Assembly (NCBI GenBank): GCA_027490465.1
Contig: JAIXXZ010000074.1
Location: 1-64,000, forward strand
Source of the DNA: Oxalobacteraceae bacterium
GTDB lineage: Bacteria > Pseudomonadota > Gammaproteobacteria > Burkholderiales > Burkholderiaceae_D
DNA: 64,000 nt
Direction of reading: 5' to 3'
The notes below the pieces were generated by a model. It had not been told where the DNA came from. It ran no database searches and was given only the letters and a program-made list of their open reading frames with translations. Shown here piece by piece: positions 1-64,000 of the stretch (its first letter is position 1; every line of letters starts with the position of its first letter). The position numbers and the translations under genes are program-made.

Positions 1-9
1 AAGAAGTAA
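1..9 (+). CDS. rplF: 3' end of upstream ribosomal gene, probably rplF (L6); truncated by window
   Basis: Window begins aag aag taa (K-K-stop) immediately before rplR; identity inferred from conserved spc operon order only. Confidence 0.5.
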   Translation, partial: KK

Positions 10-18
10 GGGTTGACC

Positions 19-381
19 ATGGACAAGAAAGCATCTCGCCTGCGCCGTGCACGCCAAACGCGTGCCAAGATCGCAGAGCTCAAGGTAAATCGCCTTGCCG
101 TGCATCGCACCAACATGCATATCTACGCGACCATCATCAGCCCGGACGCGAAAATTCTTGCCAGCGCATCGACTGCCGAGGCGGAAGTTCGCAAGGAGCT
201 CGCTGGCCAGTCAGGCAAGGGTGGTAACACAGCCGCAGCTGCGCTCGTTGGCAAGCGTGTCGCAGAGAAGGCATTGAAGGCCGGTATTGCTGAGGTCGCA
301 TTCGATCGCGCCGGTTTCCGCTATCACGGTCGGGTCAAAGCAGTTGCGGAAGCAGCTCGCGAAGCCGGTCTGAAGTTCTAA
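19..381 (+). CDS. rplR: 50S ribosomal protein L18
   Basis: [18 protein letters not shown]...[25 protein letters not shown] at 19 preferred over upstream TTG at 13; spc operon order. Confidence 0.96.
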
Positions 382-393
382 GGATTAGTCATC

Positions 394-912
394 ATGGCAA
401 AAATGCAACAGAAAATGCAAAGCGAAAAGCCCGACGATGGCATGCGCGAAAAAATGATCGCGGTCAATCGCGTCACCAAAGTGGTAAAGGGTGGCCGGAT
501 CATGGGTTTTGCAGCGCTGGCAGTGGTCGGTGATGGCGATGGTCGTATCGGCATGGGCAAGGGTAAATCGAAAGAGGTACCGGTGGCTGTGCAGAAAGCG
601 ATGGAAGAAGCTCGTCGCAAGATGATCAAGGTATCGCTCAAAAACGGCACCCTGCATCACACGGTCCATGGTCGCCACGGCGCGTCATCTGTGATGATGA
701 TTCCTGCAAAGGATGGTACGGGTGTGATCGCTGGTGGTCCGATGCGCGCAATCTTTGAAGTCATGGGCGTGACGAACGTTGTCGCGAAATCGAATGGCTC
801 GACCAATCCGTACAACATGGTTCGTGCGACGCTGAATGGCCTGGCGAAGATGAGCACACCATCCGAAATTGCTGCCAAGCGCGGCAAGACGGTCGAGGAA
901 ATCCTGGGCTAA
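394..912 (+). CDS. rpsE: 30S ribosomal protein S5
   Basis: [75 protein letters not shown]; operon position. Confidence 0.97.
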
Positions 913-922
913 GGTGATCAAA

Positions 923-1102
923 ATGGCAAACACAATCAAAGTCAAACTGGTCAAGGGTCTCATCGGAACGCGCGAATCCCATCGTGCCACCGTTCGTGGA
1001 CTGGGCTTGCGCCGTGTGAATTCCGTTTCGGAGCTCGAAGACACGCCAGCAGTCCGCGGCATGATCAACAAAGTATCGTATCTCGTGAAAGTGGTGTCGT
1101 AA
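923..1102 (+). CDS. rpmD: 50S ribosomal protein L30
   Basis: [59 protein letters not shown]; track ORF start (869) is too far upstream. Confidence 0.96.
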
Positions 1103-1126
1103 GCATCGCTTGCGAACGGAGCATAT

Positions 1127-1558
1127 ATGGAACTCAACACTATTCAACCCGCAGCCGGTGCCAAGCACGCCAAACGTCGTGTAGGGCGCGGCATAGGATC
1201 CGGTTTGGGCAAAACCGCTGGTCGTGGTCACAAGGGTCAAAAGTCCCGCGCCGGTGGCTTCCACAAGGTTGGCTTCGAGGGCGGTCAGATGCCGCTGCAG
1301 CGTCGTCTGCCAAAGCGTGGATTCAAGTCGCAATCCAAACCATTCAAGGCAGAGGTTCGTTTGTCCGATCTGGCAAAACTGCCAGTCGCCGACATCGATA
1401 TCCTGGCACTGAAGCAGGCGGGATTGGTTTCTGAACTTGCGCGCGTAGTGCGTGTGATCAAGGCAGGCGAGTTGTCGAAGAAGGTTACGCTGAAAGGCGT
1501 AATCGCGACCAAAGGTGCCAAGGCAGCTATCGAAGCTGCTGGCGGTTCGGTCGAGTAA
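1127..1558 (+). CDS. rplO: 50S ribosomal protein L15
   Basis: [44 protein letters not shown]. Confidence 0.97.
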
Positions 1559-1579
1559 TCAAGGCCTGACAGGAACAAC

Positions 1580-2911
1580 GTGGCAACTTCACCAAAACTC
1601 GCGAAAAGCGCTGCAAGCGGATTCCCTTGGGGCCGCTTGTGGTTTTTGCTCGCCGCGCTGGTGGTGTTCAGGATCGGTGCGCACATACCTGTGCCCGGTA
1701 TCGACCCTGTGCAGCTTGCTGCATTGTTCAACCAGAACCGTGGCGGCATTCTGGGCATGTTCAACATGTTCTCGGGTGGCGCCCTGTCGCGGTTTACGAT
1801 TTTTGCGCTCGGCATCATGCCGTACATTTCTGCATCGATCATCATGCAGCTGCTGTCGGTTGTTTCGCCCCAGCTGGAGGCATTGAAGAAAGAGGGCGAG
1901 TCCGGTCGCCGCAAGATTACGCAGTACACGCGCTATGGCACACTGGTATTGGCGACTTTCCAGGCGCTGGGCATCGCGATTGCACTTGAATCCCAGGCGG
2001 GCCTCGTGATTGATCCAGGTCTGGCATTCCGTTTTACCACCGTCGTCACCTTGGTGACGGGTACGATGTTCCTGATGTGGCTTGGCGAGCAAATTACTGA
2101 ACGCGGCCTGGGTAATGGTATATCCATCATTATTTTTGCAGGCATCGCTGCTGGCTTGCCCAATGCGTTGGGTGGATTGTTCGAACTCGTTCGCACCGGC
2201 TCGATGAATGCGCTGACGGCGATTTTGATCTGCGTGGTGGTCGCACTGGTGACTTATCTGGTGGTCTTCATCGAACGAGGTCAACGCAAGATTCTGGTCA
2301 ACTATGCGAAGCGTCAGGTCGGCAACAAGATTTACGGAAGCCAGAGCAGCCATTTGCCGCTCAAGCTGAATATGGCGGGTGTTATTCCACCCATCTTCGC
2401 TTCTTCGATCATTTTGTTTCCAGCGACGATTACGAGCTGGTTTACGTCGGGAGAAACGGATAGCGCAGTCGTTCGCTTCCTGAAGGACTTGGCTGCCTCG
2501 ATGGCGCCGGGCGAACCGATTCATGCTTTGTTGTATGCCGCAGCGATTATTTTCTTTTGCTTTTTTTACACGGCGCTCGTGTTCAACAGCAAAGAAACGG
2601 CGGATAACCTGAAGAAAAGTGGTGCCTTTGTGCCGGGAATTCGGCCAGGTGAGCAGACGGCACGTTACATCGACCGCATCCTGACCCGGCTGACGCTTGC
2701 AGGTGCTGTTTACATCACGTTGATCTGCTTGTTGCCAGAGTTTTTGATCGCGCGCTGGAATGTACCGTTTTATTTTGGTGGTACGTCTCTGCTGATTATC
2801 GTGGTGGTGACCATGGATTTCATGGCGCAGGTACAAAATTATGTGATGTCGCAGCAGTATGAATCCTTGCTGCGCAAGGCAAATTTCAAGGGCGGCATTG
2901 CGCCCCGTTGA
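1580..2911 (+). CDS. secY: Preprotein translocase subunit SecY (GTG start)
   Basis: 443 aa polytopic; [41 protein letters not shown]; downstream of rplO. Confidence 0.97.
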
Positions 2912-2933
2912 TTGAGAGGAATAAGCACTTTAT

Positions 2934-3152
2934 ATGTCCAAAGATGACGTGATTCAGATGCAAGGCGAGATTCTGGAAAATCTCCCAAATGCGACCTTCA
3001 GGGTCAAGCTGGAAAACGGGCATGTGGTTCTGGGACATATTTCGGGAAAAATGCGAATGAACTACATCCGCATTCTTCCAGGTGACAAGGTTACGGTGGA
3101 ATTGACGCCGTATGATTTGAGCAGGGCGCGGATCGTGTTCCGCACGAAATAA
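2934..3152 (+). CDS. infA: Translation initiation factor IF-1
   Basis: [67 protein letters not shown]. Confidence 0.96.
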
Positions 3153-3189
3153 TTGGCGTACTTAAAAGACGGAAAGAAAGAGGGCTACC

Positions 3190-3303
3190 ATGAAAGTGCT
3201 CGCATCAGTAAAGCGGATTTGCCGCAACTGCAAAATTATCAAGCGCAAGGGCGTCGTTCGCGTCATTTGCACCGAGCCGCGCCACAAGCAGCGCCAGGGT
3301 TAA
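3190..3303 (+). CDS. rpmJ: 50S ribosomal protein L36 (short gene absent from the ORF track)
   Basis: Manual translation: [37 protein letters not shown]; between infA and rpsM; Cys/His zinc-ribbon pattern. Confidence 0.95.
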
Positions 3304-3330
3304 TTAACGTTATTGACTGAGGAATAACGA

Positions 3331-3696
3331 ATGGCACGTATTGCAGGGGTCAACATCCCCAACCACCAGCACACCGTGATCGGCCTGACGGCGATCTATG
3401 GCATCGGCCGTCCACGCGCAGAGCTGATCTGCGCGATGACAGGTGTACCCACCAATAAAAAAGTCAAAGATCTCGACGACAACGAACTCGAGAAACTGCG
3501 CGATGAAATCGGTAAATTCATTGTCGAAGGTGATCTTCGTCGTGAATTGTCGATGAACATCAAGCGTTTGATGGATCTCGGTTGCTATCGCGGTATGCGG
3601 CATCGTAAAGGTTTGCCCTGCCGTGGACAGCGCACTCGTACCAACGCACGTACCCGCAAGGGTCCGCGCAAAGCCGCGCAAGCGCTGAAGAAGTAA
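3331..3696 (+). CDS. rpsM: 30S ribosomal protein S13
   Basis: [26 protein letters not shown]...[29 protein letters not shown]. Confidence 0.97.
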
Positions 3697-3723
3697 TCCT
3701 GTAGCGGATTCAAGGAAACCACC

Positions 3724-4128
3724 ATGGCAAAATCACCGAACAACGCCGCTTCCGCGCGCGTTCGCAAGAAAGTCAAAAAGAACGTTGCTGAAGGCATTGC
3801 GCATATTCACGCATCGTTCAACAACACCATCATCACGATCACCGATCGTCAGGGCAATGCATTGTCCTGGGCGACTTCCGGTGGCGCTGGTTTCAAAGGC
3901 TCACGGAAATCCACGCCGTTTGCGGCACAGGTTGCTGCTGAGGCGGCGGGTAAAGTGGCTGTCGAATGTGGTGTGAAGAATCTGGAAGTGCGCATCAAGG
4001 GCCCAGGCCCAGGGCGTGAGTCGGCTGTCCGTGCGCTCAATAATTTGGGTATCAAGATCACCCAGATTCAAGACGTGACGCCTGTTCCGCATAATGGCTG
4101 CCGTCCACCCAAGCGTCGTCGTATCTAA
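3724..4128 (+). CDS. rpsK: 30S ribosomal protein S11
   Basis: [46 protein letters not shown]...[13 protein letters not shown]. Confidence 0.97.
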
Positions 4129-4156
4129 TTGTTGTATTGGTAGTACCCGAAGGTAG

Positions 4157-4178
4157 CCCGCCGTCACTGGCGGGTTTT
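4157..4178 (+). terminator. Terminator-like hairpin between rpsK and rpsD
   Basis: CCCGCC-gtcact-GGCGGG followed by TTTT (then gttct). Confidence 0.55.
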
Positions 4179-4272
4179 GTTCTGAAGACCACTGTTCGGT
4201 AGCACGCAGACCGGACTTGCGCCTGGTGGAAAATTGAATTCCATCTGGGGCGTTAAACGATAAGGAAAAATC

Positions 4273-4896
4273 GTGGCACGTTATATTGGACCTAAAGCAA
4301 AACTCTCCCGCCGTGAAGGCACAGACCTCTTCCTGAAGAGCGCCCGTCGCTCCCTGGATTCCAAGTGCAAGCTGGATTCCAAGCCAGGTCAGCATGGTCG
4401 TACCTCCGGTGCCCGCACCTCGGATTATGGCAATCAGCTCCGTGAAAAGCAGAAGGTCAAGCGCATGTACGGCGTACTTGAGCGCCAGTTCCGTCGTTAT
4501 TTTGCCGAAGCGGATCGCCGCAAAGGCAATACCGGTGAAACGCTGCTGAAATTGCTCGAAGCTCGCCTGGACAATGTGGTCTATCGCATGGGCTTTGCAT
4601 CAACCCGCGCCGAAGGCCGTCAGCTCGTATCGCACAAAGCCATCACCATCAACGGCAATGTCGTCAACATTCCTTCTTACCAAGTGAAGGTCGGCGACGT
4701 TGTGGCGATTCGTGAAAAAGCGAAGAAACAGGTGCGTATCGCTGAAGCCTTGTCATTGGCTGAACAGTCTGGCTTCCCTATGTGGGTGTCGGTCGATGCG
4801 AAGAAAATGGAAGGCTCACTCAAGTCTTGGCCTGACCGTTCGGACTTCAATCAGGAAGTCAACGAGTCCCTGATCGTCGAACTGTATTCCCGATAA
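4273..4896 (+). CDS. rpsD: 30S ribosomal protein S4
   Basis: [42 protein letters not shown]. Confidence 0.97.
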
Positions 4897-4989
4897 TTTT
4901 CCCCGGCATGGGTCGCCATGCGACCTGTGCCTTTCGATATGCCATCAGCCTTATCGGTGTAATGAGCCGAGGGTATTGAAAGGACATTC

Positions 4990-5967
4990 ATGCAAAACAA
5001 TCTCTTGAAACCCCGCATTATCGAAGTCGAGCCTTTGGGCCCTGGCCATGCCAAAGTTGTGATGGAGCCGTTTGAGCGTGGCTACGGTCACACGCTGGGT
5101 AATGCGCTGCGTCGCGTGCTGCTGTCTTCCATGGTTGGCTACGCGCCAACGGAAGTCACTATTGCCGGTGTCGTCCATGAGTATTCCTCACTCGACGGCG
5201 TGCAGGAAGACGTTGTCGACATCCTGCTGAACCTCAAAGGCGTGGTGTTCAAGCTTCACAATCGCGATGAAGTTACGCTGACTTTGAAAAAAGAAGGCGA
5301 AGGCGCTGTTCTGGCTTCCGATATCGACCTGCCGCATGATGTCGAGCTGATCAATCCGAATCATGTGATCGCCCATCTGACCCCTGGCGGTAAGTTGGAC
5401 ATGCAGGTCAAAGTCGAAAAAGGCCGTGGCTATGTGCCCGGTAATGTACGACGCCTTGCAGAAGACGCGAACAAAACCATCGGCCGCATCATTCTTGATG
5501 CTTCGTTCTCGCCAGTTCGCCGCGTGTCCTACGCAGTGGAGTCGGCACGGGTCGAGCAGCGTACCGATCTTGACAAATTGGTCATGAACATCGAAACCAA
5601 TGGTGTGATCACACCAGAGGAAGCGATCCGTCAATCCGCCCGTGTGCTGGTCGACCAGCTCAATGTGTTTGCCGCACTCGAAGGAACGGAAACCGCTGCC
5701 GAAGCACCATCGCGCGCTCCGACGGTCGATCCTATCCTGTTGCGTCCTGTCGACGATCTGGAGCTCACCGTTCGTTCTGCGAACTGCCTCAAGGCAGAGA
5801 ACATTTACTACATTGGCGATCTGATCCAGCGTAGCGAGAACGAGCTTCTGAAAACACCAAATCTGGGCCGTAAATCGCTCAACGAGATCAAGGAAGTCTT
5901 GGCCTCACGCGGCTTGACTCTGGGTATGAAGCTGGAAAATTGGCCGCCTGTCGGCTTTGACAAGTAA
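4990..5967 (+). CDS. rpoA: DNA-directed RNA polymerase subunit alpha
   Basis: 325 aa; [20 protein letters not shown] and C-terminal [47 protein letters not shown]. Confidence 0.98.
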
Positions 5968-6049
5968 TTTATTCAACATGCACCGGCCCGCGCCGGCCTC
6001 ACGGTCGGCGATAGAAGAGCTGGATATATAAAACTGTAAAGGAAAGATC

Positions 6050-6445
6050 ATGCGTCACCGTCACGGACTTCGTAAACTCAACCGCACCTCGTCACATCGT
6101 CTCGCCATGCTGCGCAACATGACGGTCTCTCTGCTTCGTCATGAAGCGATCAAGACCACGCTGCCTAAAGCAAAAGAGCTGCGTCGCGTTGTGGAGCCTA
6201 TTTTGACTCTTGGTAAAACAGACACCTTGGCCAACAAGCGCCTTGCGTTCAATCGTTTGCGTGATCGCGAGATGGTGGTCAAGCTGTTTGCAGAACTCGG
6301 CCCACGTTATGCGACCCGCAATGGCGGTTATCTCCGTATCCTGAAAATGGGTTTCCGTCAGGGCGATAACGCGCCGATGGCTTTTGTGGAACTGGTAGAT
6401 CGCCCGGATCACACGACCGCCGTCGAGGACAATAGCGGCGAGTAA
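6050..6445 (+). CDS. rplQ: 50S ribosomal protein L17
   Basis: [51 protein letters not shown]. Confidence 0.97.
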
Positions 6446-6467
6446 GCCCATCGTGTGACTCAATAAA

Positions 6468-6499
6468 CAAAAGCCAGGGTAAGCCTGGCTTTTGCTTTT
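6468..6499 (+). terminator. Intrinsic terminator after rplQ
   Basis: CAAAAGCCAGG-gtaag-CCTGGCTTTTG followed by cttttc. Confidence 0.8.
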
Positions 6500-6536
6500 C
6501 CAGTGTATTCAAAGGCAGATTCGTCCTTATAACTGA

Positions 6537-7457
6537 ATGACTATTCTCACCGTCAAAGATCTCTACAAGTCGTATGGCGATGGAGATGCCCGCCACACGG
6601 TGGTCGATGGCATCTCTTTCTCACTCGAACGGGGAGAATGCTTTGGTCTACTGGGGCCGAATGGCGCTGGGAAAACAACCACACTGCGGCTCTGTCTGGG
6701 GTTGACCGTACCAGATCGGGGCAGCATTCAGCTCGTCGGGCACGAGGTACCTGCTGATGCTCGTCTGGCGCGCTTGCGTATTGGCGTCGTGCCCCAGATG
6801 GACAGTCTCGATCCCGATTTCACCGTCGAGGAAAACATCTACGTTTACGGGCGTTACTTCGGCATGAGTCGCGCACAGGTGCGTGCACGCATTGGCTGGC
6901 TGCTGGACTTCTCTAGTCTCACAGCGAAGAGACATGCTCGCATAGGCGAACTCTCCGGTGGCATGAAGCGGCGCTTAACGCTGGCGCGCGCGCTCGTTAA
7001 CGATCCTGACCTTATCTTCATGGATGAACCCACGACAGGTCTTGATCCGCAAGCGCGACACTTGATCTGGGAGCGCCTGAAAGCCTTGCTCGCCGAGGGC
7101 AAGTCACTGCTGCTGACAACACATTTTATGGATGAGGCCGAGCGGCTTTGCGATCGTTTGGCTGTTATTGATCACGGCCGGCTAATCGCCGAAGGATCAC
7201 CGCAGGCGCTGATCGCAAAGCATATTGAGTCACAAGTCGTCGAGGTCTATGGCGATAACGCGAGCCAGTGGGCCGGGAGCGCATCTCACCTTGCTGATCG
7301 AATCGAATTCAGTGGCGAAACTGCATTTTGCTATACCGATCATCCTGAATCGCTTTTACAAAACCTCGCCGGAACCGAAGGCCTGCGCTATCTTCACCGA
7401 CCTGCGAATCTCGAAGATCTGTTTCTCAAATTAACCGGCCGTGACATGCGCGACTGA
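6537..7457 (+). CDS. ABC transporter ATP-binding protein, NodI/DrrA-like
   Basis: Walker [17 protein letters not shown], signature [15 protein letters not shown], Walker [21 protein letters not shown]; overlaps downstream ABC-2 permease. Confidence 0.9.
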
Positions 7458-8253
7458 GGATCTGACCATGGCATCTATTTATTATCAGGTACCCCGATTC
7501 AGTCTGCGCTTTGTGCCAGTGTGGCAGCGCAATTTTCTTGTGTGGCGCAAGCTCGCATTCACCAGCGTTGTCGGCAACATCGCCGAACCATTAATAACCT
7601 TGGTAGCGTTTGGCTATGGGCTCGGTAGCATGCTGCAGAGTATCGATGGCGTGCCGTACATCGCATACCTTGCCAGCGGCGCCATTTGCATGTCCGTGAT
7701 GATGGCCACCACGTTTGAGGCGCTCTACTCCGCTTTCTCCCGCATGCATGTACAAAAAACCTGGGATGCCTTGCTCAATACGCCGCTGGATCTCGATGAC
7801 ATTGTGCTCGCTGAAATGCTCTGGGCAGCAAGCAAATCACTGATCTCCGGCATTGCCATTCTTTTGGTGCTGCTTGCCTTGGGTATCGGTTGGTATCCGG
7901 GTGCATTGTTGGTACCACCGCTTCTTTTTCTGGTGGGTGTCACCTTCGCGTCAATCGCGCTGGCGATCAACGCGCTTGCCAAAGGCTATGATTTTTTTAC
8001 TTACTACTTCACACTCGTGCTCACACCGATGATTTTCCTCTCGGGGGTCTACTACCCTGTGACCCAACTACCCGGATGGTTGCAGGTCATTGCAGGCTAC
8101 CTGCCGCTGAGCGCCGCCGTTCATCTTGTGCGACCATTGCTGCTGGGCCAAATGCCCGATCAGGTGCTACCGTCTTTATTGCTCCTGGTGGGGTACTGTG
8201 TGGCCGGTTTTTACCTCGCCACCGTGCTTACGCGACGTCGGTTATTGAAATAA
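7441..8253 (+). CDS. ABC-2 type permease, NodJ-like (start may be internal, ATG at 7468)
   Basis: Polytopic; [20 protein letters not shown]...[28 protein letters not shown]; 3' partner of NodI-like ATPase. Confidence 0.85.
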
Positions 8254-8269
8254 ACCCGAGATCGATCTC

Positions 8270-8602
8270 ATGGAGCAAGTCATCATTGTCATGACCCACT
8301 TGCCGGATGCAGCGACTGCCGAAGCGCTTGCGGGCGCTTTGGTTGAAGCCAGACTCGCTGCCTGTGCAAGCTTTACTCCAGGTGTACAGTCGGTGTATCG
8401 ATGGCAGGGCAAAATCGAAAGCGCGAACGAAGTCACCCTGACTATCAAAACCACACAACGTCACTATGCTGCGCTGGAAGCAGCCATACGCGCCGCGCAC
8501 CCCTATGAGCTGCCGGAAATTATTGCTTTGCCGGTGGTGGCAGGTTTTCCCTCCTATCTCCAGTGGATCATCGCTGAAACCACGCCCGATCACCATGCCT
8601 AG
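8270..8602 (+). CDS. cutA: Divalent cation tolerance protein CutA
   Basis: ATAEALAGALVEARLAACASFTPGVQSVYRWQGKIESANEVTLTIKTT...HPYELPEIIALPV. Confidence 0.93.
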   Translation: MEQVIIVMTHLPDAATAEALAGALVEARLAACASFTPGVQSVYRWQGKIESANEVTLTIKTTQRHYAALEAAIRAAHPYELPEIIALPVVAGFPSYLQWIIAETTPDHHA

Positions 8603-10334
8603 GTTGTTCAATTCGCTTCTCTTGCTCCTCACTTTGCTATGGCTGCCTCCGGTCATGGCCGAGGATCAGTTTCTGCCGCCTGAACAAGCGTTTCGTTTCA
8701 GCGCGACGATGACTGATGCGTCGGTGATTGAGGTGCGTTTCGATGTCGCCGATGATTATTATCTGTACCGTGAGCGTTTTGCTTTCAAGGCCGATGGCGC
8801 GCAGCTTGGAGCGCCAGTCATCCCGGCAGGGAAAATGAAATTCGATGAGACCTTCAATAAAACCGTCGAAACTTACCGACAGCAAGTTCTGATTCGTTTA
8901 CCCGTCAAAGCCGATGGCGCATTTACTCTGAGCGTCAGTAGCCAGGGTTGTTCTGATCGTGGCCTGTGTTACGCGCCGATGGAGTCAGTCGTCAAACTCT
9001 CGCCAGCAGGTGCTCACTCGTCTCAAGTGGCTGAATCAGTGCCTGCGGCCGTAGAACCGACGGCAGAAACCGAAATGGGTCGCATTGAAGCATCGCTGGC
9101 CAGCGGCAACCTTCTCTTGATCCTGCCGCTCTTTCTGCTGCTGGGTCTGGGTCTGTCGTTGACGCCGTGCGTCCTTCCGATGGTCCCCATACTCTCATTC
9201 ATCATCGTGGGTGAAGGCGAGCGCACCAGTCGCAGTCGGGGCTTTGTGCTTTCTCTCGCCTATGCGATGGGTATGGCGCTGGTGTACACCGCACTGGGCA
9301 TCGCGGCCGGACTCATTGGTGAAGGTCTGTCGGCAAACCTTCAGAGCCCGCCTGTACTGATCACTTTCGCGATTTTCATGGCGGTCTTGTCGCTTTCCAT
9401 GTTCGATATTTATCAGTTGCAGGTGCCATCTTCGGTGCAGCTCAAGCTCACCCGCTGGTCCGAGCAGCAAAGAGCAGGCAAGCTCGCCGGTGTGTTTGTG
9501 ATGGGCATGCTGTCGGCGCTGATTGTCGGCCCTTGTGTGGCAGCACCGCTGGCCGGCGTGCTGGTGTATATCAGCCAGACGCGTGATGTCGTGATTGGCG
9601 GTAGTGCCTTGTTTGCGATGGCGGTGGGCATGAGCGTGCCGCTGCTTCTTTTGGGTTTATCCGCGGGGGCGCTGGTACCCAAAGCAGGGCGATGGATGAT
9701 GGCGGTCAAGCCCTTGTTCGGTGTGCTGATGCTGGCGCTGGCCTTGTGGATGGTCGCTTCACTGCTGCCTGACTGGGCACTGATGCTGGGTTGGGGATTG
9801 CTGGGTGTGGCCTATGGTGGTTTCCTCCTGATGTCACGCCAACTGGGTCTTCGGGGTCGCGCCATGGGTATGGTCTTCGTGTTGTTGGGCGCGGTGCAGC
9901 TGGCAGGTCTTGCCACCGGCGGTCGCGATGCGTGGGCACCCCTGGCACATCTGACGGGCGAAGCGCACAAGAAGATCGCTTTCAAACGTATTCATTCGAT
10001 CGCTGAGCTAGACCAAACGATTGCAGCGGCGCGCGGGCGCCCCGTGATGCTGGACTTCTATGCGGATTGGTGTGTGGCTTGTCTGGAGATGGAAAAACTG
10101 ACCTTCACCGATCAGGCGGTGAGTGAAAAGATGCAGGATATCTTGCTGTTGCAGGTGGATGTCACGGCCAATAACGCCGACGATAAAGCGCTTTTGAAAC
10201 GCTTCGGACTTTTTGGTCCGCCCGGTATCATTTTCTTCGATAAAGATGGCGCAGAGCTGCGCTCATTTCGGGTGATCGGCTTTCAGACGCCGGAAGTATT
10301 CATCCAATCTTTGGATAGATTGACATCACGCTGA
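8595..10334 (+). CDS. dsbD: Thiol:disulfide interchange protein DsbD
   Basis: Signal peptide MPRLFNSLLLLLTLLWLPPVMA; N-terminal SQGCSDRGLCYAP; multi-TM core with TPCVLPMVP; C-terminal thioredoxin-like DWCVACLEME; start overlaps cutA stop by 8 bp (track ORF begins too far upstream). Confidence 0.94.
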   Translation: MPRLFNSLLLLLTLLWLPPVMAEDQFLPPEQAFRFSATMTDASVIEVRFDVADDYYLYRERFAFKADGAQLGAPVIPAGKMKFDETFNKTVETYRQQVLIRLPVKADGAFTLSVSSQGCSDRGLCYAPMESVVKLSPAGAHSSQVAESVPAAVEPTAETEMGRIEASLASGNLLLILPLFLLLGLGLSLTPCVLPMVPILSFIIVGEGERTSRSRGFVLSLAYAMGMALVYTALGIAAGLIGEGLSANLQSPPVLITFAIFMAVLSLSMFDIYQLQVPSSVQLKLTRWSEQQRAGKLAGVFVMGMLSALIVGPCVAAPLAGVLVYISQTRDVVIGGSALFAMAVGMSVPLLLLGLSAGALVPKAGRWMMAVKPLFGVLMLALALWMVASLLPDWALMLGWGLLGVAYGGFLLMSRQLGLRGRAMGMVFVLLGAVQLAGLATGGRDAWAPLAHLTGEAHKKIAFKRIHSIAELDQTIAAARGRPVMLDFYADWCVACLEMEKLTFTDQAVSEKMQDILLLQVDVTANNADDKALLKRFGLFGPPGIIFFDKDGAELRSFRVIGFQTPEVFIQSLDRLTSR

Positions 10335-10441
10335 CGAAACAGCCTTGCTGTTCAAACGCGCTCTGCGGGTATGTAGCAGTGCTTCGCGGTTCAGTGACAG
10401 TGAAAAATAGGAGTCTGTTTTTAATCAGTTCATGAAGCTAT

Positions 10442-11488
<1,047 letters not shown>

Positions 11489-11666
11489 TTAAGGCTCAGG
11501 GCGGGTCTTGAGCGGGAGCTTGATGAAACTTTCGGCGCCTGCGAGTCTCAGACAAGCAGGTGATTTGCTCACCTCCCGCTTCTCCTCCCTGAGCGGGGTT
11601 GTGCTGCCTCAAGGCGGTACAGCGTTCGGCCCTGGAGACTTCCCCTTTCTCCGGGGTTTTTTTATG

Positions 11667-12404
11667 TCACGCGGGCTGCTCGATGTCCCCGCTGATACCC
11701 AGCAGTTCGAGAATTTTTTGGTCTGCTTCCTCGAGTCCGCTGCGCTTGAGCGCAGAAAACAATTGCACAGAGAATGGCAGAGGACGACCTTGTTCGTCAA
11801 CATAACTTGACAGTACGGAGTGTCCCAAGCGCAGCGCATCGGCGGCTTCACTACGGTTGAGCTTGTCTGCCTTGCTTAAAATGCAATGTACTGGCTTGCC
11901 GGTGGCGGCGAACCACTCCAGCATCTCCGTATCAAGTTCAGTGAACGGACGTCTCGCGTCCATGATCAGTACCAGCGCCGCGAGCTGATCGCGCTCTTGG
12001 ACGTAGCGCCCCAAAAGCAGCTGCCAGTGGTCTTTTGCCGATCCTGACACCTCTGCGTAGCCGTAGCCCGGAAGATCAACCAGAAAGGCGCGAATCTCCT
12101 CAACGCGGGTGGGATCCTTGCGGTGCTGGCCCACATGAGCGCCACCGAGGGAAAAAAAATTGATGTGCTGGGTCCGGCCCGGGGTGCGAGACGCAAAAGC
12201 CAGCTTTTTCTGGTTGCACAGGACATTAATCGCGGTCGATTTGCCTGCGTTCGAGCGACCGGCGAAGGCAATCTCGGGAACTTTATATTTTGGCAAATCC
12301 GGTAAGCGATTAACCGTCGTGAAAAAGCGGGCTTGCCAGAGAAGAGACATGAGGCTGCGTGCAGCAGAGGCGCGTACAAAGGAAGGACGGCCATTGTAGT
12401 ACAA
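11667..12404 (-). CDS. engB: Ribosome biogenesis GTP-binding protein YsxC/EngB
   Basis: [39 protein letters not shown]. Confidence 0.94.
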
Positions 12405-12525
12405 TCACGGGCTCGAAATTGAGCTTCAAACATACTGAATTCGGTTTGGCTTTGTACTACACCGATGCCAGTCTGCAGAAGCCGCAAGCGCCAAGCAAAA
12501 TCAATCCAAAGCCCCGGATAATTGA

Positions 12526-13185
12526 ATGAAACCTGCCACGTCCCTGTTTGTGAAGTTCGCATCCCTCGTTCTGTTGGTCTCTGCCTCTTTGACTCACGCC
12601 AATGATGCGAAACCTGCTGTCGAGTCAGACCCTGTCAAGGGCGGCAATCTCTATACCAACGGTGACGCATCACGTGGCGTTCTCGCTTGCGTTGCATGCC
12701 ATGGCGCCGCAGGTAATTCGACGATTACGCAAAACCCAAAGCTGGCCGGTCAGCATGCTGCCTACCTCAAGAAGCAGCTCTATGACTTTCAAGGCCCAAA
12801 CCGCAACAACGCCATCATGACCGGGATCGCCAAGGCGCTGGATGACAATGACATCCGCAACCTCGCTGCCTATTTGGATCAACAGAAACCTGCGCCCGGC
12901 GCGGCCCGCAACAAAGATACAGTCGAGCTCGGCAAAAAAATCTATCGTGCCGGCATCGCTGAAAAGAATGTGCCAGCCTGTGCAGGATGTCATAGCCCGA
13001 ACGGCGCCGGTATTCCGGCACAGTTTGCCCGCGTCGCCGGTCAGCATCAGGATTACACCGTTGCCCAGCTGACCAATTTCCGCACCGGCGCGCGTACCAA
13101 TAGCGCGCAGATGACTGCGATAGGCAAGCGGCTCTCCGACGAAGAGATGAAAGCCGTGGCTGACTATATTGCTGGTCTGAAGTAA
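12526..13185 (+). CDS. Diheme cytochrome c4
   Basis: Signal peptide plus two CXXCH motifs (CVACH, CAGCH) in duplicated cytochrome c domains; 219 aa. Confidence 0.92.
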   Translation: MKPATSLFVKFASLVLLVSASLTHANDAKPAVESDPVKGGNLYTNGDASRGVLACVACHGAAGNSTITQNPKLAGQHAAYLKKQLYDFQGPNRNNAIMTGIAKALDDNDIRNLAAYLDQQKPAPGAARNKDTVELGKKIYRAGIAEKNVPACAGCHSPNGAGIPAQFARVAGQHQDYTVAQLTNFRTGARTNSAQMTAIGKRLSDEEMKAVADYIAGLK

Positions 13186-13221
13186 GCAGAGCGCGGGCAA
13201 ACCAGGCCGACATGCGGCCGC

Positions 13222-13251
13222 GAGGGGGTGGCTGAGAAGTCGCCCCTTTTG
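13222..13251 (+). terminator. Probable terminator after the cytochrome c4 gene
   Basis: Imperfect G-rich/C-rich hairpin cgagggggtggc-tgagaa-gtcgccccttttg followed by t-rich tract. Confidence 0.5.
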
Positions 13252-13413
13252 TTTTTTGCGGTACGTTTTCTGGCCCTGAACGATAAACACCTACAAGGGC
13301 TCCGGATATGGACGGTGAGTTGGCTTTGCAGGCATAAAATGGCGGCATAACCAAACGCTGCGCCAAGCCGATATGGCTACCAGCGACCACCCGAGACAAA
13401 GCGCATCACACTC

Positions 13414-15516
13414 ATGACTACGAGCACCGAGGGAATCGTTCTGCAAACCCGCCGCCGATGGCTATCCGACGCCGTCGAGCTCTTGTCTTCCATGCGGTTT
13501 GCGATCAGTCTGTTGACGGTCATATCGATCGCGTCCATCGTGGGCACGGTGGTCACGCAAAATGAACCCATGCCGAACTATGTGAATCAGTTCGGTCCCT
13601 TCTGGTTCGAGATTTTTGAGCATTTCTCCATCTACTCAGTGTATTCGGCATGGTGGTTCTTGCTGATCATGGCTTTTCTGGTGACATCCACCTCTTTGTG
13701 TATCGCACGTAATGCGCCAAAAATGCTCAAGGATATGAAAAGCTGGCGCGAGAGTGTGCGCGAACAGTCCTTGCGCAATTTTCATCATCATGCCGAGTGG
13801 TCCGCGCAGCAGAGTGGCGAGCAGTTTGCTGCGCAAGCGGCCCGACTTGTTGCATCCGATGGCTATCAGGTGAAGCTGGTGCAGAAAGGCGAGGCAACAC
13901 TGCTGACCGCCAAGCAAGGTGCGGCCAACAAGCTGGGATACATCTTTGCGCACTCGGCTATTGTGATCATCTGTGTCGGCGGTTTGCTTGACTCCAGCCT
14001 GCCTATTCGTGCGCAGCAATGGCTGTTCGATAAAGAAGCCTTTATCGGCAATGGCATCATCGCTGAAATTCCCGAGCGTCATCGTCTGGGTCTGGGCAAT
14101 CTGACCTTCCGTGGCAATACCTTCATTCCCGAAGGCTCTGCCAGCAAGACGGCGATCATACCCGTTGGCGAGGGGGTGATGATTCAGGAACTGCCCTTTA
14201 CCCTGCAGCTTGAAAAATTCGTGGTGGATTTTTATTCGACAGGCATGCCCAAGCTGTTCGCCAGCAACGTTATCGTGACCGATCATGAAACTGGCAAAAG
14301 CTTTCCAGCGACAATCAAGGTCAACGAGCCGCTGATTTACAAGGGCTTGGCGGTTTATCAGTCGAGCTTTGAAGATGGCGGAAGTCGTCTGAAGCTGGTG
14401 GGTTACCCCATGAATGGGCCCGGTAGCAGTTCGTTCGAGCTTGAGGGTGAGGTAGGCAAATCGACGCCGCTCGCCAGTAGTAGCGGCGCCGAGTACACCA
14501 TTGAATGGTCGGGATTCAGGCCATTCAACGTGGAAAACACCAGTGTCAACGGGCAGGATGTCAGAGCCGTCAATCAGGCCAAGAGCTTCAACGAAAAATT
14601 CAGCGCCACGCTGGACGAAAGACTCGGCTCTGCAGCCAACACCAAAAAAACCAAAGAACTGAAAAACGTCGGTCCCAGTGTTCAGTACAAGCTTCGTGAC
14701 AAGACAGGACAGGCGCGCGAATTCAATAACTACATGTTGCCGGTGAAGCTGGATGGCAGTGAGGTTTTCCTGGCTGGCTTGCGCGAATCGCCCAACGAAG
14801 GTTTCCGCTATCTGCGTATTCCTGCTGACGACAAGGGTACGGTCAACGAATGGATGCGCTTGCGTGCAGCCATCAGTAATAGCGCTTTGCGCGAAAAGGC
14901 AGCGGTTCGCTATGCGCAAAAAATGCCCCTCACCTCCACGGACAACAAACCCTTGCGGGATCAACTCAAGGCATCATCATTGCGCGCGATGAGTATCTTC
15001 GCTGGTGATCGGGAATCCTCTGGCTATATTGCGATAGCGCGCTTCATCGGCACCCTGCCCGAGGAGCAGCAAGAAAAAGCTGCGGATGCCTTCATGAAGA
15101 TTCTCAATGGCAGCCTGTGGGAGCTCTGGCAGGTCGCGCGTGAAAAAGACGGATTGTCCCCGGTGACGGCAGATGAAAAGCACGCGCGCTTCCTGCAGGT
15201 CGCGACCAATGCGCTGGCCGATGCCTTTTTCTATGGCGCGCCAGTGTTTCTGCAGCTCCAGGGATTTGAGCAGGTGAAAGCTTCCGTGCTGCAGGTGACT
15301 AAATCACCCGGAAAAAATGTGGTTTATCTGGGATGTTTACTGCTAGTCCTGGGTGTTTTCGCGATGCTCTATGTGCGCGAGCGCCGGCTGTGGATCTGGA
15401 TTCGTCCCCAGGAGGGTGGTGGGACACATGCGCTGATGGCCATGAGTTCACAGCGACGCAGTCTGGACTTTGACAAGGAATTCGAACGACTCAAGGCGCG
15501 ACTGAATCCTCAATGA
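13414..15516 (+). CDS. resB: Cytochrome c biogenesis protein ResB/Ccs1 (System II)
   Basis: 700 aa; LLSSMRFAISLLTVISIASIVGTVVTQNEPMPNYVNQFGPFWFEIFEHFSIYSVYSAWWF; paired with CcsB/ResC. Confidence 0.92.
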   Translation: MTTSTEGIVLQTRRRWLSDAVELLSSMRFAISLLTVISIASIVGTVVTQNEPMPNYVNQFGPFWFEIFEHFSIYSVYSAWWFLLIMAFLVTSTSLCIARNAPKMLKDMKSWRESVREQSLRNFHHHAEWSAQQSGEQFAAQAARLVASDGYQVKLVQKGEATLLTAKQGAANKLGYIFAHSAIVIICVGGLLDSSLPIRAQQWLFDKEAFIGNGIIAEIPERHRLGLGNLTFRGNTFIPEGSASKTAIIPVGEGVMIQELPFTLQLEKFVVDFYSTGMPKLFASNVIVTDHETGKSFPATIKVNEPLIYKGLAVYQSSFEDGGSRLKLVGYPMNGPGSSSFELEGEVGKSTPLASSSGAEYTIEWSGFRPFNVENTSVNGQDVRAVNQAKSFNEKFSATLDERLGSAANTKKTKELKNVGPSVQYKLRDKTGQAREFNNYMLPVKLDGSEVFLAGLRESPNEGFRYLRIPADDKGTVNEWMRLRAAISNSALREKAAVRYAQKMPLTSTDNKPLRDQLKASSLRAMSIFAGDRESSGYIAIARFIGTLPEEQQEKAADAFMKILNGSLWELWQVAREKDGLSPVTADEKHARFLQVATNALADAFFYGAPVFLQLQGFEQVKASVLQVTKSPGKNVVYLGCLLLVLGVFAMLYVRERRLWIWIRPQEGGGTHALMAMSSQRRSLDFDKEFERLKARLNPQ

Positions 15517-15605
15517 GTCCGCAATAACCCCGGCGAGCATCAGGGCGCGCAGGCCCGTCGGGGCTGAACTATACTTGCCGGACTCGCCGCAGTACACGGA
15601 GAAAA

Positions 15606-16760
15606 ATGATGGAACTCACTGAAAACCAAACTTACACTGAAAATCCCGGCATATTCAAAAGTGCCAGTTTGTTTGATTGGATTTTTGCGCTGGTACTCGC
15701 TGCCGGTGCGCTGTTTGCGTTCAACCGCTACGGCGATTTCATGGATATCTATGAAAAAGCCATCCTGCTGGCGGCAGTGCCCGTGTTTGCCGGATTGGGC
15801 TGGTACTGGAAATCCTCGCGTGTGCTGATGCTGCTGATCTTTGGATTGTCCCTGTGGGCCATTTCCCTGTATGCCGGCAATCTGGAGATGGCGCAGTCTC
15901 GGTTTTTCCTCAAATACCTGCTATCGAGCCAGTCCGCTATTTTGTGGATGAGTTTTTTGTTTGGCTTGTCTACCGTGTTTCACTGGGGTGGTTTGCTCTC
16001 TCGTTCGGATTTTGGCGGTGCCGTCGGAAGTCGCCTGTGCTGGGCAGCGATATTGATGGGTTTCATCGGCCTGATGGTGCGCTGGTATGAGTCGTACCTG
16101 CTGGGCGCAGATATTGGTCATATTCCGGTATCGAATCTCTATGAAGTGTTCGTATTGTTTTGCCTGATCACCGCGTTGTTCACCGTCTTCTACGAAGAAA
16201 AATACGAAACTCGTCAGGTGAGTGCCTTCATCCTGCTGGTGATCTCGGCGGCTGTCGGATTTCTGCTCTGGTACATGACCAGCCGGGATGCCCATGAAAT
16301 TCAGCCGCTGGTACCCGCACTGCAAAGCTGGTGGATGAAGATTCACGTGCCCGCCAACTTCATCGGCTACGGCACGTTCGCGCTGGCGGCCATGGTGGGT
16401 GTGGCCTATTTGCTGAAATCCAAATCCATACTGGCGGATCGTCTGCCCTCGCTCGAGGTACTCGACGACATCATGTACAAGGCAATTGCCGTTGGGTTTG
16501 CTTTCTTCACCATTGCCACGATTCTCGGCGCGCTCTGGGCAGCCGAAGCCTGGGGTGGTTACTGGTCATGGGATCCCAAGGAAACCTGGGCACTGATTGT
16601 CTGGCTCAATTACGCCGCATGGTTGCACATGCGCCTGATGAAAGGCTTGCGTGGACAGGTCGCTGCATGGTGGGCGATCGGCGGGCTGCTCGTCACAAGC
16701 TTTGCTTTTTTGGGCGTGAACATGTTCCTGTCCGGCTTGCATTCTTACGGCGAGTTGTAA
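15606..16760 (+). CDS. ccsB: Cytochrome c biogenesis protein CcsB/ResC (System II)
   Basis: WGGYWSWDPKETWALIVWLNYAAWLHMR tryptophan-rich (WWD-type) motif; follows resB. Confidence 0.94.
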   Translation: MMELTENQTYTENPGIFKSASLFDWIFALVLAAGALFAFNRYGDFMDIYEKAILLAAVPVFAGLGWYWKSSRVLMLLIFGLSLWAISLYAGNLEMAQSRFFLKYLLSSQSAILWMSFLFGLSTVFHWGGLLSRSDFGGAVGSRLCWAAILMGFIGLMVRWYESYLLGADIGHIPVSNLYEVFVLFCLITALFTVFYEEKYETRQVSAFILLVISAAVGFLLWYMTSRDAHEIQPLVPALQSWWMKIHVPANFIGYGTFALAAMVGVAYLLKSKSILADRLPSLEVLDDIMYKAIAVGFAFFTIATILGALWAAEAWGGYWSWDPKETWALIVWLNYAAWLHMRLMKGLRGQVAAWWAIGGLLVTSFAFLGVNMFLSGLHSYGEL

Positions 16761-16835
16761 ACAGCCGAAGCATAGGCTGTCTTCAGACAGCCTATGCTCG
16801 TTGATGTCTCACCCGCACAGCATCACGGAGCAAGC

Positions 16836-17801
16836 ATGCTGATCAAACTTCCCCGTTCAACCGACCCACTGCCCTCCGAAATCACCTCACGAGAGCATTT
16901 CCAGTCACGCCGCCATTTTCTGGCGCAACTGGCTGCGGGCGGATTGTCAGCAAGCGCCTTGGTCGACGCCGCCATGGCCAATGAGGCAGCATCGCGTGCA
17001 CGTTTACCTGCGCGCATCAATCCAGCCTATACCGCAGCGGATAAAGCGACGGCCATCGCAGATGCGACCAGTTACAACAACTTCTATGAATTCGGGCTGG
17101 ACAAGGGCGACCCCATGGTGCGCGCCGGATCGCTGAAAACAAAACCCTGGACCGTGCGCATCGATGGTGAAGTCAAAAAGCCGCTTACGCTCGATATCGA
17201 CAGCCTGCTGAAACTCGCGCCCATTGAGGAACGTCTTTATCGTCTGCGTTGTGTCGAAGGCTGGTCTATGGTCATTCCCTGGGCCGGTTATTCGCTGGCG
17301 GAGTTGATACGCAAAGTCGAACCGACGGGTAATGCGAAATACGTCGAGTTCACCACGCTGGCCGATCCGGCGCAAATGCCGGGCTTGGGCAGTCGGGTTT
17401 TGTCCTGGCCTTATGTCGAAGGTCTTCGTCTCGATGAGGCCATGCATCCGCTCACACTGCTCAGTCTGGGCATGTATGGGCAAGTACTGCCGAATCAGAA
17501 TGGGGCACCGGTTCGCATCATCGTGCCCTGGAAATACGGATTCAAGTCGGCAAAATCGATTGTGCGCATTCGCTTTACCGAAACTCAGCCCAAAACAGCA
17601 TGGAACAGCGTCGCGCCTGACGAATATGGTTTCTATTCCAACGTGAACCCGGAAGTCAGTCATCCCCGGTGGTCGCAGGCCACGGAGCGCCGTATTGGTG
17701 AAGATGGCTTCCTCACGCGCAAGCGCAAGACCCTGATGTTCAATGGCTACCCGGAAGTGGCCTCGCTGTACTCAGGTATGGACCTCAAAAAATTCTACTG
17801 A
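16836..17801 (+). CDS. msrP: Protein-methionine-sulfoxide reductase catalytic subunit MsrP
   Basis: Tat-like [35 protein letters not shown] molybdopterin-binding region; followed by MsrQ. Confidence 0.93.
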
Positions 17802-17809
17802 GCGTCATC

Positions 17810-18421
17810 ATGCGCTTTGGTCCCCGACCGCTGCTCTGGGCAAAGTGGATGGTGTTTGCGCTCTCGCTGCTGCCTTTGCTGCGTCTGATTGCCTTGGGTG
17901 TGCAAGACAGGCTCACCGCCAACCCGATTGAATTCATTACCCGCGCCACGGGTGACTGGACGTTGTATTTTCTTTGTCTGACACTCGCCGTGACACCGCT
18001 ACGCCGCTTCACAGGCATCAATGAGCTCATTCGCTTTCGTCGCATGCTGGGCTTGTTCACCTTCTTTTATGCCAGCCTGCATTTTCTGACCTTTATTTGG
18101 TTCGATCATTTTTTTGATCTTGCCGAGATGATGCGCGATGTACTCAAGCGCCCCTTCATTGCGATGGGTTTCTCGGCCTTCCTGTTATTGGTGCCACTGG
18201 CGCTGACCAGTAATGACTTCATGCTCAGGAAACTGGGCAGGCGCTGGTCCGTGCTGCATCGCCTGATTTATCTGATTGCGGTATTGGCGCTGCTGCATTT
18301 CTGGTGGATGCGAGCAGGAAAAAACAATTTTGCCGAACCGCTGGTGATGGGTGCGGTGATCGCTGTGTTGTTGGCGCTGCGATTGATCTGGTTACGTCGG
18401 GATACTCTGCGTCGCGGATAA
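17810..18421 (+). CDS. msrQ: Heme-binding membrane subunit MsrQ
   Basis: Polytopic; EFITRATGDWTLYFLCLTLAVTPLRR...RMLGLFTFFYASLHFLTFIWFDH. Confidence 0.92.
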   Translation: MRFGPRPLLWAKWMVFALSLLPLLRLIALGVQDRLTANPIEFITRATGDWTLYFLCLTLAVTPLRRFTGINELIRFRRMLGLFTFFYASLHFLTFIWFDHFFDLAEMMRDVLKRPFIAMGFSAFLLLVPLALTSNDFMLRKLGRRWSVLHRLIYLIAVLALLHFWWMRAGKNNFAEPLVMGAVIAVLLALRLIWLRRDTLRRG

Positions 18422-18426
18422 AACAG

Positions 18427-19716
18427 TCACTTTGGAATGGATTCGAGTGCGAAGAGCTCAGCGGCGGTTTCCCTCCGGCGGATCAGACTGAACTGATCGC
18501 CATCCACCAGTATTTCAGCTGCACGACCACGCGTGTTGTAGTTGGAAGCCATGGTCATGCCATAGGCGCCTGCTGACATGATCGCGAGCAAATCACCGGG
18601 TGCGATGGCCAGCGCTCGCTCGCGAGCGAGCCAGTCACCGGATTCACACACGGGCCCGACCACATCATAAATGTGCGATGCATGGGACTGCGGTTTGACC
18701 ACCTGAACGCCGTGCCAGGCTTCGTACATTGCCGGACGCATCAAGTCATTCATCGCAGCATCGACGACAGCGAAGTTCTTGGTGCTGCCGTGCTTCAGGT
18801 AGTGGACTTCAGTCAGCAGCACGCCGGCGTTACCGACGATGGATCGACCCGGCTCGAACATGATGGTCAATGGCTTGTTGTCGTATTTATCGGCGCGCCA
18901 GCGATCAATGCGCGCGAACAGCCGAGCCAGATAATCTCCGACGGCCACCGGCTTTTCCTGGTCGTAGCAGATGCCGATACCACCACCGATATCCAGATGA
19001 TGCAGCGCGATGCCCTCTGAGGCGAGCTGATCGACGAGCTCAATGATTTTGTCCAGTGCTTCCAGCAGCGGTGCGTCATCAAGCAGCTGCGAACCGATAT
19101 GGCAGTCAATGCCCGTGACTTCAAGACTGGGCAGGCTGGCCGCAACCCGATAAGTGGGCAGCGCATCCTCAAAAGCAATGCCGAACTTGTTGTCCTTGAG
19201 GCCGGTAGAGATATACGGATGGGTCTTCGCATCGACATCCGGATTCACGCGCAGCGATACGCGCGCGCGTTTCCCCATACTGGATGCGACTTCATTCAGA
19301 CGATGCAGCTCCGGTATCGATTCAACGTTGAAGCACAGGATGTCATGCGACAGTGCCAGTTGCATCTCGTCGCGTGTCTTGCCCACGCCGGAAAAAATGA
19401 CCTTCTGCGGATTGCCGCCCGCCGCGATCACGCGTTGCAGTTCGCCCCCCGAGACGATGTCAAAACCCGAGCCCAGTTTCGAGAGCAGGTTAAGTACCGC
19501 AATATTGGCATTGGATTTGACGGCATAGCAGATCAGTGCCGATCCTTCGCCACGGCCATGCGCGCGGCAGGCTTGGTCATAGGCGAGGAAATTTTCAGTC
19601 AGGCTCGCGCGTGAATAGACATAGCTCGGTGTGCCAAAGGCTTTCGCTATGGCGCTCAGCGCGACACCTTCGGCAAAAAGTTCACCATCACGGTAATGGA
19701 AATGCGGTGTATTCAC
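18427..19716 (-). CDS. lysA: Diaminopimelate decarboxylase
   Basis: CYAVKSNANIAVL PLP-lysine region; LDIGGGIGICY; FEPGRSIVGNAG. Confidence 0.96.
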   Translation of the reverse strand: MNTPHFHYRDGELFAEGVALSAIAKAFGTPSYVYSRASLTENFLAYDQACRAHGRGEGSALICYAVKSNANIAVLNLLSKLGSGFDIVSGGELQRVIAAGGNPQKVIFSGVGKTRDEMQLALSHDILCFNVESIPELHRLNEVASSMGKRARVSLRVNPDVDAKTHPYISTGLKDNKFGIAFEDALPTYRVAASLPSLEVTGIDCHIGSQLLDDAPLLEALDKIIELVDQLASEGIALHHLDIGGGIGICYDQEKPVAVGDYLARLFARIDRWRADKYDNKPLTIMFEPGRSIVGNAGVLLTEVHYLKHGSTKNFAVVDAAMNDLMRPAMYEAWHGVQVVKPQSHASHIYDVVGPVCESGDWLARERALAIAPGDLLAIMSAGAYGMTMASNYNTRGRAAEILVDGDQFSLIRRRETAAELFALESIPK

Positions 19717-19721
19717 GGTGT

Positions 19722-19886
19722 TCAGGGCTTGCGGGTGGTGTCGGGTTTGGCAGGCTGAGCATCAAACTCAGTGTCGGTCTTGGTGCTGGGTGCGGGACGA
19801 TCGGGCAGGTAGAGCGGGCCGGTCTGTCCGCAAGCGCTCAGGCCGAATAATGCGATCGCCGCTAAAATGATGCCGAATCTGAGCAT
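19722..19886 (-). CDS. lptM: LPS-assembly lipoprotein LptM/YifL-like small lipoprotein (absent from ORF track)
   Basis: Manual translation MLRFGIILAAIALFGLSACGQTGPLYLPDRPAPSTKTDTEFDAQPAKPDTTRKP*; LSAC lipobox and CGQxGPLYLP motif; directly upstream of lysA. Confidence 0.88.
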   Translation of the reverse strand: MLRFGIILAAIALFGLSACGQTGPLYLPDRPAPSTKTDTEFDAQPAKPDTTRKP

Positions 19887-19959
19887 GATGTTCAAAATTG
19901 ACTTGAAGACCGCCTTTCATTCCGACAGCGGCCTGTTAAAAAATCTACCGGAGTTTAGC

Positions 19960-20313
19960 ATGAGCGAATCTGAGTTCCTGGCAGCTGCCGAGGCCGTGCT
20001 GGATGCGATTGAAATCGGTATGGAGCGCGCCGGCGATGCGGCGGATGTCGATCTGGAATGCAGCCGCAGCGGCAATGTACTGGAAATCGAATTGATCGAT
20101 CAGGGCTCGAAAATCATCGTCAATACGCAAGCGGCCATGCAGGAAATCTGGGTCGCTGCTCGAGCGGGTGGATTTCATTACCGCATGGCCGAAGACCAGC
20201 GCTGGAAAGATACCCGGGATGGATCAGAACTCTTTGCTGCGCTCTCCCGATTGGCCAGTGCTCAGGCTGGCGCGATACTCCATGTGAAGCAAGATCGGAC
20301 AGACGCTGCATGA
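19960..20313 (+). CDS. cyaY: Frataxin-like iron-sulfur assembly protein CyaY
   Basis: MSESEFLAAAEAVLDAIE...NVLEIELIDQGSKIIVNTQAAMQEIWVAARAGGFHYR; divergent from lptM-lysA. Confidence 0.92.
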   Translation: MSESEFLAAAEAVLDAIEIGMERAGDAADVDLECSRSGNVLEIELIDQGSKIIVNTQAAMQEIWVAARAGGFHYRMAEDQRWKDTRDGSELFAALSRLASAQAGAILHVKQDRTDAA

Positions 20314-20381
20314 ATCCACGATTCACGGCGGCCGATATCATCGGGCTGGCGTAGGACAAAACGCTGTTTGCTCCGGGCAGC

Positions 20382-20518
20382 CAGGGAGACGCTGAATAAA
20401 TCCCCATTTAATAGCGAGCCAGCGTAGCTGTGCGACGCGGGGCGCTGCAAGATCAAGGGTTTGCCGTAATTAATTCAGATGAAAAAGTTTCGGATTGAAT
20501 TTAATCAGCACTTCCCTA
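20382..20518 (+). repeat. MITE-like element copy A (forward by core orientation)
   Basis: Ends AGGGAGACGCTGAATAAA...TTTAATCAGCACTTCCCT; core GCGAGCCAGCGTAGCTGTGCGACGC; shared with copies B-D. Confidence 0.85.
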
Positions 20519-22870
20519 GAAGATCTCGCTCTGAGGCTCATCCTCTTTTTTCTCGGTCGATCCATCGCCGTCACCCGAAGGCGCAAGCCCAATCGAGTTT
20601 ACCCCGCTACCATCAGCAAATTCGGTGTACACGTAGTCGCCAGCGTAGGTGGTAACACCATCAGGCATCGCGCGTTCCTGTACGGATAATCCTTTCAGCG
20701 CTTTTTGCATATAGCTGATCCAGATCGGAAGGGCCAGACCGCCCCCCGTTTCGCGGCTACCGAGATTTTTTGGTTTGTCAAAACCGATCCATGCTACCCC
20801 GACCAGTTTTGGGTGATAGCCTGCAAACCAGGCGTCAATGGAATCATTCGTGGTACCTGTCTTGCCGGCGATATCGGGACGCTTCAGTGCCAAGGCGCGC
20901 ATGGCAGTGCCGTGTTTAACCACATCTTTAAGCATGCTGTCGATCAGGTAAGCGTTACGTGCATCGATGACCCGCAGGTTTTCATCGCCAGCTCGCTCGG
21001 GGGTGACCTGAAACAGCGTACGGCCACTGTTATCGGTAATCTTGGATATCAGATAGGGATTAATTTTGTAGCCACCATTGGCAAACACCGCATAAGCACC
21101 AGCCATTTGCAGCGGCGTAACCGCCCCGGCACCGAGAGCCATGGTCAGATACGGTGGATTTTTATCGCGATCAAACCCAAAGCGGGTCACGTATTCTTGT
21201 GCGTAATTGACACCGATCCGATCCAGGATTCGAATCGACACCATGTTTTTGGAGCGCGTGAGGCCTTTGCGCATGGATAATGGGCCGTCATATTTGCCAT
21301 CAGCGTTCTTGGGCTCCCAAGCTTGCGAACCGGTTTTGCCGGCATCGAATACGATGGGTGCGTCATTGATCATGGTGGCCGGGGACAGACCTTTTTCCAG
21401 CGATGCCGAATAGATGAATGGCTTGAAGGTCGAACCGGGCTGGCGCCAAGCTTGGGTCGCATGATTGAATTTTGTACGGCTGAAATCAAAGCCACCGACC
21501 AGCGACTTGATGCGACCATCTTCAGAGCTGATGGATACAAAAGCCGACTCAACCTCAGGCAGTTGAATGATGGACCAGCCCGAGCCTTCCTGCATCACGC
21601 GTATGATCGCACCGCGTCGTATGCGTTTGTTGGCTGGCATTTTGTCGGTCAGTGCCGCTGCGGCAGCACCGAGTTCGGTGTTGGTAATGCTTATTTCCTC
21701 GCCGGATGCCAGCAATGCCTTGACGCTCTTGGAGGTGGCTGACAATACCACCGCGGCAATGATGCCATCGCTATCGGGGTGCTCGGCGAGCTCGGATTCT
21801 ATGGCGGCCTCTGCTTCGGATTTGTTGGCCGGAATATCCATATAGCCTTCCGGACCGCGATAAGGCTGCCGTTTTTCATACTCGAGAACACCACGACGCA
21901 GCGCCAGATAAGCAGCATCCTGATCGGCTTTGGTAATCGTGGTAAAGACATTCAGTCCACGCGTGTAGGCATCCTCCCGGAATTGGTCATAGACCATTTG
22001 TCGCGCCATTTCCGATACGTATTCGGCATGAATGCCGAAGTCCGTGCTGTCCATTTTGATTCGGAGTTCTTCATCGCGCGCTCGTTCATACTGGGCGGTG
22101 GTGATGTAGCCCAGGTCATGCATGCGTTGCAAAATGTACTGCTGACGCGCTTTGGCCCGTTTAGGATTGACCACTGGATTATTGGCTGAGGGTGCCTTCG
22201 GAAGCCCGGCAAGCATGGCCGCTTCTGCAACGGTAATCTGATTGAGTTTCTTGCCAAAATAAATCTGAGCTGCGGAGGCAAAGCCATAAGCCCGCTGTCC
22301 GAGATAAATCTGATTCATGTACAGCTCGAGAATCTGGTCTTTCGTCAGTGTCTTTTCTATTTTCCATGCGAGCAGTACTTCATAGAGCTTGCGCTTGACG
22401 GTCTGTTCACTGGACAAAAAGAAATTACGCGCCACCTGCTGCGTGATGGTCGAGGCACCCTGGCGGCTGCCACTGAACGTGTTGTTAATCATCGCGCGCA
22501 AAATTCCCCAGTAATCAACACCACCGTGCTCATAAAAACGATCATCTTCGATCGCCAGCACGGCTTGCTTCATTACTGGGGGAATATCTTTGTAACGCAC
22601 GAGACTGCGTCTTTCTTCGCCGAACTCTCCGATCAGTACGTTGTCTGCAGAAAAAACACGCAACGGCATTTTGGGTTGATAGGTGGCCAGCGCATCAATG
22701 TCCGGCAAGCTGGGGTAAGCCATCATGAGGATGAAGCCCGCCAGCAGCACGCCGATCAAAAAAAGGCCTCCAATTGTGGTCAACAGGGCCAGCGCCATTT
22801 TGAGTGGTGCCGGCAGGATGTAAGGGCGCTCGCCCTTGGGTGCATCCCCGTTCGGAGTGGATGGATTCAT
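20516..22870 (-). CDS. mrcA: Penicillin-binding protein 1A
   Basis: 784 aa; transglycosylase EDDRFYEHGGVDYWGILRA...GASTITQQVARN; transpeptidase PGSTFKPF and AGKTGTTNDSIDAWF. Confidence 0.95.
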   Translation of the reverse strand: MNPSTPNGDAPKGERPYILPAPLKMALALLTTIGGLFLIGVLLAGFILMMAYPSLPDIDALATYQPKMPLRVFSADNVLIGEFGEERRSLVRYKDIPPVMKQAVLAIEDDRFYEHGGVDYWGILRAMINNTFSGSRQGASTITQQVARNFFLSSEQTVKRKLYEVLLAWKIEKTLTKDQILELYMNQIYLGQRAYGFASAAQIYFGKKLNQITVAEAAMLAGLPKAPSANNPVVNPKRAKARQQYILQRMHDLGYITTAQYERARDEELRIKMDSTDFGIHAEYVSEMARQMVYDQFREDAYTRGLNVFTTITKADQDAAYLALRRGVLEYEKRQPYRGPEGYMDIPANKSEAEAAIESELAEHPDSDGIIAAVVLSATSKSVKALLASGEEISITNTELGAAAAALTDKMPANKRIRRGAIIRVMQEGSGWSIIQLPEVESAFVSISSEDGRIKSLVGGFDFSRTKFNHATQAWRQPGSTFKPFIYSASLEKGLSPATMINDAPIVFDAGKTGSQAWEPKNADGKYDGPLSMRKGLTRSKNMVSIRILDRIGVNYAQEYVTRFGFDRDKNPPYLTMALGAGAVTPLQMAGAYAVFANGGYKINPYLISKITDNSGRTLFQVTPERAGDENLRVIDARNAYLIDSMLKDVVKHGTAMRALALKRPDIAGKTGTTNDSIDAWFAGYHPKLVGVAWIGFDKPKNLGSRETGGGLALPIWISYMQKALKGLSVQERAMPDGVTTYAGDYVYTEFADGSGVNSIGLAPSGDGDGSTEKKEDEPQSEIF

Positions 22871-23000
22871 TCGGGAAGAGATGAGAGAGGCATGAAAGCC
22901 GTGGACAGACCAATTATAACGGTTGCCCTGCGGCGCCGAGCTTGCTCAGACCAAGGCTTGCTGTGTTCAGTGCCTTTGGCGCCCTGATTTGCGTCGGTAT

Positions 23001-23032
23001 TTGACAACGTCAAGCCCAAGCAGCTTTACATT
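23001..23032 (+). promoter_or_regulatory. Candidate sigma70-type promoter upstream of pilM
   Basis: TTGACA at 23001-23006 with weak -10-like tttaca/tacatt about 18-20 bp downstream. Confidence 0.3.
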
Positions 23033-23104
23033 CTGAAAAGGCACTTGTTAGCATCCGCGTCAAATTTTAAAAATGGCAACATCTCTTGCGCGGAGTGTCT
23101 ACGA

Positions 23105-24103
23105 ATGTTTTCTGTGAGGTCATGGTTTCGTCGGCATCACACACCCTTACTGGGCGTCGACGTCAGTCCGGCCGGCATACGCATCATGGAACTTGTTCGT
23201 GAGGGGAAAAGTTTCCGGGCGACACATTACGCCCGGGAGCCTGTGCCATCGGGTGCCTTGCGTGACGGCAGCTTTTCTCAGATGGAGCTTCTCACCGAAT
23301 CATTGCGCCGAGCACTCAAGCGTAGTGGAACGCGCTTGAGAACGGCGGCCATGGCATTGCCTTCCAGTGCGGTCATCAAAAAAATGCTGACGCTGCCTGC
23401 CAGCATGTATGACGAGGAAATGAAAATTCAGGTCGAGACGGAGGCGAGTCAGACGTTGCCATTCTCGCTCGACGAAATCAGCCTTGATTTCGTCACGCTA
23501 GGCCCTTCGGTAACGCATGATGACTATGTCGATGTGATGTTGGTAGCTGCGCGCAAGGAGCGGATTGATGAAAGACTCGCGCTGGCTGATGCAGTCGGCT
23601 TGCGCCCGCTGGTGATCGATGTCGAATCTCAGGTCATGACGGCATCACTGGCGCTACTCAATTCAGAACGGGAAGCGCATCAGGACCAGCCGGTCGCGTT
23701 GCTGCAGCTCTGTAGCGAAGCGAGTCATTGCTACGTCATGCTCAATGGCCTGGTGATTTTTGAGCGTGAAATGGGTCTTTCCTTGCCTCGATACGATCAG
23801 GAAAAATCGCGCGCTGCGATGGAGTCGATCAGGGAAGCGATATGCCAGGAACTCACACGCGCTTTGCAACTTTTCTCGACATCGACACAGCACACCAGCG
23901 TTGCACATATCTACATTGCCGGCAGTATTCATGCATTGGGCACTGATCTTGCCGCATTCGTGGAGCGGCGCGTGGGCGTGCCCAGCTCGTTGCCGGATCC
24001 ATTTGCAGACATGCATATGCCATCAATGGATATTCAGCTGCGTGAAGATGCGCCGGCATGTCTGGTTGCCTGTGGTCTTGCGCTGCGGAGTTTTTCAAGA
24101 TGA
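23105..24103 (+). CDS. pilM: Type IV pilus assembly protein PilM
   Basis: MFSVRSWFRRHHTPLLGVDVSPAGIRIMEL ATPase-like fold; start of pilMNOPQ. Confidence 0.93.
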   Translation: MFSVRSWFRRHHTPLLGVDVSPAGIRIMELVREGKSFRATHYAREPVPSGALRDGSFSQMELLTESLRRALKRSGTRLRTAAMALPSSAVIKKMLTLPASMYDEEMKIQVETEASQTLPFSLDEISLDFVTLGPSVTHDDYVDVMLVAARKERIDERLALADAVGLRPLVIDVESQVMTASLALLNSEREAHQDQPVALLQLCSEASHCYVMLNGLVIFEREMGLSLPRYDQEKSRAAMESIREAICQELTRALQLFSTSTQHTSVAHIYIAGSIHALGTDLAAFVERRVGVPSSLPDPFADMHMPSMDIQLREDAPACLVACGLALRSFSR

Positions 24104-24666
24104 CCGCTTTCAATCTACTCCCCTGGCGCGAAGCGCAGCGCCGTGAGCGAAAGCGATTGTTTAATGGCCTCCTGATTTTGTCAGCACTATGCGGGCTGAT
24201 GGTGGTTCTGATTGTCAGCGCGGTGAATGCCGCACAACTGTCAACGCAGCAGAGCCGCAACACCTTGCTTCAGTCTGAAAACAGGGCTCTCGATCACCGC
24301 TTACGAGAAATCAAAGGACTGCGCCAGGATATCGCTGCCCTCAAGGCCAGACAACATGCGGTCGAAAGCCTGCAATCCGATCGAACCCGCCCAGTGCATT
24401 TACTGGATGAGCTAGCCACGCGGGTGCCCTCGGGTGTCGCGCTCAAGTCAATGAAACAAACAGACCATCTCATCCTGACAGGACTAGCGCAATCGAATGC
24501 GCGCGTTTCCGAATTGCTGCGCAATCTGTCCCAGTCATCTGTTTGGCTTGGAAAAGCAGAGCTTCTCGAGATCAAGGCGGCCAGCCTTGGTCAGGGAAAA
24601 GAAGCGAGGAAAGTCTATGAATTCAATGTGAACATTGCGGCCTCGCCGGGAGCTATTCCGCCATGA
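24100..24666 (+). CDS. pilN: Type IV pilus assembly protein PilN
   Basis: MTAFNLLPWREAQRRERKRLF, single TM, coiled coil; operon order. Confidence 0.93.
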   Translation: MTAFNLLPWREAQRRERKRLFNGLLILSALCGLMVVLIVSAVNAAQLSTQQSRNTLLQSENRALDHRLREIKGLRQDIAALKARQHAVESLQSDRTRPVHLLDELATRVPSGVALKSMKQTDHLILTGLAQSNARVSELLRNLSQSSVWLGKAELLEIKAASLGQGKEARKVYEFNVNIAASPGAIPP

Positions 24667-25334
24667 TGTCAATTCAGCGTGGCACTGCGCTTAACTGGCA
24701 GCTTGTTGCTAATCAGTTTCAGGGCTTGCAAGGGCGACATCCGGGTACCTGGCCTATCGTTCCCCGACTGTTGTGCGCACTTGGCGTGTCGTTATTGGTC
24801 ATCATGGCAGGGGGGTGGCTGGTGTGGACGGCGCAATGGGAAGAGCTGGCTTCGGGTCAGGCTGAGGAGGTGCGTCAGAAACAGGACTTCGCTGAAAAAG
24901 TCCGCCAGGCGGGACATCTCGATATCTTGCGTCAGCAAAAGGCACAAGTGCAGTCGCAAGTCGAAAAATTGGAACAGCAACTGCCTGGCAAGTCCGAGAT
25001 GGATGCCTTGCTGTCTGAAATCAATCAGGCAGGTATCAACCGAGGCCTGCAGTTCGAGCTCTTCAAACCGGGTCAGGTCAGATTGCATGACTTCTATGCA
25101 GAGCTGCCCATAGAAATCAAACTCACCGGCAATTACCATGCGCTGGCTGGTTTCACGAGTGATATCGCCAATCTGCAGCGCATCGTCACACTCGACAGAA
25201 TCGCCATCACTCAGTTACGCGAGGGGGTGCAAAGCTTCGAAGGCGTGATTCATACGTTTCGCTACCTCGACAAGGATGAGGTGGCAGCCCAGAAGAAGGC
25301 GGCCGAAGAGAGTAAGAAGCGGGGGAATAAATGA
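24663..25334 (+). CDS. pilO: Type IV pilus assembly protein PilO
   Basis: TM plus coiled coil, LEQQLPGKSEMDALLSEINQAGINRGLQFELFKPG. Confidence 0.93.
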   Translation: MMSIQRGTALNWQLVANQFQGLQGRHPGTWPIVPRLLCALGVSLLVIMAGGWLVWTAQWEELASGQAEEVRQKQDFAEKVRQAGHLDILRQQKAQVQSQVEKLEQQLPGKSEMDALLSEINQAGINRGLQFELFKPGQVRLHDFYAELPIEIKLTGNYHALAGFTSDIANLQRIVTLDRIAITQLREGVQSFEGVIHTFRYLDKDEVAAQKKAAEESKKRGNK

Positions 25335-25897
25335 AACGCCTGCGGTACCCTTGCCGCCGTTCGCGCACCTGCGCGTCGCGCATTTTGGCAAAAATGCTTG
25401 GTGCGAGCATCGTTCTTCTGAGTGGCTGTAGCGGAGCACCTGAAGATGATTTGCGCGTCTGGATGAGCGAGACCAGGCGGCAGTCGCATCCGGTGCCGGT
25501 TGACTTGCCACCGCGTCCAGCTATCGAGGAATTTCAGTATGAAGCCTCCGGCCGATTGGACCCCTTCGATCTCACCAAAATTTCTGCCTCCCTCAGTGCC
25601 GAGTTCAACGCAACTGGCTTGCAACCGGATACGCGTCGTGCACGGGAGCCGCTGGAGTCCTTTCCGCTGGATAGCCTGCGGCTGGTCGGAAATATACGCC
25701 GTCAGGGACAGGTGGTGGCGCTGGTTGAAGCAGACAAAGTCATTCATCAGGTGCATCTGGGTAGCCACCTCGGACCTGATATGGGCAAGGTCATAGCGAT
25801 TGGCGACGGCGCCATCGACATCGAGGAAATGGTGCAGGACGCTGGCAATACCTGGGCCAAGCGACGCGCGCGACTGGTCTTGCAGGAGAAACGTTGA
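25331..25897 (+). CDS. pilP: Type IV pilus assembly lipoprotein PilP
   Basis: Lipobox LLSGCSG; RRAREPLESFPLDSLRLVGNIRRQGQVVALVEADKVIHQVHLGSHLGPDMGKV. Confidence 0.93.
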   Translation: MKRLRYPCRRSRTCASRILAKMLGASIVLLSGCSGAPEDDLRVWMSETRRQSHPVPVDLPPRPAIEEFQYEASGRLDPFDLTKISASLSAEFNATGLQPDTRRAREPLESFPLDSLRLVGNIRRQGQVVALVEADKVIHQVHLGSHLGPDMGKVIAIGDGAIDIEEMVQDAGNTWAKRRARLVLQEKR

Positions 25898-28017
25898 TGA
25901 AAGCAGTGACGTTGGACGCAGGGCGCTGGTTCATGGTCTGCATCATCTTTGCGATCATGGCTGCGAATGCACGGGCGGAGCTCAATGCGATTACAGGTAT
26001 CGAAGCCACCCATAACGGATCAGTAGTGACATTGCGTATTCCTATGCGTCAGACACCTGCTGTACTGCCGGGCAGCTTTTCTACTGCCTCTCCACCGAGA
26101 ATCGTGCTCGATTTTCCGGACACGCTGAATGCTACTGGGCAGACACGCCGAGTATTCGATACGGGTGAACTTCGTTACGCAGATCTTGTACAGGCAGCAG
26201 GACGTACGCGCATTGTGCTCAATCTCAAGCGTGCGCAGCAGTACAGCATGCGCGTGACAGGACAGACGCTGACGGTGACCCTGGCAGACGAGAAAATCGG
26301 CACAGCCCAAAGCGTCCGTGCTGCAAATCTTGTGACGGAAAAGAACGCGATTGTCGATATGGATTTTCGACGAGGCGATGGTGATGCCGGACGCATTATC
26401 ATTGATCTGGCAAAAACACAGTCATCCATCGACGTACGCCGTCAGGGTCAGTCACTGATCGTCGATTTCGTGAAAACCAGTTTACCCGAACTACTTCGGC
26501 GCAAACTGGATGTGGCCGATTTTGGTACGCCGGTGCAATTCATCACCACGCGTGCCGATGGTGACACGGTGCGCATGCTGATTGAACCGCGTGGCCAATG
26601 GGAGCATCTGGCCTGGCAGACTGATCGACGACTGGTACTCGAAGTGCGAGCGGTCAAACCAGAAGACGGTAAAACCACGACAAGCAATCGTGGCTATCGG
26701 GGTGACAAGCTGTCGATGAATTTTCAAAACATCGAGGTGCGTGCATTGCTGCAGGTGATTGCGGACTTCACCGGACTCAATGTTGTCGCCAGCGACAGCG
26801 TGAGCGGCAATCTCACACTTCGATTGAAGGACGTGCCTTGGGATCAGGCGCTGGACATTGTGATGCAGGCGCGGGGGCTGGATATGCGTCGTAACGGCAA
26901 TGTGCTCTGGATCGCACCCAAGGATGAATTATTGACCAAGGAAAGGCTGGAGCTGGAGCAGCGCGCACAGATATCCGAGCTCGAGCCTTTAATCACCGAG
27001 ACCTTTCAGCTGAATTATCAAAAAGCCGATGCCTTTCGTCAGGTCTTCGGGCTTGATGGTCAGGCCGGGCGCGGCAGTATTTTGTCGCGTCGCGGCAGTG
27101 CATCCGCCGAGCCGCGCACCAATAAATTGTTTGTTACCGACACGCCCAGCCGTCTGGAGGAAGTACGCAAGCTGATACAACTCACCGATATACCCACGCG
27201 TCAGGTCATGATCGAAGCTCGTATCGTCGAGGCAGATGACACGTTCAGCAAAAGTCTGGGCGTAAAACTGGGCTTTGCCGATCTTCGTGGTGGACGCGGT
27301 GCAACGCCTGGCATTAATCTGCCCGGCGCCGGTCGGCTGGCGGTGACCGGAAATTATCTCGGCGTGGGCGAGCAGACTCTGCAAGCGGCGGTGACCCAAC
27401 AGTCCTTTATCCCGAACACGCAATTGATTAACTTGCCTGCCGCGTCAATCAATGGCGCATCGCCGGCGAGTATGGGGATCAGTCTGTTCTCGGCCAATGC
27501 CAATCGTTTCCTGAACCTTGAACTATCGGCACTGGAAGCTGATGGGAAAGGAAAAATCATTTCCAGCCCACGCGTTGTCACCGCCGATCAGCAGCCGGCG
27601 CTGATTGAGCAGGGCGAAGAAATTCCTTTTCAACAGGCGACCAGTAGCGGCGCGACATCGATTCAGTTCAAAAAAGCGAACCTCAAACTGGAGGTCACAC
27701 CTCAGATTACGCCAGACGGCAATGTGATTCTGGTGGTCGATGTCGCCAAAGATTCCCGTGGTGTTGCCGTGGGCTCCAGCTTCGCCATCAACACCAAGCA
27801 CGTTAAAACCAATGTGCAGGTCGAGAATGGCGGTACGGTGGTCCTGGGCGGGATTTTTACCCAAACCGAGATTGATAGTGAGCTCAAGGTGCCGGTCCTG
27901 GGGGATATTCCGGTGTTGGGTCGCCTGTTCCGCAGCACGCGTCGTACACGGGATCAGACCGAGCTGCTGATCTTCATTACGCCCCGCATCGTGACGGATT
28001 CGCCCATCGTGCGCTGA
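25894..28017 (+). CDS. pilQ: Type IV pilus secretin PilQ
   Basis: AMIN-type N-terminus, secretin domain ...VPVLGDIPVLGRLFRSTRRTRDQTELLIFITPRIV. Confidence 0.96.
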   Translation: MMKAVTLDAGRWFMVCIIFAIMAANARAELNAITGIEATHNGSVVTLRIPMRQTPAVLPGSFSTASPPRIVLDFPDTLNATGQTRRVFDTGELRYADLVQAAGRTRIVLNLKRAQQYSMRVTGQTLTVTLADEKIGTAQSVRAANLVTEKNAIVDMDFRRGDGDAGRIIIDLAKTQSSIDVRRQGQSLIVDFVKTSLPELLRRKLDVADFGTPVQFITTRADGDTVRMLIEPRGQWEHLAWQTDRRLVLEVRAVKPEDGKTTTSNRGYRGDKLSMNFQNIEVRALLQVIADFTGLNVVASDSVSGNLTLRLKDVPWDQALDIVMQARGLDMRRNGNVLWIAPKDELLTKERLELEQRAQISELEPLITETFQLNYQKADAFRQVFGLDGQAGRGSILSRRGSASAEPRTNKLFVTDTPSRLEEVRKLIQLTDIPTRQVMIEARIVEADDTFSKSLGVKLGFADLRGGRGATPGINLPGAGRLAVTGNYLGVGEQTLQAAVTQQSFIPNTQLINLPAASINGASPASMGISLFSANANRFLNLELSALEADGKGKIISSPRVVTADQQPALIEQGEEIPFQQATSSGATSIQFKKANLKLEVTPQITPDGNVILVVDVAKDSRGVAVGSSFAINTKHVKTNVQVENGGTVVLGGIFTQTEIDSELKVPVLGDIPVLGRLFRSTRRTRDQTELLIFITPRIVTDSPIVR

Positions 28018-28095
28018 CCCGGACTGGCTGGGATTGGCCCCGTCCTCAGTGGGCGGATGCGATAAACTGTCGCCTTTCCGGGGAAATACGCCCGA

Positions 28096-28704
28096 TTGGC
28101 GGCAATGATGCAGAACTCGACAAACAATATCTTTCTGGTTGGCCTGATGGGCTCGGGCAAGACCACGATAGGACGCTCGCTGGCCAAAAAACTCAATTTG
28201 CGTTTTGTCGATGCCGATCAGGAAATCGAAACACGAACAGGCGCGTCCATTCCACTCATATTTGAAATCGAAGGCGAAGCCAGTTTTCGCCAGCGCGAGG
28301 CAGATGTCATACGTGATCTCACTGCGCAGCAGGGGATTGTGCTGGCCACGGGTGGGGGCGCAGTACTGAATGAAACCAGCCGGCAGCTGCTGCGTGAGCG
28401 TGGGACAGTGATTTATCTGCGCGCATCCGTGGCCAGCATTCTTCAGCGCACCAGCCATGACAAAAATCGTCCGCTGCTCCAAACGGCCGATCCGAGAGCA
28501 AAGATAGAAGCATTGTCGCGTGAGCGTGCGCCGCTGTATCAGGAAGTCGCGCACATCATCATTGAAACCGGAAGGCCGAACGTCCATTCCGTTGTTCACA
28601 ACATTCTGACGCAACTACAGAGCAATACCAAGAGCACGCCGGTTGACAGTGAATCATCAACCAACGCCGACAACCGCGAAGCCGAATCCGATTCCCTGCC
28701 ATGA
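28096..28704 (+). CDS. aroK: Shikimate kinase
   Basis: [33 protein letters not shown]. Confidence 0.94.
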
Positions 28705-29807
28705 CATCAACCCACTCTGTTTTTGCAGATCTCACCGTATCGCTCGGAGAGCGCAGCTATCCCATCATCATCGGCCGCCATTTGCTGGGGCAGACAGATT
28801 TCGCCCATCACATCCCCGGCAAGCGGGTGGCTATCGTCACCAATACCATCGTCGCACCCTTGTATCTTCAGCAATTGATCGACACGCTTGAGGCTGCTGG
28901 CAAACATTGTCTGGCTATCGTGCTGCCCGATGGAGAAGAAGAAAAAAATGTCGACAATCTGATGCGTATTTTTGATGCGCTGCTTGAGAATAAATGTGAT
29001 CGCAAGACCACCATGGTGGCCTTGGGTGGTGGGGTGATTGGCGATATGACGGGGTTTGCTGCGGCGACCTATATGCGCGGTGTGCCCTTCGTTCAAATTC
29101 CCACAACGCTGCTCGCGCAAGTGGATTCTTCGGTTGGTGGCAAGACAGCGATCAATCATCCGCTGGGTAAAAACATGATTGGTGCGTTCTATCAACCGCA
29201 ATCAGTGCTGGCGGATACGGCCACCTTGTCGACATTGCCGCAACGCGAACTCTCAGCCGGACTGGCTGAAGTCATCAAGCACGGCGCCATTATCGATGCT
29301 GAATTTTTCAGCTGGCTGGAAGCTCACATGGCGCAGTTGATGGCGCGCGATGATGCGGCGCTGGCGCACGTGATTCAGCGTTCCTGTGAAATCAAAGCAG
29401 ATGTCGTGCGACAGGATGAGCGAGAATCAGGGCTGCGTGCCATTCTGAATTTTGGGCACACGTTCGGGCATGCGATTGAGGCGGGAATGGGATACGGTGA
29501 GTGGCTGCATGGCGAGGCCGTGGGTTGTGGCATGGTGATGGCAGCGGATTTATCGCATCGACTGGGTTATTTGTCAGCGCAAGACAAGTCACGCATTACC
29601 GCACTCGTGAAAGCCGCTGGTCTGCCTGTCGTGGCGCCGGATCTGGGTACTGAGCGCTGGCTGGAGTTGATGGAGGTCGACAAGAAAAACGAGGGTGGCG
29701 AGATTAAATTCATTCTGCTCAAGCCACTCGGTCAGGCCATCATCACGGGCGTACCCAACGATATGCTGAAGGCAACTCTCGCTGCCTGCATCGGGCAAAA
29801 ATCATGA
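28701..29807 (+). CDS. aroB: 3-dehydroquinate synthase
   Basis: [61 protein letters not shown]. Confidence 0.97.
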
Positions 29808-30946
29808 TGACTGATTTTGAAGCGCATCTTGCTCCGTATGCTGCCCGTTCGACTGTTTCTCGCGGGCGACATTTTGCCGAGAGTGCTTCTGATACACGCA
29901 GTGAATTTCAGCGTGATCGCGACCGCATCATTCATTGCACGGCGTTTCGTCGCCTTGAGTACAAGACGCAGGTCTTCGTTAATCATGAAGGTGACCTGTT
30001 TCGCACACGGCTGACGCATAGCATCGAGGTCGCGCAAATTGCCCGCTCGCTCGCTCGCAATCTGCAACTCAACGAAGATCTCGTCGAGGCGATCTCGCTG
30101 GCGCATGATTTAGGGCACACGCCCTTTGGTCACGCCGGACAGGATGCCCTGAACGCTTGCATGAAAACGTATGGCGGCTTCGAGCACAACCTCCAAAGTC
30201 TGCGCGTGATCGACAAGCTGGAGCAGCGTTATGGCGCGTTTGATGGCCTTAATCTGATGTTCGAAACGCGCGAGGGTGTGCTCAAGCACTGCTCACTGCC
30301 CAATGCGGAGCAGTTAGGGGAGGTGGGTCGCCGCTTCATCGAGCGCAAGCAACCCAGCCTCGAAGCGCAGCTGGCCAATCTGGCCGATGAGATTGCGTAC
30401 AACAACCATGACATTGATGACGGTCTTCGTTCGGGCTTGCTGACCACGGCGCAGCTCGATGAAGTCACCCTCTATGCGCGCTACTGGTCGCTGGTGCAGA
30501 AAGAGTTTCCGGGCATTCAGGGACGACGTGCCATCAACGAAACAGTTCGTCGCATGATTAACGCACTGGTCGTTGATCTGATCGAAACCTCGCGCGCCCA
30601 GATACGCGACGCGGGTGTGAAGTCGATTGATGATGTACGCAACTCGCCCGCGCTGATTTCGTTCTCTGACACCATGAAACAGGAAGCCCAGGCACTCAAA
30701 CGCTTCCTGAGAGCGAATCTTTATCAGCACTATGTGGTCAATCGCATGACCAGCAAGGCCCGACGTATCGTCACCGACTTGTTCACTATTTTTCTCGACG
30801 GCCCGCAGCTGATGCCGCCCGATTATCAGACGAACGGCGGGAATATAGACGAGCAGGCGCGCAAGGTCGCGGACTACATCGCAGGCATGACGGATCGCTA
30901 TGCGATGCGCGAGTACCGTCGCTTGTTTGCCGTCGACGAAATCTGA
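29804..30946 (+). CDS. dgt: dGTP triphosphohydrolase (HD domain)
   Basis: [19 protein letters not shown]...[22 protein letters not shown]. Confidence 0.94.
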
Positions 30947-30960
30947 TCAGGCCATCGTCT

Positions 30961-30993
30961 GAAACGCTGATTTCAGCATTGGCTCAGCGTTTC
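30961..30993. terminator. Perfect inverted repeat between convergent dgt and enoyl-CoA hydratase gene; possible bidirectional terminator
   Basis: GAAACGCTGA (30961-30970) and TCAGCGTTTC (30984-30993), 13-nt loop. Confidence 0.5.
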
Positions 30994-30994
30994 C

Positions 30995-32086
30995 TCACTC
31001 CAGCGAACGCAGGGGATGCGCATAGGCAGGCCAGGCACTTTCAAAGAAGCGCTCCACCATGGCCGGCGTGACCTCGGCCAGGGTGGTTGGATTCCATTTC
31101 GGCGCGTGATCCTTGTCTACCGCCAGCGCGCGCACGCCCTCGATGACCTCGCCATGCTCGAAACAGCGCCTGACCATGGTGCGCTCCATGCGCAAGCAGT
31201 CACCAATCGTCATCGTTGCGGCGCGGCGTAGCTGCGACAGGGTGACGCACATCATCAGTGGCGAGCGCTTGCGCATGGTCTCCAGGGTTTTGCCAGCAAA
31301 CTCGCTGCTGTCTGCCGAGAGCGATGCCATGAGCTCGTTGATGGCGTTGCCCGAAAAATGGTGTTCAATCGACTCCCGCATGCCTGCAAGGCGACTGCTC
31401 GCAGGATCGGCTTGCGAAGAGAAAGGTGCTGCGAATCGTGAGATCGCCTCGCGCAGAGTGCCTGCTGATGATGCAATGACAAGCGCCTGCAAGGCAGGTA
31501 GTTTAGCCGCGGGCACAAACACATCAGCCAGCCCGGCATATAGCGCGTCGCTGGCGCCGATCATCTCGCCTGTCACCCCAAGGTAGGTACCGAGCTGTCC
31601 GTTGGCGCGCGACAAAAAGTGTCCACCGCCCACATCAGGGAAGAGTCCTATACCGACTTCGGGCATGGCCATTTTTGTGCGCTCTGTCACCACACGGACT
31701 CGAGCCGCCGGCCCCGCCTGCGCAATGCCCATGCCGCCACCCATCACGACACCATCCATGAGCGCGATATAGGGCTTGGGGTAATGGTGAATGAGATGGT
31801 TAAGTGCATATTCCTCGGTAAAAAAATCCTCAATCAGCGCCGCACCTTCAGTCGCTGTGGCTTTTCCCCTTTGGTGGAAAAAACGGATATCACCACCAGC
31901 GCAGTAGGCTTTTTCGCTGCTGCTGCGAACCATTACGCAATGAATGTCTGACTGATCGCGCCAGTCCAGCAGCGCGCTGGTCATGGTGCGGACCATATCG
32001 AGTGTGAGTGAATTCAGTGCGCTTGGGCGGTTCAGCGTGATGATGCCGGTGTGACCGCTAACTTCAGTCAATACGAGGTCGCTCAT
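30995..32086 (-). CDS. Enoyl-CoA hydratase/isomerase family protein, 3-hydroxyisobutyryl-CoA hydrolase-like
   Basis: GIITLNRPSALNSLTLDMV; KAYCAGGDIRFFHQ; MDGVVMGGGMGIAQAG; GIGLFPDVGGGHFLSR; 363 aa. Confidence 0.88.
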   Translation of the reverse strand: MSDLVLTEVSGHTGIITLNRPSALNSLTLDMVRTMTSALLDWRDQSDIHCVMVRSSSEKAYCAGGDIRFFHQRGKATATEGAALIEDFFTEEYALNHLIHHYPKPYIALMDGVVMGGGMGIAQAGPAARVRVVTERTKMAMPEVGIGLFPDVGGGHFLSRANGQLGTYLGVTGEMIGASDALYAGLADVFVPAAKLPALQALVIASSAGTLREAISRFAAPFSSQADPASSRLAGMRESIEHHFSGNAINELMASLSADSSEFAGKTLETMRKRSPLMMCVTLSQLRRAATMTIGDCLRMERTMVRRCFEHGEVIEGVRALAVDKDHAPKWNPTTLAEVTPAMVERFFESAWPAYAHPLRSLE

Positions 32087-32181
32087 AAGATGTACTCAGA
32101 CAGGTGGTCAGTCGAAAGACGTGAGTTTATCGGGAATGCGTCACTCCGCGCTTTGGAAGCGGGAAAGCCGGTCTTTTGCGC

Positions 32182-32317
32182 TAGGGAGACGCTGAATAAA
32201 ACCGGGTTTTATGGCGAGCCGGCGTAGCGCTGCGATGCGGAGCCAAGGAAAACCAGGGACTTATCACGATTAATGCAGCTGAAAAACTTTCGGATTTATT
32301 GAATCAGGGTTTCCTCG
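32182..32317 (+). repeat. MITE-like element copy B (forward)
   Basis: CTAGGGAGACGCTGAATAAA...core TTTTATGGCGAGCCGGCGTAGCGCTGCGATGCGG...TTGAATCAGGGTTTCCTC. Confidence 0.82.
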
Positions 32318-32365
32318 GGATAGTCTGCCTCGGCGCGCCGATGCCGACGCGCCTAAACCGAGGCG

Positions 32366-32390
32366 AAAAAAAGGGGCGCGATCGCGCCCC
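32366..32390 (-). terminator. Intrinsic terminator of the rpoN-hpf unit
   Basis: AAAAAAAGGGGCGCGATCGCGCCCC on + strand: perfect 18-nt palindrome followed by T7 on the - strand. Confidence 0.85.
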
Positions 32391-32411
32391 GTTGCAGGAT
32401 CGCTAAGAGCG

Positions 32412-32762
32412 TCAGGCGGCTTCCGCCTCCGGGCCCGTGTAGCGCTTGATGCCCTCGTGCTGATGGTTCTGGATCTTGTCCTTGTGTTTCAAGACCTGCC
32501 GGTCCAGCTTGTCCATGAGCAGGTCGATGGCCGCGTACATATCCTGGGCTTCGCTCTCGACATGCAAATCCTTGCCGCGCAAATGCAGATTGATTTCCGC
32601 GCGCTGGCGTTTTTCTTTTTCGGTCAGGGAGTCGACGGAGAGTGTGACGGTGATGTCAATGACGTTGTCAAAGTGACGCTTGATGCGCTCGAGCTTGCTT
32701 TCAACATAAGCCCGCAAGGCAGGGGTGAGTTCCAGATGATGCCCACTGATTTTCAGATTCAT
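32412..32762 (-). CDS. hpf: Ribosome hibernation promoting factor
   Basis: [44 protein letters not shown]; downstream of rpoN; track start too far upstream. Confidence 0.93.
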
Positions 32763-32859
32763 ACAGAGTGCTCCTTGGTATGGCGTTGCTGCCGTTTCTT
32801 TAGCGAATGATCGAAGACACATTCGCAGGGCGTACAGCAACGGTTAAAAACTCGGGAAG

Positions 32860-34332
32860 CTACAGGGACTTACGAAGATTTACCGGAGGAATTTTCAAGG
32901 CTTCGCGATACTTTGCGACCGTACGTCTCGCGACGACCATTCCTTGTTCAGCCAGCATATCCGTAATTTTGCTATCGGAAAACGGGTTCTTGGGGTCCTC
33001 GGCTCCTATCAATTGTTTAATCAAAGCACGTATGGCGGTCGATGACGCCTCGCCGCCGGCTTCCGTGGCGACGTGGCTGCCGAAGAAGTATTTCAATTCA
33101 AACATGCCATGCGGCGTCAGCATGTATTTTTGCGTGGTCACTCGAGAGATCGTGCTCTCGTGTAAACCCAGTGTATCAGCTATTTCCCGCAGTACAAGTG
33201 GCTTCATCGCGACTTCTCCGTGAGAGAAGAAATTGCGTTGCCGCTCTACTATCGCCTGCGCTACCCGCAGGATGGTGTCAAAGCGCTGACGCATATTCTT
33301 GATCAGCCATTTCGCTTCCTGAAGCTGCGAAGTGAGTGATCCCTCGCCTTTGTTTTGCTTGAGGATATTGGCATACATGGCATTGACTCGCAGCTTGGGC
33401 ATGACGTCCCGGTTCAGTGTCACCTGCCATCCGTTCTTTGCCCGTTTGACAATCACATCCGGCACCACGTAATCCGATGCATCACCCGCATACGGCGCCC
33501 CCGGGTGAGGATTGCACGCCTTAATAACCGCTTGGGCTTCGCGCAAGTCTTCGTCGTCGCAATCCAAAGCCTTCTTGAGCTTGTTGAACTCGCGCTGGGC
33601 GAATAGTTCAAGATAATTTTCCACCAGTGTGAGCGCCATGCGGCGCGTGACGAAGGGAACTTTCTCCATGCGGCGAATCTGCAAGGACAGGCATTCCGAG
33701 GCATTGCGCGCACCGACGCCGGCGGGATCGAAACTCTGCAGCAGCTTGAGCGCCACCTGCATTTCATCCATGTCGATGTCGAGCTCTTCAGGAAGGCGGC
33801 CGTGGATATCTTCCAGAGGCTCTTCCAGATAGCCGTTGTCATCCAGCGCTTCAATCAGTAATTCCACCAGTGCGCGGTCACGGCGATTGTCGACCGTGAC
33901 CGAGAGTTGTTCCAGCAGATGCTCGCGCAGCGTGCATTCATGCGCTTCGAGCTGCGGACGTGCATCGTCGTCTTCGGGGGCTTTGGATGAGCGCGCCACA
34001 TCATCAAAGCTCCACTCAGCTTCGGTGCCGCCGCTCTCCTCGCCTTGTGCGGGGGGATCGAAAGTGCCCTCTGATGCGGCATTGGCATCCGCATTCGATT
34101 CAGCCTCGGTTGAAGGTGTTGTGGGAGCCTGGCTGATCGCCCCATCGCCTAGCAGACGGATCGAATGGTCGAGTGGATCATCAAGACGTTCCAAGAGAGG
34201 ATTGTCGGTCAGCATTTGCTCCAGCTCCTGATGCAGTTCCAGCGTAGACAGCTGCAACAATCGTATGGATTGCTGCAGCTGTGGCGTTAACGCCAGATGC
34301 TGTGAGACGCGGAGCTGTAGGGTCTGCTTCAT
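32860..34332 (-). CDS. rpoN: RNA polymerase sigma-54 factor
   Basis: [37 protein letters not shown]-terminal RpoN box [14 protein letters not shown]. Confidence 0.97.
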
Positions 34333-34344
34333 CGAGTCCGGCCC

Positions 34345-35097
34345 TTACCTGCGGAAATTTTCACCGAGATATACCCGGCGAACCGACTCATTTTTAATGA
34401 TATCGTCCGGGCTGCCCGAGGCCAGCACGGAGCCCTGATTGATGATGTAGGCACGATCGCAAATATCCAGGGTCTCGCGCACATTGTGGTCCGTGATCAG
34501 CACGCCGATGCCGCGTGCTTTAAGGAAGCGCACGATACGCTGAATCTCGATTACCGCAATCGGGTCGACACCCGCGAAGGGTTCATCAAGCAGGATAAAG
34601 CGCGGATTGCTTGCTAATGCGCGCGCGATTTCAACGCGGCGGCGCTCACCTCCCGACAGTGACAGCGCGAGGTTCTCGCGCAGACTCTCAATCTGCAAGT
34701 CTTCCAGCAGCGTGTTGAGTCTTTTGTCGATTTCTGCGCGCGTGAGCGGTTTCCCATCGGACTTTTGTAATTCCAGTACGGCGCGAATATTGTCTTCGAC
34801 GGACAGCTTGCGAAAAACAGAGGCTTCCTGCGGCAGGTAAGACAGACCGAGTTCCGCTCGGCGATGAATAGGCAGTCTGGAAATGCGCTCGCCGTCGAGC
34901 AGAATCTCGCCCGCCTCCGATGGTACGAGTCCCACAATCATGTAAAACGATGTGGTCTTGCCCGCGCCATTGGGACCAAGCAGACCGATCACTTCGCCGC
35001 TGACGACCTCAAGTGATACATCTTGCACAACGAGACGAACGCCATAACTTTTCTGTAAGTTATGTACGCTCAGGGTGCTGGAGGCGCTTTGTGTCAT
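34345..35097 (-). CDS. lptB: LPS export ABC transporter ATP-binding protein LptB
   Basis: [52 protein letters not shown]. Confidence 0.95.
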
Positions 35098-35100
35098 TAT

Positions 35101-35670
35101 TTATTTTTCTGCGTTACGGGGCTGGATCACGACCCGTACTCTCCCGGTTCCTGGCTTGCTTTCGCCGGCGGCCGAGTTGTCAACGGTGTAAAACTCGGTT
35201 CTGCTGTCGTAGGAGACGAATTCACCTTCGACCTCATCGGTGATCTTGCCGGCCTCGGTCATTTTTATTTTGGCGTTCTTGAACAGTTTTGCGATTTCGG
35301 TTTTAGTGTCGTACTCAATGCGATCAGCGGCGCTACCGTCGATCCACATGTCTTTGCCGCCATCACGCTTTTGACGAAATTTGGTGACGCCTCCCGGCGC
35401 TGCAAACAGCGTTGCGAATTGATTGCCTGCCGCATCCTTGCGCAAGGTCATTTTGTCGGCATGCATCACCAGTGTGCCACGCGTTAGAACGACGTTGCCA
35501 GAAAAGACATTGGTTTGCTTGGAGTTATCGTAGGTGCCGTGATTGGCTTCCACGTGCGTGGGTTTGTCGAAATCCGCTTTCTCTGCATACGCGACCTGCA
35601 ACATGATTGCGCCAAACATGGCGGCACAACCTGCTCGGATTTTGTGGTTTCGAGAATTATTTTTCATCAC
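35101..35670 (-). CDS. lptA: LPS transport periplasmic protein LptA
   Basis: OstA-like NHGTYDNSKQTNVFSGNVVLTRGTLVMHADKMTLR; between lptB and lptC. Confidence 0.93.
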   Translation of the reverse strand: MMKNNSRNHKIRAGCAAMFGAIMLQVAYAEKADFDKPTHVEANHGTYDNSKQTNVFSGNVVLTRGTLVMHADKMTLRKDAAGNQFATLFAAPGGVTKFRQKRDGGKDMWIDGSAADRIEYDTKTEIAKLFKNAKIKMTEAGKITDEVEGEFVSYDSRTEFYTVDNSAAGESKPGTGRVRVVIQPRNAEK

Positions 35671-35703
35671 GTTTCTCCTTCAAATAGAAAACATGCTATT
35701 TGC

Positions 35704-36297
35704 CTATGGCTTTTTGGGTGGCAGGTAAACCCCATTGACCCTGCTCTCGAGAGTCAGCTGTTGTGTTGCATTGTTGGCGACCATGCCGGTACCCGACAAG
35801 TGCATGTTCCCAACGCGGATGTCGACGTGCCGATCCGTTGTCACGATATCTTTTTCCGGCAGTACCAGCATGTAATCAGAGGTGACCGTCAACGGTTCTT
35901 CACCGCGGACTTCTGCGCGCTCGAGAATCACCTTATCAATCAATCGTACCTCCGAGTGGTCACCATTGATATTGGCGATTTCCGCTCGTAACGTGGTCGG
36001 TGGACGATTCGGCGCGAAGTTGCGTATCACCGGCTTCTCAACGACGTTGTGCTTGTCTGAAGGATAGTGCGTCATTTTGTCTCCCTCCACCCGGTACTGC
36101 ACCAGACCGTTGGCGTCCAACTTCGAGTAAGTGAAGTTCTCGACAAAATAGTCAGGCTTGGTGTTCTCGACCTTGGATGGCGTCTTGTTGGGCGATTTAT
36201 TGCTGAGTTCAAGCAACCAGAAGCTGCCCGCGGCCAGCAGCAATGCGAATCCCAGCAGCACCAAGGCCGGCACACGCTGGTGTACGGCGCTCGTCAT
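35704..36297 (-). CDS. lptC: LPS export system protein LptC
   Basis: N-terminal TM, KPDYFVENFTYSKLDANGLVQYRVEGDKMTHYP; position. Confidence 0.92.
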   Translation of the reverse strand: MTSAVHQRVPALVLLGFALLLAAGSFWLLELSNKSPNKTPSKVENTKPDYFVENFTYSKLDANGLVQYRVEGDKMTHYPSDKHNVVEKPVIRNFAPNRPPTTLRAEIANINGDHSEVRLIDKVILERAEVRGEEPLTVTSDYMLVLPEKDIVTTDRHVDIRVGNMHLSGTGMVANNATQQLTLESRVNGVYLPPKKP

Positions 36298-36833
36298 GTC
36301 AGGTACGGCGCCATTGCCGCCTGGTAGTTGTCCTGTGCGCGCAGGATGAAATCACATACCTCGCGTACCGCACCAAGCCCACCGCTTGCCTGCGCCACAT
36401 AGTGTGCTCGGGAACGCACTTCCTCGTGACCATTTGGAACACTGGCGGCAAATGCGACCCGGGTCATGACGGGCAAGTCAATGACGTCGTCGCCCATGAA
36501 GCCGCAATCCTGTGGGCCGAGTCCGGTCTCGGTAAGCAGCGTTTCGAACGCCGAGCGCTTGTCATGTATGCCTTGCATCACGATGCTGATACCCAGATCT
36601 GCTGCGCGCTTTGCCACAATGGGTGATTGTCGGGCGCTGATGATGGCGGTTTTGACGCCTGATTGCTGCAGCAGCTTGATGCCATGACCATCCAGCACAT
36701 GGAAGGTCTTCAGGATTTCGCCGTCGCTGCCATAACGAAGGCGCCCATCGGTCAGAACACCATCCACATCGAAGACCATCAGCCTGACCTGTTTGGCGCG
36801 TTCTATCGCGGTGGTTTTTTGGGTGGTCTGCAT
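36294..36833 (-). CDS. kdsC: 3-deoxy-D-manno-octulosonate 8-phosphate phosphatase KdsC
   Basis: LMVFDVDGVLTDGRLRYGSDGE...CGFMGDDVIDLPVM. Confidence 0.94.
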   Translation of the reverse strand: MQTTQKTTAIERAKQVRLMVFDVDGVLTDGRLRYGSDGEILKTFHVLDGHGIKLLQQSGVKTAIISARQSPIVAKRAADLGISIVMQGIHDKRSAFETLLTETGLGPQDCGFMGDDVIDLPVMTRVAFAASVPNGHEEVRSRAHYVAQASGGLGAVREVCDFILRAQDNYQAAMAPYLT

Positions 36834-37879
36834 CAGATCACCTTGGCGCGCGTCAGGTCATGGATATGCAATGCCCCCACCAGCCGGCCATCAGTATCCG
36901 CTACCAGCACTTGATTGATTCTGTGCGATTCCATCAGGTCCACGGCTTCCACCGCCAGCTGTTCCGGGTGTACCCGACGTGGATTCTTGTGCATCAAATC
37001 GCCGATCGCTGTGCGCGAAAAATCCTTACCCTGCTCAATCAGGCGACGCAAGTCGCCGTCCGTAAAAATACCCACCACACGAAACGCGTCATCAACGACG
37101 GCCGTCATCGCCATGCCTTTGCGGGTGACTTCAAGCAGCGCTTCCGGCAGGCTCATTTCCGGGCGCACGGCGGGTATGTCGTCGCCGGTGCGCATCACAT
37201 CCCGTACATGGGTGAGCAGGCGTCTGCCGAGCGCGCCACCAGGATGGGAGCGGGCAAAATCCTCTTCTCGGAAACCGCGAGCGTCCAGCAAAGCGACCGC
37301 CAGCGCATCGCCCAGCGCCAATGTGGCGGTCGTACTTGCGGTTGGCGCGAGATTAAGCGGGCAGGCTTCGCGGGCGACGGCCACGTCGAGATGCACGTCA
37401 GCGAGTCTGGCCAGTGGCGACTGCGGGTTGCCTGTCATTGAAATCAGCTTGGCACCCATGCGCTTGACTACCGGGAGGATGGCCATGAGCTCATCCGACT
37501 GCCCGGAATAGGAGATGGCGATCATGGCATCGGCTTCGGTCACCATGCCCAAATCGCCGTGCGCTGCTTCGGCGGGGTGGACAAAGAGCGCCGGGGTGCC
37601 AGTGGAGGCAAGGGTGGCGGCAATCTTGCGTGCGATGTGCCCGGATTTTCCCATGCCTGAGACCGCGACTCTGCCCGTGCAGCTCAGCAGCAGGGCGGTC
37701 GCCCGCGCGAAGGGGTCGTCGGCAGATTGGGTCAGCCGATGCATCACCGCGAGGACGGCATCGGCCTCGATTTGTAGGGTTTCTTGCGCAAGTTTTAACG
37801 CCCGTAATGCAGCGACGTTGTCAAATTGATGCGAAGAATTTTGCTCATGCGGTAAACTCATGCACAAAGTATAGCCCAA
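36833..37879 (-). CDS. kdsD: Arabinose-5-phosphate isomerase KdsD/KpsF
   Basis: SIS domain GMGKSGHIARKIAATLASTGTPALFVHPAEAAHGDLGMV plus two CBS domains. Confidence 0.94.
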   Translation of the reverse strand: MGYTLCMSLPHEQNSSHQFDNVAALRALKLAQETLQIEADAVLAVMHRLTQSADDPFARATALLLSCTGRVAVSGMGKSGHIARKIAATLASTGTPALFVHPAEAAHGDLGMVTEADAMIAISYSGQSDELMAILPVVKRMGAKLISMTGNPQSPLARLADVHLDVAVAREACPLNLAPTASTTATLALGDALAVALLDARGFREEDFARSHPGGALGRRLLTHVRDVMRTGDDIPAVRPEMSLPEALLEVTRKGMAMTAVVDDAFRVVGIFTDGDLRRLIEQGKDFSRTAIGDLMHKNPRRVHPEQLAVEAVDLMESHRINQVLVADTDGRLVGALHIHDLTRAKVI

Positions 37880-37988
37880 GATCTAAAGCAAAAAACCTGC
37901 CAGACGCAAGAAAACCTTGGCGGGCAGGGGCTTGCTACGGATTCCATTTTGTAGCGCTCATCGTGATTGGCGGCCCGGCCCACACCCT

Positions 37989-39971
37989 ATGTATTCAGCC
38001 CTTGAACTCACCCTGATTTTGCTCGTTGCTGCGGTGCTGGGGGTCGTGGCATTTCGCATGATGCATTTGCCGCCCATGCTCGGGTATCTCTCGGTGGGCA
38101 TACTCATCGGCCCGCACGCGCTGGGTCTCGCATCGAATAGCCCCGCCACGCACATGCTGGCCGAGTTCGGTGTGGTCTTCCTGATGTTTTCCATCGGCCT
38201 TGAGTTCTCCCTGCCCAAACTCAAGTCCATGCGACGCAATGTGTTCGGTCTGGGTATGGCGCAAGTGGTGGTCACCATTCTTGTCACGATGTTGTGCGGC
38301 GGTTTGCTCGCCAAATTTTTACCCAAGATTTTCGATATTGGCTGGAGTGCCTCGTTTGCACTGGGCGGCGCACTCTCCATGTCTTCCACGGCCATCGTGC
38401 TCAAGCTCCTGACAGAAAAACTTGAACTTGAGAGCGAACACGGACGCCGTATTACCAGCATCCTGCTGTTTCAGGATCTGGCGGTCGTGCCATTGCTGAT
38501 TCTGGTTCCCGCGCTTGCGCATCCCGGTGCGGACATCGTAGAGGATCTCGCATGGGCTGGCCTCAAGGCGGTCTTCGTGCTCACACTGCTGCTCACGTTT
38601 GGGCAGGTGCTGTTGCGTCGCTGGTTCAGGATTGTGGTCCAGCGACGCTCGCAAGAACTGTTCATGCTCAACCTGTTGCTGATCACGCTGGGTGCTGCCT
38701 GGATCACCGAGATTGCCGGGCTGTCGCTCGCCCTGGGCGCATTTATCGCTGGCATGCTGATCTCCGAGACCGAGTACCGATTACAGGTGGAAGAAGATAT
38801 CAAGCCATTCCGCGACGTCTTGCTCGGACTGTTTTTCATCACGGTTGGCATGTTGCTCGACATGCGTCTGGTGATTGAGAACTGGCTGCTGGTACTTGTA
38901 TTGCTGAGCGTGCCCCTGCTCATCAAATTCAGCCTGATCGCGCTGCTGGCCAGACTGTTTGGCGCATCGCCGGGCGTTGCGCTGCGCACCGGCTTGGGTC
39001 TGGCGCAAGGTGGTGAATTCGGCTTCGTGCTGCTTAATCAGGCTGGTGCTCTCGGTTTGGTCGATGCGAATCTGGTGCAATTGATACTGGCGGCCGTGGT
39101 CTTGTCGATGCTTGCCACACCGTTTATTTTTGCCAATGCGGATCGCCTCGTGATGAAGCTCTCGTCCAATGAGTGGATGCAGCAATCGCTAGCGCTCACG
39201 CGCATCGCCTCGCGCACCATCAGCGAAGAAAAACATATTCTCATTGCGGGTTTTGGGCGCAGTGGTCAGAGTCTGGCGCGTTTGCTGGAAGAGGAAAAAA
39301 TCGCCTATCACGCGCTGGATCTTGACCCGCAGCGTGTACTGGAGGCACAAAACGCTGGCTGGCAAGTTTCGTATGGTGACGCAAGCCGTCGTGAAAGTCT
39401 GATGGCAGCGGGTATTCATCGAGCCGCAGCCTTGGTGATTACCTATGCCGACACGCACATGGCACTCAAAACACTGCACTTTGCCAATGAACTCGCGCCA
39501 GCGCTGCCCGCCATCGTGCGCAGCGTAGGCGAGGATGATCTCGACAAGCTGCGCGCGGGTGGCGCAGATGAAGTCGTGCCTGAGGCGATCGAGGGTAGTC
39601 TGATGCTCGCTTCCCATGCGCTGTTGCTCATGGGTGTGCCGTTGCGTCGCGTCGTGCAGCGGGTTCAGGCTGCCCGAAGCGAACGCTATGCCTCTCTGCG
39701 GGGTTACTTTCATGGCATTGATGACCTTGCCGACGACGAAGAGCATCTGCAGGTCAGACTGCATTCCGTGCCCTTGGAGGGCAGGGCGGCTGCGATTGGC
39801 AAGACGCTGGCTTCCCTGAATCTCTCGGCGCTGGGCGCTGAAATCACGGCGGTGCGGCGAGGTAAAGTGCGCTTGCCGTTTTCCGCCGACATGCAACTCG
39901 AAGCCGGTGATGTGGTCGTGCTTCGAGGTGACGCCGAGTCTATCGAACGCGCTGAAAAACAGCTGCTCTAA
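37989..39971 (+). CDS. Monovalent cation:proton antiporter-2 (KefB-like) with RCK/TrkA-N domain
   Basis: FLMFSIGLEFSLPKLKSMRRNVFGLG; FALGGALSMSSTAIVLKLL; RCK HILIAGFGRSGQSLARLLEEE; start at 37989 preferred. Confidence 0.92.
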   Translation: MYSALELTLILLVAAVLGVVAFRMMHLPPMLGYLSVGILIGPHALGLASNSPATHMLAEFGVVFLMFSIGLEFSLPKLKSMRRNVFGLGMAQVVVTILVTMLCGGLLAKFLPKIFDIGWSASFALGGALSMSSTAIVLKLLTEKLELESEHGRRITSILLFQDLAVVPLLILVPALAHPGADIVEDLAWAGLKAVFVLTLLLTFGQVLLRRWFRIVVQRRSQELFMLNLLLITLGAAWITEIAGLSLALGAFIAGMLISETEYRLQVEEDIKPFRDVLLGLFFITVGMLLDMRLVIENWLLVLVLLSVPLLIKFSLIALLARLFGASPGVALRTGLGLAQGGEFGFVLLNQAGALGLVDANLVQLILAAVVLSMLATPFIFANADRLVMKLSSNEWMQQSLALTRIASRTISEEKHILIAGFGRSGQSLARLLEEEKIAYHALDLDPQRVLEAQNAGWQVSYGDASRRESLMAAGIHRAAALVITYADTHMALKTLHFANELAPALPAIVRSVGEDDLDKLRAGGADEVVPEAIEGSLMLASHALLLMGVPLRRVVQRVQAARSERYASLRGYFHGIDDLADDEEHLQVRLHSVPLEGRAAAIGKTLASLNLSALGAEITAVRRGKVRLPFSADMQLEAGDVVVLRGDAESIERAEKQLL

Positions 39972-40003
39972 GCCCCGCTTTATTCATTCAAGCCGCGCCG
40001 GTT

Positions 40004-40140
40004 AGGGAAGTGCTGATTAAACAAATCCAGAAACTTTTGTGACAAGCTCAATGGCACCCAGCCCTTGATCTTGCTGGTCCGCGCATCGCACAGCTACGCT
40101 GGCTCGCCATAAAACGTGGATTTAATCTGAGTCTCCCTAG
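40004..40140 (-). repeat. MITE-like element copy C (reverse)
   Basis: TAGGGAAGTGCTGATTAAA...CCGCGCATCGCACAGCTACGCTGGCTCGCCATAAAA...TTTAATCTGAGTCTCCCTAG. Confidence 0.86.
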
Positions 40141-40173
40141 CGTATCGGTCAGGCGCTTCTCTGCTGTCTGCCA

Positions 40174-43044
40174 TCAGGCGCGCTTCTTTTCTTTTTTCGG
40201 CAGCAGCAAGGGCGCCAGATATTTGCCGGTGAAGCTGGCCGAATTTTTTGCTACCTGTTCCGGTGTGCCGCTGGCAATGATCTGACCACCCCCTGCGCCG
40301 CCTTCCGGGCCGAGATCCACTAGCCAATCTGCTGTTTTGATCACATCCAGATTGTGTTCAATGATGACGACCGTGTTGCCCTGATCACGCAAGCGATGTA
40401 TCACTTTCAGCAGCAGCGCAATGTCATGGAAGTGCAGTCCCGTGGTGGGTTCATCAAGGATATAGAGTGTGCGTCCGGTATCGCGTTTGGAGAGTTCCAG
40501 TGAAAGCTTCACGCGCTGGGCTTCGCCACCCGAGAGCGTCGTCGCACTTTGTCCCAGACGTATATAGCCCAGACCAACATCCAGCAAGGTCTGCAGCTTG
40601 CGAGCGATCAGCGGCACCGGTTTGAAAAATGCGTGCGCATCTTCAACGGTCATCTCGAGCACATCCGTGATGTTTTTGCCTTTGTACTGTACTTCCAGCG
40701 TTTCTCGGTTGTAGCGCTTGCCATGGCAGACATCGCAGGGCACATATACGTCGGGCAGGAAGTGCATTTCGACCTTCAGTACACCATCACCCTGACACGA
40801 TTCGCAACGGCCGCCTTTGACGTTGAACGAGAACCGTCCTGCCGAGTAGCCGCGTTCTTTTGCCTGTGGCACAGTAGAAAACAATTCGCGAATCGGGGTG
40901 AATACACCGGTGTAAGTCGCCGGATTCGAGCGTGGTGTACGTCCTATTGGTGCCTGGTCGACAGAAATCACTTTGTCGAAATGTTCAAGCCCGGTGACTT
41001 TGTCGTATTCCGAAGGCTCGGCCTGAGAGCCGTACAAATGACGAGCCAGCACGCGATACAGCGTGTCGTTGACCAATGTGGATTTTCCCGAGCCGGACAC
41101 GCCAGTCACACAAGTGAGCAGACCGACGGGCAGCTCGAGATCCACCGCTTTGAGGTTATTGCCCCGCGCACCGCTGATGATCAGCTGCTTTTTCAGGTCG
41201 GGTTTAATGCGTTGTTCCGGTACCGCGATGGAGAGACTGCCGTTCAGATACTGGGCTGTGAGCGATTCGCGATGCTTCAGGATATCGGCCAGCGAGCCGT
41301 GCGCGATCACTTCACCGCCATGCACGCCTGCGCCCAATCCCATGTCCACTACGTGATCGGCGCAACGGATCGCGTCTTCATCATGCTCGACCACCAGCAC
41401 GGTGTTACCGATATCTCTCAAGTGTTTGAGTGTCGCGATCAGCCTGTCGTTATCGCGCTGATGCAATCCGATTGAGGGTTCGTCGAGCACATACATCACG
41501 CCAGTCAGGCCCGAGCCGATTTGCGAGGCGAGACGGATACGCTGGGCTTCCCCGCCCGACAAGGTGTCCGCACTGCGGTCCAATGACAGATACTCCAGGC
41601 CCACGTTATTCAGGAATTTCAGTCGCGAGATGATTTCGCGAATGATGCGTTCGGCGATTTCTTTTTTTGCGCCCTTGAGTTTCAAGGTTTCGAAGAATTC
41701 CAGTGTGCCGCGCAGCGGCATTTCGGCCACCTGATAAATCGCGCGTTGCTGTGCGCCGGTACCGACCTTGACAAAGCGCGCTTCCACGCGCAGGCGCGTG
41801 CCTTCGCACTCGGGGCATTGCTGCTCATTGATGAACTTGGACAGCTCCTCCTTGACGGCCAGCGAATCCGTTTCGTGATAACGACGCTCAAGATTGTTCA
41901 CAACGCCTTCAAAAGTGTGCTCCTTGATCACGGTGCGACCGCGTTCATTGACATAGGCAAACGGAATTTTTTCCTTGCCCGAGCCATACAAAACGACTTG
42001 CTGCGCTTTTTCAGGCAAATTCTCGAAGGGCACGTCGACATCGAATTTGTAATGCTTGGCCAGCGATGACAACATCTGAAAGTAAAACTGATTGCGCCTG
42101 TCCCAGCCTTTCACCGCACCTGAGGCCAGCGAGAGATTAGGAAAGGCGACGATGCGTTTGGGATCGAAAAATTCAATATGCCCGAGACCGTCACATTCCG
42201 GACAGGCGCCCATGGGATTGTTGAATGAGAACAGGCGCGGCTCCAATTCCTGCAGCGAGTAACCGCAAATCGGGCAGGCGAACTTGTTCGAAAAAACTTG
42301 TTCCCGGCCACTGTCCATGTCAAGCGCAGTCGCACGACCCTCCGCCAGTCGCAGCGAGGTTTCAAAGCTCTCGGCGAGCCGTTGTTTGATATCGCTTTTC
42401 ACTTTGACGCGATCAATGACCACGTCGATGGTGTGCTTTTCTGTTTTTTTCAGTTTGGGTAGATCGTCCGCCTCATAGATTTTTGCCTTCCCAGTGCCGC
42501 TTTGTATGCGAAAGCGCACAAAGCCTTGCGCTTGCATCTGCTCGAAGAGGTCGCTGTGCTCGCCTTTGCGGTTGGCGATGACGGGCGCCAGAATCATCAG
42601 CTTGGTGTCTTCCGGCATTGCCAGCACGGTATCCACCATCTGCGATACCGATTGTGCAGCGAGCGGATTTTCGGGGTGGTCAGGGCAGTGCGGAGTGCCC
42701 ACGCGTGCGTACAACAAGCGCAGATAGTCATGGATTTCCGTGACGGTGCCGACGGTAGAGCGCGGATTGTGCGACGTGGCTTTCTGTTCTATCGATATCG
42801 CCGGCGACAAGCCTTCGATCATGTCCACATCGGGTTTTTCCATCAGTTGCAGAAACTGACGTGCATAAGCCGAGAGTGATTCGACATAGCGACGCTGGCC
42901 TTCGGCGTACAGCGTGTCAAAGGCCAGCGACGATTTTCCTGAGCCCGAGAGTCCGGTGATCACGATCAGCTTGTTACGCGGCAGATCGAGACTGATATTT
43001 TTCAGGTTGTGGGTGCGTGCACCTCGAATGCGGATTTCTTCCAT
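40174..43044 (-). CDS. uvrA: Excinuclease ABC subunit A
   Basis: [65 protein letters not shown]; second ABC domain; preferred start at 43044. Confidence 0.97.
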
Positions 43045-43187
43045 GCGCTGATTTGGCCTTGAGTACAACGGGTTGGTGCTTTTTTGCAAAAACCGCAGCT
43101 CATTGAGCGCGGATCAACCTGTTACTATAGCGGGTTTTCGTAACCTGCTGATGGCATTGCTTATGCCGTGCCTGTCTCGCTTCCCCT

Positions 43188-44414
43188 ATGTCTTCAACGA
43201 CAGCCCCTGACGATACCCGAATGAACGCTCTCGAAGTGCGTGCCAGCGTATCCCTGGCTTCCGTATTCGGTTTGCGCATGCTGGGACTGTTTCTCATTCT
43301 TCCTGTCTTTGCGGTCCATGCCAAATCACTGGCAGGTGGCGAGAGCGCGATATTGGTGGGTTTGGCCATGGGCATGTATGGCCTCACGCAGGCGATAGGG
43401 CAAATCCCGTTTGGCATCGCCTCGGATCGTTATGGCAGAAAGCGCATCATCCTGATTGGTCTGGTGCTGTTCATTCTCGGTTCCCTGATCGCGGCGGTGG
43501 ACGAAAGTATTTATTGGGTGATTGTGGGCCGCGCAGTGCAGGGCGCTGGTGCGGTATCTGCTGCTGTCACTGCGTTGATTGCGGACTCGACCCGCGATGA
43601 GCACCGTACGAAAGCCATGGCGCTGGTGGGTGCGTCCATTGGTCTGACGTATGCGGCATCACTGGTGCTGGCGCCCTTGCTTTACACATCGGTTGGCATG
43701 CGAGGCATGTTCTTGCTGGTGGCACTGCTGGCGCTGTTTGCGATTGCGCTGGTAATTTTCGTTGCGCCGCAAGCGCCTCCGCGTTCACCGGAAACAGTGT
43801 CATTTCAGACGGTGATTCGCGATCCTGAACTCATGCGCATGAATTTTGGCGTCTTTTCGCTCCACGCGATACAGATGTCGATGTTTGTCGTGCTCCCCAA
43901 TATTCTGGTCAGTGCTGGTGGCATTCCCATCGATCAGCACTGGAAAATTTATTTGCCTGTTGTGCTCGCCTCTTTCATTCTGATGCTGCCGCCGATTTTT
44001 CTGGGTGAAAAGCGTGGTCGCATGAAGCAGGTGTTTGTATCGGCAATCGCCTTGCTGTTGCTGGTCGAGATAGGTTTGCGCGCTGCCGTGACGCAACCAT
44101 CGTTGTCGTTCGAAATGGTGGTGATGCTGTTGCTGGCATTTTTTGTTGCTTTTAATATTCTGGAAGCCAGTCAGCCTTCGCTGGTTTCTCGCATGGCGCC
44201 GGCCGGTGCACGTGGCGCGGCGCTTGGGGTTTACAACACGATGCAGGCAATTGGCTTGTTTGCCGGTGGCGCGGGCGGTGGTTTGCTTGCCCAGTATTTT
44301 GGTGGCCCTGCAGTGTTCACCGCAGGCTGTCTGCTGATAGTCGGCTGGCTTATAATTGCGGCTTCCATGAAAAACCTGCCTCGTCGTGCGCGACGCGAGG
44401 CTGTTCCCACCTGA
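43188..44414 (+). CDS. MFS transporter (drug efflux type, YajR-like)
   Basis: 12-TM-like; GLRMLGLFLILPVFAVHA...MGMYGLTQAIGQIPFGIASDRYGRKRIILIGLVLF. Confidence 0.9.
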   Translation: MSSTTAPDDTRMNALEVRASVSLASVFGLRMLGLFLILPVFAVHAKSLAGGESAILVGLAMGMYGLTQAIGQIPFGIASDRYGRKRIILIGLVLFILGSLIAAVDESIYWVIVGRAVQGAGAVSAAVTALIADSTRDEHRTKAMALVGASIGLTYAASLVLAPLLYTSVGMRGMFLLVALLALFAIALVIFVAPQAPPRSPETVSFQTVIRDPELMRMNFGVFSLHAIQMSMFVVLPNILVSAGGIPIDQHWKIYLPVVLASFILMLPPIFLGEKRGRMKQVFVSAIALLLLVEIGLRAAVTQPSLSFEMVVMLLLAFFVAFNILEASQPSLVSRMAPAGARGAALGVYNTMQAIGLFAGGAGGGLLAQYFGGPAVFTAGCLLIVGWLIIAASMKNLPRRARREAVPT

Positions 44415-44455
44415 GTTTCCCACTCTGTTACGCGTTTTCCTGACAGGAGAAGTCT

Positions 44456-44935
44456 ATGGCATCGGTCAATAAAGTCACTATCGTTGGCAATCTGGGGCGT
44501 GATCCCGAAACGCGTTACATGCCCAGTGGTGATGCAATGACCAATATTGCAGTCGCCACGACGGACAAATGGAAAGACAAAACCACTGGCGAGCAAAAAG
44601 AAGCGACTGAGTGGCATCGGATCGCGTTTTTTGGCAAGCTGGCCGAGATTGCTGGCCAGTACCTGAAAAAAGGTTCGCAAGTCTACGTCGAAGGCAAGCT
44701 TCGCACACGCAAGTGGACCGATAAAGATGGTGTTGAAAAATATACAACCGAAATCATCGCCGACTCGATGCAAATGCTCGGTAGTCGTCAGGGCATGGGC
44801 GGTGGCAGTGCTGCGATGGATGACAACAGTTTTGGTGGTAACGGGTCTGCCTCTCGCAGCTCGGCACCGGCATCGCGTGCGCCGGCAAAGCAAGCCCCCA
44901 ATCTGTCCGATATGGATGACGATATTCCTTTCTGA
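44456..44935 (+). CDS. ssb: Single-stranded DNA-binding protein
   Basis: [42 protein letters not shown]...; acidic tip DMDDDIPF. Confidence 0.97.
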
Positions 44936-45015
44936 CGCACGACGCTGCATGATCGCCGCGTTGGCCCGTGGCGGTGCGGTGGCGCGGTTAGCGCTTTCAC
45001 AGGGCTGAGGCCACC

Positions 45016-45810
45016 ATGGCCCGTTTGCCACGTCTTGTCGTACCCAACCAGCTTCATCATGTCATTGCACAGGGTCACAACGACCAGCCGATCGTGCGTG
45101 ATGATGCCGACCATCAGGCATTTCTGACTTGGTTGCGCGAGGCCGCCCGGCAGTCTCGTGTGGCCATCCATGCCTATGTGGTGCTGCCGAGTCGATTGCA
45201 GCTCCTGGCCACGCCGGCTGATGACACAGGTCTGAGCAAGATGATGCAGTCGCTCGGTCGTCTCTACGTTCCTTATTTCAATGCGCGTTATGGCCGGACC
45301 GGCGGTTTGTGGGAAGGGCGTTTCCGCGCAACCGTGCTTGATCCTGCTGCCTATTTTGTGCCCTGTGCCTGCCTGATTGAGTATCAACCGGTAAGCACCG
45401 GCCTTGTGGCGGATGTGGCCGCGTATCCCTGGTCCAGTCATGCCCATCACGCCGGGCATCAAAAAGAACCCTGGCTCTCGGATCATCCGGCGTATTGGGC
45501 TTTGGGCAATACGCCCTTCGAGCGAGAGGCCGCGTATCAGCAAGTCAGCCAATCTCCTGTCGATAGTGCGGTGAGCGAGAAGATTTGGTTGGCCACCCGC
45601 AAAGCCTGGGCCTTGGGATCAGAGGAGTTTTGCCGGCGGCTCGCCAAGCTCACGGCGCGTCGCCTCGCACCGGTCAGCCGCGGTCGTCCGCGAAAGGTGG
45701 TGGTTGCGCAGGGCGCGGCCGCGGCCACAGCAGTTAAGCCGGTAGAGAAAGTCCGACCCCTCCGTTCCTCGCCTCAAACAAGAGCAATTACCCCGGAAAA
45801 AGCGGATTAA
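45016..45810 (+). CDS. RAYT/Y1-type transposase homologue with apparently non-canonical HUH motif
   Basis: MARLPRLVVPNQLHHVIAQGHNDQPIVRDDADHQAFLTWLREAARQSRVAIHAYVVLPSRLQLLATP...YVPYFNARYGRTGGLWEGRFRAT...AYPWSSH; usual NHVH position reads SRLQ. Confidence 0.85.
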   Translation: MARLPRLVVPNQLHHVIAQGHNDQPIVRDDADHQAFLTWLREAARQSRVAIHAYVVLPSRLQLLATPADDTGLSKMMQSLGRLYVPYFNARYGRTGGLWEGRFRATVLDPAAYFVPCACLIEYQPVSTGLVADVAAYPWSSHAHHAGHQKEPWLSDHPAYWALGNTPFEREAAYQQVSQSPVDSAVSEKIWLATRKAWALGSEEFCRRLAKLTARRLAPVSRGRPRKVVVAQGAAAATAVKPVEKVRPLRSSPQTRAITPEKAD

Positions 45811-45848
45811 TTTGCTGCAACATGGGGCAAAAACCGCACCAGCATTAC

Positions 45849-45915
45849 TCTGACCCTATTTAATTCTGCACGGTTCCAATGCACATTTTAATTGGTATCC
45901 GACCCTAATTAAATT
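45849..45915. repeat. Two GACCC-type direct repeats upstream of gltB
   Basis: TCTGACCCTATTTAATT (45849-45865) and TCCGACCCTAATTAAATT (45898-45915). Confidence 0.7.
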
Positions 45916-45980
45916 GATTGCTGTTCGTATTGCATTGCACTATCCTTGTCAACCCTTTTCATTGGCTGTGGAGTACTGCG

Positions 45981-50666
<4,686 letters not shown>

Positions 50667-50735
50667 AAGTCATGAGAAAACCGGCGGTGCTGTTACGCAT
50701 CGCCGGCAACTGAACCAAGGAATTGCGAGAACGTT

Positions 50736-52199
50736 ATGGGAAAAGTCACCGGTTTTCTGGAATATCAGCGACTGCAAGAGGCGAGCGAAGCACCGCAGTC
50801 GCGTACCAAGCATTACAAGGAGTTCATGCTGCATTTGTCGGATGCGGACGCCAAAGTGCAAGGCGCGCGTTGCATGGATTGCGGTATCCCTTTCTGCAAT
50901 AGCGGCTGTCCGGTCAACAACATCATTCCTGACTGGAATGACCTTGTCTATCACGGCAATTACCGCGAAGCGCTCGACACGCTGCACTCGACCAACAACT
51001 TCCCCGAGTTCACGGGACGCATCTGTCCTGCGCCCTGTGAAGCTGCCTGCACGCTGGGTATCAACGATGATCCGGTGGGTATCAAGTCCATCGAGCACTT
51101 CATCATCGACAAGGGTTGGGAAAACGGTTGGGTCGTGCCGCAGCCAGCCAAAGCCAAAACCGGCAAGAAAATAGCAGTCGTCGGCTCGGGCCCTGCAGGC
51201 ATGGCCGCTGCGCAGCAGCTCGCGCGCGTGGGTCATGACGTCACGGTGTTCGAGAAGAATGACCGTGTCGGTGGCCTGCTGCGTTACGGCATTCCTGACT
51301 TCAAGATGGAAAAGTCGCATATTGATCGCCGCGTGGAGCAAATGCAGGCCGAGGGCGTGACTTTCCGCACCGGCGTGCTGGTTGGCAAGGACTTCCCGGC
51401 CGACATCATGAATCTCGCCAAGGAGACCGTATCGCCAGAGCAGCTGAAAAAAGAATTCGATGCCGTCATCATCGCGGGTGGGTCCGAAGTGCCACGCGAT
51501 TTGCCGGTGCCCGGACGCGAGCTGCAGGGTGTTCACTACGCAATGGAATTCCTGCCTCAGCAAAATCGCGTGAATGCCGGTGACAAGCTCAAGGAACAGA
51601 TCATGGCCACTGGCAAGCATGTGGTCGTTATTGGCGGTGGCGATACGGGTTCGGATTGTGTCGGTACGTCCAATCGGCATGGCGCGGCTTCGGTCATCCA
51701 ATTCGAATTGCTGCCGCAGCCACCCGAAGTCGAAAACAAACCCCTGGTCTGGCCTTATTGGCCCACCAAGCTGCGCACCTCGTCATCGCATGAAGAGGGC
51801 TGCGAGCGCGATTGGGCGGTGGCCACCAAACGTCTCGAAGGCAAGGACGGTAAAGTGGAAAAACTGATCGCCGCTCGCGTGGAATGGAAGGACGGCAAGA
51901 TGCAGGAAGTGCCGGGTTCGGAGTTCGAACTCAAGGCCGATCTGGTGCTGCTGGCCATGGGCTTCGTTTCGCCAGTGAACACGATCATCAACGCCTTTGG
52001 TATCGACAAGGATGCCCGTGGTAACGCCAAAGCCGCCACCGACGGTGAGGGCTGCTATCAGACCTCCGATCCCCAGGTGTTTGCTGCTGGTGATATGCGC
52101 CGCGGTCAATCGCTGGTGGTGTGGGCGATACGCGAAGGTCGACAGTGCGCACGCGCTGTGGATGAATTCCTGATGGGTGCTTCCGTACTGCCGCGCTGA
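50736..52199 (+). CDS. gltD: Glutamate synthase small subunit
   Basis: [57 protein letters not shown] motifs. Confidence 0.97.
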
Positions 52200-52342
52200 C
52201 AGACTGTTGTTGTCGAGCACACTACAAATGCCCCTTGCGGGCATTTGTTTTTTGCAATGTTATTCTTCGGGATGTTTGAATTGCGACCGGAAATTATCTG
52301 GCTTGCACTACAATCCTCCTCCCGTCTTATTTTTCTTCGCTC

Positions 52343-53146
52343 GTGCCCAACCTCGTCGACATTCATGATCTGCACTTCGGCTACGGCGACCGGCTGATCC
52401 TGTCCGGTCTGAGCATGGAGTTCCACCGCGGGAAAGTGATTGCGATCATGGGTGGCTCTGGTTCTGGCAAGACCACGGTACTGCGTCTGATAGGTGGCCA
52501 GTTGCGGGCACAATCAGGAAGCGTCACCGTGGAAGGGCAGGAGGTGTCGTCGCTGAGCCTGGATGCTCTGTATCGCATGCGCCGACGCATGGGCATGCTG
52601 TTTCAGCATGGCGCGCTGTTTACCGATCTGTCGGTCTTCGACAACGTCGCTTTTCCCTTGCGCGAAAATACAGCCCTGCCTGAGGTGATGATTCGTGACC
52701 TGGTCCTGCTCAAGCTTCATGCAGTCGGCCTGTCGAATGCCGCGTCACTGAAGCCCGCCGAGATCTCCGGCGGCATGGCCAGACGCGTGGCATTGGCCAG
52801 AGCGGTCGCCCTGGATCCACAGCTGATCATGTACGACGAACCTTTTGCGGGTCTCGATCCGATTTCCATGGGCGTGATCGCCAATCTGATACGCAAGCTC
52901 AATGATGCGCTGGGATCGACAACGATTCTGGTGTCTCATGATGTGCATGAATCTTTCATGATTGCCGATTATGTGTATTTCCTCTCCCAGGGCCGGATCG
53001 TCGCGCATGGCTCGCCGGCACAGATGATGGCCTCGGACGATCCTTATGTGAAGCAATTCGTGCATGCACAGGCCGATGGCCCGGTGCCGTTTCATTATCC
53101 TGGACGCTCGATTACCGAGCAGCTTGGTGTGGCAGGGCGGCCATGA
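52343..53146 (+). CDS. mlaF: Phospholipid transport ABC ATPase MlaF (GTG start)
   Basis: AIMGGSGSGKTTVLRLIGG; SGGMARRVALARAVALDPQLIMYDEPFAGLDPISMGVI. Confidence 0.95.
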   Translation: MPNLVDIHDLHFGYGDRLILSGLSMEFHRGKVIAIMGGSGSGKTTVLRLIGGQLRAQSGSVTVEGQEVSSLSLDALYRMRRRMGMLFQHGALFTDLSVFDNVAFPLRENTALPEVMIRDLVLLKLHAVGLSNAASLKPAEISGGMARRVALARAVALDPQLIMYDEPFAGLDPISMGVIANLIRKLNDALGSTTILVSHDVHESFMIADYVYFLSQGRIVAHGSPAQMMASDDPYVKQFVHAQADGPVPFHYPGRSITEQLGVAGRP

Positions 53147-53922
53147 TGCTGGACGGACTGGCCCGCATCGGCAGCAACGTACGGCTCGGCCTTGCGGCGC
53201 TGGGCGTGTCAGCGCGCACATTTGTCTCCCTGGTGGCCGCTACCGGTTCGCTGTGGCGCAGGCCACGCCTGGTTAGCGATCAGGTGCATTTCATCGGTAA
53301 CTATTCGCTGGTGATCATTGCAGTTTCAGGTTTGTTTGTCGGTTTCGTGCTGGGCTTGCAGGGGTACTACACGCTCAATAAATACGGCTCCGAGCAGGCG
53401 CTGGGTTTGCTGGTTGCCTTGTCCCTGATTCGCGAACTGGGACCGGTCGTCACCGCCTTGTTGTTCGCGGGCCGCGCTGGCACGTCGCTGACCGCTGAGA
53501 TTGGTCTGATGAAAGCCACTGAGCAGCTGAGTGCGATGGAGATGATGGCGGTCGATCCCATGCGTCGGGTACTGGCGCCCCGGTTTCTGGCCGGCGTGAT
53601 TGCGATGCCGGTGCTGGCCGCCATTTTCAGTGCCGTGGGTGTGCTGGGCGGTTATATTGTGGGTGTGCGGCTGATTGGCGTGGACGAAGGCGCTTTCTGG
53701 TCGCAGATGCAGGCGGGTGTGGATGTCTGGGCTGATGTGGCCAACGGCGTGATCAAGAGTGCCGTGTTTGGGGTGGCGGTGACCTACATCGCGCTCTACG
53801 AAGGCTACTGCGCGGCGCCCACCCCCGAGGGCGTGGCGCGTGCTACCACCCGCACGGTCGTGATTGGTTCATTGATGGTGCTGTGGCTGGACTTCCTGCT
53901 CACGGCGCTGATGTTTTCCTGA
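53143..53922 (+). CDS. mlaE: Phospholipid transport permease MlaE
   Basis: RELGPVVTALLFAGRAGTSLTAEIGLMKATEQLSAMEMMAVDPMRRVLAPRF. Confidence 0.96.
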   Translation: MMLDGLARIGSNVRLGLAALGVSARTFVSLVAATGSLWRRPRLVSDQVHFIGNYSLVIIAVSGLFVGFVLGLQGYYTLNKYGSEQALGLLVALSLIRELGPVVTALLFAGRAGTSLTAEIGLMKATEQLSAMEMMAVDPMRRVLAPRFLAGVIAMPVLAAIFSAVGVLGGYIVGVRLIGVDEGAFWSQMQAGVDVWADVANGVIKSAVFGVAVTYIALYEGYCAAPTPEGVARATTRTVVIGSLMVLWLDFLLTALMFS

Positions 53923-53929
53923 GGCAAAG

Positions 53930-54409
53930 ATGCAACGCAAATCTCTCGATATCTGGGTGGGGCTGTTCGTGCTGCTGGGTGCACTCGCCGTCATGTTTTT
54001 GGCGCTCAAGGTGGGCAACATGAGCTCCATGAGTTTCGGACCCAGCTATACCGTCATCGCGCGTTTTGACAATATCGGTGGTCTCAAGCCTCGTGCACCC
54101 GTTAAGAGTGCCGGCGTGGTGGTTGGGCGTGTGGAATCCATTGCCTTCAATGACAAGACCTTTCAGGCGCAGGTGACTTTGCGATTGCAGGGTGAGGTTC
54201 AGTTTCCCAAGGACAGTTCGGCAAAGATTCTGACGTCGGGTTTGCTGGGTGAGCAGTACATCGGTATTGAGCCTGGCGGTGACGATAAAAATTTTGCAGA
54301 GGGCGACCGCATCAAGAGCACGCAATCAGCCATCGTGCTGGAAAATCTCATCAGCCAGTTCTTGTTCAGCAAGGCGGCTGACAGCAGCGCTGAGGGGAAG
54401 AACAAATGA
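53930..54409 (+). CDS. mlaD: MCE-domain phospholipid-binding protein MlaD
   Basis: ARFDNIGGLKPRAPVKSAGVVVGRVESIAFNDKTFQAQVTLRLQ; LTSGLLGEQYIGIEPGG. Confidence 0.95.
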   Translation: MQRKSLDIWVGLFVLLGALAVMFLALKVGNMSSMSFGPSYTVIARFDNIGGLKPRAPVKSAGVVVGRVESIAFNDKTFQAQVTLRLQGEVQFPKDSSAKILTSGLLGEQYIGIEPGGDDKNFAEGDRIKSTQSAIVLENLISQFLFSKAADSSAEGKNK

Positions 54410-55128
54410 GCAGGTCAAAGGCTATAACGAGATGGATGACCATCGTGCTGATGACCGCGTTGCTCACCGCTTGTGCGAGTCTGCCCTCGGGCTCCACGGC
54501 AGATCCGCGCGACCCGTTCGAGCGCTACAACCGAGCGATGTTCAGCTTCAACCAGACGGTTGATGACAAGGTACTCAAGCCGGTGGCTACGGGCTATGTG
54601 AATGTGATTCCTTCGATGATACGCACCGCGATTGGCAATTTTTTCGGCAATATCGGTGATGTGTGGACTGCGGTAAATAATTATCTGCAAGGCAAGCCTC
54701 GTGAGGGCACCAGCGATGTCGCGCGTGTTGTGTTGAATTCCACATTTGGCATTGTCGGATTGATTGACGTGGCCACGCCGGCGGGTTTGGTTCAGCACGG
54801 TGAAGATTTTGGTCAGACGCTGGGTGTCTGGGGTGTGAAATCAGGCCCTTATCTGGTTCTGCCGATTCTGGGTGCCAGTACGGTGCGCGATGGCTTGGCC
54901 CGGACTCTGGATCTGTATGCAGATCCGATCACTCAGATCGACAGTGCTCGCGTGCAGAATAGTGCGAGAGCGCTGCGTCTTGTGGATGATCGTGCTGCTT
55001 TGCTGGATTCCACGCGCATGATGGAAGATGCGGCCCTCGACCCCTATCTGTTCGTCCGAGATGCTTATTTGCAACGACGCGAGAGCCGGGTCAGAGATGG
55101 CAAGTCTGACCAGGGAGAGGCTGAATAA
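54406..55128 (+). CDS. mlaA: Outer membrane lipoprotein MlaA (VacJ); C-terminus encoded by repeat D
   Basis: Lipobox LLTACAS; DPFERYNRAMFSFNQTVDDKVLKPVATGYV; ends ...KSDQGEAE* where GEAE* is within the repeat. Confidence 0.95.
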   Translation: MSRSKAITRWMTIVLMTALLTACASLPSGSTADPRDPFERYNRAMFSFNQTVDDKVLKPVATGYVNVIPSMIRTAIGNFFGNIGDVWTAVNNYLQGKPREGTSDVARVVLNSTFGIVGLIDVATPAGLVQHGEDFGQTLGVWGVKSGPYLVLPILGASTVRDGLARTLDLYADPITQIDSARVQNSARALRLVDDRAALLDSTRMMEDAALDPYLFVRDAYLQRRESRVRDGKSDQGEAE

Positions 55129-55244
55129 GTCCCCTTTTGATGGCGAGTCAGCGCAGCTGCGCGGCCGGGTGATGAAAAATCAGGAGCCTGGCGCCATTTT
55201 CCTCGCCGAAAAATTTCCGCTGTCTTTTGATCACTGCTTCCCTA
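55111..55244 (+). repeat. MITE-like element copy D (forward), inside the mla operon
   Basis: CAGGGAGAGGCTGAATAAGTCCCCTTTTGATGGCGAGTCAGCGCAGCTGCGCGG...TTTTGATCACTGCTTCCCTA. Confidence 0.83.
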
Positions 55245-55366
55245 GCCAGTTCCAGCGGCTGTGATGGAGTTGCAACGGTTTTTGGCGATTCGTGCTTGCT
55301 TTGGTTATCATCTGCTCATGACCCCGAGCGCCGATGGGCTTTCAATCCCGACATTGCCAATAATTT

Positions 55367-56014
55367 ATGAAATTCTTTAAAACACTGCCCGCCTGTTTCG
55401 CCCTGCTGTTGCTCTTCACTGCCGCGAGTGCCAGCGCGCAGCAAGAAGCACCAGACGCTCTGGTCAAGCGCATCAGTCAGGAAATTCTGGATCTGGCGAA
55501 AACCGATCAGCAAATACAGGCGGGTAATCAGCAGCGCATCATGGAAGTGGTGCAGTCCAAAATTATTCCTCATGTGGATTTTCAGCGGATGACAGCAATG
55601 GCCTCGGGTCGTTTCTGGCGTGAGGCCACTCCGGAACAGCAAGCCGCGCTGACCACCGAATTCCGGCTGCTATTGATCCACACCTATTCCGGCGCGATTA
55701 CGCAGATTCGTAATCAGAGGCTGGATTTCAAGCCTTTACGGGCAGACCCTAACGATACGGAAGTCGAGGTCAGAACCAGCGTGGTGCAGGCGCGCGGTGA
55801 GGCCATGCAGCTTAACTATCGGCTTGAGAAAACGGCGACTGGCTGGAAGATTTATGACGTGAATATCCTCGGCGCCTGGCTGGTGGAGACCTACAAAGGC
55901 AGCTTTGCCACCGAAATCGGCAAGGGTGGTATCGACGGCCTGATCAAGACACTGGCAGACCGCAATCGGCGGCTGGCTGCAGTTCCTCCCAAGCCGCCCG
56001 CCGGAAAAAGCTGA
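55367..56014 (+). CDS. mlaC: Phospholipid-binding protein MlaC
   Basis: Signal peptide; KIIPHVDFQRMTAMASGRFWREATPEQQAALTTEFRLLLIHTYSGAI. Confidence 0.94.
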   Translation: MKFFKTLPACFALLLLFTAASASAQQEAPDALVKRISQEILDLAKTDQQIQAGNQQRIMEVVQSKIIPHVDFQRMTAMASGRFWREATPEQQAALTTEFRLLLIHTYSGAITQIRNQRLDFKPLRADPNDTEVEVRTSVVQARGEAMQLNYRLEKTATGWKIYDVNILGAWLVETYKGSFATEIGKGGIDGLIKTLADRNRRLAAVPPKPPAGKS

Positions 56015-56017
56015 GGC

Positions 56018-56293
56018 ATGACGTATTTCCCGATCTCACTCACGATGCAGGATGCGGCCAGTGGACTGCAGCCGGGGCTGGATGCGATTCGCAACGGCGC
56101 TGCCGAAATCGATCTTTCGCGTTTGGAGCGTTTTGATTCTGCCGCAGTGGCAGCTCTGCTGGTATGGCGTCGCGCGGCACAGTCGGCTGGCCTCTCGCTG
56201 CGCATAGCGAGTGTTCCCGCGGGCCTGCAAAGCCTCGCAAATTTGTACGGTGTCACTGAGCTGCTGGAGAGCCGAGCTTCAGCTACGCAATAG
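56018..56293 (+). CDS. mlaB: STAS-domain protein MlaB
   Basis: EIDLSRLERFDSAAVAALLVWRRAAQSAGLSLRIASVPAGLQSLANLYGV. Confidence 0.88.
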   Translation: MTYFPISLTMQDAASGLQPGLDAIRNGAAEIDLSRLERFDSAAVAALLVWRRAAQSAGLSLRIASVPAGLQSLANLYGVTELLESRASATQ

Positions 56294-56410
56294 GCGCATC
56301 AAGCCTGAAATTTTTGTGGGCGAGAAATGATGCCAAACCTCTGATCTTCCAGGGCGCCGCACAGCAGAGCTACGCTAGCCTGCCCCGTCGCGCAGATTTG
56401 CTGGAGGCAT
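56294..56410 (-). repeat. Degenerate MITE-like element copy E (reverse); boundaries approximate
   Basis: tgaaatttttgtgggc...ctctgatcttccagggcgccgcacagcagagctacgctagcctgcc aligns by eye with copy C agaaacttttgtgac...cccttgatcttgctggtccgcgcatcgcacagctacgctggctcgcc. Confidence 0.55.
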
Positions 56411-56505
56411 CCTCAAGTTACCGTTACCACTCGGAAAATCCCCTATAATCAATGACTTTGCGCCGCCACCGGGCGGCGCGTTGTATTTTTACCTTTCCTG
56501 CCACC

Positions 56506-57417
56506 ATGGCCGCCATCCAGATTGATCAAGTCAAAAAGCGCTTCGGCACCTTGCAGGCGCTGGGCGGCGTATCGCTGGAGATTGCCGAAGGCGAGTTCTT
56601 TGGCTTGCTGGGCCCGAACGGTGCCGGCAAAACGACCCTGATTTCCATCATCGCCGGGCTCTCGCGCGCAGATGAAGGCCATGTGAGCATTCATGGCCAT
56701 GATGTCGTCTCAGACTACCGCCGTGCGCGCCAGTGCATCGGTGTGGTGCCGCAGGAGTTGGTCTTCGATCCTTTCTTCACGGTGCGTGAAACGCTGCGCA
56801 TGCAGTCCGGCTACTTCGGCATTCGCGACAACGATGCCTGGATTGATGAGGTGATGCACAACCTCGACCTCACGTCCAAGGCCGATAGCAATATGCGCTC
56901 CCTGTCCGGTGGGATGAAGCGCCGCGTACTGGTTGCGCAGGCGCTGGTACACAAGCCGCCGGTCATCATGCTCGATGAACCGACCGCGGGTGTGGATGTG
57001 GAATTGCGCCAGACCTTGTGGAATTTCATTGGCCGTCTCAACCGCGAGGGTCACACCGTGGTGCTGACGACGCACTATCTGGAAGAGGCACAGGCCTTGT
57101 GCAATCGCATTGCCATGCTCAAGGCCGGCAAGGTGGTGGCGCTGGATTCCACCGCCGCACTAATCCGCCGGATATCAGGTTCTCAGCTGGTGGTGCGCCT
57201 TGCCGAAGGCAGCCTGCCGCCCTCACTCGCACATCTGGTCTCTCATCCGGAGAATGCGTCGTCTCAAGGACAGTACACCTTGCGTGTGAATCACCATGAG
57301 GAGGTTGAACCGATGCTGGCTGCGTTGCGCACATCGGGCGCAAAGCTTGAGGATCTTCAGCTGCATCAGGCCGACCTGGAGGATGTGTTCATTCAGATTA
57401 TGGGCAAATCATCATGA
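56506..57417 (+). CDS. ABC transporter ATP-binding protein (YadG-like)
   Basis: [63 protein letters not shown]; start at MAAIQID preferred. Confidence 0.93.
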   Translation: MAAIQIDQVKKRFGTLQALGGVSLEIAEGEFFGLLGPNGAGKTTLISIIAGLSRADEGHVSIHGHDVVSDYRRARQCIGVVPQELVFDPFFTVRETLRMQSGYFGIRDNDAWIDEVMHNLDLTSKADSNMRSLSGGMKRRVLVAQALVHKPPVIMLDEPTAGVDVELRQTLWNFIGRLNREGHTVVLTTHYLEEAQALCNRIAMLKAGKVVALDSTAALIRRISGSQLVVRLAEGSLPPSLAHLVSHPENASSQGQYTLRVNHHEEVEPMLAALRTSGAKLEDLQLHQADLEDVFIQIMGKSS

Positions 57418-58169
57418 CGGGCTTTCAGACGCTGTTTTACAAAGAGCTGCTGCGCTTCTGGAAGGTGGCAACGCAGACACTGACGGCGCCCATTGTGACG
57501 GCGATGCTGTACCTGCTGATCTTTGGTCATGTACTTGAGGCGCATGTGCAGGTGTTTCCCGGCGTGTCCTACACCGCATTTCTGGTGCCGGGTCTGGTGA
57601 TGATGAGTGTGTTGCAAAATGCATTTGCCAATTCATCGTCATCCCTGATCCAGTCCAAGATCACCGGAAATCTGGTGTTTGTGTTGTTGGCCCCCTTGTC
57701 GCACTGGGAACTCTATGGCGCTTACGTACTGGCGGCGATGGTGCGCGGTTTGGCAGTGGGCGCTGGCGTGTTTCTGATCACCGTGTGGTTTGCAAAGCTC
57801 TCTTTTGTGGCGCCATTCTGGATATTGCTGTTCGCGCTGCTGGGCGCAGCGATTCTCGCTACCATGGGTTTGTTGGCGGGGATCTGGGCCGAAAAATTCG
57901 ATCAGCTGGCAGCCTTTCAGAATTTCCTGATCGTACCGGCGACTTTTCTGGCCGGCGTGTTTTACTCGGTGCATTCGCTGCCGCCTTTCTGGCTGGCTGT
58001 GTCGCATGCGAACCCGTTTTTTTATATGATCGATGGCTTTCGTTATGGTTTCTTTGGCCATTCGGATGTACCGCCCACGACCAGTCTGCTGATCGTGGTG
58101 AGCTTTCTGGTTTTGCTTGCGGGTCTGGCGGTCAGGCTGCTCAAGCGTGGCTACAAACTTCGTCACTGA
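57414..58169 (+). CDS. ABC-2 type permease (YadH-like)
   Basis: TLFYKELLRFWKVATQTLTAPIVTAMLYLLIFGHVL...FLIVPATFLAGVFYSVHSLPPFW. Confidence 0.92.
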   Translation: MTGFQTLFYKELLRFWKVATQTLTAPIVTAMLYLLIFGHVLEAHVQVFPGVSYTAFLVPGLVMMSVLQNAFANSSSSLIQSKITGNLVFVLLAPLSHWELYGAYVLAAMVRGLAVGAGVFLITVWFAKLSFVAPFWILLFALLGAAILATMGLLAGIWAEKFDQLAAFQNFLIVPATFLAGVFYSVHSLPPFWLAVSHANPFFYMIDGFRYGFFGHSDVPPTTSLLIVVSFLVLLAGLAVRLLKRGYKLRH

Positions 58170-58204
58170 TACCCAACTATTCATTTTTGTGCAAAGGCAA
58201 AATC

Positions 58205-59690
<1,486 letters not shown>

Positions 59691-59691
<1 letters not shown>

Positions 59692-60344
59692 TGAACCAAA
59701 CGCTCACGCTGGCGCTTTCCAAAGGGCGCATCTTCGACGAGACCCTGCCGCTACTTGAAGCGGCCGGCATACACGTCACCGAAGATCCCGAGAAATCACG
59801 CAAGCTGATTCTGCCGACCAGCGACCCGCAGTTGCGTGTGGTGATCGTGCGGGCATCTGATGTCCCGACCTATGTGCAATATGGCGCAGCAGATTTTGGT
59901 GTTGCGGGTAAAGACGTACTGCTTGAGCACGGCGGTGAAGGCTTGTATCAGCCTGTTGATTTGCAGATCGCCAAATGCCGGATGTCGGTGGCAGTGCAGG
60001 CGGGTTTTGATTACGCCAGTGCCGTGCGTCAGGGTGCGCGTTTGCGCGTCGCGACCAAATATGTACAGGTGGCGCGCGAACACTTCGCCGCCAAGGGCGT
60101 GCATGTAGATCTGATCAAACTCTACGGCTCCATGGAGCTCGGTCCGCTGGTGGGCTTGTCGGATGCGATTGTCGATCTGGTTTCGACCGGCAGCACGCTG
60201 CGCGCCAATCATCTGGTTGAGGTGGAGCAGATCATGGAAATTTCATCACGTCTGGTCGTCAACCAGGCGGCGCTCAAGCTCAAGCGCGAAAAACTGCAAC
60301 CTATCATTGATGCCTTTGCCAAGGCATCGCTTCGTGAAAAATAA
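59691..60344 (+). CDS. hisG: ATP phosphoribosyltransferase (short form)
   Basis: [37 protein letters not shown]-type motif ([14 protein letters not shown]). Confidence 0.96.
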
Positions 60345-60348
60345 CATC

Positions 60349-61662
60349 ATGTCCGTAGTCATACGCCAGCTCGATTCCGCCGACAAAGACTTTCAAGCCA
60401 AACTGATGGCGGTACTTGCTTTCGAGGCGTCGGAAGACGAAGCCATCGATCGTGCCGCTGCCAGCATCATTGCGGATGTGCGCCAGCGCGGCGATGCAGC
60501 GGTGCTTGAGTACACCCAGCGTTTCGATCATGTCGCCGCCACCAGCATGACAGCGCTCGAGATTCCGCGTGCGGCATTGCAGGCCGCACTGGCCAGTCTC
60601 GCGCCCGAGCGACGCGCTGCATTAACAGAGGCAGCAGATCGCGTGCGCAGCTATCACGAGCGTCAAAAGCAATCCTGCGGTTCGGATGGTTTTGCGTTCA
60701 CCGAAGCCGATGGCACTGTGCTTGGACAAAAAGTCACGCCGCTGGATCGAGTTGGCATTTACGTCCCGGGTGGCAAAGCGGCGTATCCCTCGTCGGTGCT
60801 GATGAATGCCATTCCCGCCAAAGTCGCCGGCGTGGCCGAAGTCATCATGGTCGTGCCCACCCCCGATGGCGTACAAAATCCGCTGGTGCTGGCCGCGGCA
60901 GAAATTGCCGGTGTCGATCGCGTGTTCACGATAGGCGGCGCCCAAGCCGTTGCCGCGCTCGCGTATGGCACGGCCACCATTCCTCAGGTCGACAAGATCG
61001 TTGGCCCCGGTAATGCCTATGTCGCGGCAGCCAAGCGCCGGGTGTTCGGCGTGGTCGGTATCGATATGATTGCCGGTCCTTCCGAGATTCTGGTGCTGGC
61101 TGACGGCAGCACGGATCCTGACTGGGTCGCGATGGATTTGTTCTCTCAGGCTGAGCATGATGAGCTCGCACAATCCATTCTGGTTTGTCCCGATGCCGCT
61201 TATCTGGCGCGCGTGGCGGACAGCGTCAATCGCCAGCTGGACGACATGCCTCGCAAAGAAGTGATTCGCACCTCGCTCACGAATCGCGGTGCGATGATCA
61301 AGGTGCGCGACATGGACGAAGCCTGCGACATCGCCAACCTGATCGCAGCGGAGCATCTGGAGATTTCGGCGGCGGATCCAACGCATTGGGCTGACAAGAT
61401 ACGGCATGCCGGTGCGATGTTCCTCGGGCGCTACTCGTCTGAATCGCTGGGCGATTATTGCGCCGGTCCCAATCACGTACTGCCCACCTCACGCACGGCG
61501 CGCTTCTCTTCGCCGCTGGGTGTCTATGATTTTCAGAAGCGCTCGTCGATCTTGCATGTCAGCGAGGCAGGCGCGCAGACACTGGGGCGCATCGCAGCCG
61601 AGCTGGCTTATGGTGAAGGTCTGCAAGCGCATGCACGTTCCGCCGAATTCCGGATGAAATGA
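60349..61662 (+). CDS. hisD: Histidinol dehydrogenase
   Basis: [56 protein letters not shown]; start at 60349 preferred. Confidence 0.97.
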
Positions 61663-61669
61663 GCTTCCC

Positions 61670-62758
61670 ATGTCCGTGATTCAGAACATCATCCGCGCCG
61701 ATGTGCGCTCGCTCTCGGCGTATCACGTGCCGGATGCTTCGGGGCTGGTCAAGCTCGATGCGATGGAAAATCCGTACACCCTGCCGGCCGACCTGCAGCA
61801 GGAACTCGGTCAGCGGCTTGCTGCGGTTGCCCTGAACCGCTATCCGGTACCTTCGTATGCCGGTCTCAAATCAGCGATTCGCAGTCAGCTGGGTGTGCCC
61901 GCAGGATTCGATGTGGTGCTGGGCAATGGCTCGGACGAATTGATCAGCATTGTCTCGGTCGCTTGTGCGAAACCCGGCGCAAAGGTGCTGGCGCCGCTAC
62001 CCGGTTTCGTGATGTACGCGATGTCGGCGCAGCTGGCCGGTATGGAATTCATTGGCGTGCCGCTGAAATCCGATCTGACGCTGGATCTGGATGCCATGCT
62101 CGATGCCATTCGTCGCCATCGTCCTGCGATCACCTATCTGGCCTATCCGAACAACCCGACCGGCAATCTGTTTGATATTGATGCCATTCTGGCGGTGCTG
62201 CGCGAAGTTGGTGATAGCGGCGTGGTGATTGTGGACGAGGCCTATCAGCCATTTGCGGGCACCACCTTCATGCCGCGACTGAGCGAGCATGAGAACCTGA
62301 TTGTGATGCGTACCATCTCCAAGCAGGGCTTGGCCGGTATACGTCTGGGCTATATGTCGGCCGCGCCCGCTTTGCTGGCCGAATTCGATAAGGTCCGTCC
62401 TCCCTACAACATCAATGTGCTGACCGAGGCGACGGCCAGCTTTGTGCTTGAACACCGCGATGTGCTGGATCAACAGGCGGGGGCTATCTGCAGCGAGCGA
62501 GCGTCTCTGTCGGTCGCACTGTCAGCCATTCCGGGTGTCCATGTCTTCCCGTCTGCCGCCAATTTCATTCTGCTGCGCATTGAGCGGCCGGGTCTGAGCG
62601 GCACTCAGGTCTTCGATCGGCTGCTGGCGCAAAAGGTACTGGTGAAAAATGTCGGTAAAATGCACGCGCTGCTGGAGAATTGTCTGCGGGTGACCGTAAG
62701 CACGCCGGCAGAAAATGCGCTCTTTCTGGCGGCGCTGCAATCGAGCCTGAATTCCTGA
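61670..62758 (+). CDS. hisC: Histidinol-phosphate aminotransferase
   Basis: [48 protein letters not shown]. Confidence 0.97.
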
Positions 62759-62769
62759 CACCACTCATC

Positions 62770-63366
62770 ATGTCCATGCCACGCACAGCAGAAGTCGTTC
62801 GCGACACCAGCGAGACCCAGATCCGGGTCGCGATCAATATCGACGGTACCGGTCAGCAAAAGCTCAATACCGGCGTACCCTTCCTCGACCACATGCTGGA
62901 TCAGATTGCACGTCATGGCCTGATCGACCTCGACATTGAGGCCAAGGGTGATCTGCACATTGATGCCCACCATACGGTGGAAGACGTCGGTATCACACTG
63001 GGGCAGGCCTTTGCCCGCGCCATGGGTGATAAAAAAGGCATACGCCGCTATGGTCACTCGTACGTGCCACTGGACGAAGCGCTGTCGCGGGTCGTGATCG
63101 ATTTCTCCGGCCGTCCCGGGCTCGAATTTCATGTGCCTTTCAAGCGCTCCATGATTGGTTCTTTCGACGTCGACCTCACCCATGAGTTTTTTCAGGGTTT
63201 CGTCAATCATGCACTCGTGACGCTGCACATCGACAATCTGCGCGGCGAGAATGCGCACCACCAGTGCGAAACGGTGTTCAAGGCATTCGGCCGGGCCCTG
63301 CGCATGGCGGCCGAGCTGGATCCGCGCGCGGCCGGTACCATTCCTTCCACCAAGGGCAGTCTCTGA
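62770..63366 (+). CDS. hisB: Imidazoleglycerol-phosphate dehydratase
   Basis: [48 protein letters not shown]; start at 62770 preferred. Confidence 0.97.
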
Positions 63367-63421
63367 CCGATGTCAGCCGCAGTCTTTGCGGCTCCAGAAC
63401 ACGCCAGTCCGCACCAAAGCC

Positions 63422-64000
63422 ATGAATAGAATCGTCGTCGTCGATTACGGTATGGGGAATCTTCGCTCGGTGGCCCAGGCCTTAATGCATGTGGCACCCG
63501 AGTCTGAGGTTCGCATCTCCGGCGATCCCGAGGTACTTCGCCAGGCCGATCGTGTCGTCCTGCCAGGGCAGGGTGCGATGCCCGACTGCATGCGCTCCCT
63601 GCGTGAATCCGGTCTGCTCGACGCGCTAATGGAGGCAGCCAGAAACAAGCCGCTGTTTGGCGTGTGCGTGGGTGAGCAAATGCTGTTTGATGCGAGCGAA
63701 GAAGGCGATGCCAGCTGCCTTGGGCTCATGCCCGGCAAGGTCGTGCGTTTTCAGCTGGAAGATCAGCTGCAGCCGGATGGCTCGCGCTTCAAAGTGCCGC
63801 AGATGGGTTGGAACAGCGTACAAATCAGGCAGCACCATCCCCTGTGGGATGGCGTGGCCGACAACAGCTACTTTTATTTCGTGCACAGCTACTACGCGGC
63901 ACCGGGAAACCCGTCACATGTGCTTGCCGAGAGTGTGTACGGTGCCCCATTTTGTTGCGTTGCAGGAAGGGATAATATTTTTGCGACCCAATTTCACCCT
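63422..64000 (+). CDS. hisH: Imidazole glycerol phosphate synthase subunit HisH, truncated by window end
   Basis: Manual translation [57 protein letters not shown]...[17 protein letters not shown]...; downstream of hisB. Confidence 0.94.

Follow-up and report, generated by a model that had tools for sequence, protein, structure and literature searches.

The segments A to D and the decayed remnant E of the window (the whole stretch of 64,000 nucleotides that was analysed) very probably constitute one family of non-autonomous MITEs, moved in trans by an IS5-group transposase. This was deduced from at least 130 copies in the host genome, a target duplication, empty orthologous sites in relatives and a nested insertion. 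As expected of MITEs, the elements are short and multicopy, lack a transposase gene and are bounded by inverted repeats.

A single profile built from 31 copies matched A, B, C and D (E values of 5.6e-39, 1.9e-33, 4e-40 and 1.7e-30, respectively), which bears out the proposal of the first-pass annotation that these segments are one family with common ends and a common core; the decayed fifth copy that it had listed was recovered with the same profile (Table 1). With up to 3 mismatches, the left end occurs 4 times in the window versus 0.24 expected from shuffled sequence, the core occurs 4 times versus 0.00 expected, and the right end is also far more common in the window than in shuffled sequence. 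Since the end and core counts far exceed the expectation, chance was excluded. The flanking 4-mers were as first read (CCAG/CTAG for A and D, CTAG/TCGG for B, and TTAG/CTAG for C on the plus strand). The segments stood while their limits were revised, in that the mobile unit is GGAG...CTTCC (about 131 bp) and the outer YTAG and YTAR are target duplication rather than element. The position of C was confirmed except for one base, the ends being at 40139/40003 and not at 40140/40004. A separate feature of the window is an anti-hemB RNA (Rfam RF02837, 11572-11665, plus strand, 56.2 bits), which adjoins hemB (delta-aminolevulinic acid dehydratase, 10442-11458, minus strand), in line with its name.

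Table 1. Copies of the element in the window, with their target duplications and core
Feature	Position	Strand	Basis
Copy A mobile unit, 131 bp, GGAGACGCTGAATAAA...TTTAATCAGCACTTCC	20385..20515	+	Profile match and target-duplication analysis
A left target duplication, CCAG	20381..20384		
A right target duplication, CTAG; its minus-strand TAG is the stop of the penicillin-binding protein gene 20516-22870	20516..20519		
Conserved interior core of A, model 26-61, consensus TTTTATGGCGAGCCAGCGYAGCTGTGCGACGCGGGG	20407..20442	+	
Copy B mobile unit, 130 bp; empty site in four congeners	32185..32314	+	Profile match
B left target duplication, CTAG	32181..32184		
B right target duplication, TCGG (decayed)	32315..32318		
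Copy C mobile unit, 131 bp, between Na/H exchanger gene and uvrA	40006..40136	-	Profile match
C target duplication at left end, CTAG	40137..40140		
C target duplication at right end, CTAA on minus strand	40002..40005		
Copy D mobile unit, 128 bp, between mlaA and mlaC, at mlaA stop codon	55114..55241	+	Profile match
D left target duplication, CCAG (probably once CTAG, with the mlaA TAG stop)	55110..55113		
D right target duplication, CTAG	55242..55245		
Decayed copy E; only model positions 32-118 still matching	56299..56384	-	Profile match, E 4.2e-9

The terminal inverted repeats are imperfect and 16-17 bp long (GGAGACGCTGAATAAA / GGAAGCGCTGATTAAA). The boundaries that best fitted 77 well-kept copies were YTAG-GGAG...CTTCC-YTAR, with the hyphens marking the ends of the unit. 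Position 1 of the left and right 4-mers was equal in 57 of the 77 copies, compared to 33.1 expected (p < 5e-5, 20,000 re-pairings), and the 4-mers were wholly identical in 16 of the 77, compared to 6.6 expected (p 3e-4), the identical pairs including the rare ATAG, TTTG, CAAG and TGAG. Adjacent columns agreed little, the two just outside the left 4-mer being far weaker (p 0.001 and 0.02). A G tends to precede the target and a C to come after it, giving the preferred context G-YTAG-C. These data fit a 4-bp target duplication with later decay, which TA alone does not; the co-variation of the left and right 4-mers in the 77 copies is what the initially suggested insertion at, and duplication of, a 4-bp CTAG-like target would leave.

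The first-pass annotation had proposed scanning the genome and related genomes for further copies. With a sequence-only covariance model and 150 candidates scored, at least 130 copies were found in the host genome (G000, a Burkholderiales MAG of 3.03 Mb in 115 contigs, from an uncultured bacterium). Their length is nearly constant, 69 of 77 copies spanning 137 or 136 model columns (a unit of about 131 bp plus the 4-bp duplication), while their pairwise identity ranges from 57 to 95% (median, 72%), with one cluster at 90-95%. This spread of identities suggests long-lasting activity with later bursts. Within the genus the family is patchy, the covariance model giving matches in 13 of 21 genomes and none in the other 8; congeners with elements include G031 (104 matches), G012 (70), G030 (67), G007 (35), G002 (30), G016 (28) and G032 (22). 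Beyond the genus, a BLAST search of 399 genomes of the order with the consensus returned short end or core fragments and no full-length copy. The exact core pattern matched eight contigs in the genome collection, from MAGs deposited as Oxalobacteraceae, Burkholderiales or Polynucleobacter. The family had no match in the plasmid collection, the core had none in viral contigs, and those papers that were listed in a literature search on the end sequences had no bearing on them, judged by title.

Movement was supported by comparison of the regions around A to D with those of four congeners (G002, G030, G032 and G012) that are approximately 86-87% identical to the window near the sites. Site B was empty in all four, site C in G002, G032 and G012, and site D in G002 and G030. 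At site A, G030 has a related copy, and the other congeners were too diverged to yield a clean empty site. Empty orthologous sites, a further check suggested at the outset, were therefore found for B, C and D; neither a lack of further copies nor conservation at orthologous positions in all relatives, which had been named as the outcomes that would count against mobility, was observed. On contig C50 of the host genome, a young copy flanked by TTTG repeats sits within an older copy. When the young unit and one TTTG are removed, the older copy aligns over nearly the whole model, scoring 83.9 bits versus 67.8 bits when interrupted. A second nested arrangement was seen on contig C80 (L135, approximately 2520-2753), where a copy has apparently inserted in the core of another; the older copy was recovered in its right part only.

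In the host genome, 69 of 84 copies lie between two gene-sized open frames. The orientation of the neighbouring genes is mixed (37 co-directional, 17 divergent and 15 convergent) and hence gives no sign of a fixed terminator or promoter role. At 12 or more copies the duplicated TAG serves as the stop codon of a gene, probably because the TAG of CTAG is the target and, once duplicated, is still a stop. At site D the mlaA gene of G030, where the element is absent, ends in GAC-TAG, and the mlaA frame of the window reads past CCAG to the TAA of the element itself (55126-55128), five codons further. The mlaA gene beside copy D thereby appears to have gained five codons, and insertion at TAG stops rewrites gene ends. 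On contig C52 (L113, 1078-1214), a copy lies directly upstream of a gene read by eye as pyrG (CTP synthase), the expression of which it could influence.

Other origins were weighed against these data. An IS630/Tc1-type transposase duplicating TA alone within a CTAG target would produce the same anatomy; TA lies in the middle of the target, and a preference for CTAG can occur among IS630-type elements. Such a mover was nevertheless considered very improbable because co-variation links the base outside the left TA to that just within the right end (57 of 77 versus 33), which a TA-only duplication does not predict, and because the full ISs with these ends encode IS5 and not IS630 transposases. 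The duplication of TA alone that is typical of IS630/Tc1-type MITEs was not what the copies display. The location of the window copies between genes (D overlapping the last mlaA codons), the intergenic position of most host copies and the strong conservation of the 36-bp core would also be expected of UTR or regulatory RNA elements maintained by selection rather than mobile DNA. This explanation is scarcely credible given the nested insertion and the empty orthologous sites, the latter refuting it as the origin of the copies, and given neighbouring genes in mixed orientation and no conserved RNA structure. Folding of the copies, as had been advised, gave no conserved fold (consensus energy, -3.1 kcal/mol, with one compensated pair), no copy matched Rfam, and the conserved stem-loop of RNA-forming elements of the Correia/ERIC type was not seen. 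It was also considered that the unit might spread as an in-frame protein insertion like a Rickettsia palindromic element, as the unit and its duplication come to 135 bp (45 codons), one forward frame of the consensus is without a stop and 29 of 77 copies are open in that frame. However, many copies have GCG-TAG in the core, which is a stop in the open frame (the consensus C is at just 0.58), and conservation is lowest at the second codon position (0.79 versus 0.83 and 0.85). Open reading frames enclose 11 copies; by eye, the longer frames examined resemble read-through extensions, as upstream of pyrG, and short ORFs of 86-101 aa account for most of the others. Coding potential was rejected despite the open frame on account of the codon-position pattern and the TAG variants, the coding constraint of in-frame Rickettsia palindromic elements was not found, and spread as a protein insertion is highly unlikely.

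A further question is whether the MITE is also useful to its host. The core (model 26-61, 36 bp) is the best conserved part of the element in the host genome, at 0.89, with the ends reaching 0.85 and the middle 0.78. In copies from G003, G004, G007 and G010 compared with the host consensus, the core is 90-96% identical while the rest has drifted (47-53% over the stretch 62-117 and 62-85% at the ends), and the core was present in 94 of 94 end-pairs examined in the genus. This conservation would favour the core being a putative regulatory module or host-protein binding site that the element distributes to the ends of many genes. Precedents are the 155-bp Correia element with its IHF site and the CIR elements with GANTC (PMC2229807). 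The conservation is partly a search bias, however, because the copies were found with models that included the core and so partly selected for it, and the host copies are diverged and decaying, at 57-95% pairwise identity; a useful role of this kind was judged rather unlikely. Equally tentative is the related proposal that the core is a required module (transposition enhancer, host-protein site or regulatory cassette) kept by selection across the genus. If true, the element would be a two-part mobile unit, with ends for the transposase and a core for a host factor. By analogy, the core is possibly a putative host-protein site needed for transposition, as IHF has been proposed to be the binding host protein in Correia elements (PMC2229807).

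The derivation of the MITE from an IS5-type element, at first put forward from the likeness of the ends to IS5-subgroup ends, was supported by the occurrence of similar ends elsewhere. A search for the end pattern TARGGARRYGCTGAWTWA covered 399 genomes of the order, and the reversed pattern served as the control. Ends consisting of YTAR followed by GGARRYGCTGAWTWA were present in 49 of the 399 Burkholderiales genomes (26 of 158 genera), compared to 0 for the reversed control. A paired inverted end was found at 19 of 30 inspected loci in and outside the host genome, mostly 109-163 bp apart, with identical 4-bp duplications at 15 of the 19; except at the host genome locus, the interiors differ from that of the window family. 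Similar ends also bound complete ISs of 1166-1225 bp in other Burkholderiales, so that the suggested search for a full-length IS yielded ends that are similar rather than the same: the family ends are identical to none of those found, agreeing at 12-17 of 20 positions. The 4-bp repeats of these ISs are CTAG/CTAG (L240), TTAG/TTAG (L238 and L246), TTAA/TTAA (L234) and TTTA/TTTA (L237), and the flanks of L233 are TTAG/TTAA, which are not identical. The transposases of L233, L238, L234 and L246 match NCBIfam NF033581 (IS5 family) at E values of 1e-96 to 3e-104, and those of L233 and L238 have DDE_Tnp_1 and DUF772 domains. In G188, a repeat at contig ends opens with GGAAGCGCTGAATAAGTCCCC and runs into the start of an IS5-family transposase; the end of copy D, GGAGAGGCTGAATAAGTCCCC, is close to this end. 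The window family accordingly has two features expected of an IS5-derived MITE, namely ends like those of ISs with IS5 transposases and a 4-bp YTAR duplication, YTAR being the target of E. coli IS5 (PMC10359306).

Several other short elements were noted during this search. In another Burkholderiales genus (G164, G262 and G292; L185-L187), a different element of about 125 bp has 22 bp of the right end identical to that of the window family and an interior that holds a REP-like palindrome, CCGGCGAAAGCCGG; the duplication at L185 is TTAG/TTAG. Loci in four other families (L198, L209, L210, L215, L216, L218 and L229) have like ends and interiors that are alike by eye (CTCGCCTATCT...GATATGTC), and are perhaps a second, wider MITE family. 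At L190, L203, L204 and L212-L214 the same ends enclose a GTCATTCCCGCGAAGGCGGGAATCCAG-like palindrome, a repeat that may travel as part of IS5-type MITEs. It is suggested that one class of IS5 ends gave rise to different short elements across many Burkholderiales genera.

The mover of the window family is most likely an IS5-type transposase, and the host genome itself seems to encode none now. A partner IS within the same genome would be expected of a recently active MITE, although it is not strictly a defining trait. Neither PF01609, PF05598 and PF13586 nor a full IS5 transposase had a match in the host genome, a draft assembly of the type from which multicopy ISs are often missing; neither it nor any element-carrying congener yielded an intact IS5-type transposase. 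The partner IS would be marked by the end sequence GGAGACGCTGAATAAATCC. In the genus, a full transposase query gave fragments only in G030 and G031, both among the genomes richest in the element: a truncated 190-codon frame and a short stretch containing a stop. No recognisable ends were seen to surround the remnant in G030. The two loci (L263 on contig C46 of G030 and L264 on contig C59 of G031) are decayed IS5-type transposase fragments, and L264 also holds a partial MITE copy and REP-like repeats. The PF01609/PF13586 transposases of G001, G013 and G014 were rejected as the partner, the scanned loci having no matching end pair and these genomes being without the element. In the proposed mechanism, an IS5-group DDE transposase acting in trans would bind the element ends and insert the unit at YTAR, preferably G-YTAG-C, with duplication of those 4 bp. 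Such a transposase presumably did the moving here and has probably since been lost or has decayed in the host lineage. The simplest reading of the sequences is that the element spread at a time when it still had an IS5 partner and that it has outlived this partner. The genomes, with the transposase present, fragmentary or absent, offer a natural series for asking how long such families outlive their mover.

Among known systems, the IS5-family ISs (NF033581; G082, G058, G232, G224 and G188) have like ends (GGARRYGCTGA...) and 4-bp YTAR-type duplications, but they are approximately 1.2 kb long with a transposase, and beyond the ends no match to the 131-bp unit was seen. The short Burkholderiales elements L194, L198, L205, L207, L210 and L212 resemble the window family in the type of their ends and in having 4-bp duplications and are mostly 109-163 bp, with interiors unlike that of the window family. 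The Correia/NEMIS, ERIC and RUP elements are likewise short, high-copy and non-autonomous with inverted repeats, and Correia has an internal protein-binding motif (PMC2229807); they differ in their TA termini, their other ends and their RNA secondary structure, of which the window family shows none. MITEPsy1 of P. syringae pv. phaseolicola, which is 100 bp with 18-bp repeats and has six copies with identical ends in strain 1448A, is related to the IS5 element ISPsy2, and its transposition was trapped in vivo (PMC3189936). Like the window family, it is a short, gene-less IS5-type MITE with imperfect repeats (GGAAGGTCTGAAAAAGCC in MITEPsy1) and a 4-bp CTAG or YTAA duplication. Its likely partner IS is present, whereas that of the window family was not found, and the window family differs in its 131-bp length, its diverged copies (at least 130) and its conserved interior core, in a comparison that covered length, ends, duplication and copy number. 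Judged from these sequence features, MITEPsy1 is the closest known relative and the window family is a new family of IS5-type MITEs, which extends the poorly known MITEs of bacteria by one high-copy family.
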